64,000 nucleotides of DNA from Flavobacterium acetivorans. Lineage in GTDB: Bacteria > Bacteroidota > Bacteroidia > Flavobacteriales > Flavobacteriaceae. How positions within the stretch are numbered: the stretch's first letter is position 1; each line of letters opens with the position of its first letter. Shown piece by piece: positions 1 to 64,000 of this stretch. The stretch is from assembly GCF_020911885.1 (NCBI RefSeq), contig NZ_CP087132.1, positions 310,001-374,000 of the forward strand. Reading direction: 5' to 3'. The position numbers and the translations under genes were made by a program. Below the pieces are notes generated by a model. The model was not told the origin of the DNA. It saw only the letters and a list, made by a program, of their open reading frames with translations, and searched no databases.

Positions 1-52
1 TTGTCTTACAAAGATTGTGTTGAATTTATCCGTATTGTAACTTTTCTCAATG

Positions 53-854
53 TTAATTATTTTTCTTTTTAGCATCATACTTTATGGGAACAAAATCATT
101 AGCCGTCAATAATTCAAATATCTCTTGATTTGTATGTCCAAATTTAGCCGACAAAAAATTCAATTCAATAATAATGTATTTGAGACTTTCATTAGCAAGC
201 ACCCTTTTCGCTCCTTTCAACACAAAATACTCATAACCTTCGACATCTATTTTTAAAAAAGTTGGTTTTTCGCCTTCCAAAATAGCATCTAATGTTTTAA
301 CTCCAACTCTTATAATTTCGGAATCATATTCTTGAGCAACGCTATTCATGGCATCTCTATTCGTTGTAAAATTCAAAAAAGTATTTTCATCTCCAATACC
401 TAGATTAAATATTTTAACTTTTCCATTCAAATTATTCAAATCAATATTCTTTTTCAATTTAGAAAAAGCTGAAGGAATAGGCTCAAATGCTATAACCCTC
501 GATTCGCAAATACCTGCTGCCAACAATGAATAATGCCCAACATTTGCGCCAATATCTATAAATAGATGATTCTTTTTTAGATGGTGCAATAAAAACATCG
601 AATCTTCATAATCAAAAAGTCTAAAATAAATATTCACCACTATTCCTAACATCTCCTTTTTGCGCGTAAAATCTTAAACTACCTATCCATTTATAAACTC
701 TCATTTTAGGAAATAAGTTTTGAACAAGATTAAATGACATGTATCTAAACAAGGTAGTCCCTCTTTCGTTTTTGGTCAATGGATGATTTTTAAAATCTCT
801 ATTAATTAAATAAATTTTCTTGTAAATTTTCTTGTAAATTTTCTTAATATCCAT
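53..854 (-). pseudogene. FkbM-family methyltransferase split by a frameshift
   Basis: This is a class I SAM-dependent methyltransferase of the FkbM type, expected to methylate a sugar hydroxyl of the surface glycan. Two overlapping frames carry one protein. 621-854 encodes the N-terminal ~70 residues (ending WIGSLRFYAQKG) and 53-652 the catalytic part, with the SAM loop FIDIGANVGHYS and the family motif KIDVEGYEYFVLKGAK. In intact relatives the KG of the first piece runs straight into a GNIY-like stretch. Here that stretch (MLGIVVNIYFRLF) is in the other frame, so about one extra base at 650-661 breaks the gene. It is either a genuine pseudogene, a phase-variable run or a sequencing error. 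It is the last gene of the minus-strand glycan cluster in this window, 4 bp after the glycosyltransferase at 859. Confidence 0.8.
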
Positions 855-858
855 TTTT

Positions 859-2394
859 TTATTTGCTTAATTGTTTTGCCCAATACAAACTGACTTTCCA
901 TCGTTTTTGATATAAGTACAAAAATTGTATTGGATTTTTCCAACCCGAATTTTTAAACAACTTTATAAACAACACTAATTTATAGCCCAAAATTTGTTCT
1001 TCTGTATTGTGCATAATTTGATATAGCATCAACGTTGGTGATGGCTTGGGCTGAATAACCTCGTTTTGCCATTGCAACACAGGCTTTACTCTAAAACCTC
1101 CTACAGATGCTTTTAGGTGCAGAATCCGTATTTCCGGGAAATAAATTATGTCGGTTCCACTGTTACGCAATTGCAATCCAAAATCAGTGTCTTCTCCATA
1201 TCCAAATTCAAAATTCTCATTAAAAGCAACTTTTTTGAGAATATCTGTCTTTAAAAAACTATTTCCAGAACCAAATATAGTCGACTGACTAATTATCTTA
1301 TACTCTTGTTTTTCCTTTAATTGCAAACAAGAAGTTGTTAAAACCCAAACCCCATACTTGAAAATATTTATTAGCACTTTTTCTAATAAATCATCTCCAA
1401 ATCGAATATCATCATCCGCCAAAAAAACCCATTCACTGTCTACCTGTTTCAAAGCAATATTCCTCGCATTACAAGCTCCTGGCTGATGGGTAAAACTATG
1501 CTTAATTACAAAAGGCCAATCTTCAGTCTGCAAATAATCCAGTTCAGAAACACTGTCAGCCAACGGATTCTGTTCTACTATAATGACATTTTTGGGCAGA
1601 TGGCGTTGCTTTCTTAAATCACAGAGAACATCATACAAATACATTTTTCTCCCTATGGTGGGAATAATCACGTCTATTGTGGCCCGCTCAACCACTTGTA
1701 ACGAAGAATGAACCGCAATGCCATCCAGATTTATCCCGTTTTTATTTCTGTTCTTAAAAAATCCAGCGTAGAGAAAGGCTCCAAAAGGAAAACGTCGCTC
1801 ATAAATGATAAGATTCAATACCAAAAGGAGTGTCCATCTTTTTTTATAATGCTGCCGTACAAACCTAAAAAGGGTATACATAGATGCTTGTGGAATTGAA
1901 ACTTTTTCTAATCCCTGTAAAAGTTTCGGCTCTGAATAACAAAACAAACCCAAAGGCATACACAGCTTGGCCAGCGAGTTCAGATAATAATCAAAATTGG
2001 AATCCGCTTTTATCTTGTCTTTAACCGACAATAACAAAGAAGCATGTAAAACACCCACCAAGCTGGTCATCTGCCAACTAGGATAAGATACTTTTTTATT
2101 TATTTTTATAAAAGGGGATTCTTCTATATAACCTATTGTACTTTGGAAATAATTACTGGAAATTCCACTGTAAGAGAACATCATTTTATTATGGTGAAAG
2201 CTACTTTGTATCGCATCTAAATCTAAATTCTGAACCCAGTCTGCATGACACCAAACAATTTTCTCATTGGGGAACCGTTCTGCCAAAAGAAGCAAACCCT
2301 TAGCGATGGTTCCCTGATAATCAAAATGGATTCGTTGATTATCCCGGCTGACCACCGAGGTGATTTTATCTCTTAAATGGCAAACTATAATCAA
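859..2394 (-). CDS. Glycosyltransferase family 2 with long N-terminal extension
   Basis: Predicted cytoplasmic GT-A glycosyltransferase of 511 residues. The GT2 domain begins near residue 240 (IDVIIPTIGRKMYLYDVL), and the nucleotide-sugar/metal motif is FLADDDIRFGDD near residue 325. GFGYGEDTDFGLQL supplies the usual acidic acceptor-site motif. The first ~235 residues are not a recognised domain; they include IVWCHADWVQNLD and could be a degenerate second sugar-binding module. Only 3 bp separate it from the GT4 gene upstream, so the two are co-transcribed. Donor and acceptor cannot be deduced. Confidence 0.85.
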   Translation of the reverse strand: MIIVCHLRDKITSVVSRDNQRIHFDYQGTIAKGLLLLAERFPNEKIVWCHADWVQNLDLDAIQSSFHHNKMMFSYSGISSNYFQSTIGYIEESPFIKINKKVSYPSWQMTSLVGVLHASLLLSVKDKIKADSNFDYYLNSLAKLCMPLGLFCYSEPKLLQGLEKVSIPQASMYTLFRFVRQHYKKRWTLLLVLNLIIYERRFPFGAFLYAGFFKNRNKNGINLDGIAVHSSLQVVERATIDVIIPTIGRKMYLYDVLCDLRKQRHLPKNVIIVEQNPLADSVSELDYLQTEDWPFVIKHSFTHQPGACNARNIALKQVDSEWVFLADDDIRFGDDLLEKVLINIFKYGVWVLTTSCLQLKEKQEYKIISQSTIFGSGNSFLKTDILKKVAFNENFEFGYGEDTDFGLQLRNSGTDIIYFPEIRILHLKASVGGFRVKPVLQWQNEVIQPKPSPTLMLYQIMHNTEEQILGYKLVLFIKLFKNSGWKNPIQFLYLYQKRWKVSLYWAKQLSK

Positions 2395-2397
2395 AAT

Positions 2398-3543
2398 TTA
2401 GTTAATTAAGGATTGATAAAATGCTATATTCTCTTGGACGACTTGCTCTATATCAAAAAGCTTTTCCACCCTTATCCTTGCTTCTTTACCAATGGATTGG
2501 CTCAAAACCGGATCCTTTATCAAAGCTAGTATTTTTTCGGCAAATAAAACAGCATCTTTAGGATTCACCAGAAATCCACTTTCACCATCTACAATCAATT
2601 CTTTTGACCATCCCATATTGCTGTTCACCACTGGTTTCTGCAAGGCCATCGATTCAATGGTAACCATCCCTAAAGTTTCTGCAAAGGTAGGAAACACGCA
2701 AAGCTGTGCTTTTTTGATATGATGCTGCACTTCTTGGTAGGCTATTGCTCCCAAATAACTCACTTTTTTAAGATCTTCCGCATCGAATTTTTTCTTCAAC
2801 AGCTCCCAAGTGGAATTGGATTGGGTTTCAATATCCCTGGCATCTCCTCCAATAAGGATTAATTTGGCTTCGGGATACTGCTGCCGCACCAGATTAAAAA
2901 TTCCGGGAAGTTCCAGAACTCCTTTCTTCCTGATAAGAGTACCCACATATAGAATCAGCCCTTTTTCATAGCTTTCCGGATTTGAATTTTCAAAGTTTTC
3001 GAGTCCTAATCCATAATGAATTGTTTGTATCGTTTTGTTTTTAATTCCAAATAATTTTGCCGAGAGCGCTCCGGCAAAACGAGTGGGCGCGATATAAGCG
3101 GTCGCTTTATGAACAGCCCATTTTTCAAACCAATAATTTTTTAGTTTTTGTTTTCTTTTTTCCAAATGACAAAAATAAGTATCACTGCCATGAAAACGAA
3201 TCACCAGAGGAACATTGAAATTCATAAAAGCCGTAATCCCAGTCCAGTCGGGCGCTTCCAATAGCTCGATTTTTTCTTTCTTTATAATCCTGTTACAATA
3301 CTTTTGAATATACTTTCTATAGAAAAACCATTTGGCAAAAGGGTATTTTTTGTCTTCAATCAGATGAAAAGCAATCCCTTTTTCGATAAAAATTTCGGAT
3401 TTTTCCTGAGCATAAACAAATACCGTTACCGCAACACCTTTGCTTACTAAAGCCGAAACAAGATGTTCGATACTGGTTCCTAAACCAGCAGCATTCCTTA
3501 CTTTAGCATGCGGATATTCAGGGGTTAGAAAAGCTATTTTCAT
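2398..3543 (-). CDS. Glycosyltransferase family 4 (GT-B)
   Basis: Retaining GT-B glycosyltransferase of 381 residues, the normal length for GT4. The N-terminal Rossmann half opens with FLTPEYPHAKVRNAAGLGTS. The C-terminal half has LYVGTLIRKKGVLELPGIF and the EX7E signature ETLGMVTIE, followed by KPVVNSNMGWSKELI and DGESGFLV. It should transfer a hexose from a nucleotide donor during repeat-unit assembly on the inner membrane. It lies between another glycosyltransferase (3 bp downstream) and the SGNH-like gene (5 bp upstream) in one operon. Confidence 0.9.
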   Translation of the reverse strand: MKIAFLTPEYPHAKVRNAAGLGTSIEHLVSALVSKGVAVTVFVYAQEKSEIFIEKGIAFHLIEDKKYPFAKWFFYRKYIQKYCNRIIKKEKIELLEAPDWTGITAFMNFNVPLVIRFHGSDTYFCHLEKRKQKLKNYWFEKWAVHKATAYIAPTRFAGALSAKLFGIKNKTIQTIHYGLGLENFENSNPESYEKGLILYVGTLIRKKGVLELPGIFNLVRQQYPEAKLILIGGDARDIETQSNSTWELLKKKFDAEDLKKVSYLGAIAYQEVQHHIKKAQLCVFPTFAETLGMVTIESMALQKPVVNSNMGWSKELIVDGESGFLVNPKDAVLFAEKILALIKDPVLSQSIGKEARIRVEKLFDIEQVVQENIAFYQSLIN

Positions 3544-3548
3544 AAAAA

Positions 3549-4424
3549 TTATTTATTAAAAAAATCTTTTAAAATCCGAGCGGTAAACATTCTGGCTCCG
3601 GTATCATTCATGTGTCCACAGGATGAAAAATAGTGGTCTCCCTGTACCGCGTTTTCGTAATTGTGAATCTCGGGATACACTTCATTGACTTTTTCAAAAT
3701 AGTCCATCCCTTTTACATTAGAGCACATGGGAGTCATTAAGGCAATCAAGTGAATCTTATTGGCTGCACAAATTTGCTTAATTTCTTCATAATACTTGTT
3801 ATGCATGGGCTTCAACGCTCTAAGATCATTCTCCATGTTTCCTTTCTTATTCCCTAAAGCATAATAGCCTTTATTTTCTAAATGGGATGTTTTCTTTTGT
3901 ATTGTATTAAAAAACATTTCCCTGAACCCTATTTTAGAGTCAAATGCCACATAACGATAAAAGGGGATATAATACAATTCATAAAAATCTTTTTCTCTTG
4001 CAAAATGTTCTTTTATTGTTTTAGAATCATGGATATAGGGTAAAAATCGTGCTGCAATTCCATCAGCCCGATGCTCGTTGGAGAGATTCAAATCGGTCTC
4101 AATAATTAGATTCTTAATTTTATATTCTCTTTCTACCATCAGTTTCAGCATCAATGAGGCTTCAAATAAATGCGAACCGCTCATCCCGAAATTAAATGTT
4201 TTCAAGCCTTTGTCCTCAAACATTTGGGCAACAAAATGATTGTTGGCTCTGGATGAACCTAAAATAGCTACATCATAGTCCTTGGCCTTTGAATTGTAAA
4301 TATAATCTATTTTTCCTCGATGATCCGACTTCAAATACGCTCCTGTATAGCAAAAATCTAAAACAACGACAATCAATAGCAATAGCAACATCATTTTAGC
4401 AATAAATATTAAAAACTTTTTCAT
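3549..4424 (-). CDS. Membrane-anchored SGNH/GDSL-like protein, partner of the MBOAT acyltransferase
   Basis: Protein of about 291 residues with one N-terminal membrane segment (LIFIAKMMLLLLLIVVVLDF) and a periplasmic domain. ILGSSRANN near residue 55 resembles SGNH block I with its serine. CGHMNDTGARMF near the C-terminus resembles the block V His region. Proteins like this accompany MBOAT acyltransferases in polysaccharide O-acetylation (compare AlgI with AlgJ/AlgX, or DltB with DltD), and an MBOAT gene lies upstream at 5888-7321, separated only by repeats and a GIY-YIG gene. I chose the ATG at 4424; a TTG two codons earlier is possible. The acyl-transfer role is inferred from context. Confidence 0.7.
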   Translation of the reverse strand: MKKFLIFIAKMMLLLLLIVVVLDFCYTGAYLKSDHRGKIDYIYNSKAKDYDVAILGSSRANNHFVAQMFEDKGLKTFNFGMSGSHLFEASLMLKLMVEREYKIKNLIIETDLNLSNEHRADGIAARFLPYIHDSKTIKEHFAREKDFYELYYIPFYRYVAFDSKIGFREMFFNTIQKKTSHLENKGYYALGNKKGNMENDLRALKPMHNKYYEEIKQICAANKIHLIALMTPMCSNVKGMDYFEKVNEVYPEIHNYENAVQGDHYFSSCGHMNDTGARMFTARILKDFFNK

Positions 4425-4495
4425 CTGCAAATTCTATTATTTTTTTATCTTTTTGTAATCGCTACTTTAGTTGTTGGCTCGAAGCCTACGGTATC

Positions 4496-4595
4496 TTTGT
4501 CAGTTTGAGCGCAGTCGAGACACATTTATTGATCTACACCTCCATTATCTGGATGATATTTATGATGCGTTGCATTTTTTAAGCTTGAACAAATC
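4496..4595 (-). pseudogene. Internally deleted relic of the GIY-YIG unit
   Basis: This 100-bp stretch joins the two ends of the neighbouring GIY-YIG unit and lacks its middle. The flank 4496-4530 matches 5106-5147 (the sequence after the GIY-YIG stop codon). 4543-4575 matches the last codons of that gene (5159-5191). Then the sequence jumps to the stretch just upstream of its start codon (about 5478-5501) before running into a 255-bp repeat. It therefore looks like a second copy of the unit that lost about 290 bp. Confidence 0.6.
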
Positions 4596-5106
4596 TCGAC
4601 TCGCCTAGCATTGCCATTTTTAGTTAAATAAGGCTTCGACTGCGTTCAGACTGACATAATGAATGTCTTTATATATTGCTTTTTTGGTAAAAAATTAAAC
4701 CTCAGTATGACAGCATGAATATCCATTTATTTGCTTTAAAAAAAATATGCCTCGAGCTGACAACTAATGTTATGATAATTAAACCATTGTCAGCTTGATC
4801 CGTTTATACTTAGCAAAGCCGAAGTATTCGATTTGACAACTCTGTTGCTCTCGACTAGCCTAGTATTGCCATTTTTAGTTCAATAAGGCTTCGACTGCGC
4901 TCAGCCTGACACAATGAATGTCTTTATATATTGCTTTTTTTGTAAAAAATTAAACCTCAGTATGACAGCATGAATATCCATTTATTTGCTTTAAAAAAAA
5001 TATGCCTCGAGCTGACAACTAATGTTATGATAATTAAACCATTGTCAGCTTGATCCGTTTATACTGAGCGAAGCCAAAGCACTCGATTTGACAACTCTGT
5101 TGCTCT
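4596..5106. repeat. Tandem pair of ~255-bp repeats
   Basis: Two nearly identical copies (4596-4850 and 4851-5106). Each begins TCGACT(A/C)GCCTAG and contains a REP-like arm (GGCTTCGACTGCGCTCAG), TTTATATATTGCTTTTTT, CCTCAGTATGACAGCATG, GCCTCGAGCTGACAAC and a final CAACTCTGTTGCTC. No coding potential is apparent. The same unit recurs at 5502-5850, and shorter relatives occur at about 36173-36235 and 63270-63350, so it is a dispersed family rather than a local accident. Confidence 0.85.
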
Positions 5107-5147
5107 TTGTCAGGTCGAGCGCAGTCGAGACCCTAAGCACATTTATT

Positions 5148-5474
5148 CTAATTTTTTTCATTATCTGGATTATATTTATGATGCGTTGCATTTCTACATT
5201 CTGATAAATTTTGCAATCTATCGAAATCCCCATCTATCAACGCCTGTTTTTTTATTCTACTCCATTTTTTTAATTTCTTCTCAAACTCAATTGCCTGATT
5301 GGCATCTGTAAAATCCTGATAAAAAACTAAACTTACCGGCCTTCTACTATGTGTATAGGCTTCCGGGTATTTACCAGCATTGTGTTCCATCACTCTTCTT
5401 TCTACATCTGAAGTTATTCCAACATACAAAGAATTATCATTGCACAGAAGAATATATACATAATAGAATTTCAT
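5148..5474 (-). CDS. GIY-YIG single-domain nuclease, intact
   Basis: 108-residue stand-alone GIY-YIG protein. The paired motifs are YYVYILLCND and SLYVGITSD, followed by the catalytic arginine region ERRVMEHNAGK and the conserved Glu helix AIEFEKKLKKWSR, so the active site looks complete. Small orphan GIY-YIG genes are common and scattered in Bacteroidetes, and their cellular role is not established. Here it sits inside repeats: the sequence after its stop (GTCAGGTCGAGCGCAGTCGAG, 5108-5128) is an inverted partner of the REP arm at 5538-5562 upstream of its start. It splits the acyltransferase pair and is not part of the glycan pathway. Confidence 0.85.
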   Translation of the reverse strand: MKFYYVYILLCNDNSLYVGITSDVERRVMEHNAGKYPEAYTHSRRPVSLVFYQDFTDANQAIEFEKKLKKWSRIKKQALIDGDFDRLQNLSECRNATHHKYNPDNEKN

Positions 5475-5501
5475 ATTACATTTTTTAAGATTGAATGAAT
5501 C

Positions 5502-5850
5502 TCGACTAGCCTAGTATTGCCATTTTTAGTTCAATAAGGCTTCGACTGCGCTCAGCCTGACATAATGAATGTCTTTATATATTGCTTTTTTTGTAAAAAA
5601 TTAAACCTCAGCATGACAGCATGAATATCCATTTATTTGCTTTAAAAAAAAATATGCCTCGAGCTGACAACTAATGTTATGATAATTAAACCATTGTCAG
5701 CTTTATCCGTTTATACTGAGCAAAGCCAAAGCACTCGATTTGACAACTCTGTTGCTCTCGACTAGCCTAGCATTGCCATTTTCAGTTCAATAAGGCTTCG
5801 ACTGCGCTCAGCCTGACACAATGAATGTCTTTATATATTGCTTTTTTTAG
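5502..5850. repeat. 255-bp repeat (full copy) plus partial copy
   Basis: 5502-5758 is a full copy and 5759-5850 a 5'-partial copy of the unit found at 4596-5106. The partial copy stops where the sequence runs into the 3' end of the MBOAT gene at 5888. Nothing coding is seen in the 413 bp between the GIY-YIG gene and the MBOAT gene. Confidence 0.85.
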
Positions 5851-5887
5851 AATAAAAATGATTCCTCGATTTGACAAAGGTATTTCA

Positions 5888-7321
5888 TCAAAACTGAAAA
5901 TAGATGAATTCTTTATAATCCGAATAGGTTCCCAAAGCGACAATAGCCATAATACACAGGGCAACTTTAAGCCCACTGAATCTTCCCGAAATGGGTTCGA
6001 GCTTTGTTCGGCTATTCCATTCGACCCAAATAAAAGCTATTATCAAAATTATGATTTCATAACTGTATCGCTCATTTTTCAAATATTGTGACACAAAGCT
6101 TCGATTGCTAAAAACCCTTCCTATATAATCGAAAGCAACATTGATCGATTCGGCCCTGAAAAACACCCAAGCCAAGCAAGTTAAAGCAAAGGTACTGAGC
6201 ATACTGAATATCACTTTTAACGAATCCAAATTCCAATTCAAACTAACCGTTTCTATATTGGATCTGTTCTTATTGAGTAGCAACAACGGCAAAAAGTACA
6301 ATGCATTGATAAAACCCCAGGCTATAAAAGTCCAATTGGCTCCATGCCAAAAACCACTCAATAGGAAAATGACAAATACATTGCGTAGCTGTTTCAACTT
6401 GCTGCCTTTACTGCCTCCTAACGGAATATAGACATAATCGCGAAACCAGGATGACAAGGAAATATGCCAACGACGCCAAAACTCGGCAATGTCTCTGGAG
6501 AAATATGGGAAATTGAAATTGCGTAACAATTCCAGTCCAAACAATTTAGACATTCCCAAAGCCATATCCGAATAACCCGAAAAATCCCCATAAATCTGGA
6601 AAGCAAAATAAAAGGCTCCCAATACTAATGACAACGAATTCATCGATTCATAATTGTCAAAAATGGCATTGGCATAGGTAGCACAACTATCTGCGATAAC
6701 CACTTTCTTGACCAATCCCCAGATAATTTGATAAACTCCCTCTTTGGCTTGATTGAAATTGAAAGTTCTTTTGACCTTTACTTCCGGCAATAAATGTGTT
6801 GCCCGCTCTATAGGTCCCGCCACTAATAATGGAAAATAACTCACAAAAAGCGAATAATCAACAAAATTATATTCCGCCTTGATTCGTTTGTAATAAATAT
6901 CAATCACATAGGATAAGCCGTGAAAAGTATAAAAAGAAATCCCAACGGGAAGGATAACATTCAGCAATAAAGGACTGGTTTTTAGACCAAAACCATTCAA
7001 TAATTCCGAAAACGAGGCTGCAAAAAAATTATAGTATTTAAAAATACCCAGAAAACCCAGATTGACAATGATACTCAGCCAAAACCAAAATTTCCGTCCT
7101 TTTTCTGTCTCGCTTTTTTCGATTCGGATTCCGGTATAATAATCCAAAAAAGTGGAGAAAATCAATAAAAACAGGAACCGCCAATCCCAACAGGAATAAA
7201 AATAATAACTGGCTACGATTAACAAAAGGTTCTGACTGCTTTTGGTTTTATTAAAAACAAACCAGTAGAGCACAAATACTATTGGCAGGAATATAGCGAA
7301 AGATAGGGAGTTAAAAAACAT
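5888..7321 (-). CDS. MBOAT-family O-acyltransferase (AlgI/DltB type)
   Basis: Integral membrane acyltransferase of 477 residues with about ten hydrophobic segments. It carries the family core FWRRWHISLSSWFRDYVYIPLG and the invariant-histidine segment FLLSGFWHGANWTFIAWG. VAGPIERATHLLPE is also typical of AlgI-like proteins. It is predicted to pass an acyl (usually acetyl) group across the membrane to decorate the glycan, working with the SGNH-like protein at 3549. It follows the gene at 7325-8719 with a 3-bp gap. Confidence 0.92.
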   Translation of the reverse strand: MFFNSLSFAIFLPIVFVLYWFVFNKTKSSQNLLLIVASYYFYSCWDWRFLFLLIFSTFLDYYTGIRIEKSETEKGRKFWFWLSIIVNLGFLGIFKYYNFFAASFSELLNGFGLKTSPLLLNVILPVGISFYTFHGLSYVIDIYYKRIKAEYNFVDYSLFVSYFPLLVAGPIERATHLLPEVKVKRTFNFNQAKEGVYQIIWGLVKKVVIADSCATYANAIFDNYESMNSLSLVLGAFYFAFQIYGDFSGYSDMALGMSKLFGLELLRNFNFPYFSRDIAEFWRRWHISLSSWFRDYVYIPLGGSKGSKLKQLRNVFVIFLLSGFWHGANWTFIAWGFINALYFLPLLLLNKNRSNIETVSLNWNLDSLKVIFSMLSTFALTCLAWVFFRAESINVAFDYIGRVFSNRSFVSQYLKNERYSYEIIILIIAFIWVEWNSRTKLEPISGRFSGLKVALCIMAIVALGTYSDYKEFIYFQF

Positions 7322-7324
7322 CGA

Positions 7325-8719
7325 TTATTTTATAATTTGATTTATTTCTTGCCAAATATTAGCTGAAGCTTGGGTGGGTGCTTTTCCAAGAATAGTCTCA
7401 AACCATTTTTTTCCTTCTGACGCACTGGAAAGTTTAGCCTCCAAAATGTTTTTTAGGATTGTAGTCAGCTCCCTCTTGTCAGTACACCACAAAGCAGCCT
7501 CTTTTGAAGGCATGGATCTAAAATGAATGTACTTATAATTTTGTCCAATATCGCGGATTCCCTTCTGAAGTTGGGGTTGTTCATAATCAAAAAACAGACA
7601 GGATTTATCATGGGCCACAAAATCAAACACCATAGAAGAGGCAATATTGACTACAAATTCGCTATGTTCACATACATTAGCTTGCATAGCAAAATCTTCT
7701 TTAGTAGGCATAATTTCATTCCAATTGCTCCCTATGGGCCTCCAAATAGGATTAACCACAGCAATTACATCCTTATATTTCTCTAAAACAGCATCATAGC
7801 GACTTGTAAAATCAACAGGGCATTTTCGATACAATATCCCTAAATTATACCCCTGTTGATTCAATTCGATAACGGATTGAGCCAAATCTTCCAAATAATA
7901 CTGGTCCAAAGGAGAAGTTACACTATCATCACCCGAATAACAGATGTATTTTTTATTAGCATCCAAATTATTTTCTTCAAAAAACAGCCTTCTCGTTTTT
8001 ATAAGGCTTTTGTCAAAATGACTTTCAAATTGCGGAGTTCCCGTGACAAAAATATTTTGTGTTTTCGCATAAGGACAATATTGAAGGATTTCGTTTTTCA
8101 TGTGCGCACTCCAAACAAAATAATAATCGGTTTCCACTAAGGTGGTTGCCTTGGGCAAATTATCCCATGAAAAAATAAAAGTGGCCGTTGGAATTCCCAA
8201 ATCTTGGGCAGCCAGCAGAGGAGCTATCCCTTGAGAGGAACGCTGGTTTGTACAAAAAACAAAATCAGGTTGATATTGTTCCAATTGTAATTTGCAATAC
8301 TCATATTTGGAATTTTTTCTTTCGAATTTTTTAATTTGGTCTCTTACCCATTGCAATCCTCTTTCATTAGAACCGAAAAATACTAATAAATCGACAAAAA
8401 TACTTTTGAAAACAGAATTAAAGCCTTGATAAGATTGCGGAAAATTGTACGTATTATAAACCGTTTCCTTATATTTTCTGTCAAAAAGATTCAGTTCAAT
8501 TCTTTTTCTGGCTCTTGTAAATACTGATGTAAGCGGATGAAGTTTATTATTCTCAATTTTTACTTCTTGATAGCTTAGTTCTTCTTGCAAAGAAAAAACG
8601 GTATTGTTCCAATAAACGATTTCGTATCCTTTTTGGACTCCAATATCCCTAAACTCGCTAAAAGCAAAATTGCGCAAGCCAACACCGTCTGGCAAAAAAA
8701 CAAAAACTTTTTTTTTCAT
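7325..8719 (-). CDS. GT-B-like surface carbohydrate biosynthesis protein
   Basis: 464 residues without a signal peptide, arranged like a GT-B glycosyltransferase of the CDP-glycerol/UDP-transferase superfamily. Recognisable stretches are FVFLPDGVGLRNFAFSEF at the N-terminus, FIFSWDNLPKAT and VWSAHMKNEI mid-protein, FVTGTPQFESHFD, and ICYSGDDSVTSPLDQYYL opening the C-terminal half. VNIASSMVFDFVAHDKSCLF resembles the donor-side serine loop of such enzymes. The substrate is unknown. It lies 3 bp before the MBOAT gene in the same transcription unit. Confidence 0.6.
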   Translation of the reverse strand: MKKKVFVFLPDGVGLRNFAFSEFRDIGVQKGYEIVYWNNTVFSLQEELSYQEVKIENNKLHPLTSVFTRARKRIELNLFDRKYKETVYNTYNFPQSYQGFNSVFKSIFVDLLVFFGSNERGLQWVRDQIKKFERKNSKYEYCKLQLEQYQPDFVFCTNQRSSQGIAPLLAAQDLGIPTATFIFSWDNLPKATTLVETDYYFVWSAHMKNEILQYCPYAKTQNIFVTGTPQFESHFDKSLIKTRRLFFEENNLDANKKYICYSGDDSVTSPLDQYYLEDLAQSVIELNQQGYNLGILYRKCPVDFTSRYDAVLEKYKDVIAVVNPIWRPIGSNWNEIMPTKEDFAMQANVCEHSEFVVNIASSMVFDFVAHDKSCLFFDYEQPQLQKGIRDIGQNYKYIHFRSMPSKEAALWCTDKRELTTILKNILEAKLSSASEGKKWFETILGKAPTQASANIWQEINQIIK

Positions 8720-8838
8720 AATTCAATGTATCAAACTCCTTTTATGAATTAATTATTACTTGTTTCCTTCCGCTCATTAATGAAAAGTATCTGTGTCATT
8801 CCGTCCCAAAAAGAATCACATCCAAAAAAAACCAACTA

Positions 8839-9258
8839 TGTCATTCCGACGCAGGAGGAATCACATCTGGGCCAGCAAAACGTCCATTCAAAAATTCAAA
8901 ATTTGCATTAAATGAACGTATTAAATTTAATTTCTTTTCTCTTACAATTGCCAATTGTAACCATGTAAATTTTTCATAATAAACTAAAAACTCAATATTA
9001 TACTTAGAAGCAAATGTTTTATTCCCACGAATTATATTTTGATGATGCTGCTCTAATCTTACTTTTAGATTATTTGTCATACCAATATACAATGTCGACC
9101 TAATACTTATTGGTAACAATATAAACATAATACGAATAATAACCTTCGTTGAATTCATACATTATTATTGCTTTTTTAATTAATTATTTTTCCAAATTCT
9201 AAACAAATCATCATTCTCTTGACTCCTTTGCTGTGATTCCTCCTTCGTCGGAATGACA
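8839..9258. repeat. 27-bp inverted repeats flanking a GIY-YIG gene
   Basis: 8839-8865 (TGTCATTCCGACGCAGGAGG plus AATCACA) and 9232-9258 are inverted copies matching at 26 of 27 positions. A third, diverged arm lies at 8795-8821. They bracket the GIY-YIG pseudogene exactly. The left arm supplies the last codons of that gene (DVIPPASE) and its TGA stop. This is the same layout as at 4.5-5.9 kb with a different repeat sequence. Confidence 0.85.
8841..9162 (-). pseudogene. GIY-YIG nuclease, frameshifted and internally deleted
   Basis: From an ATG at 9162 the reading frame gives MYEFNEGYYSYYVYIVTNKY and then a stop. The remainder (RSTLYIGMTNNLKVRLEQH...) is in another frame, so an extra T at about 9100 separates the GIY and YIG halves. 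Downstream, relatives have a longer helix between two REK-like motifs; here AIVREKKLNLI suggests about ten codons were lost by recombination between them. The C-terminus FAGPDVIPPASE is encoded by the flanking inverted repeat. The gene is probably inactive. Confidence 0.75.
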
Positions 9259-9309
9259 AAAACAATAACCAACTATTGAACCCTATCGTTTATCGTGTTT
9301 TTATGCTTT

Positions 9310-9417
9310 TCAAAACGGACATACTTTCATCAATCCATCCCGAAGATGCTCAAGCACTGATTCTTTGGGCAAACAGGGCAATCTTTCAAATAATTCCTCT
9401 AGTATGTCATAAACATA
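9310..9417 (-). other. Possible gene remnant after neuB
   Basis: Directly after the neuB stop the same frame stays open for about 35 codons, with a protein-like composition (ILEELFERLPCLPKESVLEH, then LRDGLMKVCPF and a stop). It does not resemble the SAF domain that usually ends NeuB proteins. It could be the decayed start of another sugar gene or chance. No start codon in this frame is convincing. Confidence 0.25.
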
Positions 9418-10302
9418 TTATATTTTTTTATTTTTTAATTTATCTCTTTGCACTTGCTCAATAGGCAAAATATCGGTTTGTTTATAATCCAAAGCAGCAT
9501 GTACCGCTTTCAAATCACGACATAATTTTCGCAATCCCATAGGTTCCAAGGAAGCAGCATGATCTGTCCCTTTCCATGTTCTATCCAATGTATAATGCCG
9601 CTCGATAATATTTGCTCCCAAAGCATAGGCCGCAACATCTACCGCTATTCCCAGATGATGACCTGAAAAACCGATGTGTTTTACTTGCGCTCCATACTGT
9701 TGTTGCAAGAAATGAATATCCAACAAACAGACGTCTTCAAAAGGCACCGGATAACCCGAAGTGCAATTATATAATACCAAGTCTTTATTTCGATTTTTTT
9801 GGACAAAAAATTGAAATAAATCGGCTATTTCCGCTTTGGTCGTCATTCCGGTCGAAATGTGTATTTCACCTTGATAATGATCACACAACCATCCTAACAT
9901 CTCATAATTATTATTGCAGGCCGAAGGGATTTTTATAAATTCAGGATTTAGGGAGACTATCTCTCTGGCTGAAGTAGCATCCCAGACGGAGGTTGAATAC
10001 GCCACGCCCACTTCCTCACAGTATTTTTTTAGTTCTGCATGTTGGTTTACATTAAATTCCAAGAACTCCCGATGCGCCCCATAAGTACTGCCATAAGCAT
10101 TCGACTCATTAGGATGTGGCGCATTGTATTGCGCTTCGGTTAATAATTCCTTATTGTTTCTTTTTTGAAATTTGACGGCATCCACATGACAAAAAATCTT
10201 GGCGATTTTAATCAACTCTTTGGCAATTTCCATATCACCTTTGTGGTTGCAACCAATCTCGGCAATGATATATGGGGCTTTGTACTCATTCTTTTTTAAC
10301 AT
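9418..10302 (-). CDS. NeuB/NANS-like nonulosonate (sialic acid family) synthase
   Basis: Condenses phosphoenolpyruvate with a hexosamine-type sugar to a nine-carbon sugar. TIM-barrel landmarks are YIIAEIGCNHKGD, DAVKFQKRNN, TYGAHREFLEF, STGMTTKAEI, NCTSGYPVPFEDV, IGFSGHHLGIAV and ERHYTLDRTWKGTDHAASLE. The YGxHRxxLEF segment is closer to animal NANS (which uses a 6-phosphate substrate) than to many bacterial NeuB. At 294 residues it ends at the linker and lacks the C-terminal SAF domain found in ~350-residue homologues. The downstream partner (10484-11641) has a phosphatase domain, which fits a 9-phosphate product. Confidence 0.85.
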   Translation of the reverse strand: MLKKNEYKAPYIIAEIGCNHKGDMEIAKELIKIAKIFCHVDAVKFQKRNNKELLTEAQYNAPHPNESNAYGSTYGAHREFLEFNVNQHAELKKYCEEVGVAYSTSVWDATSAREIVSLNPEFIKIPSACNNNYEMLGWLCDHYQGEIHISTGMTTKAEIADLFQFFVQKNRNKDLVLYNCTSGYPVPFEDVCLLDIHFLQQQYGAQVKHIGFSGHHLGIAVDVAAYALGANIIERHYTLDRTWKGTDHAASLEPMGLRKLCRDLKAVHAALDYKQTDILPIEQVQRDKLKNKKI

Positions 10303-10483
10303 ATTAAAAAGATAAATAAAGTTAATACTATCAAATCCTTAATCTCTAAATTAATTGTCTACACAAATGTCAGACTGAGCTTGACCGCTGTTTATTCCAC
10401 TTTTATAAAATCTTCGCTGTCAGACTGAGCTTGTCGAAGTCAATGGCTCAACACGGCAAAACTGAACTGAACAGCGGCAAAAC
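10303..10483. repeat. REP-like palindromes between neuB and neuA
   Basis: TGTCAGACTGAGCTTG occurs at about 10367 and again at 10418, the latter extended to TGTCGAAGTCA. A diverged inverted pair (GACCGCTGTTTATTCC / GAACAGCGGC) surrounds them. This is the same dispersed family as elsewhere in the window. It separates two genes that would otherwise be adjacent. Confidence 0.6.
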
Positions 10484-11641
10484 TCAAAATCTCCTATTAT
10501 ACTTTAAAATCCACTCACAAACCTCTCTTATCGCACCATCGGCCGAATTATGGTTTAGTAAGATATCAGCATGAACTTTAACGCTGTCGGTGGCATTAGC
10601 AGGAGCAAAAGACCAGCCGGAACTACACATATTAGCCAAATCATTGACATCGTCTCCCACATAAGCCACCGCTTCAAATCCAGTGTTTTTATCGGCTAAA
10701 AAATGCTTCAAAAAAGAATATTTATCCTTAACCCCAAAAAAAGCATTCGCTATTTGAAGCTTTTTCATTCGCTGTTCCACCAATTTGGAATTCTCAGAAG
10801 TTAGTGCCACCACTTCCACATTATGCTGACGTAAAATTTCCAGCCCCATGCCATCACGCATGTCAAACTTTTTGGCAAACTCCCCTCCTTCATTATAATA
10901 AATGCCTCCATCAGTAAAAACGCCGTCTACATCCAACACCAAATATTGAATTCGTTGATTACTTTTACTCTTTTTTTGTCGTTCTATCAAAAGATTTTCT
11001 ATGATCGTCCAATCAGACAGACTGTCGATTTCCATTAAGGCTTCTTCAGGCATTTCTACCAGCCCAATTGTTCCGCTTACCCGATTTTTGGATTTCAAAA
11101 AGCCTTCTTTCGTTGTACAGTAAACCGCTCCATTTTCTATCAATAAACCTTCAAAATCCTGTCTTCTGGGCCTGTTGAACACATTGTAATTTTGTGCTGT
11201 CCCATCTGCATTCCAAGTGAAACGATGCGTTTTGACTACGGTCAAAGCGGCATCATACTGCTCGATGGAAATTTTATCCAATGCAGCATTAATATCAGTA
11301 GCTAAGGTTAAAGGCGAAGTAGCCTGAAGCAAACACAAAATGGCATAGTCATTATTTATTTTTTCTGAAAACTCCAGCATCGTACTCTCGGTAGAAGCTG
11401 TATCATTGGCATTGTCTTCGCTACGAAGCATGGCTTTTACCTTGGGGGTCCAATGGTATTCCCGCTCCACATAGGCTACAATTTCCGTATCATTGGTAAA
11501 TACAACTACCTCATCCAAATTAGAGAAAATAGCTTCTGTAAGAACCCATGAAAATAAGGGACGTCCCAGCATTTTCTTTTTGTTCTTTCCGGGAATTCCT
11601 TTTGAATCTTTGCGAAGGGGAATGATTGCTGTTTTTTTCAT
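10484..11641 (-). CDS. neuA: CMP-nonulosonate synthetase fused to a KdsC-like HAD phosphatase
   Basis: 385-residue bifunctional enzyme. Residues ~1-225 are an acylneuraminate cytidylyltransferase (AIIPLRKDSKGIPGKNKKKM, LLQATSPLT, ENGAVYCTTKEGF). Residues ~232-385 are a HAD-type domain of the Kdo-8-phosphate phosphatase group (YLVLDVDGVFTDGGIYYNEG, ALTSENSK, GVKDKYSF, YVGDDVNDLANM). The same domain order occurs in animal CMAS. With the NANS-like synthase it could dephosphorylate a nonulosonate 9-phosphate and then activate it with CTP, leaving a CMP-sugar for the neighbouring transferases. No UDP-GlcNAc 2-epimerase (NeuC) or lyase is visible here, so the exact sugar (Neu5Ac, KDN or other) is open. 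Confidence 0.9.
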   Translation of the reverse strand: MKKTAIIPLRKDSKGIPGKNKKKMLGRPLFSWVLTEAIFSNLDEVVVFTNDTEIVAYVEREYHWTPKVKAMLRSEDNANDTASTESTMLEFSEKINNDYAILCLLQATSPLTLATDINAALDKISIEQYDAALTVVKTHRFTWNADGTAQNYNVFNRPRRQDFEGLLIENGAVYCTTKEGFLKSKNRVSGTIGLVEMPEEALMEIDSLSDWTIIENLLIERQKKSKSNQRIQYLVLDVDGVFTDGGIYYNEGGEFAKKFDMRDGMGLEILRQHNVEVVALTSENSKLVEQRMKKLQIANAFFGVKDKYSFLKHFLADKNTGFEAVAYVGDDVNDLANMCSSGWSFAPANATDSVKVHADILLNHNSADGAIREVCEWILKYNRRF

Positions 11642-11704
11642 ATTATATTTTTTCGCTTTTGTTTAAAAAATAATTTTAATGGTTGAAAAAGTATTAGCTA
11701 CAAA

Positions 11705-12586
11705 CTAATATTTTATTCCTTTTATAGTTTTTAATTTTCGCAAAGTGCTTTTTTGAACTGGTTTCCTATATTTTAGGACATGAAATATTTCTTTGCAAGT
11801 ATTAAAAATTGATTTCCAAAACAACTGAAAATACTTAAAATCATGTAGAGCATATTTTTTGAAATTATGAAATAGCAATCTTATAATTTTCAGTATTGGA
11901 TTTGGAAAATAAACCACATAATAAAAGATAGTATTTTTTAGTTGCTTTTCAAATCGAAAATAATTTCTGCCCTGTGTTAAACGTTTTTTTTTGTTCACTC
12001 TATGATTCACTATTATTGTATTATCATAGTAAATTTCATAACCTAAATCTAACACTTCAATAGACAAACAAGATTCTTCACCATAAATATCTATCCAAAC
12101 AGGGAAACCATTGGTTTTCTCATAAATTTCTTTTCGAATAGCGAAGCCACATCCCACAAAATCATTTGTTTTGTAATTTTCAATTTCGGCTTCCGCCTTT
12201 TCTAAGGATTCTTTATCCGATACGAAAACACCTCTAATTTCTTGAAAAGCAATAATACCAATTCTTGTGTCTGATAAAAAAATAGATTTGATTTTAGTAA
12301 TAAAATCTTCATTCAAAGGATGTGAATCATCATCTAAACCTATAAAAAAAACACCTTTTGCCTTTTTATACAACTCATTTCTTGCAGGAGAAGCACTGAT
12401 ACTTATTTCAGAAATTTCCCATTTTACCCATGGATATTTTTCAATTAAAACTTCCGTTTTTTTGCAACCGTCAACAAAAACTAAGACTTCTTGAATAGAT
12501 AAATCTAATAATACAGATAATTTGTTTAAGGTGATTTCCAGTTCATCCGGTCTGTTCTTTGTTACAATTAGTATCGATACTTCCAT
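11705..12586 (-). CDS. Glycosyltransferase family 2
   Basis: 293-residue GT-A enzyme. It starts VSILIVTKNRPDELEITL, has the metal/donor motif FIGLDDDSHP near residue 85 and an acceptor-side acidic motif in DIYGEESCLSIEV. The basic C-terminus (RFEKQLKNTIFYYVVYFP) suggests peripheral membrane contact. Only 9 bp separate it from the GT4 gene upstream (12596-13741), so the two are in one operon. Specificity unknown. Confidence 0.87.
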   Translation of the reverse strand: MEVSILIVTKNRPDELEITLNKLSVLLDLSIQEVLVFVDGCKKTEVLIEKYPWVKWEISEISISASPARNELYKKAKGVFFIGLDDDSHPLNEDFITKIKSIFLSDTRIGIIAFQEIRGVFVSDKESLEKAEAEIENYKTNDFVGCGFAIRKEIYEKTNGFPVWIDIYGEESCLSIEVLDLGYEIYYDNTIIVNHRVNKKKRLTQGRNYFRFEKQLKNTIFYYVVYFPNPILKIIRLLFHNFKKYALHDFKYFQLFWKSIFNTCKEIFHVLKYRKPVQKSTLRKLKTIKGIKY

Positions 12587-12595
12587 TCTAAATAT

Positions 12596-13741
12596 TTATG
12601 ATATAATGTCTTTATATAATTGTACAATTCCTGCTTTTAAATATTCTCTATTATAATTCTTAGCAACAAAATCTACATTATGCTTTTGCGCTTGAGCTCT
12701 TACTGCTGGATTTAAAATAGCCCATTCTATATTTTTGGCTATTTCTAATGAATCAAACGGATTTTCAATTAACAAACCATTAACTCCATGCGCTATAACT
12801 TCTTCCGTCGCTTTTCCTGGATTAGATTGTATGGGAAAAGCTCCCATACCCATAGCTTCCAATAAAACATTTGGCATACCATCAGAAATATTGTTGGCAA
12901 TATGTAAAATACTTCTTCCCATCAATTGTAATAAATCGGCATTAGCTATAAAGACCTCTCTTTCATATATTTCAACTTTTAAGGACTTGAAAAAATCTGA
13001 TTTTTCAACTCGCTCTTTTACCGAAATATCGGCACTATAAATAATAATTTGAAGATTTTTCAATAATTCAAAAGGTACTAATTCTATCGCTTCAATCACC
13101 TTTAAAGCTTTACCTAGTCTATCTTCGTAACCTTTTATTATTAAAACATTTCTTTCCTTTATAGCTTGAATATACTTTTCTTCAATATTTATTCCACCAT
13201 TACCAGGATAAACTCCTAAAAACTTCCCCCTAAAATCATTTTGATTTATAATTTCATAATCCCTTTTACAATCGGTAATTAAATAATCAACTCTTTTTAA
13301 AAACTTTTTAAATTGTTCTTCTGGAACCCCTAACTCTTTATAAAAATAAACATCATTACCCCATGAAGAATAGATAAATTTTAAATTTACTCTTTGCTCT
13401 ATTACTTCTAATACAGGTAAGCCTGCTAATTGCATTTCAAAACAATGTATAATATCGGGCTGAATATCATTGACCACTTTCTCAAAAACAGTAGTTATTT
13501 TCCTTTCGTTGTAAAATTGAATGTTTTGATAAATTAGAGGGAACTTATTTTTAATAAAATACCTAAAAGGGTAATCATATTTTAATTTCCATCCTTTAAT
13601 TTGATGTACCCAATCTATTCTATCAACCTTGCTGCCACCATCGGTGCTGTTAAACCAATACACCTCATATTCTAAACCTTTCAGCTGGTTTACCCATTGA
13701 AAAAAATGATGATTCGGTATGGCTATCATAAGAATTTTCAT
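12596..13741 (-). CDS. Glycosyltransferase family 4 (GT-B)
   Basis: 381 residues with GT-B architecture. The N-terminal half contains DIIHCFEMQLAGLPV and FIYSSWGNDVYFYKELG. The C-terminal half contains IIYSADISVKERV, the donor loop HIANNISDGMPNVLLEAMGM (an EX7E-like region with one Glu replaced by Asp) and AHGVNGLLIENPFDS. It is predicted to extend the polysaccharide repeat from a nucleotide sugar. It sits inside the glycosyltransferase cluster; acceptor unknown. Confidence 0.88.
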   Translation of the reverse strand: MKILMIAIPNHHFFQWVNQLKGLEYEVYWFNSTDGGSKVDRIDWVHQIKGWKLKYDYPFRYFIKNKFPLIYQNIQFYNERKITTVFEKVVNDIQPDIIHCFEMQLAGLPVLEVIEQRVNLKFIYSSWGNDVYFYKELGVPEEQFKKFLKRVDYLITDCKRDYEIINQNDFRGKFLGVYPGNGGINIEEKYIQAIKERNVLIIKGYEDRLGKALKVIEAIELVPFELLKNLQIIIYSADISVKERVEKSDFFKSLKVEIYEREVFIANADLLQLMGRSILHIANNISDGMPNVLLEAMGMGAFPIQSNPGKATEEVIAHGVNGLLIENPFDSLEIAKNIEWAILNPAVRAQAQKHNVDFVAKNYNREYLKAGIVQLYKDIIS

Positions 13742-13784
13742 GTTAATTTAATGAATTAGGAATCGTGATTAGAATAGCTATCAT

Positions 13785-15263
13785 TTATGTTAAAAGTGGA
13801 TTTACAATATTTTGTTTCTCGAATATATATTTATTTTCTTTTATTTGATGGAAGAGTCTTAAAAAATCCGTCTTAAAACTTGTACTAGTTTGATTAATGA
13901 AATAGATAAACTCACTATCAATATAATCCTTATATATTTCCTTCCCTATTGAATTTATAATTACAGAAGGAACTCCCATCATTTTCGCTTCAATTACACT
14001 TCCGGAGAAAGCAGTAATATGAATAACTGCTTTACTCATAATTTCTGGTAAAGGAACTTCCTTTGCATCATGAATGTCATAATTTCTTTTGTCAACTCCT
14101 AAACTATCCAAATAAAATTTAATGTCATCTATACTAAACTCATTTCTAGGATGAAGTCTAATTGCCCACGAACACTCGGAATCATTTATAGATTCTCCTA
14201 GCTTTTTATTAAACATTTCCGACAAGGGCATCAGATTCAAAGTATATAAGATTACCTTATTTTCAGGCTTTAAATTACTGTTTTTTTGTTTCCAATACTG
14301 CAAATAAGGTTGTCCTACAACTTTTGTAATAATATTCGATGTATTTTTGGCCCAATAATCTATGCATACCTTAGATTTTTCATCCCAACTCCAATATTGT
14401 TTGGGCATAATATTGAAACCCTCCAAAGGCATTTTTGTCCATGATGAAAAGACCATATGTACATTTGATTGTGTGCCATGTTGAAAATCGATTGTTTTAA
14501 TATTTAAGTTGTTGGCTGTCAAAACGGCTGCATATAAGTCATCCCAGCCAAAATATCCCGAAAAAATAATCTTATCAGGTTTTACTTTTAAATAAAATCT
14601 TTTATAAAAAATAGCCAAATTTTGTATTTTAGTAGACCATTTTAGTAGATCTTTTATCGTGATCTTTAACATTTTTGTATTTTCTATCTCATCCTCAACA
14701 ACGCTTAGAAAATCTTGATAATCATTTAACGAATAATTATTTCTTTGGGACTGGAATTGAGCCTTTAATTTCATAACTAATTTAAAATCCTCAAGTAACC
14801 TTTCCAAAGGTATAATCGCTTTTTGATTATAATTATATTGATATACTTTTTGATATTCAATCATATAGACTTCCTTTTCTAGTTGATGATGAGAAACCAT
14901 AGCATCAAAGAATCTATTAAAATACTCTTGCCCGTGTTTAACCCGATGAAAATGAGCTCCAAAAAAAACAATTTTCTTTTTCTTTAAAGAAAGAAAAAAA
15001 GATTCAACTCTAAAAAGACCTGTGACTAAGTTTAACGCTAACTTCAGGTTATCAATCCATTTTTTATCTATTTTATTTTTACGATTATCATTAGCACTAT
15101 TGTCAGTATTTGGCTCTAAATTAGAATTTCTAAGTAATAAAAAGTATAATTTTATTCGAACATAAGGCCAAATATGAATCCCGTTTACAATCCATTGATC
15201 AACCTCAAAACTTGATTCTAATGCTAGAATTTTTTCTTTAACAATCAAATGGCTTTGGTTCAT
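13785..15263 (-). CDS. GT-B-like capsule/sialyltransferase-like protein
   Basis: 492 residues, not a standard GT4. The second half has IKTIDFQHGTQSNVHMVFSS, VVGQPYLQYW, WAIRLHPRNEFSIDD and VIHITAFSGSVIEAKMMGVP. FQHG plus an HP motif and a serine-rich donor loop occur in the GT-B superfamily that includes CDP-glycerol transferases and bacterial sialyltransferases. Because a CMP-nonulosonate is made two genes away, it is a reasonable candidate for the nonulosonate transferase, but this rests on context. No membrane segment or signal peptide is seen. Confidence 0.5.
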   Translation of the reverse strand: MNQSHLIVKEKILALESSFEVDQWIVNGIHIWPYVRIKLYFLLLRNSNLEPNTDNSANDNRKNKIDKKWIDNLKLALNLVTGLFRVESFFLSLKKKKIVFFGAHFHRVKHGQEYFNRFFDAMVSHHQLEKEVYMIEYQKVYQYNYNQKAIIPLERLLEDFKLVMKLKAQFQSQRNNYSLNDYQDFLSVVEDEIENTKMLKITIKDLLKWSTKIQNLAIFYKRFYLKVKPDKIIFSGYFGWDDLYAAVLTANNLNIKTIDFQHGTQSNVHMVFSSWTKMPLEGFNIMPKQYWSWDEKSKVCIDYWAKNTSNIITKVVGQPYLQYWKQKNSNLKPENKVILYTLNLMPLSEMFNKKLGESINDSECSWAIRLHPRNEFSIDDIKFYLDSLGVDKRNYDIHDAKEVPLPEIMSKAVIHITAFSGSVIEAKMMGVPSVIINSIGKEIYKDYIDSEFIYFINQTSTSFKTDFLRLFHQIKENKYIFEKQNIVNPLLT

Positions 15264-15366
15264 CTTTCAATAATTTATTCTCTTTTTGACTACAATTAGG
15301 ACATGTGATTCGTTTTCGAGAATAGTTTTATCTTTTTAAGTAATATTATTCTGCACCTAGAGATTA

Positions 15367-16134
15367 TTAAAGATTCCGTTTCACAAAATTCAATATTAAC
15401 CTCTTTAATCCAAATTTATCTAATATTTCACCCATAAATTTCCGACAATTGAAATAAGAACGGGGTACAATACGCTTATTGCCGATTCGCTTTTTTTCTT
15501 TAATTGCAATATTAATAAGTTCTAAATTTGGCTCAATTAAAACATCTTTTTCTTTTCTTAAATACCAAGTCGGATACCAACAGTATTGTACATCTTCTTG
15601 CCCTCCAGTCACTGAGAGTTTAGCTCCGAGCTTTGATGTAAAATCATTAACAGCCCACTTAACCAATGGCCAATCATCATGATAATCATCTCCTGCTAAA
15701 ATACCTCCCACTTTTAACTTTTTGTACCATTCAATAATTGTTTTACCTCCTTCCTCGCCAGTATGAGCATACCCATCAATATATATAAAATCAAAATAAT
15801 TATCGTCGTATAAGTCATAAGCTTCCTCGAATGTCATCCTTAAAAGCCGATAGTTAACTACATCAAGTCCTATATATCTTAAGGCTCTCTTATACTCTGT
15901 AGTGTTATGCATGTCCCCATACTGGTCAACGCCCCAAAAAAGCTTAAACTTACCACTATTAATCATTCGTTTAGAATAAACACCAGTCGCAATACCCAAT
16001 TCAATACCAATGTTATCAACACCAACTAACTCATTAACAACATCATGCCTGAGCATATTATCCATTATCTCAAGTTCGACATTAGGCGTTTTCTCTCTAG
16101 CAATTTTAACGACACTGGTTTTATTTAAAAACAT
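15367..16134 (-). CDS. Class I SAM-dependent methyltransferase
   Basis: 255 residues. The SAM-binding loop is IGIELGIATGVYSKRMI near residue 40, followed by WGVDQYGD (acidic end of strand 2), YFDFIYIDGYAHTGEEGGK and VGGILAGDDYHDDW (typical of the Methyltransf_24-like group). It is probably a sugar O-methyltransferase for the glycan, since it is embedded among glycosyltransferases; the substrate is not evident. The C-terminus is basic and could associate with the membrane. Confidence 0.75.
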   Translation of the reverse strand: MFLNKTSVVKIAREKTPNVELEIMDNMLRHDVVNELVGVDNIGIELGIATGVYSKRMINSGKFKLFWGVDQYGDMHNTTEYKRALRYIGLDVVNYRLLRMTFEEAYDLYDDNYFDFIYIDGYAHTGEEGGKTIIEWYKKLKVGGILAGDDYHDDWPLVKWAVNDFTSKLGAKLSVTGGQEDVQYCWYPTWYLRKEKDVLIEPNLELINIAIKEKKRIGNKRIVPRSYFNCRKFMGEILDKFGLKRLILNFVKRNL

Positions 16135-16279
16135 AGTAATAAACTTTTTAATTAAAAATAATTCTTCTCAAAAAACAGATAGATTAAAAAAAACTAAATT
16201 GTTGTCACGCGACCTTTAGACACTTATTCACTAACATAAACAATTATTAATAAATAAATTATTTCGATTTACTAATTTA

Positions 16280-17059
16280 TTAAAATTTTTCCGGCTTATT
16301 AAAAATGAATCGAATTAAAAAAAATGACCTTTTTAATAGGTAATATAAATCGATTATAGCATATTTTGAGATTTTAAATACTGAAATTACAAAACCATTA
16401 AAAATACTTTGTAACGCGATATCGTGATGCCAAAGTTGATAATTACCAACAACATCATTCTTGAACCTAAAAAAAATTTGGTCCTTTGTTCTTTTGATTT
16501 CATAATGAAATATAGCGGGGACGAAATCAATCTCATAGCCTTCTCCCAGAACTCTTACTGTCCACTCCTTATCTTCAAAAGTAGCTACATCTTCTCGAAA
16601 GGAATGTTTTTTCCAAACTTCCCTACTAAAAGCGGATCCAGAAAAAATCAATCCTGATTTATTAGGATCTTTCTTTGCATCGATTTTATTGATAAAATTT
16701 TTATAATCACTCGAATTGTGTAAACATCTTAACCCTGCTAAATTTGGATTCGCCTCGAATTTTTGTTTTATCAGTTTAAAAAAATCATGACTTACGGGAT
16801 AAGAGTGGGCGCTAAAAATAACAATGATAGGTGCTAAACATTCACTGGCTGCTATATTAGCACTCCTTCCATAACTAAACTCTTCAAGAGTAACGAATCT
16901 TGCACCAAATTTACCTGTGATTTCTTTACTATTATCCGTTGATAAATTATCAATGACAATAATTTCGTTGATATCATTACGGTATCTTTCTGTCAAATTT
17001 TTCAACAAAAAAGAGAGAGCGTCAGATTGATTTTTATTTCTGATAACAACTGAAATCAT
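16280..17059 (-). CDS. Glycosyltransferase family 2 with SAH in place of the usual DxD
   Basis: 259 residues. GT2 start ISVVIRNKNQSDALSFLL and IIVIDNLSTDNSKEITGK. At the place where most GT2 enzymes have DxD it reads VIFSAHSYPVSHDFF, a variant seen in some polysaccharide GT2 proteins. FEDKEWTVRVLGEGYEI keeps the acidic ED acceptor motif. The C-terminal 60 residues are hydrophobic and basic (YAIIDLYYLLKRSFFLI), suggesting membrane association. It follows the gene at 17063 by 3 bp. Confidence 0.82.
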   Translation of the reverse strand: MISVVIRNKNQSDALSFLLKNLTERYRNDINEIIVIDNLSTDNSKEITGKFGARFVTLEEFSYGRSANIAASECLAPIIVIFSAHSYPVSHDFFKLIKQKFEANPNLAGLRCLHNSSDYKNFINKIDAKKDPNKSGLIFSGSAFSREVWKKHSFREDVATFEDKEWTVRVLGEGYEIDFVPAIFHYEIKRTKDQIFFRFKNDVVGNYQLWHHDIALQSIFNGFVISVFKISKYAIIDLYYLLKRSFFLIRFIFNKPEKF

Positions 17060-17062
17060 GCT

Positions 17063-17920
17063 TTACTTTTGAATTAAAAACAGTTTTGAAATCACTTTAA
17101 AAGGCTTTGTAATTACCTTGCCAATTTTATACTCTATAGAACTTTTAATTTTCAATTCAGTTTCTTTCTGTCTCCGTAGCAAATAAAAAAAATGAGAAAT
17201 CATATTATCGTAATTTTCAATATAGATCTTCTTATGTTTTTTAAATACATACTCCATATTAATTTCACGATGATTTTTTAGCGTATCCATCAACATTGAA
17301 TTCCTTGATTTCCGATAATAAAATAAAAAATCCTCTACAATCTTATATTTTTGACCATTCTTAGTAATAGCAATCCAAAACTCCCAATCCTCAAAGCCTC
17401 TTTTCATAGACTCATCATAGCCTCCCACCTGCTGCCAGCATTTTTTCCTAAAAAGGGAGGTTGCAACTAGATTATTTTCAAACATAAAATTAAGGTAAGT
17501 ACTCCCATAAGGTCGTAATTTATGAACTACATTCGTTATATTTTTGCTAAAAAACTGGGTAAAGCAAGAAACTATTGCTAAGGAGTCATCAGTATGCAAT
17601 TCAGGCACTAGCTTCGTTAAATAATCCTTATGTAGCATATCATCTGAATCTAAAGGCAAAATATATTCTCCTTTGCTTATTTTAATTCCTGCATTTCTGG
17701 CACTTGACAATCCTCCATTTTCTTTATATAAATAACTAAATCGATTGTCTTTTTCACACCATAGTTGAGCTACCTCAGCAGTATTATCAGGACTTCCATC
17801 ATTAACAATAATACATTCCCAATAGGGATAACTTTGTTCTAAAACCGAGAGTAAAGCCTCATCAAGAAAATGGGCTTGTTTATAACAAGGAACAATTATA
17901 GAAACAATTGGAATATTCAT
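17063..17920 (-). CDS. Glycosyltransferase family 2
   Basis: 285 residues. VSIIVPCYKQAHFLDEALLS opens the GT-A fold, IIVNDGSPDNTAEV binds the nucleotide, LPLDSDDMLHKDY carries the DSD metal motif and RGFEDWEFWIAI the catalytic-base region. Its start overlaps the stop of the next gene (17917-18771) by 4 bp, so translation is coupled. The two proteins are clearly paralogous (shared FEDW/YEDW and C-terminal YKIG segments) and probably arose by tandem duplication. Confidence 0.9.
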   Translation of the reverse strand: MNIPIVSIIVPCYKQAHFLDEALLSVLEQSYPYWECIIVNDGSPDNTAEVAQLWCEKDNRFSYLYKENGGLSSARNAGIKISKGEYILPLDSDDMLHKDYLTKLVPELHTDDSLAIVSCFTQFFSKNITNVVHKLRPYGSTYLNFMFENNLVATSLFRKKCWQQVGGYDESMKRGFEDWEFWIAITKNGQKYKIVEDFLFYYRKSRNSMLMDTLKNHREINMEYVFKKHKKIYIENYDNMISHFFYLLRRQKETELKIKSSIEYKIGKVITKPFKVISKLFLIQK

Positions 17921-18771
17921 CTTATGAACCTGTTTATTATTACATTAAATATCCTTAGGGGATTCATCATTAAAGTTCCTATTTTATAGGTGAATGATTT
18001 TTTCAATTGCTTATTTTTTTGATTTAAAGCTGAGTTGTTTTCTAATAATTGCAAAGCATATCCTTCGAAAGAATTAAAATACAATTCTTTGTGCTTTAGA
18101 AAGATATATTTTTTTATCTCATAGTCATGTATTTTCTCAGCAGTTTGATCGCGAGATGTATTTTTTATTCTATAATTAAAGAGAACCTCATTAATTATAT
18201 ACATTTCCCAGTTATCTTTTAAAATCGAAATCCAAAAATCCCAATCTTCATATCCATAAAGCATATTCTCATCAAATCCTGATATTACTTCCCAACATTT
18301 CCTTCTAAACATTGAGGTTCCTAAGGCATTGTTCTTGACTAAAAAATTTCTAACATTCCCTCCTAATGGTTTAATTATATTATTATTCCTTTCTTTATTT
18401 CCAAAGACTTTATACCAACAACCTACAACTCCTATATTTTCATTTTCATTTAAAACTTGAACTGCTTTTTCAATAAAAGTGGGCTCAAAAGAATCATCGG
18501 CATCGAGATTCAAAATATAATCCGTTTTAGCCAAAGAAATTGCCCTATTTCTAGCACTGCTGACACCTTTATTCTCCTGATAAATAATTTGCACATTAGG
18601 AGAACTTATAGTTTTTAAAATTTTTATAGTTTCTTCCCCAGATCCGTCATCCACAATTATGATCTCATCTGCTTTGACTGTTTGATTCAATATAGACTCT
18701 AAAGCTTCCATAATATATCTCCCGTCATTATAACAGGGAATTACCACAGTAACATTAGAATTAGACATCAT
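17917..18771 (-). CDS. Glycosyltransferase family 2 (tandem paralogue)
   Basis: 284 residues. VTVVIPCYNDGRYIMEALES, IIVDDGSGEETIKI, LNLDADDSFEPTFIEKA and YGYEDWDFWISI mark a GT-A glycosyltransferase. It resembles the downstream gene along its whole length, including C-terminal SFTYKIGTLMMNPLRIFN versus SIEYKIGKVITKPFKVIS. Two consecutive ATG codons lie at the start; either could be used. Each paralogue presumably adds a different sugar or linkage. Confidence 0.9.
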   Translation of the reverse strand: MMSNSNVTVVIPCYNDGRYIMEALESILNQTVKADEIIIVDDGSGEETIKILKTISSPNVQIIYQENKGVSSARNRAISLAKTDYILNLDADDSFEPTFIEKAVQVLNENENIGVVGCWYKVFGNKERNNNIIKPLGGNVRNFLVKNNALGTSMFRRKCWEVISGFDENMLYGYEDWDFWISILKDNWEMYIINEVLFNYRIKNTSRDQTAEKIHDYEIKKYIFLKHKELYFNSFEGYALQLLENNSALNQKNKQLKKSFTYKIGTLMMNPLRIFNVIINRFIR

Positions 18772-18825
18772 TATATTTATATATTAAAACAAATAAATAC
18801 TAGTATTATATTTAGCAACTCTATT

Positions 18826-19779
18826 TTAATCGCTTTGGAATAAATAAGGAAACATTTTTTTTCTAAGCCTAATTGGCGGAAAATATTTAACACTTAACAC
18901 CGAGAACAAAATCCTGGGATTACTACTAAATAAAAATCCCCAATAAAAAATATACTTCCTCATAGTACTCTTATCCCTATATTTAAAAAACCACAACCAT
19001 TTTAATAGGGTATCTAAATTTTTTATTGGAATATCATTTTTGCAACTCCATCTAAGAGTTGACTCATATAGTTTTATATTAAAAATTCTGAATAAATCTT
19101 CTCTAGTGAAAATATTGGCCTCATGAACACCTCTTATCGCTACAGGACGGTCTATTATCCCTGATTCCAATTGACATTTTAAGGCCATTTTGAATAGGAT
19201 ATCTGAATCTTCTGCAACAACCAACAATTCATTAAAAAAACCAACTTTATCAAATACAGATTTCTTTATCGTTAATCCATTCAAATGTAGATATCCATAT
19301 TTACTTGAAACAATTGAATTAAAAAGTTCTTCTGGTGGTATCTTTTTGGACACCGTAGACATTTTAAGTTTTTCTTTTTCATTATCCCTTGCCTTACGAT
19401 AAAAATGAAAACCAACCGCATTATATACCCCATCAATATTCTTATTAGCCTCCAGTATTTTTAAATCATTTTTAAATCTATTTTCTAAATAAAAATCATC
19501 AGCATCCAAAAATGCAATATAATCCTTAGTAGCCATTTTTATTCCCAAATTTCTGGTCGCAGAACGACCTCTATTAACTTTTCTCTCATGCTGATAGACT
19601 TTTAATTTATCATATACTATTTGTAATGATTGAATTATTGCCCACGTCGTATCAGTACTTCCATCATCAATCACTACAACTTCTCCAACTTCTAACTGTC
19701 GTACAGCCGATTGAATTGCTGTTTCGATAAAACGTTCTACGTTATATGCAGGGATTATTACGGATATTGAAAAAGCCAT
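18826..19779 (-). CDS. Glycosyltransferase family 2
   Basis: 317 residues. The GT-A domain shows ISVIIPAYNVERFIETAIQS, VVVIDDGSTDTTW, NRGRSATRNLGI, AFLDADDFYLENR (metal motif) and LLVVAEDSDILFKMAL (acceptor-side base). The C-terminal ~60 residues (IFYWGFLFSSNPRILFSVLS) are hydrophobic to basic. It is part of the run of five GT2 genes at 16280-20787 in one orientation with gaps under 60 bp. Confidence 0.9.
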   Translation of the reverse strand: MAFSISVIIPAYNVERFIETAIQSAVRQLEVGEVVVIDDGSTDTTWAIIQSLQIVYDKLKVYQHERKVNRGRSATRNLGIKMATKDYIAFLDADDFYLENRFKNDLKILEANKNIDGVYNAVGFHFYRKARDNEKEKLKMSTVSKKIPPEELFNSIVSSKYGYLHLNGLTIKKSVFDKVGFFNELLVVAEDSDILFKMALKCQLESGIIDRPVAIRGVHEANIFTREDLFRIFNIKLYESTLRWSCKNDIPIKNLDTLLKWLWFFKYRDKSTMRKYIFYWGFLFSSNPRILFSVLSVKYFPPIRLRKKMFPYLFQSD

Positions 19780-19821
19780 TTATACTAATTTAAATAATTT
19801 GCGTGAAAAAAACTACCAAAT

Positions 19822-20787
19822 CTAAACTACTTTATGATTTCTTAAAAATTTTTCAATACGATAACTTGATCTATTTAATAGTAGTAACAAATTACCAAAC
19901 AATAATAAACTCAAACTGAGATTTCCGTTTTTAACATTCAATATAGGAGATAATCTTTTTAAAATATCTTTAGAGAGATTTCTATGATTTTTTTCTATTC
20001 CTCTAAAAAAACCATCTATCAAAATTTTATAATTATAATTCATTAACTCTAAGTCATTTAACTCAATACTTCTTTTTAAATTTTCCAAAGCAATATAACA
20101 TTCTGAAACTTTAAATCTTTTTTCATACGACCTACTTCTCCTCGTTTTTGTATTTATATGCTGTCGATATAAAAATAAAGGGACATTAACAATTTTAAAT
20201 GAATCTAAAGGCAAATTAAAAAAGAGTCTAGAAAACAGTTCCGTTTCTTGCCCTCGATGAATATTTAAATCAAAAAGATTTCTGCTTTCAAGAAAACTTC
20301 TTCTAAAAAGAATAGATGGCGTCATAATTCTTAATTCCCATCTTACATAATCCTTAAACAGAAATGTTTCAATTTTTAAATTTATTTTTTCCATTTCGAC
20401 TAAATTTTCATCGACATAAAACCCTGAACATATAACCATTTTTAATTGTTCATTTTTAAATAGATTAACTTTTGAAAAAATAAAACCCTCTAACATCACA
20501 TCATCATCATCAAACCAATTAACATACTGTCCTTGACTCAATTCAAAACCATAATTCCTACAGGCATTCGAGCCTTTGGGTATTTCTCTAGGTCTGAAAT
20601 GGTATTGAAATCTGGAATCTTCTACTACATAATTACCCACTATTTCTGATGTATTATCAGTTGAACCATCATCTACAATAATACATTCCCAATTTTGATA
20701 ACTTTGCGCTAAAACACTATCGAGCGTTTCACCAATCAGGTGTGCCCGATTGTAGGTTGGAATGATTATCGAAACTAAAGAATTCAT
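19822..20787 (-). CDS. Glycosyltransferase family 2
   Basis: 321 residues. VSIIIPTYNRAHLIGETLDS, IIVDDGSTDNTSEIV, NWFDDDDVMLEGF (metal motif) and HRGQETELFSRLFF (acceptor-side region) define a GT2 enzyme. The C-terminal ~110 residues form a charged, mostly helical tail. Its gene follows the methyltransferase at 20797 by 9 bp and is probably co-transcribed with the ABC exporter genes upstream. Confidence 0.9.
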   Translation of the reverse strand: MNSLVSIIIPTYNRAHLIGETLDSVLAQSYQNWECIIVDDGSTDNTSEIVGNYVVEDSRFQYHFRPREIPKGSNACRNYGFELSQGQYVNWFDDDDVMLEGFIFSKVNLFKNEQLKMVICSGFYVDENLVEMEKINLKIETFLFKDYVRWELRIMTPSILFRRSFLESRNLFDLNIHRGQETELFSRLFFNLPLDSFKIVNVPLFLYRQHINTKTRRSRSYEKRFKVSECYIALENLKRSIELNDLELMNYNYKILIDGFFRGIEKNHRNLSKDILKRLSPILNVKNGNLSLSLLLFGNLLLLLNRSSYRIEKFLRNHKVV

Positions 20788-20796
20788 ATCAACTGA

Positions 20797-21519
20797 TTAT
20801 AATCCATAAGGTGTAATGTCAAAATCGTTTTTATTAGAGAAATAGGTATATCTATCTTTATTTATCTTGAAACACTTCAAAATCTGATGCCATAATTGAG
20901 CTATTTCCTTTTCTTCAACCCTGTCTGTATCATCTAAAAAAATGGCGAAATTCTCAGAGATTCGATCTTTTAAAAATGGCACTGCTGAATATCTTGCAAA
21001 TGGAGTTGTTTTACCAAAAGGACCATCGACAATTAATAAGTCAAATGATTGATGCCTGCTAATTTCTTCACTGATAATTAAAGTATCGTACCATTTTTCC
21101 TGTCCCTCTTTAGCAATTGTTTTAGAAACTTTAATAATTGGAGCATAAATAACATTAACATATTCAGACAATTCTAGTTTTAAAAGAATTCCTTTCAAAT
21201 TTTCATACCATTGTTCATCATTTTCAATAGACATAAACGAGGCCTCAATTTTATTTATCTTCAACAGTTGTGCTATACAAATAGTTGAAAACCCTGAACC
21301 AAACTCAATTATATTCTTCCTTTCATTTATTACAATATCATTACAAATATGCAATACTTGCTTAGGACTAATGGCCCAAGCTGTCAACGGCAAAAACACT
21401 TTATTATCGAAAAGTTTAAGCAATTGAGCCAATGCTATAGTATCTTGCTCTAATTTATATTTTTTAAGAAGCAAATGCTCAAACCACTTTACTTTATTTT
21501 TAATTTTATTAATTATCAT
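20797..21519 (-). CDS. SAM-dependent methyltransferase (class I)
   Basis: 240 residues. NIIEFGSGFSTICIAQLL is the SAM loop, FMSIENDEQWYENL the strand-2 acidic region, FDLLIVDGPFG motif II and FAIFLDDTDRVEEKEIAQLW follows. This is the Methyltransf_24-like pattern seen in polysaccharide clusters. The start overlaps the wzt stop by 11 bp, indicating coupled expression with the exporter. It could methylate a terminal sugar; in some ABC-dependent O-antigens terminal methylation sets chain length and is read by the Wzt C-terminal domain, which this Wzt has. Confidence 0.75.
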   Translation of the reverse strand: MIINKIKNKVKWFEHLLLKKYKLEQDTIALAQLLKLFDNKVFLPLTAWAISPKQVLHICNDIVINERKNIIEFGSGFSTICIAQLLKINKIEASFMSIENDEQWYENLKGILLKLELSEYVNVIYAPIIKVSKTIAKEGQEKWYDTLIISEEISRHQSFDLLIVDGPFGKTTPFARYSAVPFLKDRISENFAIFLDDTDRVEEKEIAQLWHQILKCFKINKDRYTYFSNKNDFDITPYGL

Positions 21520-22774
21520 ATTCTACTTTAAAATCAATTAAAAATTTGCTTTGTTTAGTCGGAATATTTCTGCCTGAACCATAATAATCCCCTTTGTCTA
21601 TTTTGAAAGAAAAGGCATTTTGTATCCAATCTGTCACTACATTATCTATCATAATATGAGTAGTAACATAATAAGTTCCTTCATTTAAATTTAGCTTCTT
21701 TATTTTGAAAACTAATTTGTCTCCAAAAAAATGATCCGATGTTTCCAATAATGAGGTACTCATCCAAACTATTCTTTGCCCCATATTATCATCTATTCTT
21801 AAATCAAATAAAATTTTTGTCAGGTCAATATTTTTCGGATTATCTAAAATGAATTCCATAGTAAAAGGTTTTCCTGTTTGTGGTATTACATCCTCATCCA
21901 CTCCATAAGTCTTTACCGCTTTTATTTTAACTAAACCGCTACCAACTCTGTCTTGAAAATCTTCAAATTCATAATTCAGTGAACTATCATTCAAATAATG
22001 CTGTGTACAATCCTCAATCCCTCCAACAAAATCAATTGAACCATTCTTCATCACAATCCCTCTCGTACACAAAGCTTGAACCGCCGCCATATTATGGCTT
22101 ACAAACAAAACCGTCCGTCCTTCACCCCTGGAAATATCCTGCATCTTGCCGATGGCTTTTTTCTGAAACTCGGCGTCACCCACAGCCAGCACCTCATCGA
22201 TCACCAAGATTTCGGGTTCAAGGAATGCAGCCACAGCAAAGGCCAATCGTACCGTCATTCCGCTGCTGTAGCGTTTTACAGGAGTGTCTATATACCGTTC
22301 GCAACCTGAGAAAGCAATAATTTCATCGAGTTTGGAAGCAATCTCTTTTTTAGTCATTCCTAAAATGGCTCCATTGAGGAAAATGTTTTCCCTGCCGGTC
22401 ATCTCCCCATTAAAACCGGTCCCCACTTCAAGCAAGGAAGCAATACGCCCCCGGGATTTTATGCTGCCCGTTGTAGGTGCAGTCACCTTAGATAATATCT
22501 TTAACAGGGTCGATTTCCCCGCTCCGTTTTTCCCTATAATTCCCAAAACTTCGCCGCGCGCTACCTCAAAATTAATATCCTGCAAAGCCCACACATAATC
22601 GCTTTCTCCTTTGGTACTGCGATCATTAGTCTCTCCTATTTTCAAATAAGGATCCTCTTTCCCTCTTAATTGGCACCACCAACGGTTCAGGTCATGACTC
22701 AGCGTCCCCGTACCTACCTGTCCCAGACGGTATTGCTTGGAGATGTTTTCGGCTTTTAAGATGATGTCTTTCAT
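21509..22774 (-). CDS. wzt: ABC exporter ATPase with C-terminal glycan-binding domain
   Basis: ATPase of the polysaccharide ABC exporter. Walker A GIIGKNGAGKSTLLK, signature YSSGMTVRLAFAVAA and Walker B EILVIDEVLAVGD lie in the first ~230 residues. The remaining ~180 residues form the Wzt carbohydrate-recognition domain, which in characterised systems recognises the modified chain end. I place the start at the ATG at 22774 (MKDIILKAENISKQ): the frame is open to 22834, but those 20 codons are translated heptamer repeats ([13 protein letters not shown]). It pairs with wzm at 23294. Confidence 0.93.
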   Translation of the reverse strand: MKDIILKAENISKQYRLGQVGTGTLSHDLNRWWCQLRGKEDPYLKIGETNDRSTKGESDYVWALQDINFEVARGEVLGIIGKNGAGKSTLLKILSKVTAPTTGSIKSRGRIASLLEVGTGFNGEMTGRENIFLNGAILGMTKKEIASKLDEIIAFSGCERYIDTPVKRYSSGMTVRLAFAVAAFLEPEILVIDEVLAVGDAEFQKKAIGKMQDISRGEGRTVLFVSHNMAAVQALCTRGIVMKNGSIDFVGGIEDCTQHYLNDSSLNYEFEDFQDRVGSGLVKIKAVKTYGVDEDVIPQTGKPFTMEFILDNPKNIDLTKILFDLRIDDNMGQRIVWMSTSLLETSDHFFGDKLVFKIKKLNLNEGTYYVTTHIMIDNVVTDWIQNAFSFKIDKGDYYGSGRNIPTKQSKFLIDFKVEYDN

Positions 22775-22782
22775 TTTAGTGA

Positions 22783-22862
22783 ATCGTGAGTCGTGAATCG
22801 TGAGTCGTGAGTCGTGAGTAGAAAAATGACTCACTTACTACTCACTATTCACTACTCACTAA
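22783..22862. repeat. Heptamer repeats, left flank of four-helix-bundle gene
   Basis: Consecutive 7-bp units (GTGAATC, GTGAGTC and reverse forms ACTCACT, ATTCACT). The segment 22814-22860, containing GTGAGTAGAAAAATGAC, is repeated in direct orientation at 23237-23294 on the other side of the gene. Confidence 0.8.
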
Positions 22863-22863
22863 G

Positions 22864-23208
22864 TCACTTATTTAAATAATTTCTAAATCCTATCAAAAGT
22901 TTTTTAACATCAATCATTTGTAGTTCAAAAACTTGCTCGTTCTTAATAAATTCCAATCGTATTGCTATTAAATATTGTGTTTCTAGTTCTGAAAGTGACC
23001 CCAAAGCAACATGAAGAAAATGAATCAATTCTCTATCTCCTTTTCTTGCGGCTCCTTCAGCAATATTAGATGGAATTGAAACAGCTGCTCTTCTCATTTG
23101 ACTAGTCAAACCAAATTTTTCTGAATCCGGAAATAGCTGCGTAATTTGATATACTGTAACAACCAAATCCATACTCTTCTTCCAAACATCCAACTCTTTA
23201 TGATCCAT
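22864..23208 (-). CDS. Four-helix-bundle protein (23S rRNA IVS-type)
   Basis: 114 residues of the small four-helix-bundle family also encoded in 23S rRNA intervening sequences of some bacteria. Hallmarks are ELDVWKKSMDLVVTVYQIT, LTSQMRRAAVSIPSNIAEG and LGSLSELETQYLIA. In Bacteroidetes such genes are often orphans in surface-polysaccharide loci; their function is unknown. Here the gene lies between wzt and wzm and is bracketed by near-identical heptamer blocks in direct orientation, as if the unit had been inserted into or duplicated with the repeat. It does not look like part of the exporter. Confidence 0.85.
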   Translation of the reverse strand: MDHKELDVWKKSMDLVVTVYQITQLFPDSEKFGLTSQMRRAAVSIPSNIAEGAARKGDRELIHFLHVALGSLSELETQYLIAIRLEFIKNEQVFELQMIDVKKLLIGFRNYLNK

Positions 23209-23218
23209 ATCTTCTCTT

Positions 23219-23297
23219 TTTAGTGAGTCGTCAGTTGTGAGTAGAAAAATGACATCACTTACTACTCACGATTCACTATTCACCACTCACTATTCAG
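23219..23297. repeat. Heptamer repeats, right flank of four-helix-bundle gene
   Basis: 7-bp units of the ACTCAC(T/G) and ATTCAC(T/C) type. 23237-23294 repeats 22814-22860 in the same orientation with a few changes. The block runs into the stop codon of wzm at 23294. Confidence 0.8.
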
Positions 23298-24163
23298 ACC
23301 GTATCAATAAAACTTTTCTCCGTTTTGTTAAAAATAAGCAAACCCATAAAAAAAATAAGAATCGTAACAGCAAACGTATAAATAAGTCCCGAAACAGAAA
23401 GCTGTCCCACATTCAGCAACATATACCGACTGCTTTCAATAATATAAGCCAGCGGATTATAGTTTACCAACCAAGCATAATTGGGGATTTTCTCCTTGAT
23501 CAGCGCCATGGGATACATCACTGCCGAGAGGTACATCAGCAATTGCACCCCAAAACCAATCAAATAACTCAAATCCCTGTATTTAGTGACCAAAGAGGAA
23601 ATAATCATCCCCAATCCCAATCCTAAAACCCCCATCAAAACCACTAAGAGCGGGAAAAACAATAGGCTGAAATTAAGACTGATAGCAGCCCCTTGGTAAT
23701 AAAAATACAAATAAAAAATTACAAAAATCAGAAACTGAATTCCGAATTTCAACAAATTAGAAACCACTACCGAAAGCGGCATGATGATTCTCGGAAAATA
23801 GACTTTGCCAAAAATAGAAGCATTGCGCTTAAAGGTATCCGAAGTATCATTAAGGCAAGCCGTGAAATAATTCCAAACCGTGATACCGGCCAAATTAAAC
23901 AGAAAAGAAGGCACAACTCCGGTGCTAATCCCGGCCACATTGTTGAAAATAATAGTAAAAGTAATCGAGGTAAAAAGCGGCTGTATCAAATACCAAAGCG
24001 GCCCTAAAATAGTTTGTTTGTATACCGTGACCACATCCCTTTTTACAAAAAGCAACAACAAGTCGCGATAGTGCCAAACTTCTTTGAAGTTCAACGAGAA
24101 GAATTTGTTCTTGGGTGTTATCTCAAACAACCAGTCCGAATCACTGTTATTGGTAGCATTCAT
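23294..24163 (-). CDS. wzm: ABC-2 type polysaccharide export permease
   Basis: 289-residue inner-membrane permease of the Wzm/TagG/KpsM class, with six hydrophobic segments. The amphipathic N-terminal region SLNFKEVWHYRDLLLLFVKR and KQTILGPLWYLIQPLFTS are characteristic, as is FPLAIIxxL-like PRIIMPLSVVVSNLLKF. With Wzt it would move lipid-linked glycan across the inner membrane. It is the first gene of the minus-strand cluster; 294 bp separate it from the divergent histone-like gene, so the operon promoter probably lies in 24164-24400. Confidence 0.92.
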   Translation of the reverse strand: MNATNNSDSDWLFEITPKNKFFSLNFKEVWHYRDLLLLFVKRDVVTVYKQTILGPLWYLIQPLFTSITFTIIFNNVAGISTGVVPSFLFNLAGITVWNYFTACLNDTSDTFKRNASIFGKVYFPRIIMPLSVVVSNLLKFGIQFLIFVIFYLYFYYQGAAISLNFSLLFFPLLVVLMGVLGLGLGMIISSLVTKYRDLSYLIGFGVQLLMYLSAVMYPMALIKEKIPNYAWLVNYNPLAYIIESSRYMLLNVGQLSVSGLIYTFAVTILIFFMGLLIFNKTEKSFIDTV

Positions 24164-24424
24164 AGTCTATCAGGATAAAAACCAAACCTATTATAAAGCC
24201 CTTTTTGATACAATCTGAATCATCGCCTAACAAATATAAGATTTTTCGTTTAGATATAAACAACTCCTAATCAAAACTATATACATTAAATTGGATCTGT
24301 ACCATTTCGAAAACTTTGAAAATCACGGCAAGCAAGCATCCGCATCCCTTTCACCTCCTTCTTTTTCTCGATTAAATAACAATAATTTTAACACCAAATT
24401 AGTGCTATCTAATAAGTAAACTTT

Positions 24425-24432
24425 TATTTTTG
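24425..24432 (+). promoter_or_regulatory. Bacteroidetes-type -7 element before histone-like gene
   Basis: TATTTTTG fits the TAnnTTTG consensus of the Bacteroidetes primary sigma factor and lies 26 bp before the ATG at 24458. No clear -33 TTG was found at the right distance, so the assignment is tentative. Confidence 0.45.
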
Positions 24433-24457
24433 CGCCCTAATTTAATATAGTATCACC

Positions 24458-24634
24458 ATGAAAGATTTATTCGAAAAAATCAATGCCGAATTTGAAAACT
24501 TCAAAACAGAGGCTGAACTGCACATCGAAAAAGGAAACAAAGCGGCGGGAACAAGAGCACGTAAATCGACTTTGGACCTGGAAAAACTTTTAAAAGAGTT
24601 TAGAAAAGTTTCTGTAGAGGAATCAAAAAAATAA
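24458..24634 (+). CDS. Histone H1-like small DNA-binding protein
   Basis: 58-residue basic protein starting MKDLFEKINAEFENFKTEAE and ending LLKEFRKVSVEESKK, with the lysine/arginine-rich centre GNKAAGTRARKSTLD. It matches the short histone H1-like (Hc1-type) proteins conserved in Flavobacteriia, thought to bind DNA non-specifically. It is monocistronic: a candidate promoter lies 26 bp upstream and a strong terminator follows 18 bp after the stop. Confidence 0.85.
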   Translation: MKDLFEKINAEFENFKTEAELHIEKGNKAAGTRARKSTLDLEKLLKEFRKVSVEESKK

Positions 24635-24651
24635 TTTATTTTTCAAAAATA

Positions 24652-24684
24652 AGCCTTCTGAATTTTCAGAGGGCTTTTTTTATC
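24652..24684 (+). terminator. Rho-independent terminator of the histone-like gene
   Basis: GCCTTCTGA / TCAGAGGGC form a stem around ATTT with one mismatch, followed by seven T. Confidence 0.8.
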
Positions 24685-25322
24685 AACTTCGTTGTTGCCC
24701 CCACTTCAAGAATTAGCCTTTCATCTGCATTCTTTAATTATGGCATCCCTCTTCTAGCGTTTACAAAATCCCTTCCTGTATTTTAGCAATCCTGAATTAA
24801 CCCCAAGGACACAATCTCTACACCTATATCTCTTTTCACTTGGTTTTAACAGCTCCTAATAGAGTACTTCCTATTAACAGCTTCCCTTCCTTAAAAAAAA
24901 AATTTTTTTTAATAAAAACAGTCATACCCCTATAAAAATAATACTCATTTACCTTAATACCATTAATAAAGTTAAAAAAAAATCATTTTAAACAACTATA
25001 AAACGAACATACCCCATAAAAAAACAGCCCCTTAACAAAAATAACCATTATATTAAAATCAAAAAACAACACTTAAAATAACAAATAAGCATTACTTTTT
25101 TATAGATTTTTTGATATCGATAATTCTGCTCCAAATTTTAAAAAAAAGAAGGAAAGAGAACTCAAAGTTGATAATTTAGCTTCAAATAAATGTAAAATAA
25201 ATGGCTGAAAACTAAAAAATTACCCCCTTTACTCACAAGAAAAACAAGTCCGATTTCAGTAAAAAAATAACTATAAAAACCACAACAACCAACGCCAAAA
25301 TTAACCAACAAACCAAAATAAC
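24685..25322. other. AT-rich non-coding region upstream of porin
   Basis: 638 bp with no plausible gene on either strand. It has many A and T runs; the last 120 bp before the porin ATG are strongly A-rich, as is common in leader regions of highly expressed Flavobacterium membrane proteins. No repeat-family member is present, in contrast to most other long gaps here. Confidence 0.6.
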
Positions 25323-26369
25323 ATGAAAAAAACAGCAAGCGTTTTAGGACTCCTATTTACAAGCACGATGACATTCGCACAAGAGGCTTCACAATCATCA
25401 ACCACTTTCGGCGGATCGGCTGACCTCTACTACAAGTATGATTTTTCAAGTCTGTCTCCCAATGGAAAAACCAGCTTCACCTATGCTCACAATTCTTTCG
25501 AACTAGGAATGGCATCTATTGAGGCATCTCATACTAGAGCCAAGGGCGCCGTTTTTGTAGATTTGGGATTCGGAAACAGGGACAAAGAATTCACTTACAA
25601 CGACAACAACAGTTCTTTCATGATCAAGCAACTCTATTTAACCTACCAACTCTCAGAGCGTTTTAAGCTCGTTGCCGGTAGCTTTACCACCCATATCGGA
25701 TATGAACTATTGGATGCGGTCGATAACAAAAATTACAGCATGTCCTATGCTTTCACAAACGGCCCTTTTTTTAATACGGGTCTAAAAGTTCAATATACCT
25801 TAGGGAAATGGAGCCTTATGGCAGGCCTGACTAATCCTACCGACTTTAAAACTGCCCTGGAAGCAGGCTCAAACCAAAAAACAGTTATCGGACAATTGGC
25901 TTATACCACAAACTCCGAAAGCCTGTATTTTAATCTAACTACAGGAAGCGCCAATCCGGCCAGCAGCGTAAATAAAACACAATTTGATATTGTTGCCTCT
26001 AAAAACATCAATGAAAAAATGTGTCTCGGATTCAACGGAACCTATTCGTTAATAAAAGAAGACACCACCAGCCATGATGAAAATTGGTTTGCCTTGGTTG
26101 GATATGCCACTTATGCCGTCAAAAATCACATTAGCTTGGCCTATAGATTGGAATATTTTGACGCCAAAAAAGCGGCTATAACACTTCCTGTCTTAGGGGA
26201 ATCTAAGCTTGTAGGCAATACGCTGTCACTAAATTACAAAACAGGGAATTTGACTATTATTCCCGAAATCAGAATCGATCTTTCATCAGAAGCCGTTTTT
26301 TTGAATACTGATACAAATCCATCCAAATCCAATGCTTATCTTTTAATGGCAATGACCTATAGTTTCTAA
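25323..26369 (+). CDS. Outer-membrane beta-barrel porin (OmpL-like, BBP2 type)
   Basis: 348 residues with a signal peptide (MKKTASVLGLLFTSTMTFAQ, cleavage expected after FA). The mature protein consists of alternating amphipathic strands and ends with aromatic TYSF, the usual outer-membrane insertion signal. The start FGGSADLYYKYDF and NSFELGMASIEASHTRAKGA fit the putative beta-barrel porin-2 family. It probably passes small solutes. It is monocistronic, with a hairpin at 26454 downstream. Confidence 0.82.
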   Translation: MKKTASVLGLLFTSTMTFAQEASQSSTTFGGSADLYYKYDFSSLSPNGKTSFTYAHNSFELGMASIEASHTRAKGAVFVDLGFGNRDKEFTYNDNNSSFMIKQLYLTYQLSERFKLVAGSFTTHIGYELLDAVDNKNYSMSYAFTNGPFFNTGLKVQYTLGKWSLMAGLTNPTDFKTALEAGSNQKTVIGQLAYTTNSESLYFNLTTGSANPASSVNKTQFDIVASKNINEKMCLGFNGTYSLIKEDTTSHDENWFALVGYATYAVKNHISLAYRLEYFDAKKAAITLPVLGESKLVGNTLSLNYKTGNLTIIPEIRIDLSSEAVFLNTDTNPSKSNAYLLMAMTYSF

Positions 26370-26453
26370 TTTGAAAGCTTGTGCTAAAAAAAGCGGATTA
26401 ACCGACCGACAATCCACCCAGCACAAACCCCCTAATGCACTAAATTAAAAAGC

Positions 26454-26507
26454 CGTTTCTGAAAAGTATTCAAAAGCTATCAAGCTTAAAAATATTTTTC
26501 AGAAACG
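26454..26507. terminator. Nested hairpin between convergent genes
   Basis: CGTTTCTGAAAA at 26454-26465 pairs perfectly with TTTTCAGAAACG at 26496-26507. The loop contains a second small stem (AAGCT ATC AAGCTT). It lies between the plus-strand porin and the minus-strand ATPase and could terminate both. It has no long T-run. Confidence 0.55.
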
Positions 26508-26646
26508 ACTTTATAGTTTAATACTCATCCGCTTTTAACTCTCTTCCTCTACTAAGAACGGGGCTTCCTCGCTAGCGAATAGTATGTTTTATACCCTCTT
26601 GCCTCTATCTAAAGCGTACTAATTCACAAAGAATTGCTTTGCTGAT

Positions 26647-27387
26647 TTAGGCCAGACTGCCAATTCTTTCTTCATTCGTTTTTTCTTGCTTTTCCAGCAC
26701 CTCAATCAAGGCCGATTTGACCATGGTGAAAGCATAGTCTTTGGCTTCGGCAAAAGAAATAGCATATTTTCGCTCGATATTTTGAAGATTTTCAGGAAAG
26801 GAACGCAATAATGTATCATAATAAACATCCAAAATATCCGAAGTCGGCATTTCAAAATGAATCTGCAGCTGAAAACGTCTCAAAAGTGCGCTGTCAATAA
26901 TTTCAGGATGATTCGTCGCACAGAGCAACAAAGCATTTTTAGGATAATAATCAATGAGTTGGATAATCGTATTAACCAACCTTCTCATTTCTCCTACATC
27001 CTTATCATCACCCACGCGCTCTTTAGCAATCTGATCAAATTCATCGAGAAAAAGAACCGCATTTTCTCTGGCCGCCTTGTCAAAAACCTGCTTTATATTT
27101 TGAGCTGTTTCACCAATTCGGGCACAAACTACATTACTCAAATTAAGAATCAAGATAGGTTTCTTCAGTGTGTTTGCAAGCGCTTTGGCCGTAGTTGTTT
27201 TTCCGCAACCAGAACTCCCGTACAACATTATTTTATTGTTAGTTGTCAATCCGTATTTAGCGAGTTCATCTACATACTTATGCTCTTTTACCAGCTGTAG
27301 TATCTTTTGCTGATTCAGTTCATTAAGAAAAACAGTATCGAGAGAAACCACCTCCTTGTCGTTGATAATTAGATCAAATATATTCAT
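26647..27387 (-). CDS. AAA-family ATPase
   Basis: 246 residues: Walker A LYGSSGCGKTTTAKAL near residue 57, Walker B VLFLDEFDQIAKE, sensor-1 LLLCATNHPEII and arginine-finger region ALLRRFQLQIHFEMP. This is the single AAA domain of the FtsH/spastin-like group without a protease or membrane part. Such orphan ATPases occur with partner proteases or restriction modules, but none is adjacent. Function unknown beyond ATP-dependent remodelling. Confidence 0.8.
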   Translation of the reverse strand: MNIFDLIINDKEVVSLDTVFLNELNQQKILQLVKEHKYVDELAKYGLTTNNKIMLYGSSGCGKTTTAKALANTLKKPILILNLSNVVCARIGETAQNIKQVFDKAARENAVLFLDEFDQIAKERVGDDKDVGEMRRLVNTIIQLIDYYPKNALLLCATNHPEIIDSALLRRFQLQIHFEMPTSDILDVYYDTLLRSFPENLQNIERKYAISFAEAKDYAFTMVKSALIEVLEKQEKTNEERIGSLA

Positions 27388-27817
27388 TGTGGCAATTAAA
27401 AATTCTTGGCTGCAAATTTAAGAAATAATAGCGTCTCTTTTGTCATCTTAGATGCTAAGGCTATCCATTCCTGTTCATCGCAATGCAAGCCAAATTATTT
27501 TTACTCGGCCTAAATACTAACCGCCAAGACTTTTTGTTCTATTGGAAAAGCCGGAGTCAAAGTTGAAGCCACAACTCCCGAAAGAATAATGGCCGTGTCC
27601 ATAGTAAAATCCTTTGCGCTCTTTGCGGTAAAAACAACTATAATTCATGAAGTCCTGGCAGATCCCAACACTTCGCAAGCTTTGCGGTAAAAAACAAGCG
27701 AAGCAGCTTTTGCGCTCTTTGCGGTTAAAAACAACTAATAATTTATGACGTCATGGCAAGACTTTAAAAGCCTACACAACTCATCGCTTTTCACAACGCT
27801 CGCTTATAATGCAACCT
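27388..27817. repeat. Gap with CTTTGCGGT-type repeats
   Basis: No gene seen. GCGCTCTTTGCGGTAAAAAC occurs at about 27616, a variant at 27669 and again at 27711 (GCGCTCTTTGCGGTTAAAAA). The same core (CTCTTTGCGGTTAAAAACC) recurs three times at 49.6-50.3 kb, so this is another dispersed family. Confidence 0.6.
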
Positions 27818-28285
27818 CTATTCTCCCAAACAAGTAATAGTATTAAATTTATACTTCACACGTTCAAAATCGATAGGCACGCCTTTAACAAAATAAGAAG
27901 CCCCCATAGAAGTTTCAATTTGCCCATTTCCTAATATAAGTTCATTGCCTCGCTTCAAAAAAGCCATCGGATTTTTGAATGTTACTTTCTTATTTGCTCC
28001 CTCGATAAAGGTATAGCTGGCAAACAAAGTGTCACCACGAAATTCTCCGGCAATTTCCCCAACCTTTTTAGGCATATCAAAAACTTTCATAACCATATCC
28101 CCTGTTATGGTACCGTCTTTCAAAGTATTCATTTTAAAATCAATTGTATCTTTTTCATACAGCGCTCTATAACACTGTACCTTTATCGGTTTTTCGACTG
28201 CAACAACTTTAGGGTTTTCATTTTTTTTACAGCTTTGGAATCCAATACAAACCAACAACAAACAAAAAAGACTTAGATTTTTCAT
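27818..28285 (-). CDS. Hypothetical lipoprotein
   Basis: 155 residues with an N-terminal signal and lipobox (LSLFCLLLVCIGFQSCKK, lipidated Cys ~19). The mature part is a small, probably all-beta domain (TGDMVMKVFDMPKKVGEIAG, FRGDTLFASYTFIEGANKK). It is similar in style to Bacteroidetes lipoproteins of unknown function. It stands alone with its own upstream gap, and no partner can be named. Confidence 0.75.
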   Translation of the reverse strand: MKNLSLFCLLLVCIGFQSCKKNENPKVVAVEKPIKVQCYRALYEKDTIDFKMNTLKDGTITGDMVMKVFDMPKKVGEIAGEFRGDTLFASYTFIEGANKKVTFKNPMAFLKRGNELILGNGQIETSMGASYFVKGVPIDFERVKYKFNTITCLGE

Positions 28286-28380
28286 AATAAAATAGATTTA
28301 GTTAATCATTCTAATAATAACTCTTGCTAATTTACGCATAAATCAGATAAATAATCTGATTCAAATGCAATCAGTACTTC

Positions 28381-28740
28381 TTATTTAACGCGCAAAATGG
28401 CATCCATCTTGCGCCCTTTCGCCAACTCATCTACCAGTCGGTCCAAATATCGGACCTGCTGTGTTAATGGGTTTGTTATTTCTTCTACGCGATAGCCACA
28501 GATCACTCCTTTAATCAGATCCGCATTAGGATGTAGTGTAGCCTGCTGAAAAAACACTTCAAAGGTAACTTTTTCTTCAATGAGCTGTGCCACCCTTTTT
28601 TTATCATAAGTGGTCAACCATTCAATGACCTGATAGAGCTCTTCTGCTGTTCTCCCTTTCTTTTCTACCTTGGCAAGATAATGTGGGTATACTGATGCGA
28701 ACGTCATTTTTGCAATACGTTCATCCTGATTGTGTGCCAT
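28381..28740 (-). CDS. DUF2200 protein
   Basis: 119 residues matching the DUF2200 family over its full length: ERIAKMTFASVYPHYLAKVE, GRTAEELYQVIEWLTTY, ADLIKGVICGYRVEEI and RYLDRLVDELAKGRKMDAIL. The family is soluble, widespread and uncharacterised. It is monocistronic here. Confidence 0.85.
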   Translation of the reverse strand: MAHNQDERIAKMTFASVYPHYLAKVEKKGRTAEELYQVIEWLTTYDKKRVAQLIEEKVTFEVFFQQATLHPNADLIKGVICGYRVEEITNPLTQQVRYLDRLVDELAKGRKMDAILRVK

Positions 28741-28836
28741 TTTCTATCTATTTAGTCATTGCTAATCTAGTAAAAAAATTACTGCTGTTAATTTGACGGT
28801 CTGTATAACCAGCTGGCCTAAAAAACATTTTACTTT

Positions 28837-28896
28837 AACAACCACTTACTCGCCCAAAAAAAGGACTTTTCAAACTTTCAAGTGGCTGTTTTTTTT
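28837..28896. terminator. Hairpin between DUF2200 gene and antiporter gene
   Basis: AACAACCACTT (28837-28847) pairs with AAGTGGCTGTT (28880-28890) with one mismatch and is followed on the plus strand by eight T. As both neighbours are on the minus strand, it would act on antisense transcripts or, less efficiently, after the antiporter gene. Confidence 0.4.
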
Positions 28897-28898
28897 GA

Positions 28899-29975
28899 TT
28901 AGGGGTAGATCATAAGGAATATGAAAGCAAATAAATTGACCAGAAGCACTACCCCATAAACAATATTAGACTTGCCTTTACTTAACGACAACATCACAGT
29001 AAAGACGGACAAGGCTAACAGAACAATCGACTTAATATCAAGTCCCAGAATAATCGGCATGTCCATCATGATACAAACTGCTGCCACACTCGGAATCGTC
29101 AATCCAATACTTGCCAAAGCCGACCCCAAGGCCAAATTAATACTGGTTTGCAATCTGTTTTTTCTAGCGGCTATAATAGCCGCAATAGCTTCAGGCAATA
29201 AAATAATAGCCGCAATCACAACCCCCACCAAAGTTTTTGGCAAACTATAACTAACAATAATACTTTCAATTGTAGGAGAAAGCGTTTTTGCCAACAACAC
29301 TACAACACCCAAGCTTACAACAAGAAAAATCAAACTCGTAAAGAAGACCTTGTTATTGATTAGTATAGGCTCAGCCACTTCCTCATCTTCATCAGCTCCA
29401 ATAGTGAGGAAATATTGCCTGTATCTTCTGGTTTGCGCAAACAGAAAAGAGCTATAAATAACAAGACAGGCGCCGGAAGCAAAAACCAGTTGGGGTACCG
29501 AATAATAAGATCCCTTAACACTTTCTGTGAAGGTAGGAAACACCAATGTAAATACGATAATCGAAACCAGTGAAACCAATCCAATGGTGACTGAAGAGGC
29601 CGAAAAATTTTGCTCATAATGTTTCAAACCCCCTATCAGAAGGCAGAATCCAATAATACCGTTAAGAATAAGCATTGTGGCAGCATAGACCGTATCCCTG
29701 GCCAGCGAAGCTGCTGCTGAGCCCTCAGACATCATGAGCGATATAATAATTGAAACTTCAATGACTGTTATTGATATGGCTAAAATAATGGTTCCATAGG
29801 GTTCTCCAACTCTCTCTGCTATGATTTCCGAATGATGCACAGCCGACATAACACTAAGGATAAGCAATAGGCTTGCAATAATTTGAAAGATGCTGCTGTT
29901 GTCCACAAGTCCGCTAAAAAATAGAATCCAGGACAGTACTGGAATGATGATGGTCCACTGAAGTAATTGTTTCAT
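28899..29975 (-). CDS. chaA: ChaA-type Ca2+(Na+)/H+ antiporter
   Basis: 358-residue inner-membrane protein with about eleven hydrophobic segments. Both halves carry the exchanger repeat: GEPYGTIILAISITVIEVSI in the first and VVIAAIILLPEAIAAIIAA followed by LGSALASIGLTIPSVA in the second. The conserved acidic residues (the Glu of ITVIEVSI and of ILLPEAI) are present. It is similar in length and layout to E. coli ChaA (366 residues), which exports Ca2+ or Na+ in exchange for protons. Confidence 0.88.
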   Translation of the reverse strand: MKQLLQWTIIIPVLSWILFFSGLVDNSSIFQIIASLLLILSVMSAVHHSEIIAERVGEPYGTIILAISITVIEVSIIISLMMSEGSAAASLARDTVYAATMLILNGIIGFCLLIGGLKHYEQNFSASSVTIGLVSLVSIIVFTLVFPTFTESVKGSYYSVPQLVFASGACLVIYSSFLFAQTRRYRQYFLTIGADEDEEVAEPILINNKVFFTSLIFLVVSLGVVVLLAKTLSPTIESIIVSYSLPKTLVGVVIAAIILLPEAIAAIIAARKNRLQTSINLALGSALASIGLTIPSVAAVCIMMDMPIILGLDIKSIVLLALSVFTVMLSLSKGKSNIVYGVVLLVNLFAFIFLMIYP

Positions 29976-30494
29976 TTTTTTAATATATATGGCTAAAATA
30001 ATATTTTAACCATAATTCTTACGATAAATTGGCTTTTTTATTCCTTCTAGACGACAGTTCATAACCGACAACTCACTTCTCATGGTCATCCTGAGCTGAG
30101 CTTTTGTCGAAGAGCCGAAGGGTCGAAGAACACTTCTCACAACCCACAACCCCTAACCGATAACTCACAACCCACAACTCAGCTTCCCTAAAAAAAAGGG
30201 AGCCAAAAAGAAAAATTCTCCTTTGGCCCAGCTCCTATATTCTCTATTCAGTACTCACAACCCCAAAGAACCATTGGATCAGAAAAAATGAAAAGAGTCA
30301 TTTTTTTGGGTAAATTTTACTCAGCATAATTCTAAAATTACACAGCGTTCACATCTCAGAAAAAACAGTCAAACAAAACAAAGCCTTGTAAATAGGCTAC
30401 TTAGGCACCCGGTCTCCCATGAGAACGAAACGGCATAATTATTTCATTATCCTTACTAACGAACAAGTAATTATAAATATAAAATTAAATTATT
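29976..30494. repeat. Gap with heptamers, REP-like palindrome and hairpin
   Basis: 30055-30100 and 30130-30190 contain heptamers (ACTCACA, ACCCACA, ACCGATA types). 30079-30132 is a REP-like palindrome (GTCATCCTGAGC ... TTTTGTCGAAG) with an extra arm unit. 30189-30225 holds an A-run and an imperfect hairpin (GGAGCCAAA / TTTGGCCCAGCTCC). No gene was found; the promoter of the PepSY-like pair is expected near 30430-30480. Confidence 0.65.
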
Positions 30495-30788
30495 ATGAAA
30501 AAAGCAGTTTTATCATTCGCCATTCTATTAGGGAGTCTATCCACATTTGCAACTCCAATCCAGCCAAATCATGAAGTAACAACCAACCGTATCCTACAAG
30601 AAGAATACACCGAAGTAAAACTAGAAGAGTTACCGGCCGCAATTAAAGATGCACTAAAAGCAGCTTATCCAAAAGCAATCCTAGACAAAGCCTATGTAAA
30701 TGCAAGCAAAAAATACAAATTGGAAATCACTCTTGAAGATAAAAAAGGCAATCTTTTTATCGATGAAAACGGAAAGTGGATCCAATAA
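30495..30788 (+). CDS. Secreted PepSY-like protein, copy 1
   Basis: 97 residues with a signal peptide (MKKAVLSFAILLGSLSTFA). The mature ~75 residues form one small domain: EEYTEVKLEELPAAIKDALK, YPKAILDKAYVN and KYKLEITLEDKKGNLFIDEN. This is the PepSY-like/BLIP-like fold common in Bacteroidetes, a periplasmic protein with no established role. The next gene encodes a paralogue 32 bp downstream. Confidence 0.75.
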   Translation: MKKAVLSFAILLGSLSTFATPIQPNHEVTTNRILQEEYTEVKLEELPAAIKDALKAAYPKAILDKAYVNASKKYKLEITLEDKKGNLFIDENGKWIQ

Positions 30789-30820
30789 CAAATAAAAAAC
30801 AACCCCAAAAATTAAAAAAC

Positions 30821-31114
30821 ATGAAAAAGACAATCGTAGCAGCAGCAATCGTTCTAGGAAGTTTAACCGCATTTGCAACAACTCCTGTTCAAATCGCATC
30901 AAACCAATATACCCTAACTCAAGAGGAGTTTACTGAAATTGGAACCGATAAATTACCAGAAGCAGTACTCAAAGCAACTGAAAAAACACATCCTGGAGCA
31001 AGGATTACAAAAGCCTACATCAATAAGGAAAATCAATATAAATTAGAGATCACAGTCAAAGACCAGAGCGCTACTGTCTATGCGGATGCCGATGGGAACT
31101 GGATTACCAAATAA
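30821..31114 (+). CDS. Secreted PepSY-like protein, copy 2
   Basis: 97 residues beginning MKKTIVAAAIVLGSLTAFA (signal peptide). I use the ATG at 30821; the frame is open further upstream, but those codons overlap the previous gene. The mature domain parallels copy 1 (EEFTEIGTDKLPEAVLKATE, ARITKAYINKENQYKLEITV, VYADADGNWI). The pair is a tandem duplication that has diverged to roughly half identity. It ends at a strong terminator and is followed by an NtrC-type regulator. Confidence 0.75.
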   Translation: MKKTIVAAAIVLGSLTAFATTPVQIASNQYTLTQEEFTEIGTDKLPEAVLKATEKTHPGARITKAYINKENQYKLEITVKDQSATVYADADGNWITK

Positions 31115-31132
31115 AGTTTCTTTTTTTAAATC

Positions 31133-31167
31133 AAAGAGCGGTTGTTTTTTACAATCGCTCTTTTTTT
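31133..31167 (+). terminator. Rho-independent terminator after PepSY-like pair
   Basis: AAAGAGCGGTTGT / ACAATCGCTCTTT with a T6 loop and one G-T pair, followed by a run of seven T. Confidence 0.85.
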
Positions 31168-31173
31168 GCATAA

Positions 31174-31203
31174 TTTTGTGAAAATCCAATTTTAATACCT
31201 TTA
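31174..31203 (+). promoter_or_regulatory. Candidate promoter of the NtrC-type regulator
   Basis: TTTTG at 31174-31178 and TACCTTTA at 31196-31203 resemble the Bacteroidetes -33 (TTTG) and -7 (TAnnTTTG) elements with 17 bp between them. The ATG follows at 31228. Confidence 0.5.
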
Positions 31204-31227
31204 TTTTAGCGCTAAAGTTTGAAATAC

Positions 31228-32568
31228 ATGAAAAAGATTTTACTAATTGAGGATGATGTTTCTTTTTGCAAATTATTGGAAAAATTTCTGCTAAAAAAAG
31301 GCTACGAAATAACAACTGCTTTTTCAGCCAATGAAGCGAGAAGCAAAATAAATTCAATTCGATACGATCTTGTTCTTACCGATTTAAGACTGCCTGACAC
31401 CGATGGCATCGCGCTAATGGCAGAAATAAAAACAGTTTTCCCTGATACTCCTGTGATTTTAATGACCGGATATTCTGATGTAAGCACTGCCGTAAAGGCC
31501 ATCAAAAAAGGAGCTACAGATTACATTTCAAAACCTTTTAACCCCGAAGAAGTACTGCTGGTAATTGCCAACGCCTTGCAGGAATCCAAAGAAGAAATCA
31601 TCTCACAAACAACCTCAAAGCCCCAAAAACCAACCCATACTCAAAACTCAAAAGAATTGATTAAAGGCATTTCCAAAGCCTCATTAAAACTAGCCGAATA
31701 CATCGAATTAGTTGGCCCAACCAATATGTCGGTTTTGATTATTGGGGAAAGCGGTACAGGAAAAGAGGTAATTGCCAAAAATATTCATCAGGCAAGCTCC
31801 CGAAAAAATGACCCTTTTATCGCCGTTGATTGTGGAGCAATCCCAAAAGAGCTGGCTGCAAGTGAATTTTTCGGTCACCTAAAAGGATCCTTTACAGGAG
31901 CCATCAATGACAAAATTGGTTTTTTTGAAGCCGCAAATAAAGGCACCCTTTTTTTAGACGAAATTGGAAACCTATCCTATGAAAACCAAATTCAATTGTT
32001 ACGCGCCTTACAAGAAAGAAAAATAAAACCCGTAGGCTCCAATAAGGAAATTGCAGTCGATATTCGAATTATTGCAGCAACCAACGAGGACTTACGTGAA
32101 GCAGTAAAAAAAGGAGACTTTAGAGAAGATTTGTACCATCGCATTAATGAATTTTCGATTCATTCGCCTTCCTTGGTAGAAAGAGACATCGATTTGATGG
32201 TGTTTGCCGACTTTTTTCTCGAAAAAGCCAATGAAGAACTCAATAAAGCAGTGATTGGATTTTCTCCTGAAGTAAACACTATTTTTCAAAAATACAGCTG
32301 GCCAGGAAACCTGAGGGAATTGAAAAACTGCATCAAGCGAGCAACTCTTTTGACCAAAGGGAATTGCATCGAAAAAACGAGTTTACCCCTTGAGTTTTTT
32401 TTAGAACAACATACCGAAACTCCTGATTTGTCTTTATCCAAAAATGAAAAAGATACAATTCTAGACGCCCTAGAACAAACAGGAAGCAATAAATCTGAAG
32501 CGGCTAAACTTCTCAAAATCACTCGTAAAACCCTGTACAACAAAATAAAACGCTACGGTATCGATTAG
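31228..32568 (+). CDS. NtrC-family sigma-54-dependent response regulator
   Basis: Three domains in ~446 residues. The receiver (KKILLIEDDVSFCKLL, phospho-acceptor Asp in LVLTDLRLPDTDG, Lys in YISKPF) is followed by an AAA+ sigma-54 activator domain (Walker A IGESGTGKEVIAKNIH, loop GSFTGAINDK in place of GAFTGA, Walker B GTLFLDEIG, RIIAATNEDL). The C-terminus is a Fis-type helix-turn-helix (SEAAKLLKITRKTLYNKIKR). ATG at 31228 is preferred over a TTG at 31219. Its stop overlaps that of the convergent histidine kinase by 4 bp, making the two probable partners; nearby polysaccharide or envelope genes are likely targets. Confidence 0.92.
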   Translation: MKKILLIEDDVSFCKLLEKFLLKKGYEITTAFSANEARSKINSIRYDLVLTDLRLPDTDGIALMAEIKTVFPDTPVILMTGYSDVSTAVKAIKKGATDYISKPFNPEEVLLVIANALQESKEEIISQTTSKPQKPTHTQNSKELIKGISKASLKLAEYIELVGPTNMSVLIIGESGTGKEVIAKNIHQASSRKNDPFIAVDCGAIPKELAASEFFGHLKGSFTGAINDKIGFFEAANKGTLFLDEIGNLSYENQIQLLRALQERKIKPVGSNKEIAVDIRIIAATNEDLREAVKKGDFREDLYHRINEFSIHSPSLVERDIDLMVFADFFLEKANEELNKAVIGFSPEVNTIFQKYSWPGNLRELKNCIKRATLLTKGNCIEKTSLPLEFFLEQHTETPDLSLSKNEKDTILDALEQTGSNKSEAAKLLKITRKTLYNKIKRYGID

Positions 32569-34991
32569 TCAATTTCTTTTTGCAGCAATACAAAAAGAGC
32601 CTTGATCTTGCATTTCACTTCTTCAAATAGAACCAAAATTTCATTTTGGTTGTGGTCTCTTAATTCCAATTCATCCAAAATACTACTGATCTCATCTGCC
32701 TGAAGCTGCTTAAACATGGGATTTATTTTATGCGCTATATTTTTAATTTGCTCCATGTCCTTAACCAAAATGGCTTCTTCCAAAAGAATTAAACTAGCCT
32801 TAGTGCTATGCATAAAGGAGCTAATGATTTCTTGCAGCGATTCTTTTTCGTCATGCAAAAAAGCCTTGACGTTAGCCAAACTATAACTTTCATGAATTGA
32901 TTTCGGTGCAATAGCAGCGATAACAGGAACCTCCCCTTCTTGATCAATACTGTTTTTTAAAGTCTGAATCAGCCTGCTGGGCGCAAAGGGTTTGCGAATA
33001 ACTGCTGTAAATCCCATCTTCTTGTAAGTGGCTAAATCCACTTCGCTTCTGCCCGTCATGGCAATTACAGCTTGGTTTTTATAATTGCTCCCCTCTTGGT
33101 TTTGCAACTTTTCGATAAAAGCAAAACCATCCATAACCGGCATTTGAATATCGCTGACAACACAATCAAAAGGGTTTTCTTTCATCCACTCTAAGGCCTC
33201 ACTGGCAAGACAGAAAGCGACCGCCACAAAGTGATTTTGTCGCAGAACTTCAGAGGTCAATTTTAATAGATTTTCATCGTCATCAATCACCACAATCGTA
33301 TATTGAGATGGAGACGCTAATAACAAATCCGATTCCCCTTGAACCACATCGTCAAAAACGAGCGGAAGGCTAATGGTAAAAATACTCCCCTTTGCTAAGC
33401 TGCTGCTCAAACTTAAATCTCCTCCCAAAATACGGGCTATTTTTCTCGAAATAGTCAATCCTAGTCCCGTTCCTCCATACCGCTTTTCAATCTGTTGGCT
33501 AGCTTGGGTAAACGCTTCAAAAATTAACTCTTGGTTTTCAACCGCAATGCCAATCCCGGAATCCGCAACAATAATTAAGATTGTATTTGAATGCTGATCG
33601 ATCCTAGCTTCAATCTTTACAAATCCTTTTTCGGTAAATTTAAAAGCATTGCCAATAATATTGCTCAATAGCTGTCGAAGTCGAAAAGGATCGCCAACAA
33701 TATGCTGCTGAAATTCAGGGGCAATATTTAAAACAAGCCCAACAGCCTTGTTTTGATAAACAGACGAAAGGCTTTCGGCCACCTCTGTAATGATTTTGGC
33801 CAATGAAAAGGAAACGCTTTCAACACTAATTTTACCGGCTTCAATTTGAGTAAAATCCAATAAATCCTGTACCAATTGCGAAATATAATTAGACGAACTT
33901 TTTACATTCTCTACAAACTGCTGTTGCTTGCTACTCAAAGCGCTGTTGCCCAACAACTCGGTATAACCAATGATGGTACTCAATGGCGTTTTCAAATCGT
34001 GACTAACGGTCGAAATGAGCTGCTCGCGACTATTGAGTATTTTTTTGGTAGTAACATGAGCCGCTTCCAATTGTCTTTTGTACGACTGACTTTTAGAAAA
34101 ATCATTCAAAATAATAATCAAAAATAACAATGCTAGTAAGAGACCGATGATTGCCGCCTGAGTGACAATTTGATTCGTTTTTCCAAGAGATTTTTCTCGG
34201 TCAAGATAGCTTTGGGTTGACTTTTTTATAATCTCACTTTCGATCACTGCCAAAACTTTCTGCAATTGCTCAGATATTGAAAGTTCATTTTTAATGAGTT
34301 TACTCTCCTCATCACTGATCAATTGCTTTTTTTGGGCTGTCTTTATTTTTACGGTATTAAGTAACTTTCTGGAAGCCATCAAAATAGAATCTGACGCTTT
34401 TCGACTCAAAGTATTAGAACTGTCATCGGGAATGTTTTGATTCAAATACACAATGTATTTTTTAAGGACATTTCGCTGATAAGACCCCATCTCAGCTGGA
34501 TATTTCACAAAATCCTCCAATTCTAACTTGCGCAATGAAGCCTCCATCTTAGTCAAATCAACAATCGCATTTTTTACAGCAACTTCGTCTTCGGTTTTGC
34601 CCTTAATGATCTTTAATTGCTCAATGTTCTTTACTTTTTTGGTCAATAGAACACCAACACTATCAAGTAAAGCAATCTGATAATTGGTAGATAAATGCGC
34701 TTTTAACGACGCAATAGTGCCGTTCAAACTATTACTTTTGTGCAAATAGTTTTTAAAATCACTACTTTTATTGGATTGTATAGCCAATCGGGCTAAATTT
34801 TCGGTTTTGTGAATTTCAGTTAGTAAATTACTGACTTTTAGAATCGTACCGCTTTCTAATGCATTTTCTTTTTGGGTACTGACAAAGCTTTTATTCTCCG
34901 AATATAAAAACCAACTCACGCTTACAAAAAGCGCAATTAATAGCAAGTATCCAACCAGAAATTTTAAAGGAATATAATTTTTCTTATCCAT
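32565..34991 (-). CDS. Hybrid sensor histidine kinase with receiver and HPt domains
   Basis: About 808 residues. Two membrane segments (FLVGYLLLIALFVSVSWFLY near 12-32; AAIIGLLLALLFLIIILND near 280-300) frame a ~245-residue helical periplasmic sensor domain. Then come HisKA (STVSHDLKTPLSTIIGYTELL), HATPase_c (NIIGNAFKFTEKG, IVADSGIGIA, YGGTGLGLTISRKIARILGG), a receiver (TIVVIDDDENLL, VVSDIQMPVMDG, IRKPFAPS) and a C-terminal HPt (IAHKINPMFKQL). It carries a full internal phosphorelay, which could pass phosphate to the convergent NtrC-type regulator. ATG at 34991 chosen over a TTG at 34997. Confidence 0.92.
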   Translation of the reverse strand: MDKKNYIPLKFLVGYLLLIALFVSVSWFLYSENKSFVSTQKENALESGTILKVSNLLTEIHKTENLARLAIQSNKSSDFKNYLHKSNSLNGTIASLKAHLSTNYQIALLDSVGVLLTKKVKNIEQLKIIKGKTEDEVAVKNAIVDLTKMEASLRKLELEDFVKYPAEMGSYQRNVLKKYIVYLNQNIPDDSSNTLSRKASDSILMASRKLLNTVKIKTAQKKQLISDEESKLIKNELSISEQLQKVLAVIESEIIKKSTQSYLDREKSLGKTNQIVTQAAIIGLLLALLFLIIILNDFSKSQSYKRQLEAAHVTTKKILNSREQLISTVSHDLKTPLSTIIGYTELLGNSALSSKQQQFVENVKSSSNYISQLVQDLLDFTQIEAGKISVESVSFSLAKIITEVAESLSSVYQNKAVGLVLNIAPEFQQHIVGDPFRLRQLLSNIIGNAFKFTEKGFVKIEARIDQHSNTILIIVADSGIGIAVENQELIFEAFTQASQQIEKRYGGTGLGLTISRKIARILGGDLSLSSSLAKGSIFTISLPLVFDDVVQGESDLLLASPSQYTIVVIDDDENLLKLTSEVLRQNHFVAVAFCLASEALEWMKENPFDCVVSDIQMPVMDGFAFIEKLQNQEGSNYKNQAVIAMTGRSEVDLATYKKMGFTAVIRKPFAPSRLIQTLKNSIDQEGEVPVIAAIAPKSIHESYSLANVKAFLHDEKESLQEIISSFMHSTKASLILLEEAILVKDMEQIKNIAHKINPMFKQLQADEISSILDELELRDHNQNEILVLFEEVKCKIKALFVLLQKEID

Positions 34992-35233
34992 TCTCAAAGA
35001 TAAAAATTAGAAAATAGCCTACTCCTCTCTTAATCGATTTTATGTTTTCTTTAAGTTTTGTACAAAAAAAATAATGAGACACAGACCAATAAGAACCGTA
35101 ACACTCTCCCAATTGGCAAACTTTAAAATTAAGATCCAATTCTTGACTTTCGCTAAAGGCGAAGTATGTATGTTCAACCGAAAACTGATAACCCACAACT
35201 CACTATTCACAACACTTTCCCTATCTTTGCACC

Positions 35234-35974
35234 ATGTTTACACTTTTCAAATCCAAACACGCACTTAAGGATCTAATTCCTGACAATCACATTGACATCC
35301 ACTCCCATCTACTGCCCGGTATAGATGACGGAGCCAAAACCTTTGAAGACAGCCTACAACTGACTAAGACACTGCAAAGCTTTGGCATTTCACAATTCAT
35401 AACGACTCCCCACATCATCCAACAGCTATGGGAAAACACCCATGAACAAATTTTATCCAATAAAGAAACAACCCTTAGGAAACTTCAAAAAAACAATATC
35501 AGCGCTCCTTTTAAAGCAGCAGCCGAGTACATGATGGACGATCAGTTTGTCCGCCTTTTCAAATCAGGCGAATTACTAACATTAAAGGACAACTACGTCT
35601 TGGTTGAGATGTCCTACATCAACCCACCAATACAATTGTACTCCATTTTGTTCGATTTACGCATAGCAGGCTATATTCCGGTTTTAGCCCATCCGGAACG
35701 CTATCTGTTCTATCATAATAATTTTAATGAATACCACAAACTAAAAAAAGCAGGCTGCCTCTTTCAATTGAATTTGCTAGCCATAGTAGGTTATTATGGA
35801 GCCAATATCACTAAGATAGCCGAACAATTATTACAAAAAGGAATGTATGATTTTGTCGGTACTGATGTGCATAATGATAAACATCTAGCCGCCTTCCACC
35901 AAAAAATAAAACTTAAAGACCCAACACCCCTAAAAGAAGCCATAGCCAACAATCAATTTTTCAAATTTGACTAA
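35234..35974 (+). CDS. CpsB/YwqE-type tyrosine-protein phosphatase (PHP fold)
   Basis: 246 residues of the PHP-type metal-dependent phosphatases that dephosphorylate bacterial tyrosine kinases of capsule systems. Metal ligands are visible in DIHSHLLPGIDDGAKT, ITTPHI, LAHPERY and VGTDVHND. The obvious substrate is the C-terminal tyrosine cluster of Wzc (38174-40540), separated from it only by the IS110 element. It is on the opposite strand, so it is not co-transcribed with wzc; heptamers lie just upstream. Confidence 0.9.
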   Translation: MFTLFKSKHALKDLIPDNHIDIHSHLLPGIDDGAKTFEDSLQLTKTLQSFGISQFITTPHIIQQLWENTHEQILSNKETTLRKLQKNNISAPFKAAAEYMMDDQFVRLFKSGELLTLKDNYVLVEMSYINPPIQLYSILFDLRIAGYIPVLAHPERYLFYHNNFNEYHKLKKAGCLFQLNLLAIVGYYGANITKIAEQLLQKGMYDFVGTDVHNDKHLAAFHQKIKLKDPTPLKEAIANNQFFKFD

Positions 35975-36383
35975 ATCTAAAACAACAGCTATACGAATTC
36001 CTCCTGCTAACTATCGGAACGACAACTTCAAACTGAACACTAAACACTCTTCACGATCTGAACTCATAAACCCGGCCTTCTTGCCGCTTCATTCCTAACT
36101 CTCCATTCAAAATTCAAAATAAACCCCTTACCTCTAAACAACCGATAACTGACAACCCACAACCCACAACTTACTGTCACCCTGAGGTATAATTTTTATT
36201 CTAAAAAAAGCAATATAAAATGACATATGATATTTGCATTCAATTATGCTTCAAATTACTGTCATTTCCGGGATTCAATTGTCCTTAGCTTCCGCAGTCG
36301 AGCGTCAAATGTTTGAAGAAGTCGTAACCCGAGTCCCGATAATTATCGGGACGAACTGGCGAAGCAAAACAAAAACTGTTTGA
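35975..36383. repeat. Gap with heptamers and a 104-bp dispersed repeat
   Basis: 36065-36175 has heptamers and a REP-like piece. 36173-36235 is an inverted partial copy of the 255-bp family (TATAATTTTTATTCTAAA). 36281-36384 is a 104-bp block nearly identical to 45091-45194, including the 20-bp palindrome GTCCCGATAATTATCGGGAC. No gene was found. Confidence 0.7.
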
Positions 36384-36439
36384 GTCCCGAAAGCTCCTAT
36401 GTTTGCAAAGTTATAAATTTCCCAAAAAGAAAGCTTTAA

Positions 36440-36652
36440 ATTTGAAAGCATAAAGTAAGAAGAATGAGAGTACACCGAAGGCTAAATAACTCAAGAAGTA
36501 TATTGTTCGAAAGAAATCACCTCATTCTTTTTTATCTTTTAGAGTCTGAACAGAATGTAAGGAATTAAGCAAGACTTAATATCCAGAATATCCAACCAGG
36601 AGAAAAGACGAAGGGAGATTCTTTACTTTATAAACAACCTTAAAGTTTAAGA
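36440..36652 (+). ncRNA. Candidate bridge RNA region of the IS110 element
   Basis: Non-coding 5' region of the element. It contains a 9-bp stem AAGAATGAG / CTCATTCTT (36460-36468 and 36521-36529) closing a 52-nt loop and followed by a T-rich run. IS110-group elements are known to encode a bridge RNA upstream of the transposase gene that pairs with target and donor DNA. The loops were not assigned to target or donor here, so this is a positional prediction. Confidence 0.4.
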
Positions 36653-37702
36653 ATGAAAGTATTAAAACAAGTATTGGGAATTGATGTAGCTCAGAAAGAA
36701 TTGGTAGTTACTCTAGGTAGAATGGTCGAAGATTTATCAATTGAATTGTATGCCTTTAAAGTTTTTAGAAATAATGAGAAAGGCTTTTTAGGACTTTTAG
36801 AATGGGTAAAAAAGTTAACAAATGACAAAATAAAGGTTCGATTTGTCATGGAAGCCACAGGTGTTTACCATCAAAAATTCGCTTATTTTTTAGATGAAAA
36901 AGAGTGTGAAGTTTGCGTTGTTTTACCCAATAAAATCAGCAACTATATGCGGACTTTAGAGAATAAAACCGTTACAGACAAAACCTGCTCTGAAGCCATT
37001 GCACAATTTGGGTTAGAAAGAAAATTAGATTTATGGCATCGTCCAAAGAGTATTTATAGGAATATGCAACAGCTTACTCGTGAACGCGATCAGATAGTGT
37101 TTGAGAGAGCAATGGTAAAAAACCATCTTCATGCAGAACAATCAGAAGCTGAGCCTAATGAGAGTAGTATATTGCGGATTAGTACCCGAATTAAGTTTTT
37201 GAGTGGACAGGAGAAAGAGATAAAAAAAGAGATTGAAAATTGGGTAAATAAGGACGCTGTCTTAAAAAATGAAATTGAGAATATTTGCACAATACCTGGA
37301 ATTGGAGAGTTGACTGCTGTGATTATTTTGGCGGAGACTAATGGTTTTGAACTAATACGAAGCAAGAGACAATTGACAAGTTATGCAGGACTTGATGTTA
37401 AAGAAAAACAATCTGGAACATCAGTAAAAGGAAAGCCTAGAATATCAAAAAGCGGAAATAGACACCTGCGGAAAGCGATGCATTTACCAGCGTTAACTGT
37501 TGTAAGGTGGGATGATAATTTTAGAGATTTATATGCAAGGATAGTCTCCAAACATGGAGTCAAAATGAAGGCTTTGATAGCAGTTCAAAGAAAGCTTTTG
37601 GAAATGGTTTATACTATATTCAAGAATAAGTGTTCTTATGACAAAGAATATGAAACCAAGAGGATGGGACAAAAAAATAGCGTGCATGCACAAACGGCAT
37701 AA
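36653..37702 (+). CDS. IS110-family transposase
   Basis: 349 residues. The N-terminal RuvC-like DEDD domain is VLGIDVAQKELVVTLG with Glu in VRFVMEATGVYH and Asp in ENKTVTDKTCSEAIA. A coiled region and the C-terminal transposase_20 domain follow (ICTIPGIGELTAVIILAE, LTSYAGLDVKEKQSG, GNRHLRKAMHLPALTVVRW with its conserved serine region). It is full length and apparently intact. A diverged fragment of the same family lies at 51541. Confidence 0.93.
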   Translation: MKVLKQVLGIDVAQKELVVTLGRMVEDLSIELYAFKVFRNNEKGFLGLLEWVKKLTNDKIKVRFVMEATGVYHQKFAYFLDEKECEVCVVLPNKISNYMRTLENKTVTDKTCSEAIAQFGLERKLDLWHRPKSIYRNMQQLTRERDQIVFERAMVKNHLHAEQSEAEPNESSILRISTRIKFLSGQEKEIKKEIENWVNKDAVLKNEIENICTIPGIGELTAVIILAETNGFELIRSKRQLTSYAGLDVKEKQSGTSVKGKPRISKSGNRHLRKAMHLPALTVVRWDDNFRDLYARIVSKHGVKMKALIAVQRKLLEMVYTIFKNKCSYDKEYETKRMGQKNSVHAQTA

Positions 37703-38116
37703 ACACGCTATACAGGCTGGCTCAATGACCGCCTTAGAAAAGCAAAATTAAGAAAAGAAATGTGATTAAAACTAATCAACCCAAAATAAAAGACATTGGG
37801 GTATCAGAATAAATGAAACAATAAAATAATAATCTCAAGGATTACCCGAAGTCCTTTTTTGAAAAAAATAAAAATTAATATTTTAATTGTAAATCAACAC
37901 AGAATCTTTCGGGACGAGTTTTTTTGTTTTAGACTTCGAAAACTAATTTGACCGACGAGGGAGCGCAGACTTGATTTTTTTGTTTCTTTTTTGATCAAGC
38001 AAAAAAGAAAATTAGCAACCTTAATATTTCTCTTTTAATAAAAACGTCAATGGTAGCTGAGCCCGCCCTGAGCTTTTGTCGAAGGGTCGAAGGGCACAAC
38101 TCACAACTCCAAAAAA
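37703..38116. repeat. Gap downstream of IS110
   Basis: 37703-37730 is the likely IS end. AAGGATTACCCGAAGTCCTT at 37838-37857 is a small terminator-like hairpin with T-run. 37915-37973 matches the second half of the dispersed repeat seen at 45246-45365 (GACCGACGAGGGAGCGCAGA). 38050-38110 is a REP-like palindrome plus heptamers. No gene. Confidence 0.65.
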
Positions 38117-38153
38117 AAAGTTTACAAAGAGAAAACACCCCTTGTAAACTTTT
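38117..38153. terminator. Bidirectional terminator after wzc
   Basis: AAAAAGTTTACAA and TTGTAAACTTTTTT pair across a 13-nt loop (AGAGAAAACACCCC). The symmetry gives T-runs on both strands. It lies 21 bp beyond the wzc stop on the minus strand and abuts heptamer repeats. Confidence 0.8.
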
Positions 38154-38173
38154 TTATAGTAAACCAATACAAA

Positions 38174-40540
38174 CTACTTATTCCAAATACGCTTATACCA
38201 CGGCTCTTTTTCCACATTTACCCCATAACCATAACCATAGCCGTAGCCTTTGCTAGAGTCTGTATCATTCAAAAGCATACACATATTAGGCAACTTGTTT
38301 TCCTTGTACAAACTATTCGGGATGGCCAGCATACGTTTTTCTAAGAAATTAGCACGGGCAACATATACAAAACAGTCTGCATATTGAGCAATCAATAAGG
38401 TATCCGTCACCAGACTTACTGGAGCCGTATCCACAATAATATAATCATACTCGGCTTTTAGACTTTCAAAAATACCGGCAATTTTTTTACTCATCAACAA
38501 CTCGGCTGGATTCGGTGGTATAACCCCCGCTGGTAAAACATGAAAATCCTCATAACCCTCATACTTCACAATCAAATCCTTTAAGTCTAAATTGTTACTG
38601 GACAAATAATTAGTCAATCCGCGATCCGGTAAAGTCAAATAATCATCTAATCTGGGATTTCGGATATCAGCCCCAATCAGCAACACTCTTTTACCCGACA
38701 AGGCAAAAGTAGCCGCTAAATTGACCGAAACAAAAGTTTTCCCCTCCTTAGGAAAAGTAGAAGTCAAAAAGATCGTTTTGGCCTTACCTTCAGCAACCTT
38801 ACCAACCATAAATTCAAGGTTGGTTCGAATGATTCGTAAAGCTTCCGCCGAACTACTTCTGCTATCCGGCTGCATAATTTGTGAAGGATCCTCAGAAGAA
38901 GGAACATCCCCAATAAACGGAACCGAAGTTTTTCCCTCCAAATCCAAACGGCTTTTTATCTTGGTATCAAGCAAGTCAATCAGATAAATTACTCCAAAAG
39001 GAATCAAAATACCCAACAATAATGCAGCTAGATAAATAATACTCTTCTTAGGCGAAACAGGAATCTTTGAGGCCTTGGCCGCATCAATTACTCGGGCATT
39101 AGGTTCTGTTGCCGACAAGGAAATAGCAGTTTCTTCTCTTTTTTGCAACAAATACAAATAAAGCTCTTCCTTAACTTTTTGTTGGCGGGCAATAACCCTG
39201 AACTGACGCTCCTGCGATGGTATTTTTTCTACCTTACGGTTCAAAACACCCTCTTCACTTTTCAAATCAGACTTCTGAATCCTTAAATTCGATTGCAGCC
39301 TGCCCAAGCTCGATACCACATTAGACCTCAAAGAAGCAATTTGCTGATCCATCTTAACAACAGAGGGGTTCAGACTCGTGGCCGACTTTAATAAGCGATT
39401 GCGATCCAAAATCAACTGATTGTAGGTATTAATCAAACTAGAAGCGTCTGCATCTCCACCGATAACATTGGTAGGCAACAAATCGGAATTACTGCTCTTC
39501 TTAATAAAATCAAGCATCGACTGTACCATATTCAATTGTATAGCGGCCTCAACCCCCTTCTTATCATACTCACTCGATCCTTCTATAAAAAGTTTGGCCT
39601 CCGATTCAATATCGGTAAGTCGATTCGACTTCTTAAAACGCTCCACACTCTGTTCTACCCCATCCAATTCCTCTGTAATTAACGCCAACCGACCAGCGAT
39701 AAATTGAGAAGTATTTTCAGAGATAGCATTTTTATCATTTACAGCAGCTTCATTATAAATTCGAACCAAAGCATCCAAAAAATCTTCAGCCCTATGAATG
39801 ACGGCATCCGTCAAAGACAACTCAACCACACTACTCGTCTTACTCAAAGGACTGATGACAAGGCGGCTTCGGTAATTTTCTACGACTTCTTCTAGAGGCC
39901 TGATAACAATTTGGATAAACTTACTACTACTGACTCCTTCAATAGTCGACTGCAGAATCCTCAAATCACCACCTCTTGTTTTGATGATCTCCCCATAAGC
40001 ATACTCCTTTTTGGAATCAAAAAGAATCGGCAATGACAAATCGTTTAGCTCTTCTTCAAGTCTAAAACGCCCCCCTCCTGTACTGCTAAACTTCAAAGTA
40101 CTGCTACTGCTGTAAAGAGCGGCTGTAGGACGGATAAAACGAACACTAATCGGGCTGTTATCATAAAGAGTGGCATCAATAACATTACCCTCAACAACCA
40201 AGTTGACATTCAAATGCAACTCCCTAACCGTACTTTCAACCAGGGTTCTGGACTTCAGAATCTCAATCTCATTATCAACATTGTTCTTTAGTGCTCCTCC
40301 TAAACCCATATCCGCAAAAGCAGAAAGTTCAGAAAGACCTCCTCCCTTTTTTTCGTCTTTGACCAAAATAGTAGTGCTGGCCTTATACTGCGGAATGACA
40401 TAACGCAAATAGCCAAAGGCGATGCCTAGACATAAAAACACACCTAAAACAAACCATTTCCAATGGAAAATATATTGATCTAGGATGGCTCTTAATTGAA
40501 AATTATCTTCTGTATCTTCGTTTAAAATGTTATTTTGCAT
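38174..40540 (-). CDS. wzc: Wzc-type polysaccharide co-polymerase / tyrosine autokinase
   Basis: 788 residues. An N-terminal Wzz domain lies between two membrane segments (FVLGVFLCLGIAFGYLRYVI near 35; IIYLAALLLGILIPFGVIYLI near 515), with long coiled-coil and GNVR-like region between. The C-terminal BY-kinase has Walker A TSTFPKEGKTFVSV, Walker A' VLLIGADIRNPRLDD and Walker B YDYIIVDTAPVSLV. The tail GYGYGYGYGVNVEKEPWYKR is the autophosphorylated tyrosine cluster. It controls polymer export or length with Wza (8 bp upstream) and is presumably reset by the phosphatase at 35234. Confidence 0.93.
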   Translation of the reverse strand: MQNNILNEDTEDNFQLRAILDQYIFHWKWFVLGVFLCLGIAFGYLRYVIPQYKASTTILVKDEKKGGGLSELSAFADMGLGGALKNNVDNEIEILKSRTLVESTVRELHLNVNLVVEGNVIDATLYDNSPISVRFIRPTAALYSSSSTLKFSSTGGGRFRLEEELNDLSLPILFDSKKEYAYGEIIKTRGGDLRILQSTIEGVSSSKFIQIVIRPLEEVVENYRSRLVISPLSKTSSVVELSLTDAVIHRAEDFLDALVRIYNEAAVNDKNAISENTSQFIAGRLALITEELDGVEQSVERFKKSNRLTDIESEAKLFIEGSSEYDKKGVEAAIQLNMVQSMLDFIKKSSNSDLLPTNVIGGDADASSLINTYNQLILDRNRLLKSATSLNPSVVKMDQQIASLRSNVVSSLGRLQSNLRIQKSDLKSEEGVLNRKVEKIPSQERQFRVIARQQKVKEELYLYLLQKREETAISLSATEPNARVIDAAKASKIPVSPKKSIIYLAALLLGILIPFGVIYLIDLLDTKIKSRLDLEGKTSVPFIGDVPSSEDPSQIMQPDSRSSSAEALRIIRTNLEFMVGKVAEGKAKTIFLTSTFPKEGKTFVSVNLAATFALSGKRVLLIGADIRNPRLDDYLTLPDRGLTNYLSSNNLDLKDLIVKYEGYEDFHVLPAGVIPPNPAELLMSKKIAGIFESLKAEYDYIIVDTAPVSLVTDTLLIAQYADCFVYVARANFLEKRMLAIPNSLYKENKLPNMCMLLNDTDSSKGYGYGYGYGVNVEKEPWYKRIWNK

Positions 40541-40547
40541 GAAAAAT

Positions 40548-41342
40548 TTATTTGCTGGTCGAAATAATTAAGGTAATCAAGGTAATCAAGATAGAGGTAA
40601 TCGAAATAAGAACCCCCGTATTAGGCCCCACCTTAGCGCCGTTAATTTTAGTTTTATTGGGTTCCACATAAACCACATCATTCTGGGCCAAATAATAAAA
40701 AGGCGAATGGATAAAATCAGCCTTGGTCAAATCCACCCTGTTATAGGACGCGACCCCGTTTATTTCTCTAATGATTAAGATATTGTCGCGCTTACCGTAA
40801 ATAGTAAGATCCTTTGCCTTACTCAAAGCTTCAATCAAAGTAATGCGTTCAGAATCCACCGCAAAAGTACCGGGAGCCAAAACTTCTCCCTGAACCGAAA
40901 CCTTAAAATTCACGATGCGCATGTTCACTATCGGCTTTTTAATATAAACCGCAATCTTATCTTGAAGCATCTGCAATACTTCCGTACGGGATAAACCACT
41001 TACTTTTAACCGTCCCAGTATGGGAAACTCGATAAAACCATTGGCATCCACCAGATACAACTGCATGGTCTGCTGACTCGTTACAGCATCAAGCCTATTC
41101 GGACTCTGAACTGCAACCGATTTTAAATTAAAGGGAGCCGCTATTTCAGCATCCTCAGCCGAAACAATAATACTCAACAAATCATCGGGTTGAATTTTAA
41201 TCTCATAGCTCGAAGAAGCCGCTTTAGGCTGTAAATTGTCAATATTCTGATAGTAGACAATTTCTTTCCTGTTAGCACAGGAAAAACATAAAAATACCAA
41301 AATGAAAGGAATCGCTTTTTTTATGGAAAAAATAAAGTTCAT
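40548..41342 (-). CDS. wza: Wza-type polysaccharide export lipoprotein
   Basis: 264 residues with a lipoprotein signal (FILVFLCFSCANRKEI). It carries the poly_export domain (YEIKIQPDDLLSIIVSAEDAE, VDANGFIEFPILGRLKVSGL) and a SLBB domain (VSVQGEVLAPGTFAVDSERI). A hydrophobic C-terminal helix (GVLISITSILITLITLIIS) spans the outer membrane in Wza or anchors the protein. It forms the outer-membrane exit for the glycan together with Wzc. The short ~80-residue gap between SLBB and C-terminus is typical of Bacteroidetes Wza. Confidence 0.9.
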   Translation of the reverse strand: MNFIFSIKKAIPFILVFLCFSCANRKEIVYYQNIDNLQPKAASSSYEIKIQPDDLLSIIVSAEDAEIAAPFNLKSVAVQSPNRLDAVTSQQTMQLYLVDANGFIEFPILGRLKVSGLSRTEVLQMLQDKIAVYIKKPIVNMRIVNFKVSVQGEVLAPGTFAVDSERITLIEALSKAKDLTIYGKRDNILIIREINGVASYNRVDLTKADFIHSPFYYLAQNDVVYVEPNKTKINGAKVGPNTGVLISITSILITLITLIISTSK

Positions 41343-41713
41343 TGAAATGTAGATTTAAAGGACTGCGAAAGTAATCAAAAAAATAATAATTTCTATAAGA
41401 TAAATCCCGTTTTATATACGACCCCCAATAAACATCAGGCTTCTGTCTGCCAAAATTGCATAATAACAAAATACAGCACGAATAAAATAAGCGATCTGCT
41501 AAAACCCAAAACCCTCCCGAGCTATCGGGACTCACAACCCACTGTCATCCTGAGCTTGTCGAAGGACACAACTCACAATTCACGATTCACTGTCATCCTG
41601 AGCTTGTCGAAGGACACAACTCACGACTCACGATTCACGACTCACGATTCACTGTCATCCTGAGCTTGTCGAAGGACACAACTCACAACTCACAACTCAC
41701 AATTCACTATTCA
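41343..41713. repeat. Heptamers and three REP-like palindromes
   Basis: TGTCATCCTGAGCTTGTCGA(AGGACA) occurs at about 41542, 41590 and 41651, each followed by ACAACTCAC-type heptamers. TCCCGAGCTATCGGGA lies at 41517-41532. The first 100 bp upstream of wza are AT-rich and may carry its promoter. No gene. Confidence 0.8.
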
Positions 41714-43681
41714 CTACTTATCCAGCACCTCATAAGCCGAATTCATACTCTTAAACTCCGGAACAATCTTCTTCATCTTAGAAACAATACCCTCACTGTC
41801 AAAAAAATTGGCAATTGCAATCAATTCCTCAATATCACTATGCAGCATGTCAAATTCATCCTGAACATCCTCAGCAATCATAATTTTCTCATGATGGGTA
41901 GCCAATGTCTTTGAAGTATCATTGAGCAATTCCTCATACAATTTCTCTCCCGGACGCAAACCTACAATCGCAATCTTTATGTCTTTATCAGGAACAAATC
42001 CAGCCAGCTTGATCATCTTTCTGGCCAAATCAATAATCTTAACCGGCTTCCCCATATCAAAAATATAGATTTCACCTCCCTTACCCATGGCCCCCGCTTC
42101 CAATACCAATTGGCAAGCCTCAGGAATAGTCATAAAATAACGGATGATATCGGGATGTGTAATCGTAATCGGACCGCCCTCAGCAATTTGCTTGCTAAAC
42201 AAGGGCACCACTGATCCATTAGAACCTAGCACGTTCCCAAAACGGGTCGTGATAAACTTTGTTGCTTTGACACATTGTTCTTCCCTGCTTTTCTGTTGCA
42301 GGCTTTGAACGTATTTCTCCGCAATCCGCTTACTGGCTCCCATGACGTTACTCGGATTCACCGCCTTATCAGTAGAAACCATAACAAACTTTTTAACTCC
42401 GTACTCACAGGACAAATCAGCCAGGTTTTTTGTCCCTTCAATATTGGTCAAAATCGCCTGCGAGGGATTCTCCTCCATCAAAGGCACATGCTTATAGGCC
42501 GCAGCATGAAAAACAACCTGCGGTAGATAGGCCTCAAAAACATGACGCAAGGCCACTTTATTTCTAACATCGGCAACGACACTGTGTATGGCTGAATCAG
42601 AACGAATCCCTTCAATTTCTAAAGAAAGATGATGCAAAGGAGTCTCAGCCTGATCAAGGATAATAATTTTTCTGGGATTAAAACCCAATACCTGCCTTAC
42701 AATTTCACTTCCTATAGAGCCCGCACCTCCGGTAATTAAGATAGTTTTATCTTTCAACTGCTTAGAAATCGATTTACTGTCTAGTACAATCGCCTTCCTT
42801 TCTAACAAATCTTCAATTTGTAAATTCTTTACTTTTTTGGAAATTTCCTTCTGATTTTCCCAATCCCTAATCCCAGGAACGATATACACCTTGTAGTTAA
42901 ACTCCAAGCACTGATCCACAATAACCAACTGCTCTTCCTTACTCAACCCCTTATCGGCTATAATAATCCCTTGGGCTCCAACAGAACGCATCAGCGTCGG
43001 CAACTTCCTCTTCTGCACCAGAATCGGCAAATCCAACATTCTCTTGGTCGAATTTTGATTTTTCTTATCCACAAATCCAACAATCTTAAAACGACTTGGT
43101 CTTTCTAATTTTAAGGCATTAGCTACCGAAATGGCATTGGCATCCGTCCCATAAATTAGAGTGCGAACCAACTTAACATCGTTTTTCTCAGCAACATAAT
43201 GTTCAAAGGTTTGTTTTACAATAACCCGATACAGAAACAAACCACAAAAAGACAATACAATATTAATAAAAAGTGCCGTGTTCAAAAAAGCCTTATCGCC
43301 ATTAAAAAACTCGAAAACCAAATTATAGACCAAGAAAAAAACCAATACCGCCAACTGTGACAGCAAAAGCTTAACCGCATCAATATAGGAAGAATGCCGA
43401 ATGATACCGGCATAAGTCCGAAACAACCAAAAGAAAAACACATTAACACCTAAAAGAAAAAGGACATAGCTCACTTTATCGAAACCTATCACATAAAGCA
43501 TCCCTAAGCCATTAATAATCAGTTTTGTAAATAAAAAAGAAACCAATAAAATACTAACATCAATCAAAACAATAATCCACCGGGGCAGATAACTTAAATT
43601 ATGAATGTTAAAACGTAAGTTTTCCCTCGAAAAAAAAGAGGAATTCTCCCTTTCGGAACCAAAGTGCTTATTACTACTCAA
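41714..43681 (-). CDS. FlaA1/CapD-like nucleotide-sugar 4,6-dehydratase
   Basis: 655-residue membrane-bound short-chain dehydrogenase of the WbpM/CapD class. Four membrane segments lie in the first ~140 residues, a CoA-binding-like Rossmann domain follows (LIYGTDANAISVANAL), then the catalytic domain with NAD motif ILITGGAGSIGSEIVRQ, MVSTDKAVNPSNVMGASKR (Lys of the catalytic set, Met at the usual Tyr) and RFGNVLGSNGSVVPLF. It converts UDP-GlcNAc to a 4-keto-6-deoxy sugar that usually becomes the first sugar of the repeat. The only in-frame start downstream of a stop is TTG at 43681. Confidence 0.9.
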   Translation of the reverse strand: MSSNKHFGSERENSSFFSRENLRFNIHNLSYLPRWIIVLIDVSILLVSFLFTKLIINGLGMLYVIGFDKVSYVLFLLGVNVFFFWLFRTYAGIIRHSSYIDAVKLLLSQLAVLVFFLVYNLVFEFFNGDKAFLNTALFINIVLSFCGLFLYRVIVKQTFEHYVAEKNDVKLVRTLIYGTDANAISVANALKLERPSRFKIVGFVDKKNQNSTKRMLDLPILVQKRKLPTLMRSVGAQGIIIADKGLSKEEQLVIVDQCLEFNYKVYIVPGIRDWENQKEISKKVKNLQIEDLLERKAIVLDSKSISKQLKDKTILITGGAGSIGSEIVRQVLGFNPRKIIILDQAETPLHHLSLEIEGIRSDSAIHSVVADVRNKVALRHVFEAYLPQVVFHAAAYKHVPLMEENPSQAILTNIEGTKNLADLSCEYGVKKFVMVSTDKAVNPSNVMGASKRIAEKYVQSLQQKSREEQCVKATKFITTRFGNVLGSNGSVVPLFSKQIAEGGPITITHPDIIRYFMTIPEACQLVLEAGAMGKGGEIYIFDMGKPVKIIDLARKMIKLAGFVPDKDIKIAIVGLRPGEKLYEELLNDTSKTLATHHEKIMIAEDVQDEFDMLHSDIEELIAIANFFDSEGIVSKMKKIVPEFKSMNSAYEVLDK

Positions 43682-43929
43682 AATATCTTTATATAGGTTA
43701 AAACGGATTAGTTTTTAGTCTCCCAAAAATAATCTTAAAAATTTAAAAAAAAATACAATTGCGTCAATTAAATTTAAAAAAAGCAAACAGTCAATGACAT
43801 AGACGATAGGCTATACTCTGCTAAAAACAACGCACAACCCACAACCCACAACCCTCCCGATAACTATCGGGGCTCACAACCCACAACCCACAACTCACAA
43901 CTCACATCTCACGACTCACGACTCACGAT

Positions 43930-44799
43930 TCACATCTTCATCTTCAACAACCCCAAAAGATACTCCCCATATCCGGATTTCTTCAAAGGCTCTGCTAATT
44001 CTCTTAATTGCGCATCTGTAATAAAACCCTGTCTCCAGGCAATCTCCTCAATACAGCCCACTTTCAGTCCCTGACGCTCCTCAAGTACCTGAACAAATTG
44101 CCCCGCCTGCATCAGGCTGTTAAAAGTTCCGGTGTCCAGCCAGGCGGTACCTCGGCTCAAAATACCAACCTTCAACTGGCCTTTTTCAAGATAGACCTTA
44201 TTGACATCGGTGATTTCATATTCCCCTCGGGCACTGGGCTGGATATTTTTGGCGATTTCTACAACCGAATTGTCATAAAAATACAAACCCGGTACGGCAT
44301 AATTCGATTTGGGCGCCAAGGGCTTTTCTTCAATCGAAAGCGCTTTATGGTTTTGATCAAATTCCACTACACCATAGCGTTCGGGATCTGCCACATGATA
44401 AGCAAACACCACTCCACCTTCCGGTTGGCTATTGGATTGCAGCAACTCATCCATATTCGAACCAAAGAAAATATTATCCCCCAAAACCAGAGCGACACTA
44501 TCATCTCCGATGAATTCCTCTCCAATAACAAAAGCCTGCGCCAGTCCGTTAGGAACCGCCTGCTCGGCATAGCTGAACTGACAACCGATAGCCGAGCCAT
44601 CACCCAATAATTTCTTGAAATTCGGCAAATCATGCGGAGTCGAAATAATCAATATCTCATGAATCCCCGCCATCATCAAAGTCGATAACGGATAATAAAT
44701 CATCGGCTTGTCATAAACCGGCATCATCTGCTTGCTCATCGCCAGGGTCAACGGATGCAATCGGGTACCGGATCCTCCGGCGAGTATAATTCCTTTCAT
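43930..44799 (-). CDS. rfbA: Glucose-1-phosphate thymidylyltransferase
   Basis: 289 residues. First step of dTDP-L-rhamnose synthesis: Glc-1-P + dTTP to dTDP-glucose. The nucleotide-binding motif [20 protein letters not shown] and [20 protein letters not shown] open the protein; [34 protein letters not shown] and [13 protein letters not shown] are all diagnostic. ATG at 44799 matches family starts; a GTG three codons earlier is less likely. Heptamers separate it from the dehydratase at 41714. Confidence 0.95.
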
Positions 44800-44819
44800 A
44801 GTTTTCACGAATTATTCGA

Positions 44820-45645
44820 ATTAATTCGAATTTGTCAAATTAATCATTCTTTTATAAGTTAATGAAGGCCTGCCGAAATTAATCAGCATACCTAACTCCA
44901 TTTTTGTACATCTTAAATAATTGCTCAACTGCATATAAAACAACTTTTTATGCTTAAATTAAGTGCTTTTTTTAAATGAATCCCTTTACCCCAGACTTCT
45001 CGATACAATTTTATAAAAACGCTCTCGCTATTTTATAAAATCACTCGAAGTGACAAAAACCGAAAACTGACAACTCACCACTCCTCTCCCGTCCTTCGCT
45101 TCCGCAGTCGAGCGTCAAATGTTTGAAGAAGTCGTAACCCGAGTCCCGATTGTTATCGGGACGAACTGGCGAAGCAAAACAAAAACTGTTTGAGCGAAGC
45201 GAAATCGAAGATTCATGAATTCCATAAAAATATAAACGCATGAATAGTTTTTTTGTTTTAGACCCGAGCCGCAGGCGAACAGAGCGAAGCTACTTCGAAA
45301 ACAACCCGAGACCGAAGGTCGAACCGAGCAAAGCTAAATTTGACCGACGAGGGAGCGCAGACTAGAAATCGAAGATTATTTCATCCGTTCGCCTTTCAGG
45401 CTCGGGCCATGAATACCAAAAAACAATAATAAAGCATGAATATTTTTTTGTTTCCGTCACCCTGAGCGAAGTCGAAGGGTTGATCAAGGCAAATCGAAGA
45501 TTCAGTGAACACCGCTAAAAAATAATAACCCAGTGAACTAAAAGAAAATTAGTAATCCTTAATTTTTTACTTTCACAACAAAACGTCATTGACAGCATCC
45601 ATTCGTCTCAATTTGCTTAAAAATTCGCTTTAAATTCGTTTTCAA
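44820..45645 (-). pseudogene. GxxExxY-gene relic filled with repeats
   Basis: 44845-44955 corresponds to the last ~35 codons and stop region of the GxxExxY gene at 46721-47116 (ATTCTTTTATAA(A/G)TTAATGA, CCTAACTCCATTTTTGTACA). 45597-45645 corresponds to the start-codon side and its AATTCG-rich flank (AGCATCCATTCG). Between the two ends the gene body is missing. In its place are heptamers (45062-45085), the 104-bp repeat (45091-45194), its second half (45246-45365) and REP-like segments (45455-45500). The gap contains no other gene. Confidence 0.65.
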
Positions 45646-46691
45646 TTCGAGTACTGTTTCTCGTAATAACTCGCATATTCCCCCGAAGTCACATTATCCA
45701 ACCAAGCTTGATTCTCCAAATACCAATTCACCGTTCTTTCCAATCCTTGCTCAAAAGTAACCGAAGGCTTCCATCCCAACTCCTTATTAATCTTAGTCGC
45801 ATCAATCGCATAACGCAAATCATGCCCCGGACGGTCTTTGACATAGGCAATCAACTGCTCCGATGTGCCGGCTGGACGACCTAATTTCTCATCCATGATT
45901 TTGCAAAGCAATTGCACCAAATCGATATTCTGCCATTCGTTAAAACCACCAATATTATAAGTATCATGATTCTTCCCTTTGTGAAAAACCAAATCAATCG
46001 CCACCGCATGATCTTCCACAAAAAGCCAATCGCGCGTATATTTCCCATCGCCATAAACCGGCAGAGGCTTATTTTGAATAATATTATGAATGAATAGCGG
46101 AATCAATTTTTCAGGAAAATGAAAAGGCCCGTAATTATTCGAACAATTCGTCAACACATAAGGCAGGCCGTAGGTTTCGCCATAAGCACGCACAAAATGA
46201 TCCGAACTGGCTTTGGAAGCCGAATAAGGCGAATTAGGATCATAAGGCGTCGTCTCGGTAAATAAGCCTTCGGCACCCAGACTGCCATACACCTCATCAG
46301 TACTGATATGGTAAAAACGTTTGCCCTCATAATTGTCTTCCCAAATCGCCTTAGCTGCATTCAACAAATTCATGGTCCCAATCACATTGGTCTTCACAAA
46401 AGACAAAGGATCAGTAATGGAACGATCCACATGCGACTCGGCAGCCAAATGCAACACCCCATCAAACTGATGTTCGGCAAACAAAGCATCAATAAACGGA
46501 GCATCCACAATATCCCCTTTGATAAAAGTATAATTGGACTCCTTCTCAATATCGGCAATATTCTCCAGATTCCCAGCATAAGTCAGCGCATCCAAATTAA
46601 AAATCTGATACTGCGGATATTTTTTCACAAAAAGCCGCACCACATGCGACCCAATAAAACCGGCCCCACCGGTAATTAATATTTTTTTCAT
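45642..46691 (-). CDS. rfbB: dTDP-glucose 4,6-dehydratase
   Basis: 349 residues, extended SDR enzyme making dTDP-4-keto-6-deoxyglucose. NAD motif ILITGGAGFIGSHVVRLF, LAAESHVDRSITDP, catalytic STDEVYGSLG and YSASKASSDHFV, then NNYGPFHFPEKLIPL and DRPGHDLRYAID are all signature segments. It belongs to the rhamnose pathway split over 43930-50870, with small repeat-associated genes inserted between members. Confidence 0.96.
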   Translation of the reverse strand: MKKILITGGAGFIGSHVVRLFVKKYPQYQIFNLDALTYAGNLENIADIEKESNYTFIKGDIVDAPFIDALFAEHQFDGVLHLAAESHVDRSITDPLSFVKTNVIGTMNLLNAAKAIWEDNYEGKRFYHISTDEVYGSLGAEGLFTETTPYDPNSPYSASKASSDHFVRAYGETYGLPYVLTNCSNNYGPFHFPEKLIPLFIHNIIQNKPLPVYGDGKYTRDWLFVEDHAVAIDLVFHKGKNHDTYNIGGFNEWQNIDLVQLLCKIMDEKLGRPAGTSEQLIAYVKDRPGHDLRYAIDATKINKELGWKPSVTFEQGLERTVNWYLENQAWLDNVTSGEYASYYEKQYSN

Positions 46692-46699
46692 TTATTTCT

Positions 46700-46735
46700 A
46701 TTTTTCCGAATTGACACGAATTAACGCGAATTAAT
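46700..46735. repeat. AATTCG-type repeat, downstream flank of GxxExxY gene
   Basis: Short units CGAATTAACACGAATTAACG and variants between rfbB and the GxxExxY stop. The reverse-complement form of the same units flanks the other end (47115-47196). Confidence 0.7.
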
Positions 46736-47116
46736 TATTCTTTTATAAATTAATGAAGTCGTACCAAAATTAACCAACATGCCTAACTCCATTTTTGTAC
46801 ACTTTAAATAATTTTTCAACTGCGCATAAAACACATCTGGAATATGAGATACCGCTTTTATCTCCAAAACAATAGCATCATAACAAATAAAGTCGGCTCT
46901 ATAGTGTTTATTTAATTTCTGATTATCATAATATAATTCCAACTTCACTTGCTTTTTAAAAGGGATTTCTTGAACTTGAAATTCTTTCTCCAACGCTTCC
47001 TCATAAACCGCTTCCAGAAATCCAGCTCCTAATGAACGATGTACTTTCATACATGCCCCAATAATTTTAAAGCTTTCTTCTTTGTAAAGTATTTTATCGG
47101 TAACATCCATTCGCAT
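46721..47116 (-). CDS. GxxExxY protein (PDDEXK-like)
   Basis: 131 residues. The naming motif is in LGAGFLEAVYEEALEKEF, followed by FKKQVKLELYYDNQ, YRADFICYDAIVLEIKAVS (the D...E-K nuclease-like core) and the ending MLVNFGTTSLIYKRI. The family adopts a PDDEXK fold and is abundant in Bacteroidetes, frequently between polysaccharide genes; no function is established. Two ATGs (47116, 47110) are possible. Both flanks consist of inverted AATTCG-rich repeats, and a gutted copy lies at 44820-45645. Confidence 0.88.
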   Translation of the reverse strand: MRMDVTDKILYKEESFKIIGACMKVHRSLGAGFLEAVYEEALEKEFQVQEIPFKKQVKLELYYDNQKLNKHYRADFICYDAIVLEIKAVSHIPDVFYAQLKNYLKCTKMELGMLVNFGTTSLIYKRIINSR

Positions 47117-47196
47117 AATTCGCCTTAAAATTCGTTTAAATTCGTCTTAAAATTCGTTTTAATTCGCTTCAATTCGCTTCAATTCGTTTTAATTCG
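47115..47196. repeat. AATTCG-type repeat, upstream flank of GxxExxY gene
   Basis: Roughly eight units of the form TTCGTTTTAA / TTCGCTTCAA between the GxxExxY start and the rfbD stop. Inverted relative to 46700-46735. A related short block is at 48058-48085. Confidence 0.75.
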
Positions 47197-48045
47197 TAAC
47201 AACCCCATGCACCTCCTCAAACTCTCCCTATACTCTGGAACTTCAACTCCAAAACTAGCTTTTATTTTACATTTATCCAACAAAGAATAAGCCGGACGTC
47301 GCGCTGGCGTAGGATAAGCTGAGCTTGGAATCCCACTAATCTCACAATCAAAACCGCCAATTTCCTGAATCACCAAAGCAAATTCATACCAGCTGATTTC
47401 GCCTTCATTAGAAAAATGATAAATTCCCGCCTGCCAGTTTGGATGATGGATAATCGTTAGAATCGCCTGCGCCAAATCCGCCGCATACGTCGGACTCCCG
47501 ATCTGGTCGTTCACCACACTCAAAGAGTCTCTTTCCTGCATCAATCGCGACATGGTTTTTACAAAATTGTTCCCAAAACTAGAATACACCCAGGAGGTTC
47601 GGATAATAATTGAATCCGGGTTGTACTTTAGACAGGCCTTTTCACCGGCCACCTTAGTGACCCCATACACATTAATCGGATTGGTTTCAGCCGTTTCTGT
47701 CAAAGCCACAGCCGAATTCCCGTCAAAAACATAATCGGTCGAAACATGGATCAATTGACAACCATGAGCTTGGCTCCATTTAGCCAAAACCGCAACCGCC
47801 TGATGATTCAACACATCTGACAATTCTATCTCTGTTTCTGCTCTATCAACCGCAGTATGCGCCGCACAATTAATAATTATTTGAGGATGAATAGCATCCA
47901 ATTGTGCTTCTAATCCAACCAAATCACATAAATCCAGTTCCTCCTGATCAGTAAAAACCCATTTAAATTGCGGATAATCCACTGCCAAAACTTGCAACTC
48001 TGATCCCAACTGCCCTTTGGCACCTGTAACTACTATTTTTTTCAT
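47179..48045 (-). CDS. rfbD: dTDP-4-dehydrorhamnose reductase
   Basis: 288 residues. NADPH motif IVVTGAKGQLGSELQVLA, VSTDYVFDGNSA, YGVTKVAGEKACL (YxxxK), IIRTSWVYSSFGNNFV and GSPTYAADLAQAI identify RmlD, which reduces the 4-keto intermediate to dTDP-L-rhamnose. The last codons lie within the AATTCG-type repeat region, but the C-terminus is close to family length. Confidence 0.95.
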   Translation of the reverse strand: MKKIVVTGAKGQLGSELQVLAVDYPQFKWVFTDQEELDLCDLVGLEAQLDAIHPQIIINCAAHTAVDRAETEIELSDVLNHQAVAVLAKWSQAHGCQLIHVSTDYVFDGNSAVALTETAETNPINVYGVTKVAGEKACLKYNPDSIIIRTSWVYSSFGNNFVKTMSRLMQERDSLSVVNDQIGSPTYAADLAQAILTIIHHPNWQAGIYHFSNEGEISWYEFALVIQEIGGFDCEISGIPSSAYPTPARRPAYSLLDKCKIKASFGVEVPEYRESLRRCMGLLRIKTN

Positions 48046-48537
48046 TTATTTTCTTATCTAACGAATTTCACGAATTAAAACGAATTAATCCAAATTATAA
48101 ACTTTCTTTAAGCTTGTACAACTCATCCCGATAGTCCCGATAGCGATCAGGATCAGGCTTAATCTTTTGTTACCGTCACCCTGAGCGGAGACGAAGGGTT
48201 GATCAAGACAAATCGAAGATTATTTCATCCGTTCGCCTTGCAGGCTCGGGTCAGAGAACACCGCTTAAAATAAAAGTTAAGTGAGATAAAAAAGAAAAAA
48301 TCCCTTCATGAAAATCAAATCACCTTAAATAAAAACAATTCCAACTTACCAAATTATCTGCCGCTACTTGTGTGATCTTTCCTTCGTCAAGATGACAAAG
48401 TAAAACGACCCGACTCACTTCTCACTTCTCACTATTCAACTCTCACCATCATCCTGAGCGAAGTCGAAGGACACTCACCACTCCACAACCATAACTCACA
48501 ACCGATAACCGATAACCGACAACCGATAACCGATAAA
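48046..48537. repeat. Gap with REP-like and heptamer repeats
   Basis: 48058-48085 AATTCG units; 48120-48150 TCCCGATAG palindromic pieces; 48173-48255 a copy of the segment also at 45372-45500 (CACCCTGAGCGGAGACGAAG, CATCCGTTCGCCTTGCAGG). 48415-48540 are heptamers, ending in seven consecutive CCGATAA/CCGACAA units next to the Bro-N stop. No gene. Confidence 0.7.
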
Positions 48538-49377
48538 CTACTCCTCTTGTTCATTATTCTTAGCATCCAGAAGCTGTTTTGCATTCAATCCTGTTACCAC
48601 TTTTTTACCCGTTCTCGCTTCCAATTCTTGTAAAGCTACTTTAGCTACATTACCTCCTTGCTGTGCAACTTTCTTACTTTCTTCAAAACTTTCGGGATTT
48701 ACGGCTTGAGAGATGTCTTTCGTAGAAGCTTCGGCAAGCATGTTCAAAATAAGCTCCGTGTTCGTCATATTATCGCGAAGATTTTCTTTCTTCAGCCCTT
48801 TCAACACTTTATACTCTTTAGTAGTTTTATCCGACCAGGCTTTAGAGATAATATCAGTCAGTGTTGCAAATTGCATACCCTCTTTTAATCCTTTTCTTTT
48901 CCATTCGTCAGTTAATTCTTTTCTGACCTCAATACTTTTTAAGCGTTGATTAATCCAGCTTTCAGAATAACCCAATTGCAAATATTGCTCCAATGCTCGG
49001 TCAATTGTTAATTCCGGATCCTGCATTTCATCCAAGCGTTCTGAAGCTATTTGGGCCAACCATAGCTTAAAAGGTTCTGCTTTTGGTGATGGAATAGATT
49101 GTATCAGCCTAAAAAGTTGCTCAGTATCGGCAACATCAGTTTTATAATATTTCCCATCACTGGACTGCATTTTCAGTTGTACGATATTCTCGTACAACTG
49201 ACTTCCTTCTTTAGCCAATTTCTTTTTAAGATCCGACCAATATCTTTTAGGAATAGTACTCCCCGTCAAAACCTCTATAGTATCAACAATAGAGAAATAC
49301 CATTGCTCTTTATCTGTATCCCAAAGAGCTCGCACTTTCGTATTTTCAAATAATTGTAAGGCTTGGCGTTGTGTCAT
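48538..49377 (-). CDS. Bro-N domain protein
   Basis: 279 residues. The N-terminal ~100 residues are a BRO-type DNA-binding domain (VRALWDTDKEQWYFSIVDTI, IPKRYWSDLKKKL, TEQLFRLIQSIPSPKAEPFK). The rest is a conserved extension (INQRLKSIEVRKELTDEWKR, LRDNMTNTELILNMLAEAST). Such proteins resemble phage antirepressors but occur widely as chromosomal singletons in Bacteroidetes, with no phage genes nearby, as here. Its position between rfbD and rfbC is foreign to the pathway and both flanks are repeats. Confidence 0.82.
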   Translation of the reverse strand: MTQRQALQLFENTKVRALWDTDKEQWYFSIVDTIEVLTGSTIPKRYWSDLKKKLAKEGSQLYENIVQLKMQSSDGKYYKTDVADTEQLFRLIQSIPSPKAEPFKLWLAQIASERLDEMQDPELTIDRALEQYLQLGYSESWINQRLKSIEVRKELTDEWKRKGLKEGMQFATLTDIISKAWSDKTTKEYKVLKGLKKENLRDNMTNTELILNMLAEASTKDISQAVNPESFEESKKVAQQGGNVAKVALQELEARTGKKVVTGLNAKQLLDAKNNEQEE

Positions 49378-49424
49378 AACCGAAATTTTAAAGTTTTACA
49401 AAGATAATAACTACTTTCCATTCA

Positions 49425-50321
49425 TCCCGATCGCTATCGGGACTCACAACTCACTTCTCACAACTCACTTCTCACATCTCACTATCCTAATACTCCCTTA
49501 CTGCTGCCAATATTGATAACGGAACACGGATGACACGGATTTCTATATAAAAAATCAGCGAAAATCCGCCTAATCCGTTTCATCTGTGTCCCAACATTGA
49601 ATTACTAGTCCGCTAAGCGGACACTAATCGAGGAAAAATCCAAGCCTCTTTGCGGTTAAAAACCACTTCACGAACCCACAACCCACAACCCACAACAGAG
49701 AACCCATAACACACAACCCATCCCGATAACTATCGGGGCTCACATCTCACTATCCTAATACTCCCTTACTGCTGCCAATATTGATAACGGAACACGGATG
49801 ACACGGATTTAAACTGATAAAAACGGATTCTATATAAAAAATCAGCGAAAATCCGCCTAATCCGTTTCATCTGTGTCCCAACATTGAATTACTAGTCCGC
49901 TAAGCGGACACTAATCGAGGAAAAATCCAAGCCTCTTTGCGGTTAAAAACCACTTCACGAACCCACAACCCACAACAGACACCCCACAACAGAGAACCCA
50001 TAACACACAACCCATCCCGATAACTATCGGGGCTCACATCTCACTATCCTAATACTCCCTTACTGCTGCCAATATTGATAACGGAACACGGATGACACGG
50101 ATTTAAACTGATAAAAACGGATTTCTATATAAAAAATCAGCGAAAATCCGCCTAATCCGTTTCATCTGTGTCCCAACATTGAATTACTAGTCCGCTAAGC
50201 GGACACTTATCAAGTAAAAAGCGAAGCCTCTTTGCGGTTAAAAACCACTTCACGAACCCACAACCCACAACAGACACCCCACAACAGAGAACTCATCCCG
50301 ATAACTATCGGGGCTCACAAC
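49425..50321. repeat. Three tandem copies of a ~295-bp composite repeat
   Basis: Copies start at 49425, 49721 and 50015, with a fourth start at 50296 cut off by rfbC. Each has a TCCCGATAACTATCGGGG palindrome, heptamers, a long inverted repeat (ACACGGATGACACGGATT ... AATCCGTTTCATCTGTGTCC), the palindrome GTCCGCTAAGCGGAC and CTCTTTGCGGTTAAAAACC. Copy 1 lacks a short AAACTGATAAAAACGGATT piece present in copies 2 and 3. No coding capacity. Confidence 0.9.
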
Positions 50322-50870
50322 TCAAAACCCTCTATTACAATCCTCAAAATGCGGCAAAACCAAATCCTTCTCCGATACAATCGCATCCGCTAAATCAATT
50401 CCCCAATCAATATTTAGCGATGGATCGTCAAAACGAATCCCGCCCTCACTTTCTTTGTTATAAAACTGATCACACTTATACAGCACCACAGCCGTTTCGC
50501 TGATAACCGAAAAACCATGGGCAAAACCCTGAGGAACCAACAATTGCTTCTTATTCTCAGCAGATAACAAAACACTAAATGCCTTCCCATAAGTAGCCGA
50601 ATCCGTTCTTAAATCAACTGCAACATCAATAATCTCCCCCTCTAGTACACGAACCAACTTCGTCTGAGCATAAGGAGGGTTTTGATAATGCAAGCCTCGC
50701 AAAGTCCCTTTCTTAGAAAAAGATTGATTGTCCTGCACAAAATCAATAGCAATCCCCAAATCTTCAAACTTAGTCTTACTATAGGCTTCAAAAAAATAAC
50801 CTCTTTCATCTCCAAAAACAATGGGCTCTATAACAACCAAATCTTTTATAAATGTTTTCTCAATCCGCAT
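50322..50870 (-). CDS. rfbC: dTDP-4-dehydrorhamnose 3,5-epimerase
   Basis: 182 residues, full length. Cupin-fold epimerase: FGDERGYFFEAYSKTKFEDL, TLRGLHYQNPPYAQTKLVRV (catalytic His), DLRTDSATYGKAFSVLLS and VPQGFAHGFSVISETAVVLYK (catalytic Tyr region). It completes the rhamnose set; as the most upstream member it is probably transcribed from the AT-rich region at 50871-51200. Confidence 0.95.
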   Translation of the reverse strand: MRIEKTFIKDLVVIEPIVFGDERGYFFEAYSKTKFEDLGIAIDFVQDNQSFSKKGTLRGLHYQNPPYAQTKLVRVLEGEIIDVAVDLRTDSATYGKAFSVLLSAENKKQLLVPQGFAHGFSVISETAVVLYKCDQFYNKESEGGIRFDDPSLNIDWGIDLADAIVSEKDLVLPHFEDCNRGF

Positions 50871-51259
50871 TTTATATTTTTATTTTTTTTCTAAAGAACA
50901 AAATCCGACTCTAAATTAAATGTTCTAACAGAATCGTCAACAATCAGCCAACCTAAAACCTGAAATCCAGAATACTCTAAAAAACTCAAACACTAGCGCT
51001 CTAATTTACCCACAAAGAAAATCAAAATAATTCTTTTAACGGTACTTTTATCGAAACCTAATCATCTCTTTAGTAAAAAAATCTGTATAGTGAACTTTTA
51101 TGAAACTCCTAACTTTCATGACAGTTCTAATATGTTTGTTCTTTCACAGCTCCATTGGGCTACTTTCTCTTTAAAAGCTTTATCGTAAATTTTAAGCACT
51201 CGTTTCGTCAACTACAATTAAGATTCTTTCTTAACCCGCCGCTGTAATGGCTAAAATAA
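50871..51259. other. Non-coding region upstream of rfbC
   Basis: About 390 bp, AT-rich, with no convincing ORF. It should contain the rfbC promoter; no clear TAnnTTTG/TTG pair was fixed. It runs directly into the heptamer array. Confidence 0.5.
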
Positions 51260-51536
51260 CTGACAACCGATAACCGATAACCGATAACTGACAACAGACA
51301 ACAGACAACCGACAACAGACAACCGATAACTGACAACCGATAACTGACAACCGATAACCGACAACAGATAACCGATAACTGACAACCGACAACCGACAAC
51401 AGACAACCGATAACTGACAACCGATAACTGACAACCGATAACTGACAACCGACAACAGCTAACCGACAACAGATAACAGATAACCGACAACTGACAACTG
51501 ACAACCGATAACCGATAACTGACAACCGACAACTCA
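51260..51536. repeat. Pure heptamer array, about 39 units
   Basis: Uninterrupted 7-bp units, nearly all CCGATAA, CTGACAA, CCGACAA, CAGACAA or CAGATAA, with no length errors over ~277 bp. Because 21 bp is three units, all minus-strand frames stay open and read as a seven-residue repeat (SVVSYRL type). The array ends exactly where the IS110 remnant begins. Confidence 0.95.
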
Positions 51537-51880
51537 CCAGCTACGCAGGATTGGATGTGGTTGAAAAACAGTCAGGGACGTGCGTAAAAGGTAAACCGAA
51601 AATAGCGAAGAAAGGAAATCGATATTTGAGAAGTGCTTTACATTTGCCGGCACTTAGCACGATAAAATGGAATGATAATTTTCGAGATCAATATGCAAGA
51701 ATAGTAGCGAAACACGGAATTAAAATGAAAGCATGCGTGTCTGTACAGAGAAAATTATTGGAACTGATATATGTAATTTATAAAAACAAAACAGTGTATG
51801 ATAAGGATTATGAATCAAAAAAAAATAGCATGCTAGCACAAAAGGCATAAAGACGCTATACAGTCTGGCTCTAAGACTAC
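51537..51880 (+). pseudogene. IS110 transposase, 3' fragment
   Basis: Encodes only the last ~105 residues of an IS110 transposase: SYAGLDVVEKQSGTCVKGKP, GNRYLRSALHLPALSTIKW and AKHGIKMKACVSVQRKLLEL, then a stop at 51850. About 70% of positions match the intact copy at 36653, and homology continues past the stop (GACGCTATACAGTCTGGCTC). The 5' two thirds are missing and replaced by the heptamer array. Confidence 0.9.
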
Positions 51881-51988
51881 AAATTCCAGCTATATTGAGC
51901 ACCCAATTCCAATTTAACATTAAAGAATCTTAAATTTCAACCCAAAAAACTAAGTAAACTTTCACTTCTCACCCATAAACAACTTCTA

Positions 51989-52054
51989 GTCCCGTTCAAC
52001 AGCGACTTCTTGCTGGGCCTTGCAGACCGTATGAAATCTTACTTATTGGCAGTA
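51989..52054 (-). repeat. attC-like cassette end 3
   Basis: On the minus strand, after the gene pair: TACTGCCAATAAGTAAGATT ... CTGTTGAACGGGAC. It shares its first ~20 and last ~15 positions with the sites at 53323-53412 and 54523-54588, while the middle differs. Its outer arm TACTGCCAA is complementary to TTGGCAGTA at the 5' border of the same gene pair (53068-53077). Confidence 0.55.
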
Positions 52055-52083
52055 GTTATAATTGTAGATAAAAATGGTTTGGC

Positions 52084-52467
52084 TTATTTGATTAGATGTT
52101 TTTTGATTTCATCTAAATTAGTTTTTGCAAGATTTGCTTTTGCAGTAGACACTCTATAATTTGAATATCTGGCATTCATACAAGCATCCAAAAGCCATCT
52201 ATAATGAGAAAAACAGCTGGGAATATGTATTCTAACAAGTTGTTTTGTACCCTCGTGTTTGGAAATCCTTCTACTTTTTAATACTAAATTATAATAAGTA
52301 TTAAAATGAGGATATGTTGTGCCATTCTCTGTTAGAGGGAATATTTCATGTTGAACATAGTGCAATGCTGAATAAAAAGAAGTTGTTACAATCCAATCAG
52401 TAAATTTGCCATCTGCTATGAGAAAGTCACATACACCCTCATTATGCTTTGCATGATCTTTACTCAT
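52084..52467 (-). CDS. HEPN-like small protein
   Basis: 127 residues, mostly helical. WIVTTSFYSALHYVQHEIF, KSRRISKHEGTKQLVRIHIP and WLLDACMNARYSNYRV resemble the HEPN fold; RRISKH fits the RX4-6H motif of HEPN ribonucleases. It follows the 155-residue gene by 4 bp, suggesting a two-gene module such as toxin-antitoxin. The pair forms one cassette between attC-like sites. The HEPN assignment is from pattern and needs a profile search. Confidence 0.5.
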   Translation of the reverse strand: MSKDHAKHNEGVCDFLIADGKFTDWIVTTSFYSALHYVQHEIFPLTENGTTYPHFNTYYNLVLKSRRISKHEGTKQLVRIHIPSCFSHYRWLLDACMNARYSNYRVSTAKANLAKTNLDEIKKHLIK

Positions 52468-52471
52468 TTTA

Positions 52472-52939
52472 TTATTTTGAAGACTTATGTTTTAGGTTAA
52501 ATCCATCGGCCTTAATACAACTATCGTCAATTTCTCCATCAGTATCATAGATACTAACATTGAGTTTATAAAATTCAGAGCCAACGTTGTCTTCTAAATT
52601 AGTCAGATAATCATAAACTGAATAAATTTTATCACTTAAAAATTCATTTTCTGGCAATATTAATAAAATAGAAAAATCATCCCATGAGTTTATTTTTAAA
52701 TAAGCACCTATTGGATTAAATTTTTGTTTTTTCAGGTATTTTAATATTTCATTTGTATAAGAACCTGAATTATTGATATTGGTTTTTAGTTTATCAACAA
52801 TCAATTTTTCTGTTTGTTCTAATGCTTCATTTTTACCTGTAAGATAAGCATCAATAACATGGTCTGATGTATATAAGCGTTCACTTGGAGAAGTAAATTC
52901 CCAATTTACAGGTGCTAATATTTTTTGAATAGTTGCCAT
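52472..52939 (-). CDS. Hypothetical protein, first gene of HEPN-like pair
   Basis: 155 residues, alpha/beta, not recognised. EALEQTEKLIVDKLKTNINN is a helix, and SWDDFSILLILPENEFLSDK and FYKLNVSIYDTDGEIDDSC are beta-rich acidic stretches. No nucleotidyltransferase GSxxxxD motif is visible, so it is not a classic MNT antitoxin. It is co-directional with the HEPN-like gene, with a 4-bp gap, and could be its regulator or antitoxin. Confidence 0.6.
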   Translation of the reverse strand: MATIQKILAPVNWEFTSPSERLYTSDHVIDAYLTGKNEALEQTEKLIVDKLKTNINNSGSYTNEILKYLKKQKFNPIGAYLKINSWDDFSILLILPENEFLSDKIYSVYDYLTNLEDNVGSEFYKLNVSIYDTDGEIDDSCIKADGFNLKHKSSK

Positions 52940-53421
52940 GATTTTTTTTGCAAAAGTACGTTAATTGATCAAATATACAATAGATAGAGAAATATACAAC
53001 AAAAATTAACTTTCTTAAAGTATTATAATTCTTCACTTTAGTTAGATTCTTGATTCGACCTAACAATTACTGCCAACTTATATACAGACCTAACAGCTAT
53101 CATTTTTTATTCAAAATCAAATATATTCAATTTTTCTTACAAATAATCAAAAGCACTTTTTATTTGCCGCAGGCTTTTCGTACTAACGCGAGTGCATATT
53201 TCAGTAGTTTCACCACTTGCAATACCTTATTGTAAGGCCATAAAAAAAGAGGACACTAAATCCTCTTGACATTCTCTCTCAAAACTTTACGATAACTCCA
53301 TAGTACCTGCCAGTGACCGGTTCCGTTCAACCGGAGTTTCATTACTTCGTCCGTTCGCTGTCGCTCGGGTGTTCGTCCTGCGCACGCAACGAAAACTTAA
53401 CTGTTACCACACGTTTTTTTT
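52940..53421 (-). repeat. attC-like site and spacer between cassettes 2 and 3
   Basis: No gene in 482 bp. On the minus strand the site runs from GTGTGGTAACAGTTAAG (53412 down) through a variable hairpin centre and CGGTTGAACGGAACCGG (near 53323) to AAGTTGGCAGTAATTG (53077 down). GTTACCACAC at 53403-53412 matches the complement of the 5' border of the preceding gene's own cassette (54299-54308) at 9 of 10 positions. Confidence 0.55.
53242..53267 (-). terminator. Terminator inside the cassette spacer
   Basis: Minus strand AAGAGGA TTTAGTG TCCTCTT followed by seven T; perfect 7-bp stem. It would end the transcript of the 53422-54288 gene. Confidence 0.75.
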
Positions 53422-54288
53422 CTAAATCATTGTCATCTTGTCTCCATTTTTAACCATTCCAGTCAAGTCTATTTTAAAATCTTCTTTAACTTTCTTTGCA
53501 AATTGAAATGGATTAACATCTTTTAATATTAAAATTTGTCTTGTTAAACGAGGATAATATAATGTTCCAAAATTACCCATCGGAAAATGTATTCCAATTG
53601 CTGGCTGATAAGGGTTATTGGATATTAAATAGCTATATGAATAAGCCCCAGTTTTAGCATCACCAAACGGTATTGGAATTGATTGGTTGCCATAAATTGT
53701 CATTGAAGTTGGTTGTCCCATCGAAATGGACATTTTCATTAAATATTCCAATCCTCTTTGAGTTGTATGCACAGTTATATGAAATCCTCCAATACTTTCT
53801 ATGCTTCCGCTTGAAATAACTTCTTCAAATGCTTTAGAATGTACGCCAATAATATGTTTCATATCGGTACTCTTTAAATTTGACAAGAAGTTTCGTTGAA
53901 ATAAATTTAATCCAGAAATATCGCCAATCCAATGATTCTGATTTGAGGGTACTATTTCACCATTTGAGATTTTATAAAGCAAAGGTTGATTTTCTAATGC
54001 GCCAATTAAAAAGTCAGTGTTATAATTTGAAGTTTTATTTATTTCGAGAAGCAACTTTTTAACTTTGTCTATTGTTAGTTCATTTAGTTTATAAACTTCT
54101 TCAATTGCTTCTTGAGCATTATCGATTCCGCCAGCATAAGAAAAGCAAAGCCTTGGATTTAAAATGATTGTTTTTAGTAAACCGGAAAAAATACTATTCC
54201 GATTAGAGGCTATATTTGGGTCAGTGATTTTTGAATCACTGTCAATTCTTAATGAACCTTGAACTATTTTTCCGATTACTAATGTCAT
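53422..54288 (-). CDS. Predicted proteasome-like Ntn hydrolase
   Basis: 288 residues with no close family name known to me. The start MTLVIGKIVQGSLRIDSDSK parallels HslV/proteasome beta: removal of Met would expose Thr1, and Asp falls exactly at position 17. LLKTIILNPRLCFSYAGGID then offers Lys (38 versus 33) and the AGG-xDA turn (AGGIDNAQEAI). DFLIGALENQPLLYKISNGE and HWIGDISGLNLF parallel the next strands. The C-terminal ~110 residues are an added alpha/beta region (PTSMTIYGNQSIPIPFGDA). It is a monocistronic cassette in an array of orphan genes. Proteolytic activity is inferred only. Confidence 0.5.
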   Translation of the reverse strand: MTLVIGKIVQGSLRIDSDSKITDPNIASNRNSIFSGLLKTIILNPRLCFSYAGGIDNAQEAIEEVYKLNELTIDKVKKLLLEINKTSNYNTDFLIGALENQPLLYKISNGEIVPSNQNHWIGDISGLNLFQRNFLSNLKSTDMKHIIGVHSKAFEEVISSGSIESIGGFHITVHTTQRGLEYLMKMSISMGQPTSMTIYGNQSIPIPFGDAKTGAYSYSYLISNNPYQPAIGIHFPMGNFGTLYYPRLTRQILILKDVNPFQFAKKVKEDFKIDLTGMVKNGDKMTMI

Positions 54289-54637
54289 TTCTTAAAATGT
54301 GTGCTAACTTGTATATAACATCAACAAGTAACGCTTTTTTAAAGTTTTACAATAAATTAAGTAATATATCCTAGCTCGTAAATAAAGTCTTTTTTAACTA
54401 TTGCTACAATACCCCCTTTTGGTGATATTTGACTAGAATTAGAAAGCTTTCTTCAGATACAAGACCGCTATAAAACAAAAAAAAACACCCAGTCTCTTTT
54501 TCTATATAGTTATATTCCGGTTCCGTTCAACAGGAGTATCATTCTTGGCTTTTCAAGCCCAACGAAGCCTTATCTGTTAGCGGTTGCCATTTTTAGTTTG
54601 TAACTTTTATTTAAGTTCACGATGTTCAAATCTATAA
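54289..54637 (-). repeat. attC-like site between cassettes 1 and 2
   Basis: 349 bp without a gene. On the minus strand it begins GGCAACCGCTAACAGATAAG (54588 down), contains a GGCTT/AAGCC hairpin and CTGTTGAACGGAACCGG (54523), and after an AT-rich centre ends ATACAAGTTAGCACAC (54308-54299). CGCTAAC is complementary to GTTAGCG at the 5' border of the same cassette (55072-55078 plus exon 1). The length is long for a classical attC. Confidence 0.55.
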
Positions 54638-55030
54638 TTATGATATTACTACTTTACCGCTAAATAAACTATTCGCTCCAATAGTTACGTTACCTTTTTC
54701 ATCGTGATTTGATGATACTCCAACTTCTTGATACATCAATCCATCTTTTAAAAAAGTTTGAACTTGAGGGGAATTACCAAGTCCGTGTTTTTTTGCTTTG
54801 ATATACAAAGTGAATCCATTAGAATCATTTGCCCAATTATCTTCTTTAAAATTATAAGTATAAGTTGTTGGAACGAAAATTGATATAATAGAGCCTAAAG
54901 TTCCACATACTAAACTGATAAATCCTAAAACAGACGAGCTTTTTTGCCAGTTTGTGTTTGGTACTAAAAGTATTACTGCAATGATTAAAAATGTAACTGC
55001 AATTATTTGTATAATTTTCTTTGTGGACAT
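54638..55030 (-). CDS. Small two-helix membrane protein
   Basis: 130 residues. Two membrane helices (IIQIIAVTFLIIAVILLVPN; VLGFISLVCGTLGSIISIFV) are followed by a ~75-residue soluble domain of beta character (GFTLYIKAKKHGLGNSPQVQ, GNVTIGANSLFSGKVVIS). Not recognised. It starts 41 bp after the intron's 3' end and is the first gene of its cassette, so its expression probably depends on readthrough or splicing of the intron transcript. Confidence 0.65.
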   Translation of the reverse strand: MSTKKIIQIIAVTFLIIAVILLVPNTNWQKSSSVLGFISLVCGTLGSIISIFVPTTYTYNFKEDNWANDSNGFTLYIKAKKHGLGNSPQVQTFLKDGLMYQEVGVSSNHDEKGNVTIGANSLFSGKVVIS

Positions 55031-55118
55031 AATTTTGTTTATTATTATTTTTTTTGTTCTGAGGTATGGTTATCGCTAATCGAGTCACGCAAGGGAATTT
55101 CACCCCTACGTTCTCACG

Positions 55119-55152
55119 GAACCGTACGTGAAAGTCTCCCTTCATACGGCTC
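55119..55152 (-). ncRNA. Group II intron domain V
   Basis: 34-nt hairpin starting GAGCCGTATGAAGGGAGAC and ending GTACGGTTC: catalytic AGC-type triad region, two stems separated by the usual bulge, and a loop. It lies 31 bp after the maturase stop, as in class C introns. Confidence 0.9.
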
Positions 55153-55182
55153 TTCATGTTAATAAATCACACTAAATTCAAT

Positions 55183-56412
55183 TTATGGATATACCAACAA
55201 CCAATGTGCAAATAACCAAGGTTTTTCATCATACCTTGTTTTTAAGTATCGAACTGAAGCCTTTTTATACAAATCCTTTTCCCATTTTACCCATTTCAGC
55301 AACCGTGCATTGAGCTGAAACCACACCATACGCATATCATCTTTCCAAAAATGGTGGTAGTAATTAATGATACCACGCAGTACTGGATTGATTTCGTTGG
55401 CAATTTGCTCCAAAGGTTTTCTGCGTTTGTGAAGATTCATTTCCCTGAATTTCTCCATAATACTGGACTTGGACTTTTGACTAACACAAATACAAGGGAT
55501 GGATTTTATAACTCCTGTTCCTTTGACTTTATAAGGTCGTGATTTGATTGTGAAGCCTAAAAAGTCAAATCCTTTTGGATACTTCTCCAATGAGAATCCC
55601 CGCAAATTTACGATTTTACTTTTCTGCTCATGCAACTGAAGTTTACACGATTTCATGCGCTCTTGTATTTGTCGCAACATAAATTTCGCTTGCTTTTCGG
55701 TTTTGCAATGCACAACAATGTCATCTGCATACCGCTCAAAGGGCTTTTGAGGGTGAACTTTGTCCATCCATTTATCAAATACTACATGTAGAAATAAATT
55801 GGCTAAAAGTGGACTAATTACTCCGCCCTGCGGTGTGCCTGAGAGCGACGGACTAAAGTTTCCGTCTTGCTGTACAATGCCAGCCTTGAGCCATCTTTCT
55901 GCATACATCAAAATCCACTTATCCGAACAATAATGACCCAATGCTTTAAGCATAAGATCGTGGTCGATGTTGTCAAAGAATCCTTTGATGTCCAAATCTA
56001 CAGCAAAATCGTGGTTGTACGAATGGGCAAGAGCTTGTTCTACTGCCTGATGACAATTGCGCTTTGGGCGATACCCGAACGAACTCGGATGGAATTTAGG
56101 TTCTAAAATTCGTTCTAAATGTCTTCTTGCTACTTGTTGAGCAATACGGTCTAGAATTGTAGGAATGCCAAGTAGGCGCTCTCTACCTCCTTTCTTAGGT
56201 ATTGCAACTTGCTTGACGGGTTTTGGAAAGTAACTCCCAGAACTTAAGCGATTCCATAGTAAATAGAGTTCGGTACTTGCATTTTGTTGCAAATATTCCC
56301 AACTCATTTTGTCTATTCCACCACTTCCAGCATTGGATTTTACCTCCTTGTATGCCTGCCAAACCATTACTTTGGTTATTGGCTGTGATTTTGTCTCATA
56401 GTAATCAATCAT
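55183..56412 (-). CDS. ltrA: Group II intron reverse transcriptase/maturase (LtrA type)
   Basis: 409 residues. RT blocks: NAGSGGIDKMSWEYL, PKKGGRERLLGIPTILDRIA, SSFGYRPKRNCHQAV, DLDIKGFFDNIDHDLM, GTPQGGVISPLLANLFLH and the active site FERYADDIVVHC. A maturase (X) domain follows, ending KPWLFAHWLLVYP, which is typical of class C. No endonuclease domain is present, as expected for IIC introns, which insert next to hairpins. The protein appears complete and functional. Confidence 0.93.
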   Translation of the reverse strand: MIDYYETKSQPITKVMVWQAYKEVKSNAGSGGIDKMSWEYLQQNASTELYLLWNRLSSGSYFPKPVKQVAIPKKGGRERLLGIPTILDRIAQQVARRHLERILEPKFHPSSFGYRPKRNCHQAVEQALAHSYNHDFAVDLDIKGFFDNIDHDLMLKALGHYCSDKWILMYAERWLKAGIVQQDGNFSPSLSGTPQGGVISPLLANLFLHVVFDKWMDKVHPQKPFERYADDIVVHCKTEKQAKFMLRQIQERMKSCKLQLHEQKSKIVNLRGFSLEKYPKGFDFLGFTIKSRPYKVKGTGVIKSIPCICVSQKSKSSIMEKFREMNLHKRRKPLEQIANEINPVLRGIINYYHHFWKDDMRMVWFQLNARLLKWVKWEKDLYKKASVRYLKTRYDEKPWLFAHWLLVYP

Positions 56413-56935
56413 TCCTTTTACGGTTGTAAATTGTTTTGAAACTTAACATGCTTAGCCCTTCGCTCCATTTTCATTACAAAAACTTCTGCACTACTACGAC
56501 TAAGTCTGCCCCCTACATCTCAAGCACATCCTCTCTTGTCTGCTTCCTCTAAATGATTTTACAGAACGATGTAGAGTTCACTTGTTCCTTAAAACAGCCT
56601 GAATACCTGTCCTGCCAACTTAACCCCGGATGCCGTGTACCCAGTAGTCAGGTTTCCGATACACTTTTATCATAGGTACAAACGTAACTACCTATTTTTG
56701 ACATCATCTGTTGCGCTTACGAGGCTTCGTCATTGGTTCACTTGCGTTCAGCTCAATGTATTCGTACCTACAGAAGTCATAGCTTCCGTTTTTCCTTATC
56801 GCTCACCACCAGCATGTTTCCAATACTCGCAGCATAAGGTGGTTTAGTAACTATTCCTGAAAATCGTCACTGAGAGACCTACTCTCATCTGTCTTAAAGC
56901 ACCAATCAGACAAGGCTGATTGTTCAAGTCACACA

Positions 56936-57062
56936 CGTTTGGCCGCTTGGCGATGTGGCGGATTAAAGAATCCTAAACTTTCGGTTAAACACTGATTTTC
57001 CCAGTACAAAATCATCTTTAAACTAAGCCTAATCCCGCCATATAGCCAAACGGCGGTTACAG
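56936..57062 (-). repeat. attC-like hairpin, left part of the intron-split site
   Basis: Minus strand from 57060: GTAACCGCCGTTTGGCTATA then TGGCGGGATTA; about 65 nt later TAATCCGCCACAT, CGCCAAGCGG, CCAAACGT. The arms pair (CGTTTGGC with GCCAAACG; ATGGCGGGATTA with TAATCCGCCACAT), the right arm having one duplicated CGCTTGGC. The intron begins directly after CCAAACGT, and the terminal TAGCG of the site lies beyond it at 55078. Confidence 0.65.
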
Positions 57063-57214
57063 GAAGCCTTTACTTTTTTGGTACTGATATTTCTATTTAA
57101 TTGCAATTTTGTTTAACAAATTTGGTTGTCTTATTTCCACAATCTACAGGTTTATGAAAATATATTAACAATAGATTCAATGCTTTTATCTTTGAAGGCA
57201 ATGGTGAAGTGTTG

Positions 57215-57256
57215 AAAGCAAATAGGTTGACTGAAGAACCTATTTGCTTTTTTACA
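57215..57256. terminator. Strong terminator after lipoprotein gene
   Basis: AAAGCAAATAGGTT and AACCTATTTGCTTT form a perfect 14-bp stem with an 8-nt loop; the T-run (TTTGCTTTTTT) is on the plus strand. It ends 4 bp from the lipoprotein stop at 57260. Confidence 0.75.
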
Positions 57257-57259
57257 ATA

Positions 57260-57619
57260 TCATTCGATTTTATTGACAATCAAAATTTCTTTTGATTTAT
57301 TTTTATAAACATCTAAAAAAAGTTTAACTCTTTTGTTTTCTAGATTATTATAAATTTTTGAGTTAAAATACTCATAATTGAAAGTTTCATCATTTATTGG
57401 CAATCCAATAATTTTTTTAGAATTTTCATAGTAATATAAACTAGTTGTTAAATTACTTTCATTAATTCCTGTCAAGTTCGCAGTTAATTTTTTGTCTACA
57501 TTTGTTTTTCCCACACTGTTTAAGACAACCTCAATTATTCTTCTCTCCATTATTTTTTTACTTTGAGAAGAACAATGATTAAAGAGTAGCATCATTAAAA
57601 TTAAAGATATTTTTTTCAT
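57260..57619 (-). CDS. Small lipoprotein, possible immunity-type partner
   Basis: 119 residues with lipoprotein signal ISLILMMLLFNHCSSQSKK. The mature part (VLNSVGKTNVDKKLTANLTG, YYYENSKKIIGLPINDETFN) is not recognised. Its ATG overlaps the stop of the C39-like fragment upstream by one base, so the two were translated together. A cytoprotective role toward that protein is possible but unproved. Confidence 0.6.
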   Translation of the reverse strand: MKKISLILMMLLFNHCSSQSKKIMERRIIEVVLNSVGKTNVDKKLTANLTGINESNLTTSLYYYENSKKIIGLPINDETFNYEYFNSKIYNNLENKRVKLFLDVYKNKSKEILIVNKIE

Positions 57620-58003
57620 TATAATTTAGTTTTACTTTTCCTAATTTGTGTTATTATATAATCGTGAGCTACAGAATTAAAGTAGCCACTGCATTGCGAT
57701 TTACCACTAATTTTACCCGTTGACGAATTGTAATATAATAGATTCAAGGGACTAGTTCCTTGACTTGTATTACCTGAAGCGTTATCATAAAACTGAAAGT
57801 AATTACCATTGCTATTACTACCCATTCCTACTATTACTATAAAATGATCCGTTGAATTATCAGGATTACCAGGGTGTCCAGGATTGTCATCAACTCCAAC
57901 GATAACAGGTATGTTATTACTCAAAGCATATTTTAAATAACTTAAACCTTTTGTTAAATTCGCTTGATTAACTCTGTTTTGTTCAGTGTAATGCAAATTC
58001 CAG
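57619..58003 (-). pseudogene. C39-like (papain-fold) domain fragment truncated by IS21
   Basis: About 128 genuine codons: GLSYLKYALSNNIPVIVGVD, NSTDHFIVIVGMGSNSNGNY, FQFYDNASGNTSQGTSPLN, ending in a basic tail. The His of DHFIVIVG and the FYDN region match the second half of C39-like peptidase domains. The half with the catalytic Cys is missing. The frame stays open to 58110, but those residues (HFAPELGGHFELESGAHF) translate IS21 terminal repeats. The original gene was probably longer; its 5' part is not present beyond the right IS21 end. Confidence 0.65.
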
Positions 58004-58152
58004 TGATATTGACCACCCAATTCCAATTTAAAGTGAGCACCTGATTCCAATTCAAAATGACCACCTAATTCCGGAGCAAAATGACCACCTCCATTTTTCA
58101 TTAAAAACAACTTTTTTTCATCTGTTAATTAGTATTCAAATATACTTAAATA

Positions 58153-58890
58153 TTAGCTTTTGTTTATGCCCCTTTTTTTTCTCATAGATTCTCCGTGCAA
58201 TTCGATTCGGTGAGATTGATGTATCAGCCTATCCAAAATTGCATCAGCTATTGTTTTTTCTCCAATGATGTCATACCAGCCTTGCACTGGGATTTGTGAT
58301 GTTACAATTATAGAACCATTATTATGTCTGTCTTCAATGATCTCTAAAAGGGTAATTCGGTTATGACTGTCTAGTGCTTGGAGTCCAAAATCGTCCAGTA
58401 TAATAACATCTTGCCGTTCTATTCTTGCCAGTTCTCGAAGATAAGAACCATCTGCTTTGGCCATTTTTAATTTAGCAAACAACTTTGAAGTATTAAAATA
58501 ACTTACCTTAAAACCCTGTATACAGGCTTGATAACCTAATGCTGTACCTAAATAACTCTTACCTACACCAGTACTTCCTGTGATTAAAATGTTTTCGTTT
58601 TTCTCTACAAATTCGCATTCTGCCAGACGTAGCACCATGTTTCGATCCAGATTACGGGTTTGGTCAAAATTGATACTTTCAATATTTGATTTGTAATGGA
58701 ATCGGGCATTTTTGATACTGCGTTCAATGCGACGATTATGCCTTTCATCCCATTCGGCATCAATAAGCATCGATACAAACTGATCAAGTGTGTAATGGTC
58801 AGTTTTCCCGCTTTCAATGGCGGTTTTAAAAGCATTATGCATACCATAAAGCTTCATTTGTTTCATTTTTGTTACTGTAGATTCATTCAT
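58153..58890 (-). CDS. istB: IS21 helper ATPase IstB
   Basis: 245 residues, AAA+ target-selection ATPase of IS21. MKLYGMHNAFKTAIESGK, ERRIKNAR-like IERSIKNARFHY, Walker A ILITGSTGVGKSYLGTALG, Walker B DVIILDDFGLQALD and ITSQ-like IVTSQIPVQGWYD, then ADAILDRLIHQSHRIEL. Complete. It lies 17 bp after the istA stop in the normal istA-istB order. Confidence 0.95.
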   Translation of the reverse strand: MNESTVTKMKQMKLYGMHNAFKTAIESGKTDHYTLDQFVSMLIDAEWDERHNRRIERSIKNARFHYKSNIESINFDQTRNLDRNMVLRLAECEFVEKNENILITGSTGVGKSYLGTALGYQACIQGFKVSYFNTSKLFAKLKMAKADGSYLRELARIERQDVIILDDFGLQALDSHNRITLLEIIEDRHNNGSIIVTSQIPVQGWYDIIGEKTIADAILDRLIHQSHRIELHGESMRKKRGINKS

Positions 58891-58907
58891 GATTATTGGG
58901 TTTTAAT

Positions 58908-59414
58908 TTAATTATAATACTGTTTTCCTCTGATGTTGCCGTGAACAGGGAGTTCCTGCTCGGGTTCTTGTTCAAAATCAATGTGGTCTAGGTTGTTTTC
59001 TAAAATATTTTGTATGGTCTTAAAATTGTAAATTTTAAAATCAAGTGCCCGTTTACAGGCATTTATTAATCGCCGCTTGCCTACCTTTTTCTCGAAGTTT
59101 AGTATTCCCAGACAACTTTTATAGGCTTGTTCGGGGTGGTTTCTGCTTTCGATTATTTGCAAAATATATTCTCCTACGGATTCATCAATACTACTGGCCC
59201 AATCAATGAAGCGGGCAGCGCTCCATTGGGCTACAAATTGGTGGGTACTGGCTAAATGTTCTGGGGTTGTGGTATAGACATAAGGTTTGTAATTCCTCGG
59301 ATGAATGGCTATTCGATTGTATTTGTAATAGATCTCTACCGTTGATTTGGTATACAAGAGTTTCGCTTTTTTCTTTACATATTGATACGGAACACTATAG
59401 TAATTTTTGTCTTG
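58908..59414 (-). pseudogene. istA: IstA transposase, C-terminal part
   Basis: Starts (after the target duplication) SQDKNYYSVPYQYVKKKAKL and includes RNYKPYVYTTTPEHLASTHQ and LNFEKKVGKRRLINACKRAL, the C-terminal half of IS21 transposases. 169 codons including the stop. Together with 61801-62841 it restores a 515-residue protein in frame if the IS66 element and one copy of the 8-bp duplication are removed. Confidence 0.9.
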
Positions 59415-59422
59415 ACTTAATT
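59415..59422. repeat. IS66 target-site duplication, left copy
   Basis: ACTTAATT, identical to 61801-61808 on the other side of the IS66 element. Eight bp is the standard duplication length for IS66. Confidence 0.92.
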
Positions 59423-59443
59423 GTATCCACCCCAGCAACTACA

Positions 59444-61036
59444 TCAATCCAATAAATTCTGATTGAAGTATTGAGGAAGAAGATTGTGAAGTTCTGAAGA
59501 TTTGGTGTCGTTGATATTTTCAAGGACATGATGTAGCCATTTGGATGGATTGATATTATTTTTCTTGCAGCTGGCAAAAAACGAATAATACATGGCAATA
59601 TCCTTTGCAGCTTGGTGTGAACCTGCAAAAAGATAATTTTTTCTTCCCAAGGCCAAGGGTCGAATGGTATTTTCAACCTGATTGTTGTCAATATGCAGAT
59701 TTCCGTCTTTTAGATAAGCCATCAAACTGTCCCAACGTTTCAAGCAATAATTGTAGGCCTTGCCCAGCGGACTTTTGGGTAATTCTAATTTTGACTGCAC
59801 TGCAATGTAGTTCCCTATTTCGTTAAGTAAGGGATGTGATTCTTTTAATCTTAAAGCATATTTTTCCTGGATTGAAAAGTTTTCAGAAGTGGCTTTTCGT
59901 TCAATTTCATATAGCTTTTGGATAAGCAACATCACGTGCGAAGCATTTGCTTTGTTATAATCCAATGCTTTTTCAAAATAACGGCGCGCATGTGCCCAAC
60001 AAGCTATCTGTGTGACGTTTTCTTTGAGTGCAAATTGCGGATATACTCCATAACCATCGGTTTGAAGATAACCTACAAAATCGTTTAACATTTCCAAAGG
60101 GCCTTCGCTGCCGCGTCCTTTTCGATAATCAAAATACACACTTTTGGGTATAGGCGCGTGATACACCCACATAAATCCAGTATGTGTTGCGCCTTTTTTA
60201 TCTGTGTCCTGTACTTTTATTGGGGATTCATCCGCCTGAAGATAACCGTTTTTCAGCGTATGCTGTCGGTGACATTCGTACAAGGGTCGAAGTAATTGGG
60301 ATACTAATCTTACCCATGAATCGACCGTAGAAGAAGGTATATCGACTCCTTCTCTTGAAAATCGCTGTATCTGTCGGTAAAGCGGAAGGTGATCCACAAA
60401 CTTATCGGTGATGATTTGAGTCAAAAGATGGGTTCCAGCAATACATTTTGGAATCGGACGAAAATCGAGAGAGGCAATTTTGACTTGCTGGTTTCCTTTT
60501 TCATCCACCGGGGCAACATATTTATTTCGGATGTAACGGTTGATGAACAATTTTGCGGGAGTATATTCCAATTCATCAGTAATTTCCTGACCAATGCATT
60601 TCAATCCTTCTACATTTTCAGTCGGTTCCAAAATGATTTCGTTTACCGCAAGGTGCGATGGTAAAGCCATACGGCCTTGATGCTTTTTGCTTGCTTTTTC
60701 GCGTTCGTAAGTGATTTGCTCTTTTACCGATTCAACGGCTTGTGCTACTTCTTGCTCATCGATTTCAAAAGGAATGGCTAATTGCTCCGGATTTTCACTG
60801 GCGATGAAACGTTCTTTCTTAGAACCGTACATTGCTCTTTTGAACTGTTCAATCTGGAATTTTAGATAACTAACCTCTTGTTCAAGTTTCGTGGCTACAA
60901 TCTCTAATTTTTCGGTTTTGGATTCTAATTTATTAGATTTGGATTCTAATTTGGAATTCGCTTTTATTTGACTTTTGAGTAATTTCAAAAGTTCGTCTTT
61001 AGAGTAATTATCAAACAAATCTGGTGCGTTTTCCAT
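59444..61036 (-). CDS. tnpC: IS66 transposase TnpC
   Basis: 530 residues. An N-terminal coiled coil (about residues 20-70: KANSKLESKSNKLESKTEKL) is followed by a zinc-finger-like region, then the DDE transposase core (LQADESPIKVQDTDKKGATH, YLQTDGYGVYPQF, ACWAHARRYFEKAL) and the C-terminal DDE_Tnp_IS66 segment with the glutamate (DGNLHIDNNQVENTIRPLAL, GRKNYLFAGSHQAAKDIA). Complete. It carries the chemistry of transposition for this element. Confidence 0.95.
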   Translation of the reverse strand: MENAPDLFDNYSKDELLKLLKSQIKANSKLESKSNKLESKTEKLEIVATKLEQEVSYLKFQIEQFKRAMYGSKKERFIASENPEQLAIPFEIDEQEVAQAVESVKEQITYEREKASKKHQGRMALPSHLAVNEIILEPTENVEGLKCIGQEITDELEYTPAKLFINRYIRNKYVAPVDEKGNQQVKIASLDFRPIPKCIAGTHLLTQIITDKFVDHLPLYRQIQRFSREGVDIPSSTVDSWVRLVSQLLRPLYECHRQHTLKNGYLQADESPIKVQDTDKKGATHTGFMWVYHAPIPKSVYFDYRKGRGSEGPLEMLNDFVGYLQTDGYGVYPQFALKENVTQIACWAHARRYFEKALDYNKANASHVMLLIQKLYEIERKATSENFSIQEKYALRLKESHPLLNEIGNYIAVQSKLELPKSPLGKAYNYCLKRWDSLMAYLKDGNLHIDNNQVENTIRPLALGRKNYLFAGSHQAAKDIAMYYSFFASCKKNNINPSKWLHHVLENINDTKSSELHNLLPQYFNQNLLD

Positions 61037-61091
61037 GCTTCAAAAATAAGAAAACAACAGTAAAAATGCAAAATTTCAAAGGTATTTACGA

Positions 61092-61442
61092 TTATTTTTC
61101 GGCTGTTTTGTATCTCTTTTTTTGCTTGAAATCTCTCAATTTAAGACCACCCAAAACCAGTAGCAATTCCTCTCTTTTTAATTCCCTTGAAACCGAATCG
61201 CTTGTCAAAAAATCAAACCTTCCTTGTTCTAGTCGTTTGTAGAAAATCGCAAATCCGTCGCCGTCCCAATACAGCAGTTTGATATGGGTTTTGGATTTGT
61301 TCAAAAAAACAAAAACATCGCCCGTTTGAGGGTTTTGGTTCAGATAATTCCGAACCAAGCCCGAAAGTCCGTCAAAACCCTTTCGCATATCCACCAAAGT
61401 ACAGCACATGTGATAGCGAACACCTGCACTCAAGCCCAGCAT
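61092..61442 (-). CDS. tnpB: IS66 accessory protein TnpB (Orf2)
   Basis: 116 residues matching IS66 Orf2: YHMCCTLVDMRKGFDGLSGL, NPQTGDVFVFLNKSKTHIKL and LYWDGDGFAIFYKRLEQGRF. Required with TnpA and TnpC for transposition of IS66-type elements; biochemical role unresolved. Its start overlaps the tnpA stop by one base. Confidence 0.93.
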   Translation of the reverse strand: MLGLSAGVRYHMCCTLVDMRKGFDGLSGLVRNYLNQNPQTGDVFVFLNKSKTHIKLLYWDGDGFAIFYKRLEQGRFDFLTSDSVSRELKREELLLVLGGLKLRDFKQKKRYKTAEK

Positions 61443-61726
61443 CAGTAAATCGTAATGGTGATTCCTCCAGGAAGATCGATTCGCATGGTTTTCTGATCTA
61501 TCTCTTTTGAGGCTGACTGTTTTTTATCTTTTCTCGGGCTATCCGAAACCGAGAAAAAGGAAACTTCCGGTTTGGACTGTCCGAAATCCATCTCCTTATT
61601 GTACTTTTTTAGCCAATAATTGAATTGATGATAACTCAGCGATTTTAAAGCTGAAAATTCTGCTTTGGTTAAGTCGGATTGTTTCCATTCTTCAACCAAA
61701 AAATACATCTGTTCTTGTTGATTCAT
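61442..61726 (-). CDS. tnpA: IS66 accessory protein TnpA
   Basis: 94 residues, helical, with a DNA-binding N-terminus (FLVEEWKQSDLTKAEFSALK, LSYHQFNYWLKKYNKEMDFG) and the basic/beta C-terminus MRIDLPGGITITIY typical of IS66 Orf1. It lies at the promoter end of the IS66 operon, 74 bp from the right inverted repeat. Confidence 0.88.
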   Translation of the reverse strand: MNQQEQMYFLVEEWKQSDLTKAEFSALKSLSYHQFNYWLKKYNKEMDFGQSKPEVSFFSVSDSPRKDKKQSASKEIDQKTMRIDLPGGITITIY

Positions 61727-61800
61727 ATCCCATAATATTGAATCAGCAAATTTAAATTAGCGGGTTTAGGTATCAAATATGGCATTGGTGGGAAGGATAC

Positions 61801-61808
61801 ACTTAATT
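61801..61808. repeat. IS66 target-site duplication, right copy
   Basis: ACTTAATT, identical to 59415-59422. Confidence 0.92.
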
Positions 61809-62841
61809 GGACATGTCCGTTTTGCATCACCGTTGCAAAGGATTGGTATTTGATTTCAAAGCGTTCTTGTGGTAGTGGGCGTAGTTTTTGTTTCTCATCT
61901 TCTAAAAACAATTCTTTACGGGAGTAAGGACGTCCTGTGAGTTTTCGACTATTATGAGCATCTAATAAATCCCATATCTGCTGGTTTAATTCTTCTAGAG
62001 AAAAGAATTTGGTTTCTTTTAGAGTTACGTAAATCCTTCTGTACAATATCTTTACCGCACCTTCAACCAATGATTTATCCCTTGGTTTATAAGCCCTGGC
62101 AGGTAAGATTGTGGTTTGATAATATTCCGCTAAATCAGCCAGGGTTTCATTGATTGTTGGCTCAAAACGACTGCTTTTTATCACTGCAGATTTTAAATTA
62201 TCGGGAACAATTGCCGCAGGAGTACCTTCAAAAAAACGCATGGCATTTTCTACCGAAGTAACAAAATCTTCCTTTTGTTGGCTCATGGAAGCTTCTGCAT
62301 AGGTATATTGGCTGGCTCCCAATATGGCTACAAAAAACTGTACTTCTTTGATTTCTCCGGTATCTTTATCAATGATGGAGAGTGTTTTTCCGGCATAATC
62401 CACATACATTTTATCACCGGTTTTGTGATTCATATGCATTACAGGATTGACTCGTTTACCCCATACTTTGTAATGATGAGCAAATTGCGAACTCCTGTAA
62501 CCATCGGGGTTTACGGCAATATATTGCTCCCACATATGTTGTACGGTAACGCCAACTTTTTTTAGTTCACGTTCCATTTTAGGGAAAAAATCGTATAGGA
62601 TCTGCAATTTGGGACTAATGGATTCCACAGTAGTCTGTGAAAACAAAAGTTCTAGTTCTGCATCTGTTTTTCTATCAATTAATTCAAAGTTTAATCCGAG
62701 AACTTCAAATAAAGAAATATACTTCTTTACCGTATTCCTGGAAAGGGATAAGTAGCTACTTATAAACAACTTACTCTTTCCTTCACAATAGAATTTAATT
62801 ACTTTTCTAATTTTACTCATGTCTGTTATTTTGTTTGCCAT
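61801..62841 (-). pseudogene. istA: IstA transposase, N-terminal part interrupted by IS66
   Basis: 347 codons. Helix-turn-helix region (KVIKFYCEGKSKLFISSYLS, LSRNTVKKYISLFE), then the DDE domain: MYVDYAGKTLSIIDKDTGEI, VENAMRFFEGTPAAIVPDNL and RAYKPRDKSLVEGAVKILYR. It breaks off at HVQLS, where the IS66 element begins; the frame then continues into IS66 sequence to a stop at 61723. The remaining 169 codons are at 58908-59414. Confidence 0.93.
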
Positions 62842-63042
62842 AATCCGTATTTTTTTAACGAATGTATGGTGCTAACAACATGAAAAAGTCAGTAGTTTTT
62901 AATAATCAATTTACCCCAAAATTAGGTGGTCAATTTGAACTGGAAAGTGGTGGTCAGTTTGCTCCGGAACTGGTGGTCAATTTACACTGGAAAGTGGTGG
63001 TCAATTTGACCGGTTTTTCCAGTCTTGCAACTCACTTCTCAC

Positions 63043-63082
63043 CAAAAAAAAAAGGTCAAAGAAGAAAAAATCCCCTTTGACC
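63043..63082 (-). terminator. Terminator-like hairpin beside IS21
   Basis: GGTCAAAG (63054-63061) pairs with CTTTGACC (63075-63082) around AAGAAAAAATCCC. On the minus strand it is followed by eleven T. The layout (A-run, hairpin, CCCC in the loop, next to heptamers) is shared with 38117-38153 and 30189-30225. Confidence 0.65.
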
Positions 63083-63111
63083 CACTACATATTCTCTATA
63101 TTCTGAATTCT

Positions 63112-64000
63112 CTCGTAAAATCACAACCGATAACCAATAACTCACGACTCACTGTCATCCTGAGGGAAGTCGAAGGACACAACCGATAACCGATAACCGA
63201 TAACCGATAACCGACAACCAACTTTATAAAATCACTACCATTGACGTTTTTTACATTACAGCCTCTCGACTCCGCTCGAGGTGACACTGTGGATATAATA
63301 TCATATTGCTTTTTTTGGTAAAAAATTATGTCTCGAAGCGACGGAAGTTATTTCGATTTTTACAGTCGTCAGTTCGAGTGTTTTTGGTTTTGAAAATCAG
63401 GAATTAAAGGGCAATCAAGTTGAAACCAAAAATGTATCGAGAACCCTGCTTAGACATTCACTTCTCACGATTCACGACTCACGATTCACTGTCATCCTGA
63501 GCAGAGCCTGTCCTGAGCTGAGCCTGCCCTGAGCTGAGCCTGCCCTGAGCTTTTGTCGAAGGGTCGAAGGGTCGAAGGGTCGAAGGACACAACCGACAAC
63601 CGATAACCGACAACCGTCAACCGACAACCCACAACTCCCTGTCATCCTGAGCAGAGCCTGCCCTGAGCTGAGCCTGCCCTGAGCTGAGCCTGCCCTGAGC
63701 TTTTGTCGAAGGGTCGAAGGGTCGAAGGACACAACCGATAACCGACAACCGATAACCCACAACCGATAACCCACAACCGATAACCCACAACCGACAACCG
63801 ACAACTCACTGTCATCCTGAGCAGAGCCTGTCCTGAGCTGAGCCTGCCCTGAGCTGAGCCTGCCCTGAGCTTTTGTCGAAGGGTCGAAGGGTCGAAGGGT
63901 CGAAGGGTCGAAGGGTCGAAGGACACAACCGATAACCGATAACCGACAACCGATAACCGATAACCGTCAACCGACAACCGATAACCGACAACCCACAACC
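63112..64000. repeat. Heptamers and expanded REP-like palindromes, window end
   Basis: No gene in 890 bp. Heptamer runs at 63125-63230, 63465-63490, 63590-63635, 63730-63810 and 63925-64000. Three long palindromes (63490-63590, 63640-63732, 63810-63926) start TGTCATCCTGAGCAGAGCC and end GTCGAAGGACAC. Their left arms repeat CCTGAGCTGAGCCTGC units and their right arms repeat GGGTCGAA two to five times. 63270-63350 is a diverged piece of the 255-bp family. Apparent minus-strand ORFs here are repeat translations. Confidence 0.9.

Follow-up and report, generated by a model that had tools for sequence, protein, structure and literature searches.

Among the closest described counterparts of the locus analysed here are the sedentary integrons of the Vibrio type, in which the integrase is IntI and its gene is usually directed away from the cassettes. 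Other recombinases that bear on the comparison, XerC and XerD, act at the dif site. According to a passage in PMC7790495, the single-strand recombination of IntI came about through the I2 helix, and an excerpt of PMC8618304 lists integrons for Bacteroidota. Introns of the IIC-attC type are described in a section of PMC7923331 as inverted, on the attC bottom strand, with one unusual top-strand case.

The window, a stretch of 64,000 nucleotides from Flavobacterium acetivorans, holds the decayed remnant of a gene-collecting platform that resembles the integrons with which other bacteria acquire resistance genes. Its units 1–3 are cassettes of a system that is integron-like in its working, yet is not an IntI integron. 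The remnant very probably derives from a chromosomal integron-like system of the Bacteroidota with a dedicated tyrosine recombinase, an attI-like site and arrays of attC-type sites, of which the window keeps leftover cassettes.

Cassettes and borders in the window

All parts of the remnant lie on the minus strand. Unit 1 (52045..53077) carries two open reading frames, 52472-52939 (155 aa) and 52084-52467 (127 aa), and unit 3 (54576..55078) carries one of 130 aa (54638-55030). Between them, unit 2 (53403..54308) encodes a 288-aa protein (53422-54288) for which family profile searches gave no match above the cut-off. The units are set apart by remnant spacers that end in attI-like motifs: the one at 53078..53319 contains a terminator-like hairpin and ends in TATATAA|GTT, and the one at 54309..54519 ends in TATATACAA|GTT, as the attI of relatives does. 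The 3' part of a fourth cassette, with a 119-aa frame (57260-57619), spans 57059..57619; a search for its 5' border did not find one.

Next to this fourth cassette is a canonical attC-type site (56935..57058; R'' GTAAC, stem CCGCCGTTTGGC..GCCAAGCGGCCAAAC, R' GT|T), which measures 124 nt from AAC to GT and matches the family median of 124 from AAC to GTT. Its last T is position 55078, on the other side of a group II intron that lies between the GT and the T of R' (55079..56934, boundaries GTGTG..AT). This intron runs in the orientation of the cassettes, encodes a 409-aa reverse transcriptase/maturase (55183..56412; TIGR04416, 401 bits) and has Rfam matches to D5 (55079-55154) and D1D4 (56766-56886). 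The genuine attC was masked by this intron, of which the sequence-only reading, made earlier on the same DNA, makes no mention; the limit at 57062 that it set for the array adjoins the far end of this site. A strict site search found zero attC on the minus strand of the window and, at 4782 of the plus strand, one borderline chance match; it returned one convincing site in the stretches of the own genome that were examined.

That reading had also proposed that the two borders of each unit are complementary to each other. The matches are as it gave them: 9 of 10 for unit 1 (53077/52045; start GTTGGCAGTAATT against R'' complement ATTGGCAGTAGTT), 9 of 10 for unit 2 (54308/53403), and 7 for unit 3 (55078/54576, with the intron skipped), ragged beyond. 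The motif TAACAG(A/T)TAAG, said to mark the sites, occurs at two of the three, and the first has CCAATAAGTAAG instead. Taken singly, the complementarity of own-genome units is mostly not significant. In a blind test, 9 of 25 own-genome sites stood out against the R'' sequences of other sites; 15 of 24 of the latter reached the score of unit 2 (7). Single window units inside this null are what would be expected if unrelated genes lay between dispersed repeats or REP-like palindromes and matched at their borders by chance. The statistical weight therefore comes from the family-wide test and from the relatives of unit 2 rather than from single units. Across the family, 115 of 136 cassettes have own ends that are complementary over at least 9 nt, against a mean of 2.5 and a maximum of 8 over 1000 shufflings; among neighbour pairs the count is 3 of 103. 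These figures, with the recurrence of unit 2 between identical borders in two other genomes, leave the chance explanation a practically negligible probability, and complementarity of a unit's own ends is a genuine signature. The match covers position 11 in only 1% of cassettes and position 12 in 91%. The 21 cassettes below 9 nt probably span intervening sites that were missed. In other genera, 17 of 34 cassettes reached 9 nt or more, against a shuffled maximum of 4, and the other 17 fell below.

The same cassettes also occur in different places. F. saccharophilum carries one cassette twice (99.7% identical), and F. omnivorum and Flavobacterium sp. 245 have a common cassette (97%) in different places, in each case with GTT borders. 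Unit 2 recurs in two relatives (G433 and G451) with identical borders, between canonical attC bodies unlike its own sites, so rearranged sites do exist in relatives. Synteny is not conserved genus-wide, the unit 2 gene being present in 6 of 199 genomes of the genus, the own genome included. Judged by comparison of these arrangements, cassettes are exchanged as units and joined somewhere within GTT, where IntI integrons recombine between G and TT. Together with the family-wide test, unit 2 in its relatives bears out the proposal of an integron-like cassette array.

Arrays and recombinase in relatives

At 80 loci, 162 attC-like sites were found in 355 kb downstream of the integrase, compared with 5 in 717 kb upstream and 2 in block-shuffled downstream DNA. 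The sites have the layout R''-spacer-stem-loop-stem'-spacer-GTT and form arrays of ~124-nt units; the 162 include 79 distinct perfect stem cores, and site bodies within one array are near-identical. In these sites, as in the hairpin discussed below, stems stay paired although the bases differ, so that the outcomes named by the sequence-only reading as refuting it (lack of covariance support, lack of empty or rearranged sites in relatives, conserved synteny) did not occur. Sites were seen at only 39 of the 80 loci. In 37 of the 41 siteless loci the DNA behind the integrase is at most 3.3 kb, and the remaining four (L233, L282, L283 and L284) have 4.5-10 kb and zero sites. Elsewhere in the phylum, sites were present at 11 of 11 loci (33 downstream, 0 upstream); in other genera they were present at 16 of 18, in a looser search that also yielded 10 sites upstream and 12 in shuffled DNA. 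The substrate may be a folded single strand; one site folded as ssDNA did no better than its shuffles (z -0.74).

An attI-like consensus precedes GTT in 64 of the 80 loci, with a mean pairwise identity of 0.68 over the 15 nt that precede the attI GTT, as against 0.34 between +12 and +60, and position 11 is A in all 64. This attI-like site beside the integrase would be the entry point for cassettes. The motif TAnnTTTG, to which a promoter function may be ascribed, lies no more than 45 nt from the integrase end at 62 of 80 loci (control windows, 51/1600), and 116 of 127 cassette frames run in the direction of the integrase. The anatomy of the system, the borders and the occurrence of cassettes in differing contexts are established.

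The tyrosine recombinase that heads intact arrays has 350-361 aa and does not possess the IntI-specific insertion (19 residues versus 61 in IntI4, 2a3v). It scores 201-207 bits with TIGR02249 (cut-off 265), in a match split into two stretches, and 199-217 bits with NF040815 (cut-off 220); the top Foldseek entries are 5hxy and 2a3v. An additional domain is present at its N-terminus, for which Foldseek ranked the SMARCAL1 HARP structure 4o66 first, weakly (E 0.33, prob 0.44), and HARP was not among the Pfam or PDB sequence matches of this domain. A close homolog with at least 280 residues covered occurs in 72 of 199 genus genomes. Phylum-wide, homologs were found in 55 of 198 at E 1e-60, but many align only from about residue 75-95 onward, so part of this number represents other subfamilies.

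The layout of the sites, as well as the integrons on record for Bacteroidota in the excerpt of PMC8618304, would also be compatible with an ordinary IntI integron whose intI is elsewhere or lost, the array-head recombinase being a bystander. This is highly improbable, since none of 299 family genomes (up to 7 candidates scored in each) reached the TIGR02249 cut-off, and arrays across family and phylum are headed by a non-IntI recombinase with the attI-like site directly behind it. The driver is probably a recombinase other than IntI, one of the options of the sequence-only reading. Its suggestion that the array is orphaned here was also correct: no intact integrase was found in the own genome, and integrase remnants stand in frame ahead of attI copies.

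An IS91-type element at the attC sites

The three GTTGAACGG segments, formerly read as attC R' ends, mark the ends of an IS91-type element with attC as its insertion target. The GTTGAACGGRAC stretch occurs exactly on the minus strand at 51989-52000, 53320-53331 and 54520-54531, with no further exact copy in the window; with up to 2 mismatches it has 9 window matches, a number within chance, since 10 of 100 shuffles attain it. The whole genome has 24 exact copies; if up to 1 mismatch is allowed, the count is 44, versus 14 for the reversed pattern. The exact copies are mostly clustered (G000:C1, 362-365, 2421-2435, 2602-2608 and 2899-2936 kb), and the few elsewhere have surroundings without the hairpin. 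In the window, R2 hairpins marking the end of this attC-targeting IS91/Y-recombinase element follow the R'' of unit 3 (54520..54575; covariance model E 8.5e-13) and of unit 2 (53320..53402; E 1.1e-10, with an element-end motif beside it at 53288-53304), both being copies from the model's training. A degenerate hairpin overlaps the R'' of unit 1 (51985..52057; E 7.8e-7, a copy outside the training). Full-length copies show an element of ~2.3 kb, inserted directly behind the AAC of attC R'', that has the hairpin at one end. The copy at L156 matches PF04986 (210 bits) and PF14319 (106 bits), which indicates an HUH Y2 transposase with a zinc domain, and the element combines the Y2_Tnp and Zn_Tnp_IS91 domains with a Phage_integrase partner.

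The three segments might instead be a new long type of attC (hairpin, terminator and promoter, 250-670 bp), with each cassette bringing its neighbour's promoter. In its favour, the hairpin covaries: 92% of cells are paired versus 31-56% when slid, and 57 double changes compare with 24.4 (0 of 500 shuffles as high), although the pairs with a double change and the further pair types lie within the shuffles (42 and 456 of 500). Copies of 410-670 bp, 84-97% alike, also lie between different cassettes at L137, L138 and L143 and stop at the GTT that comes next. This alternative is nevertheless unlikely, because GTT follows the hairpin in none of 86 distinct copies examined and the full-length copies situate it at the end of a mobile element within attC.

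It is also very unlikely that cassettes are moved by XerC/XerD or by the IS91-linked Y-recombinase, with the array-head gene as a passenger. Two open genes, named XerD and XerC from sequence, are present, and over aligned stretches the IS91-linked recombinase shares 31-36% identity with the array-head integrase; it belongs to an element that inserts at R''. However, the position of array and attI is fixed by the array-head gene, dif is the site of XerCD action, and the IS91-linked gene moves along with its own element.

Proposed model and comparison with known systems

The array-head recombinase is the presumed catalyst. In intact relatives, its dedicated gene lies immediately upstream of the attI-like site ..ACCCAAATTTGGGTG..TATATACnA|GTT, and the first cassettes would be transcribed from a promoter motif of the Bacteroidetes type where the integrase gene ends. 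A cassette starts with GTT, 7 variable bases and A and usually contains one gene in the direction of the integrase. At its end its first 10 bases return as their reverse complement, and an imperfect palindrome of ~118 nt comes after them. Circularised by the recombinase at GTT, it would rebuild the full R''/R' pair from its two own ends and could then be inserted at the GTT of attI or of another site. In the own genome, the integrase is left only as fragments, sites have been broken up by the IS91/Y-recombinase element, copies of the integrase 3' end with promoter and attI are scattered, and the window's single canonical attC holds the group II intron.

A more tentative proposal, which we consider possible but somewhat doubtful, is a Bacteroidota-born integron in which an Xer/XerA-like recombinase without the I2 insertion recombines folded single-stranded cassette ends by means of a small domain at its N-terminus that binds forks or hairpins and is possibly HARP-like. 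The 10-nt inverted "bar code" of each cassette would have to be rewritten as a gene turns into a cassette. If true, these arrays could reveal how cassettes arise. Standard searches may report very few integrons in Bacteroidota because the recombinase appears to have no IntI-defining part. The same anatomy without I2 would make the I2 requirement directly testable, and a large stock of mobile genes with poor annotation becomes accessible.

Compared with known systems, the element at the sites shares Y2_Tnp, Zn_Tnp_IS91 and the Phage_integrase partner with the IS91 family that has a companion Y-recombinase, but differs in inserting behind the AAC of attC R'' and in bearing an attC-like hairpin at one end. 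Like the IIC-attC introns in the cited section of PMC7923331, the window intron is inserted at GT|T behind the attC hairpin; unlike them, it lies in R' in the cassette orientation and not as a bottom-strand insertion. XerA and NF040815 ("site-specific tyrosine recombinase/integron integrase") are nearest to the integrase in fold and profile, whereas the present protein falls just below the cut-off, has the N-terminal domain and is tied to cassette arrays. With Vibrio-type sedentary integrons the system shares an integrase, an adjacent attI-like site, a directional array and palindromic sites of the attC type that have an R'' and an R' = GTT, are joined at GTT and are near-identical in body within an array. 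It differs from them in an integrase that lacks the IntI insertion and has an extra N-terminal domain, in the common direction of integrase and cassettes, and in inverted ends of 10 nt that are specific to each cassette and have position 11 as a fixed mismatch.

Cassette-like units and an interrupted site in the window

On the minus strand, window positions 51985-57619 contain four cassette-like units, the first three complete and the fourth partial. Units 1 (52045-53077), 2 (53403-54308) and 3 (54576-55078), all on this strand, each hold one or two genes of no clear family; one unit 1 ORF shows a weak DruH3 match (E 0.0038). An integron-like cassette array had been proposed at 51989..57062 from a conserved motif and from units whose own two borders complement each other. 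The motif was recovered exactly at three places in the window and belongs to a genome-wide set, and the border complementarity was as described when rechecked. Spacers in the window terminate in TATATACAA or TATATAA, each directly followed by GTT. An IstB/IS21-type ATPase (58153-58890) and an IS66 transposase (59444-61036) lie beside the array, and an IS116/IS110/IS902-type transposase remnant (51551-51850) lies just past unit 1. Long arrays of 7-nt units (e.g., AACCGAT, ACAACCG) occupy several intergenic gaps, including 51256-51533 and 63589-64000.

Between units 4 and 3 lies a group II intron (55079-56934; Rfam D1D4 and D5; RT/maturase, 401 bits), absent from the sequence-only reading and placed in cassette orientation. 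Joined across it, the flanks read GCCAAGCGGCCAAACGT followed by TAGCG, a complete attC-type site, i.e., R'' (ending in AAC), an imperfect palindrome of about 118 nt and R' (GTT). Its length, 124 nt from AAC to GT, lies near the family median (124 nt, AAC to GTT). PMC7923331 describes integron-linked IIC introns as entering the bottom strand of attC at TTGT/T. Compared with these, the window intron has the target GT/T, yet is oriented like the cassettes.

Arrays headed by a tyrosine recombinase

In relatives, a tyrosine recombinase, here called the integrase, stands at the head of such arrays, with a full gene in G436 (L140), G407 (L156; Flavobacterium sp. RSP15), G406 (L194), G445 (L204) and G416 (L198). 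F. acetivorans itself retains only a C-terminal piece, a 130-aa frame inside its large array, 54-58% identical to the last ~100 residues of the relatives' integrase. Matches at E 1e-50 occur in 115 of 199 genus genomes, and 72 of these, counted from the listed rows, have a hit with 55% identity or more across 280 or more residues. At least 20 rows of matches contain in-frame stops, and decay of the integrase is therefore common. The window is a decayed form of this system.

The arrays were analyzed in the best 80 loci of 305 relatives, mostly Flavobacterium species; a few are MAGs carrying the labels Saprospiraceae, Chitinophagaceae, Lutibacter and others, for which mis-binning is possible. 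The search was for AAC..GTT pairs that enclose a stem and made no use of cassette borders. The 355 kb downstream of the integrase contained 162 such sites, the 717 kb upstream 5, and the shuffled downstream DNA 2. At least one site was found in 39/80 loci; 37 of the 41 site-less loci extend no more than 3.3 kb downstream, and L233, L282, L283 and L284 yielded none in 4.5-10 kb. The 162 sites contain 79 distinct perfect stem cores. The longest stem lies most commonly 6, 15 or 3 nt from AAC and 10, 19 or 7 nt from GTT (counted separately), which suggests a fixed 4-nt asymmetry in stem placement.

Both ends were found 120-1500 bp apart in 136 cassettes, 30 of which begin at attI; 127 have an ORF of at least 60 aa, in 116 along the integrase direction. 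The two ends of a cassette are perfectly complementary over at least 9 nt in 115 of the 136, against a mean of 2.5 and a maximum of 8 in 1000 partner shufflings, and in 3/103 neighbour pairs. Agreement over positions 1-10 is 1.0, 1.0, 1.0, 0.95, 0.94, 0.92, 0.92, 0.92, 0.90 and 0.66 (positions 1-3 being fixed by the search itself), falls to 0.01 at position 11 and is 0.91 at position 12. Units 1 and 2 of the window obey this rule: position 11 is mismatched, and positions 12-13 match.

Past the integrase stop, the attI-like site reads ACCCAAATTTGGGTG, then TATATACnA directly before GTT. Anchoring succeeded in 64/80 loci; over the 15 nt preceding GTT their mean pairwise identity is 0.68, versus 0.34 at +12 to +60, and position 11 is A in 64/64. 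A promoter-like TAnnTTTG, which we take to be the Bacteroidetes -7 box, occurs no further than 45 nt from the end of the integrase in 62/80 loci, versus 51/1600 control windows. Five attI copies in the F. acetivorans genome are preceded by decayed in-frame integrase 3' ends, such as KTTEIQIHVSSKGL followed by two stops, IKSLFNDL and a further stop.

Cassettes recur in differing contexts. Unit 2 is present in 6/199 genus genomes, F. acetivorans included. The G433 copy and a broken copy in G451 are similar (89-90%) from the GTTAG (or TTAG) border up to R'' or a few bases short of it; outside lie canonical attC bodies, not the attI-like motif and hairpin. G418 and G363 (L317, L318) carry the unit 2 gene (81%) outside a cassette, and similarity to 53403-54308 starts where the 10-nt box stops, within two bases of position 11. 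These genes may be either a free ancestor or a cassette that has lost its ends, possibly a snapshot of cassette birth or death. A distant copy in G355 (54% protein identity) shows no such border. An F. saccharophilum array holds two copies of one cassette (99.7% over 967 bp, with differing neighbours), and another cassette is common to F. omnivorum and Flavobacterium sp. 245 (97% over 587 bp). The 136 cassettes yielded four such pairs in all, of which one is at 75% and one has a misplaced start.

An IS91-type element within attC

The GTTGAACGG segments, previously taken as attC ends, are part of a hairpin (covariance model R2) showing covariation. In a structure derived from the same sequences, 92% of cells are paired versus 31-56% when slid, and double changes number 57 versus 24.4 in shuffles (0/500 as high); pairs with a double change (9 versus 7.3) and further pair types (18 versus 19.2) are not above shuffles. 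R2 detects 29 copies at E < 1e-4 in the F. acetivorans genome, 22 of which had served to build the model; one or more copies were detected in 56/199 genus genomes.

The full element combines a Y2_Tnp/Zn_Tnp_IS91 transposase with a Y-recombinase, and the hairpin lies ~2.3-2.4 kb before its right end (~0.3 kb in three short copies). Such ~2.3-kb elements with an attC-like hairpin at one end occur in L139, L140, L146, L147, L189, L193, L207, L042 and L048. For 13 of 18 distinct right ends, an R' GTT follows at 118-120 nt, the distance expected from an attC body; for the other five it lies at 62, 124, 149 or 180 nt, or is missing (one). We read this as insertion just after the AAC of R'', which would separate R'' from the 118-nt body and R', with the element between them. 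Of 86 distinct hairpins in the DNA examined, not one is followed by GTT. The supposed sites are thus R'' boxes with the remains of an attC parasite behind them, and the window retains only its hairpin ends.

Breadth and comparison with known integrons

Two broader sets were picked on integrase score, not on arrays. In 18 loci of other genera from the family-wide list (looser site search), 16 had sites, with 82 in 147 kb downstream versus 10 in the 168 kb upstream and 12 after shuffling; 17/34 cassettes had own-end complementarity of 9 nt or more (maximum 4 in shufflings), position 11 being a mismatched A in 17/17. Outside the family (11 loci, 10 genomes, phylum-wide list), 11/11 loci had sites, 33 of them downstream and 0 upstream, against 2 after shuffling, and 6/9 cassettes showed this complementarity (shuffled maximum 5), position 11 being A in 6/6 and mismatched in 5/6. 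Close integrase homologs also occur on plasmids of Chryseobacterium sp. SNU WT5 (NZ_CP041688.1, L345; 67%; IS110 and a group II intron) and C. oryzae (NZ_CP094530.1, L346; 64%; an IS91/Y-recombinase pair), each followed downstream by an attI-like region and further genes; these are possibly mobile versions of the system. Plasmids of Klebsiella and Aeromonas carry partial integrase homologs that are more distant (51%).

Integrons have been described in Bacteroidota (PMC8618304, PMC9668308) and the Bacteroidetes/Chlorobi group (PMC2426708), IntI is recognized by an additional domain or patch, and the published wording leaves room for attC clusters without an integrase. A tyrosine recombinase classification (PMC8138268) describes the integron insertion as incompletely conserved in the integron-like subgroup; insertion-less members are therefore already known as sequences. 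Our literature search found no description of their arrays.

A structure model of the integrase (pLDDT 83) is nearest to XerA and IntI4. Its N-terminal ~60 residues, with two invariant Trp, are predicted to form a beta-beta-alpha-beta-beta-alpha domain; a weak Pfam match to DUF5710 and a top but non-significant Foldseek hit to SMARCAL1 HARP were obtained, and a HARP domain is our sequence-based guess. Scores reach 201-207 bits for TIGR02249 (cut-off 265) and 199-217 for NF040815 (cut-off 220), and the TIGR02249 cut-off was passed in 0/299 family genomes (at most seven candidates scored per genome). The alignment with IntI4 (2a3v) is broken into two pieces; between them, a stretch of 61 residues in IntI4 corresponds to 19 in the integrase. 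The system is integron-like in its working; by the IntI criterion, it stands outside that family.
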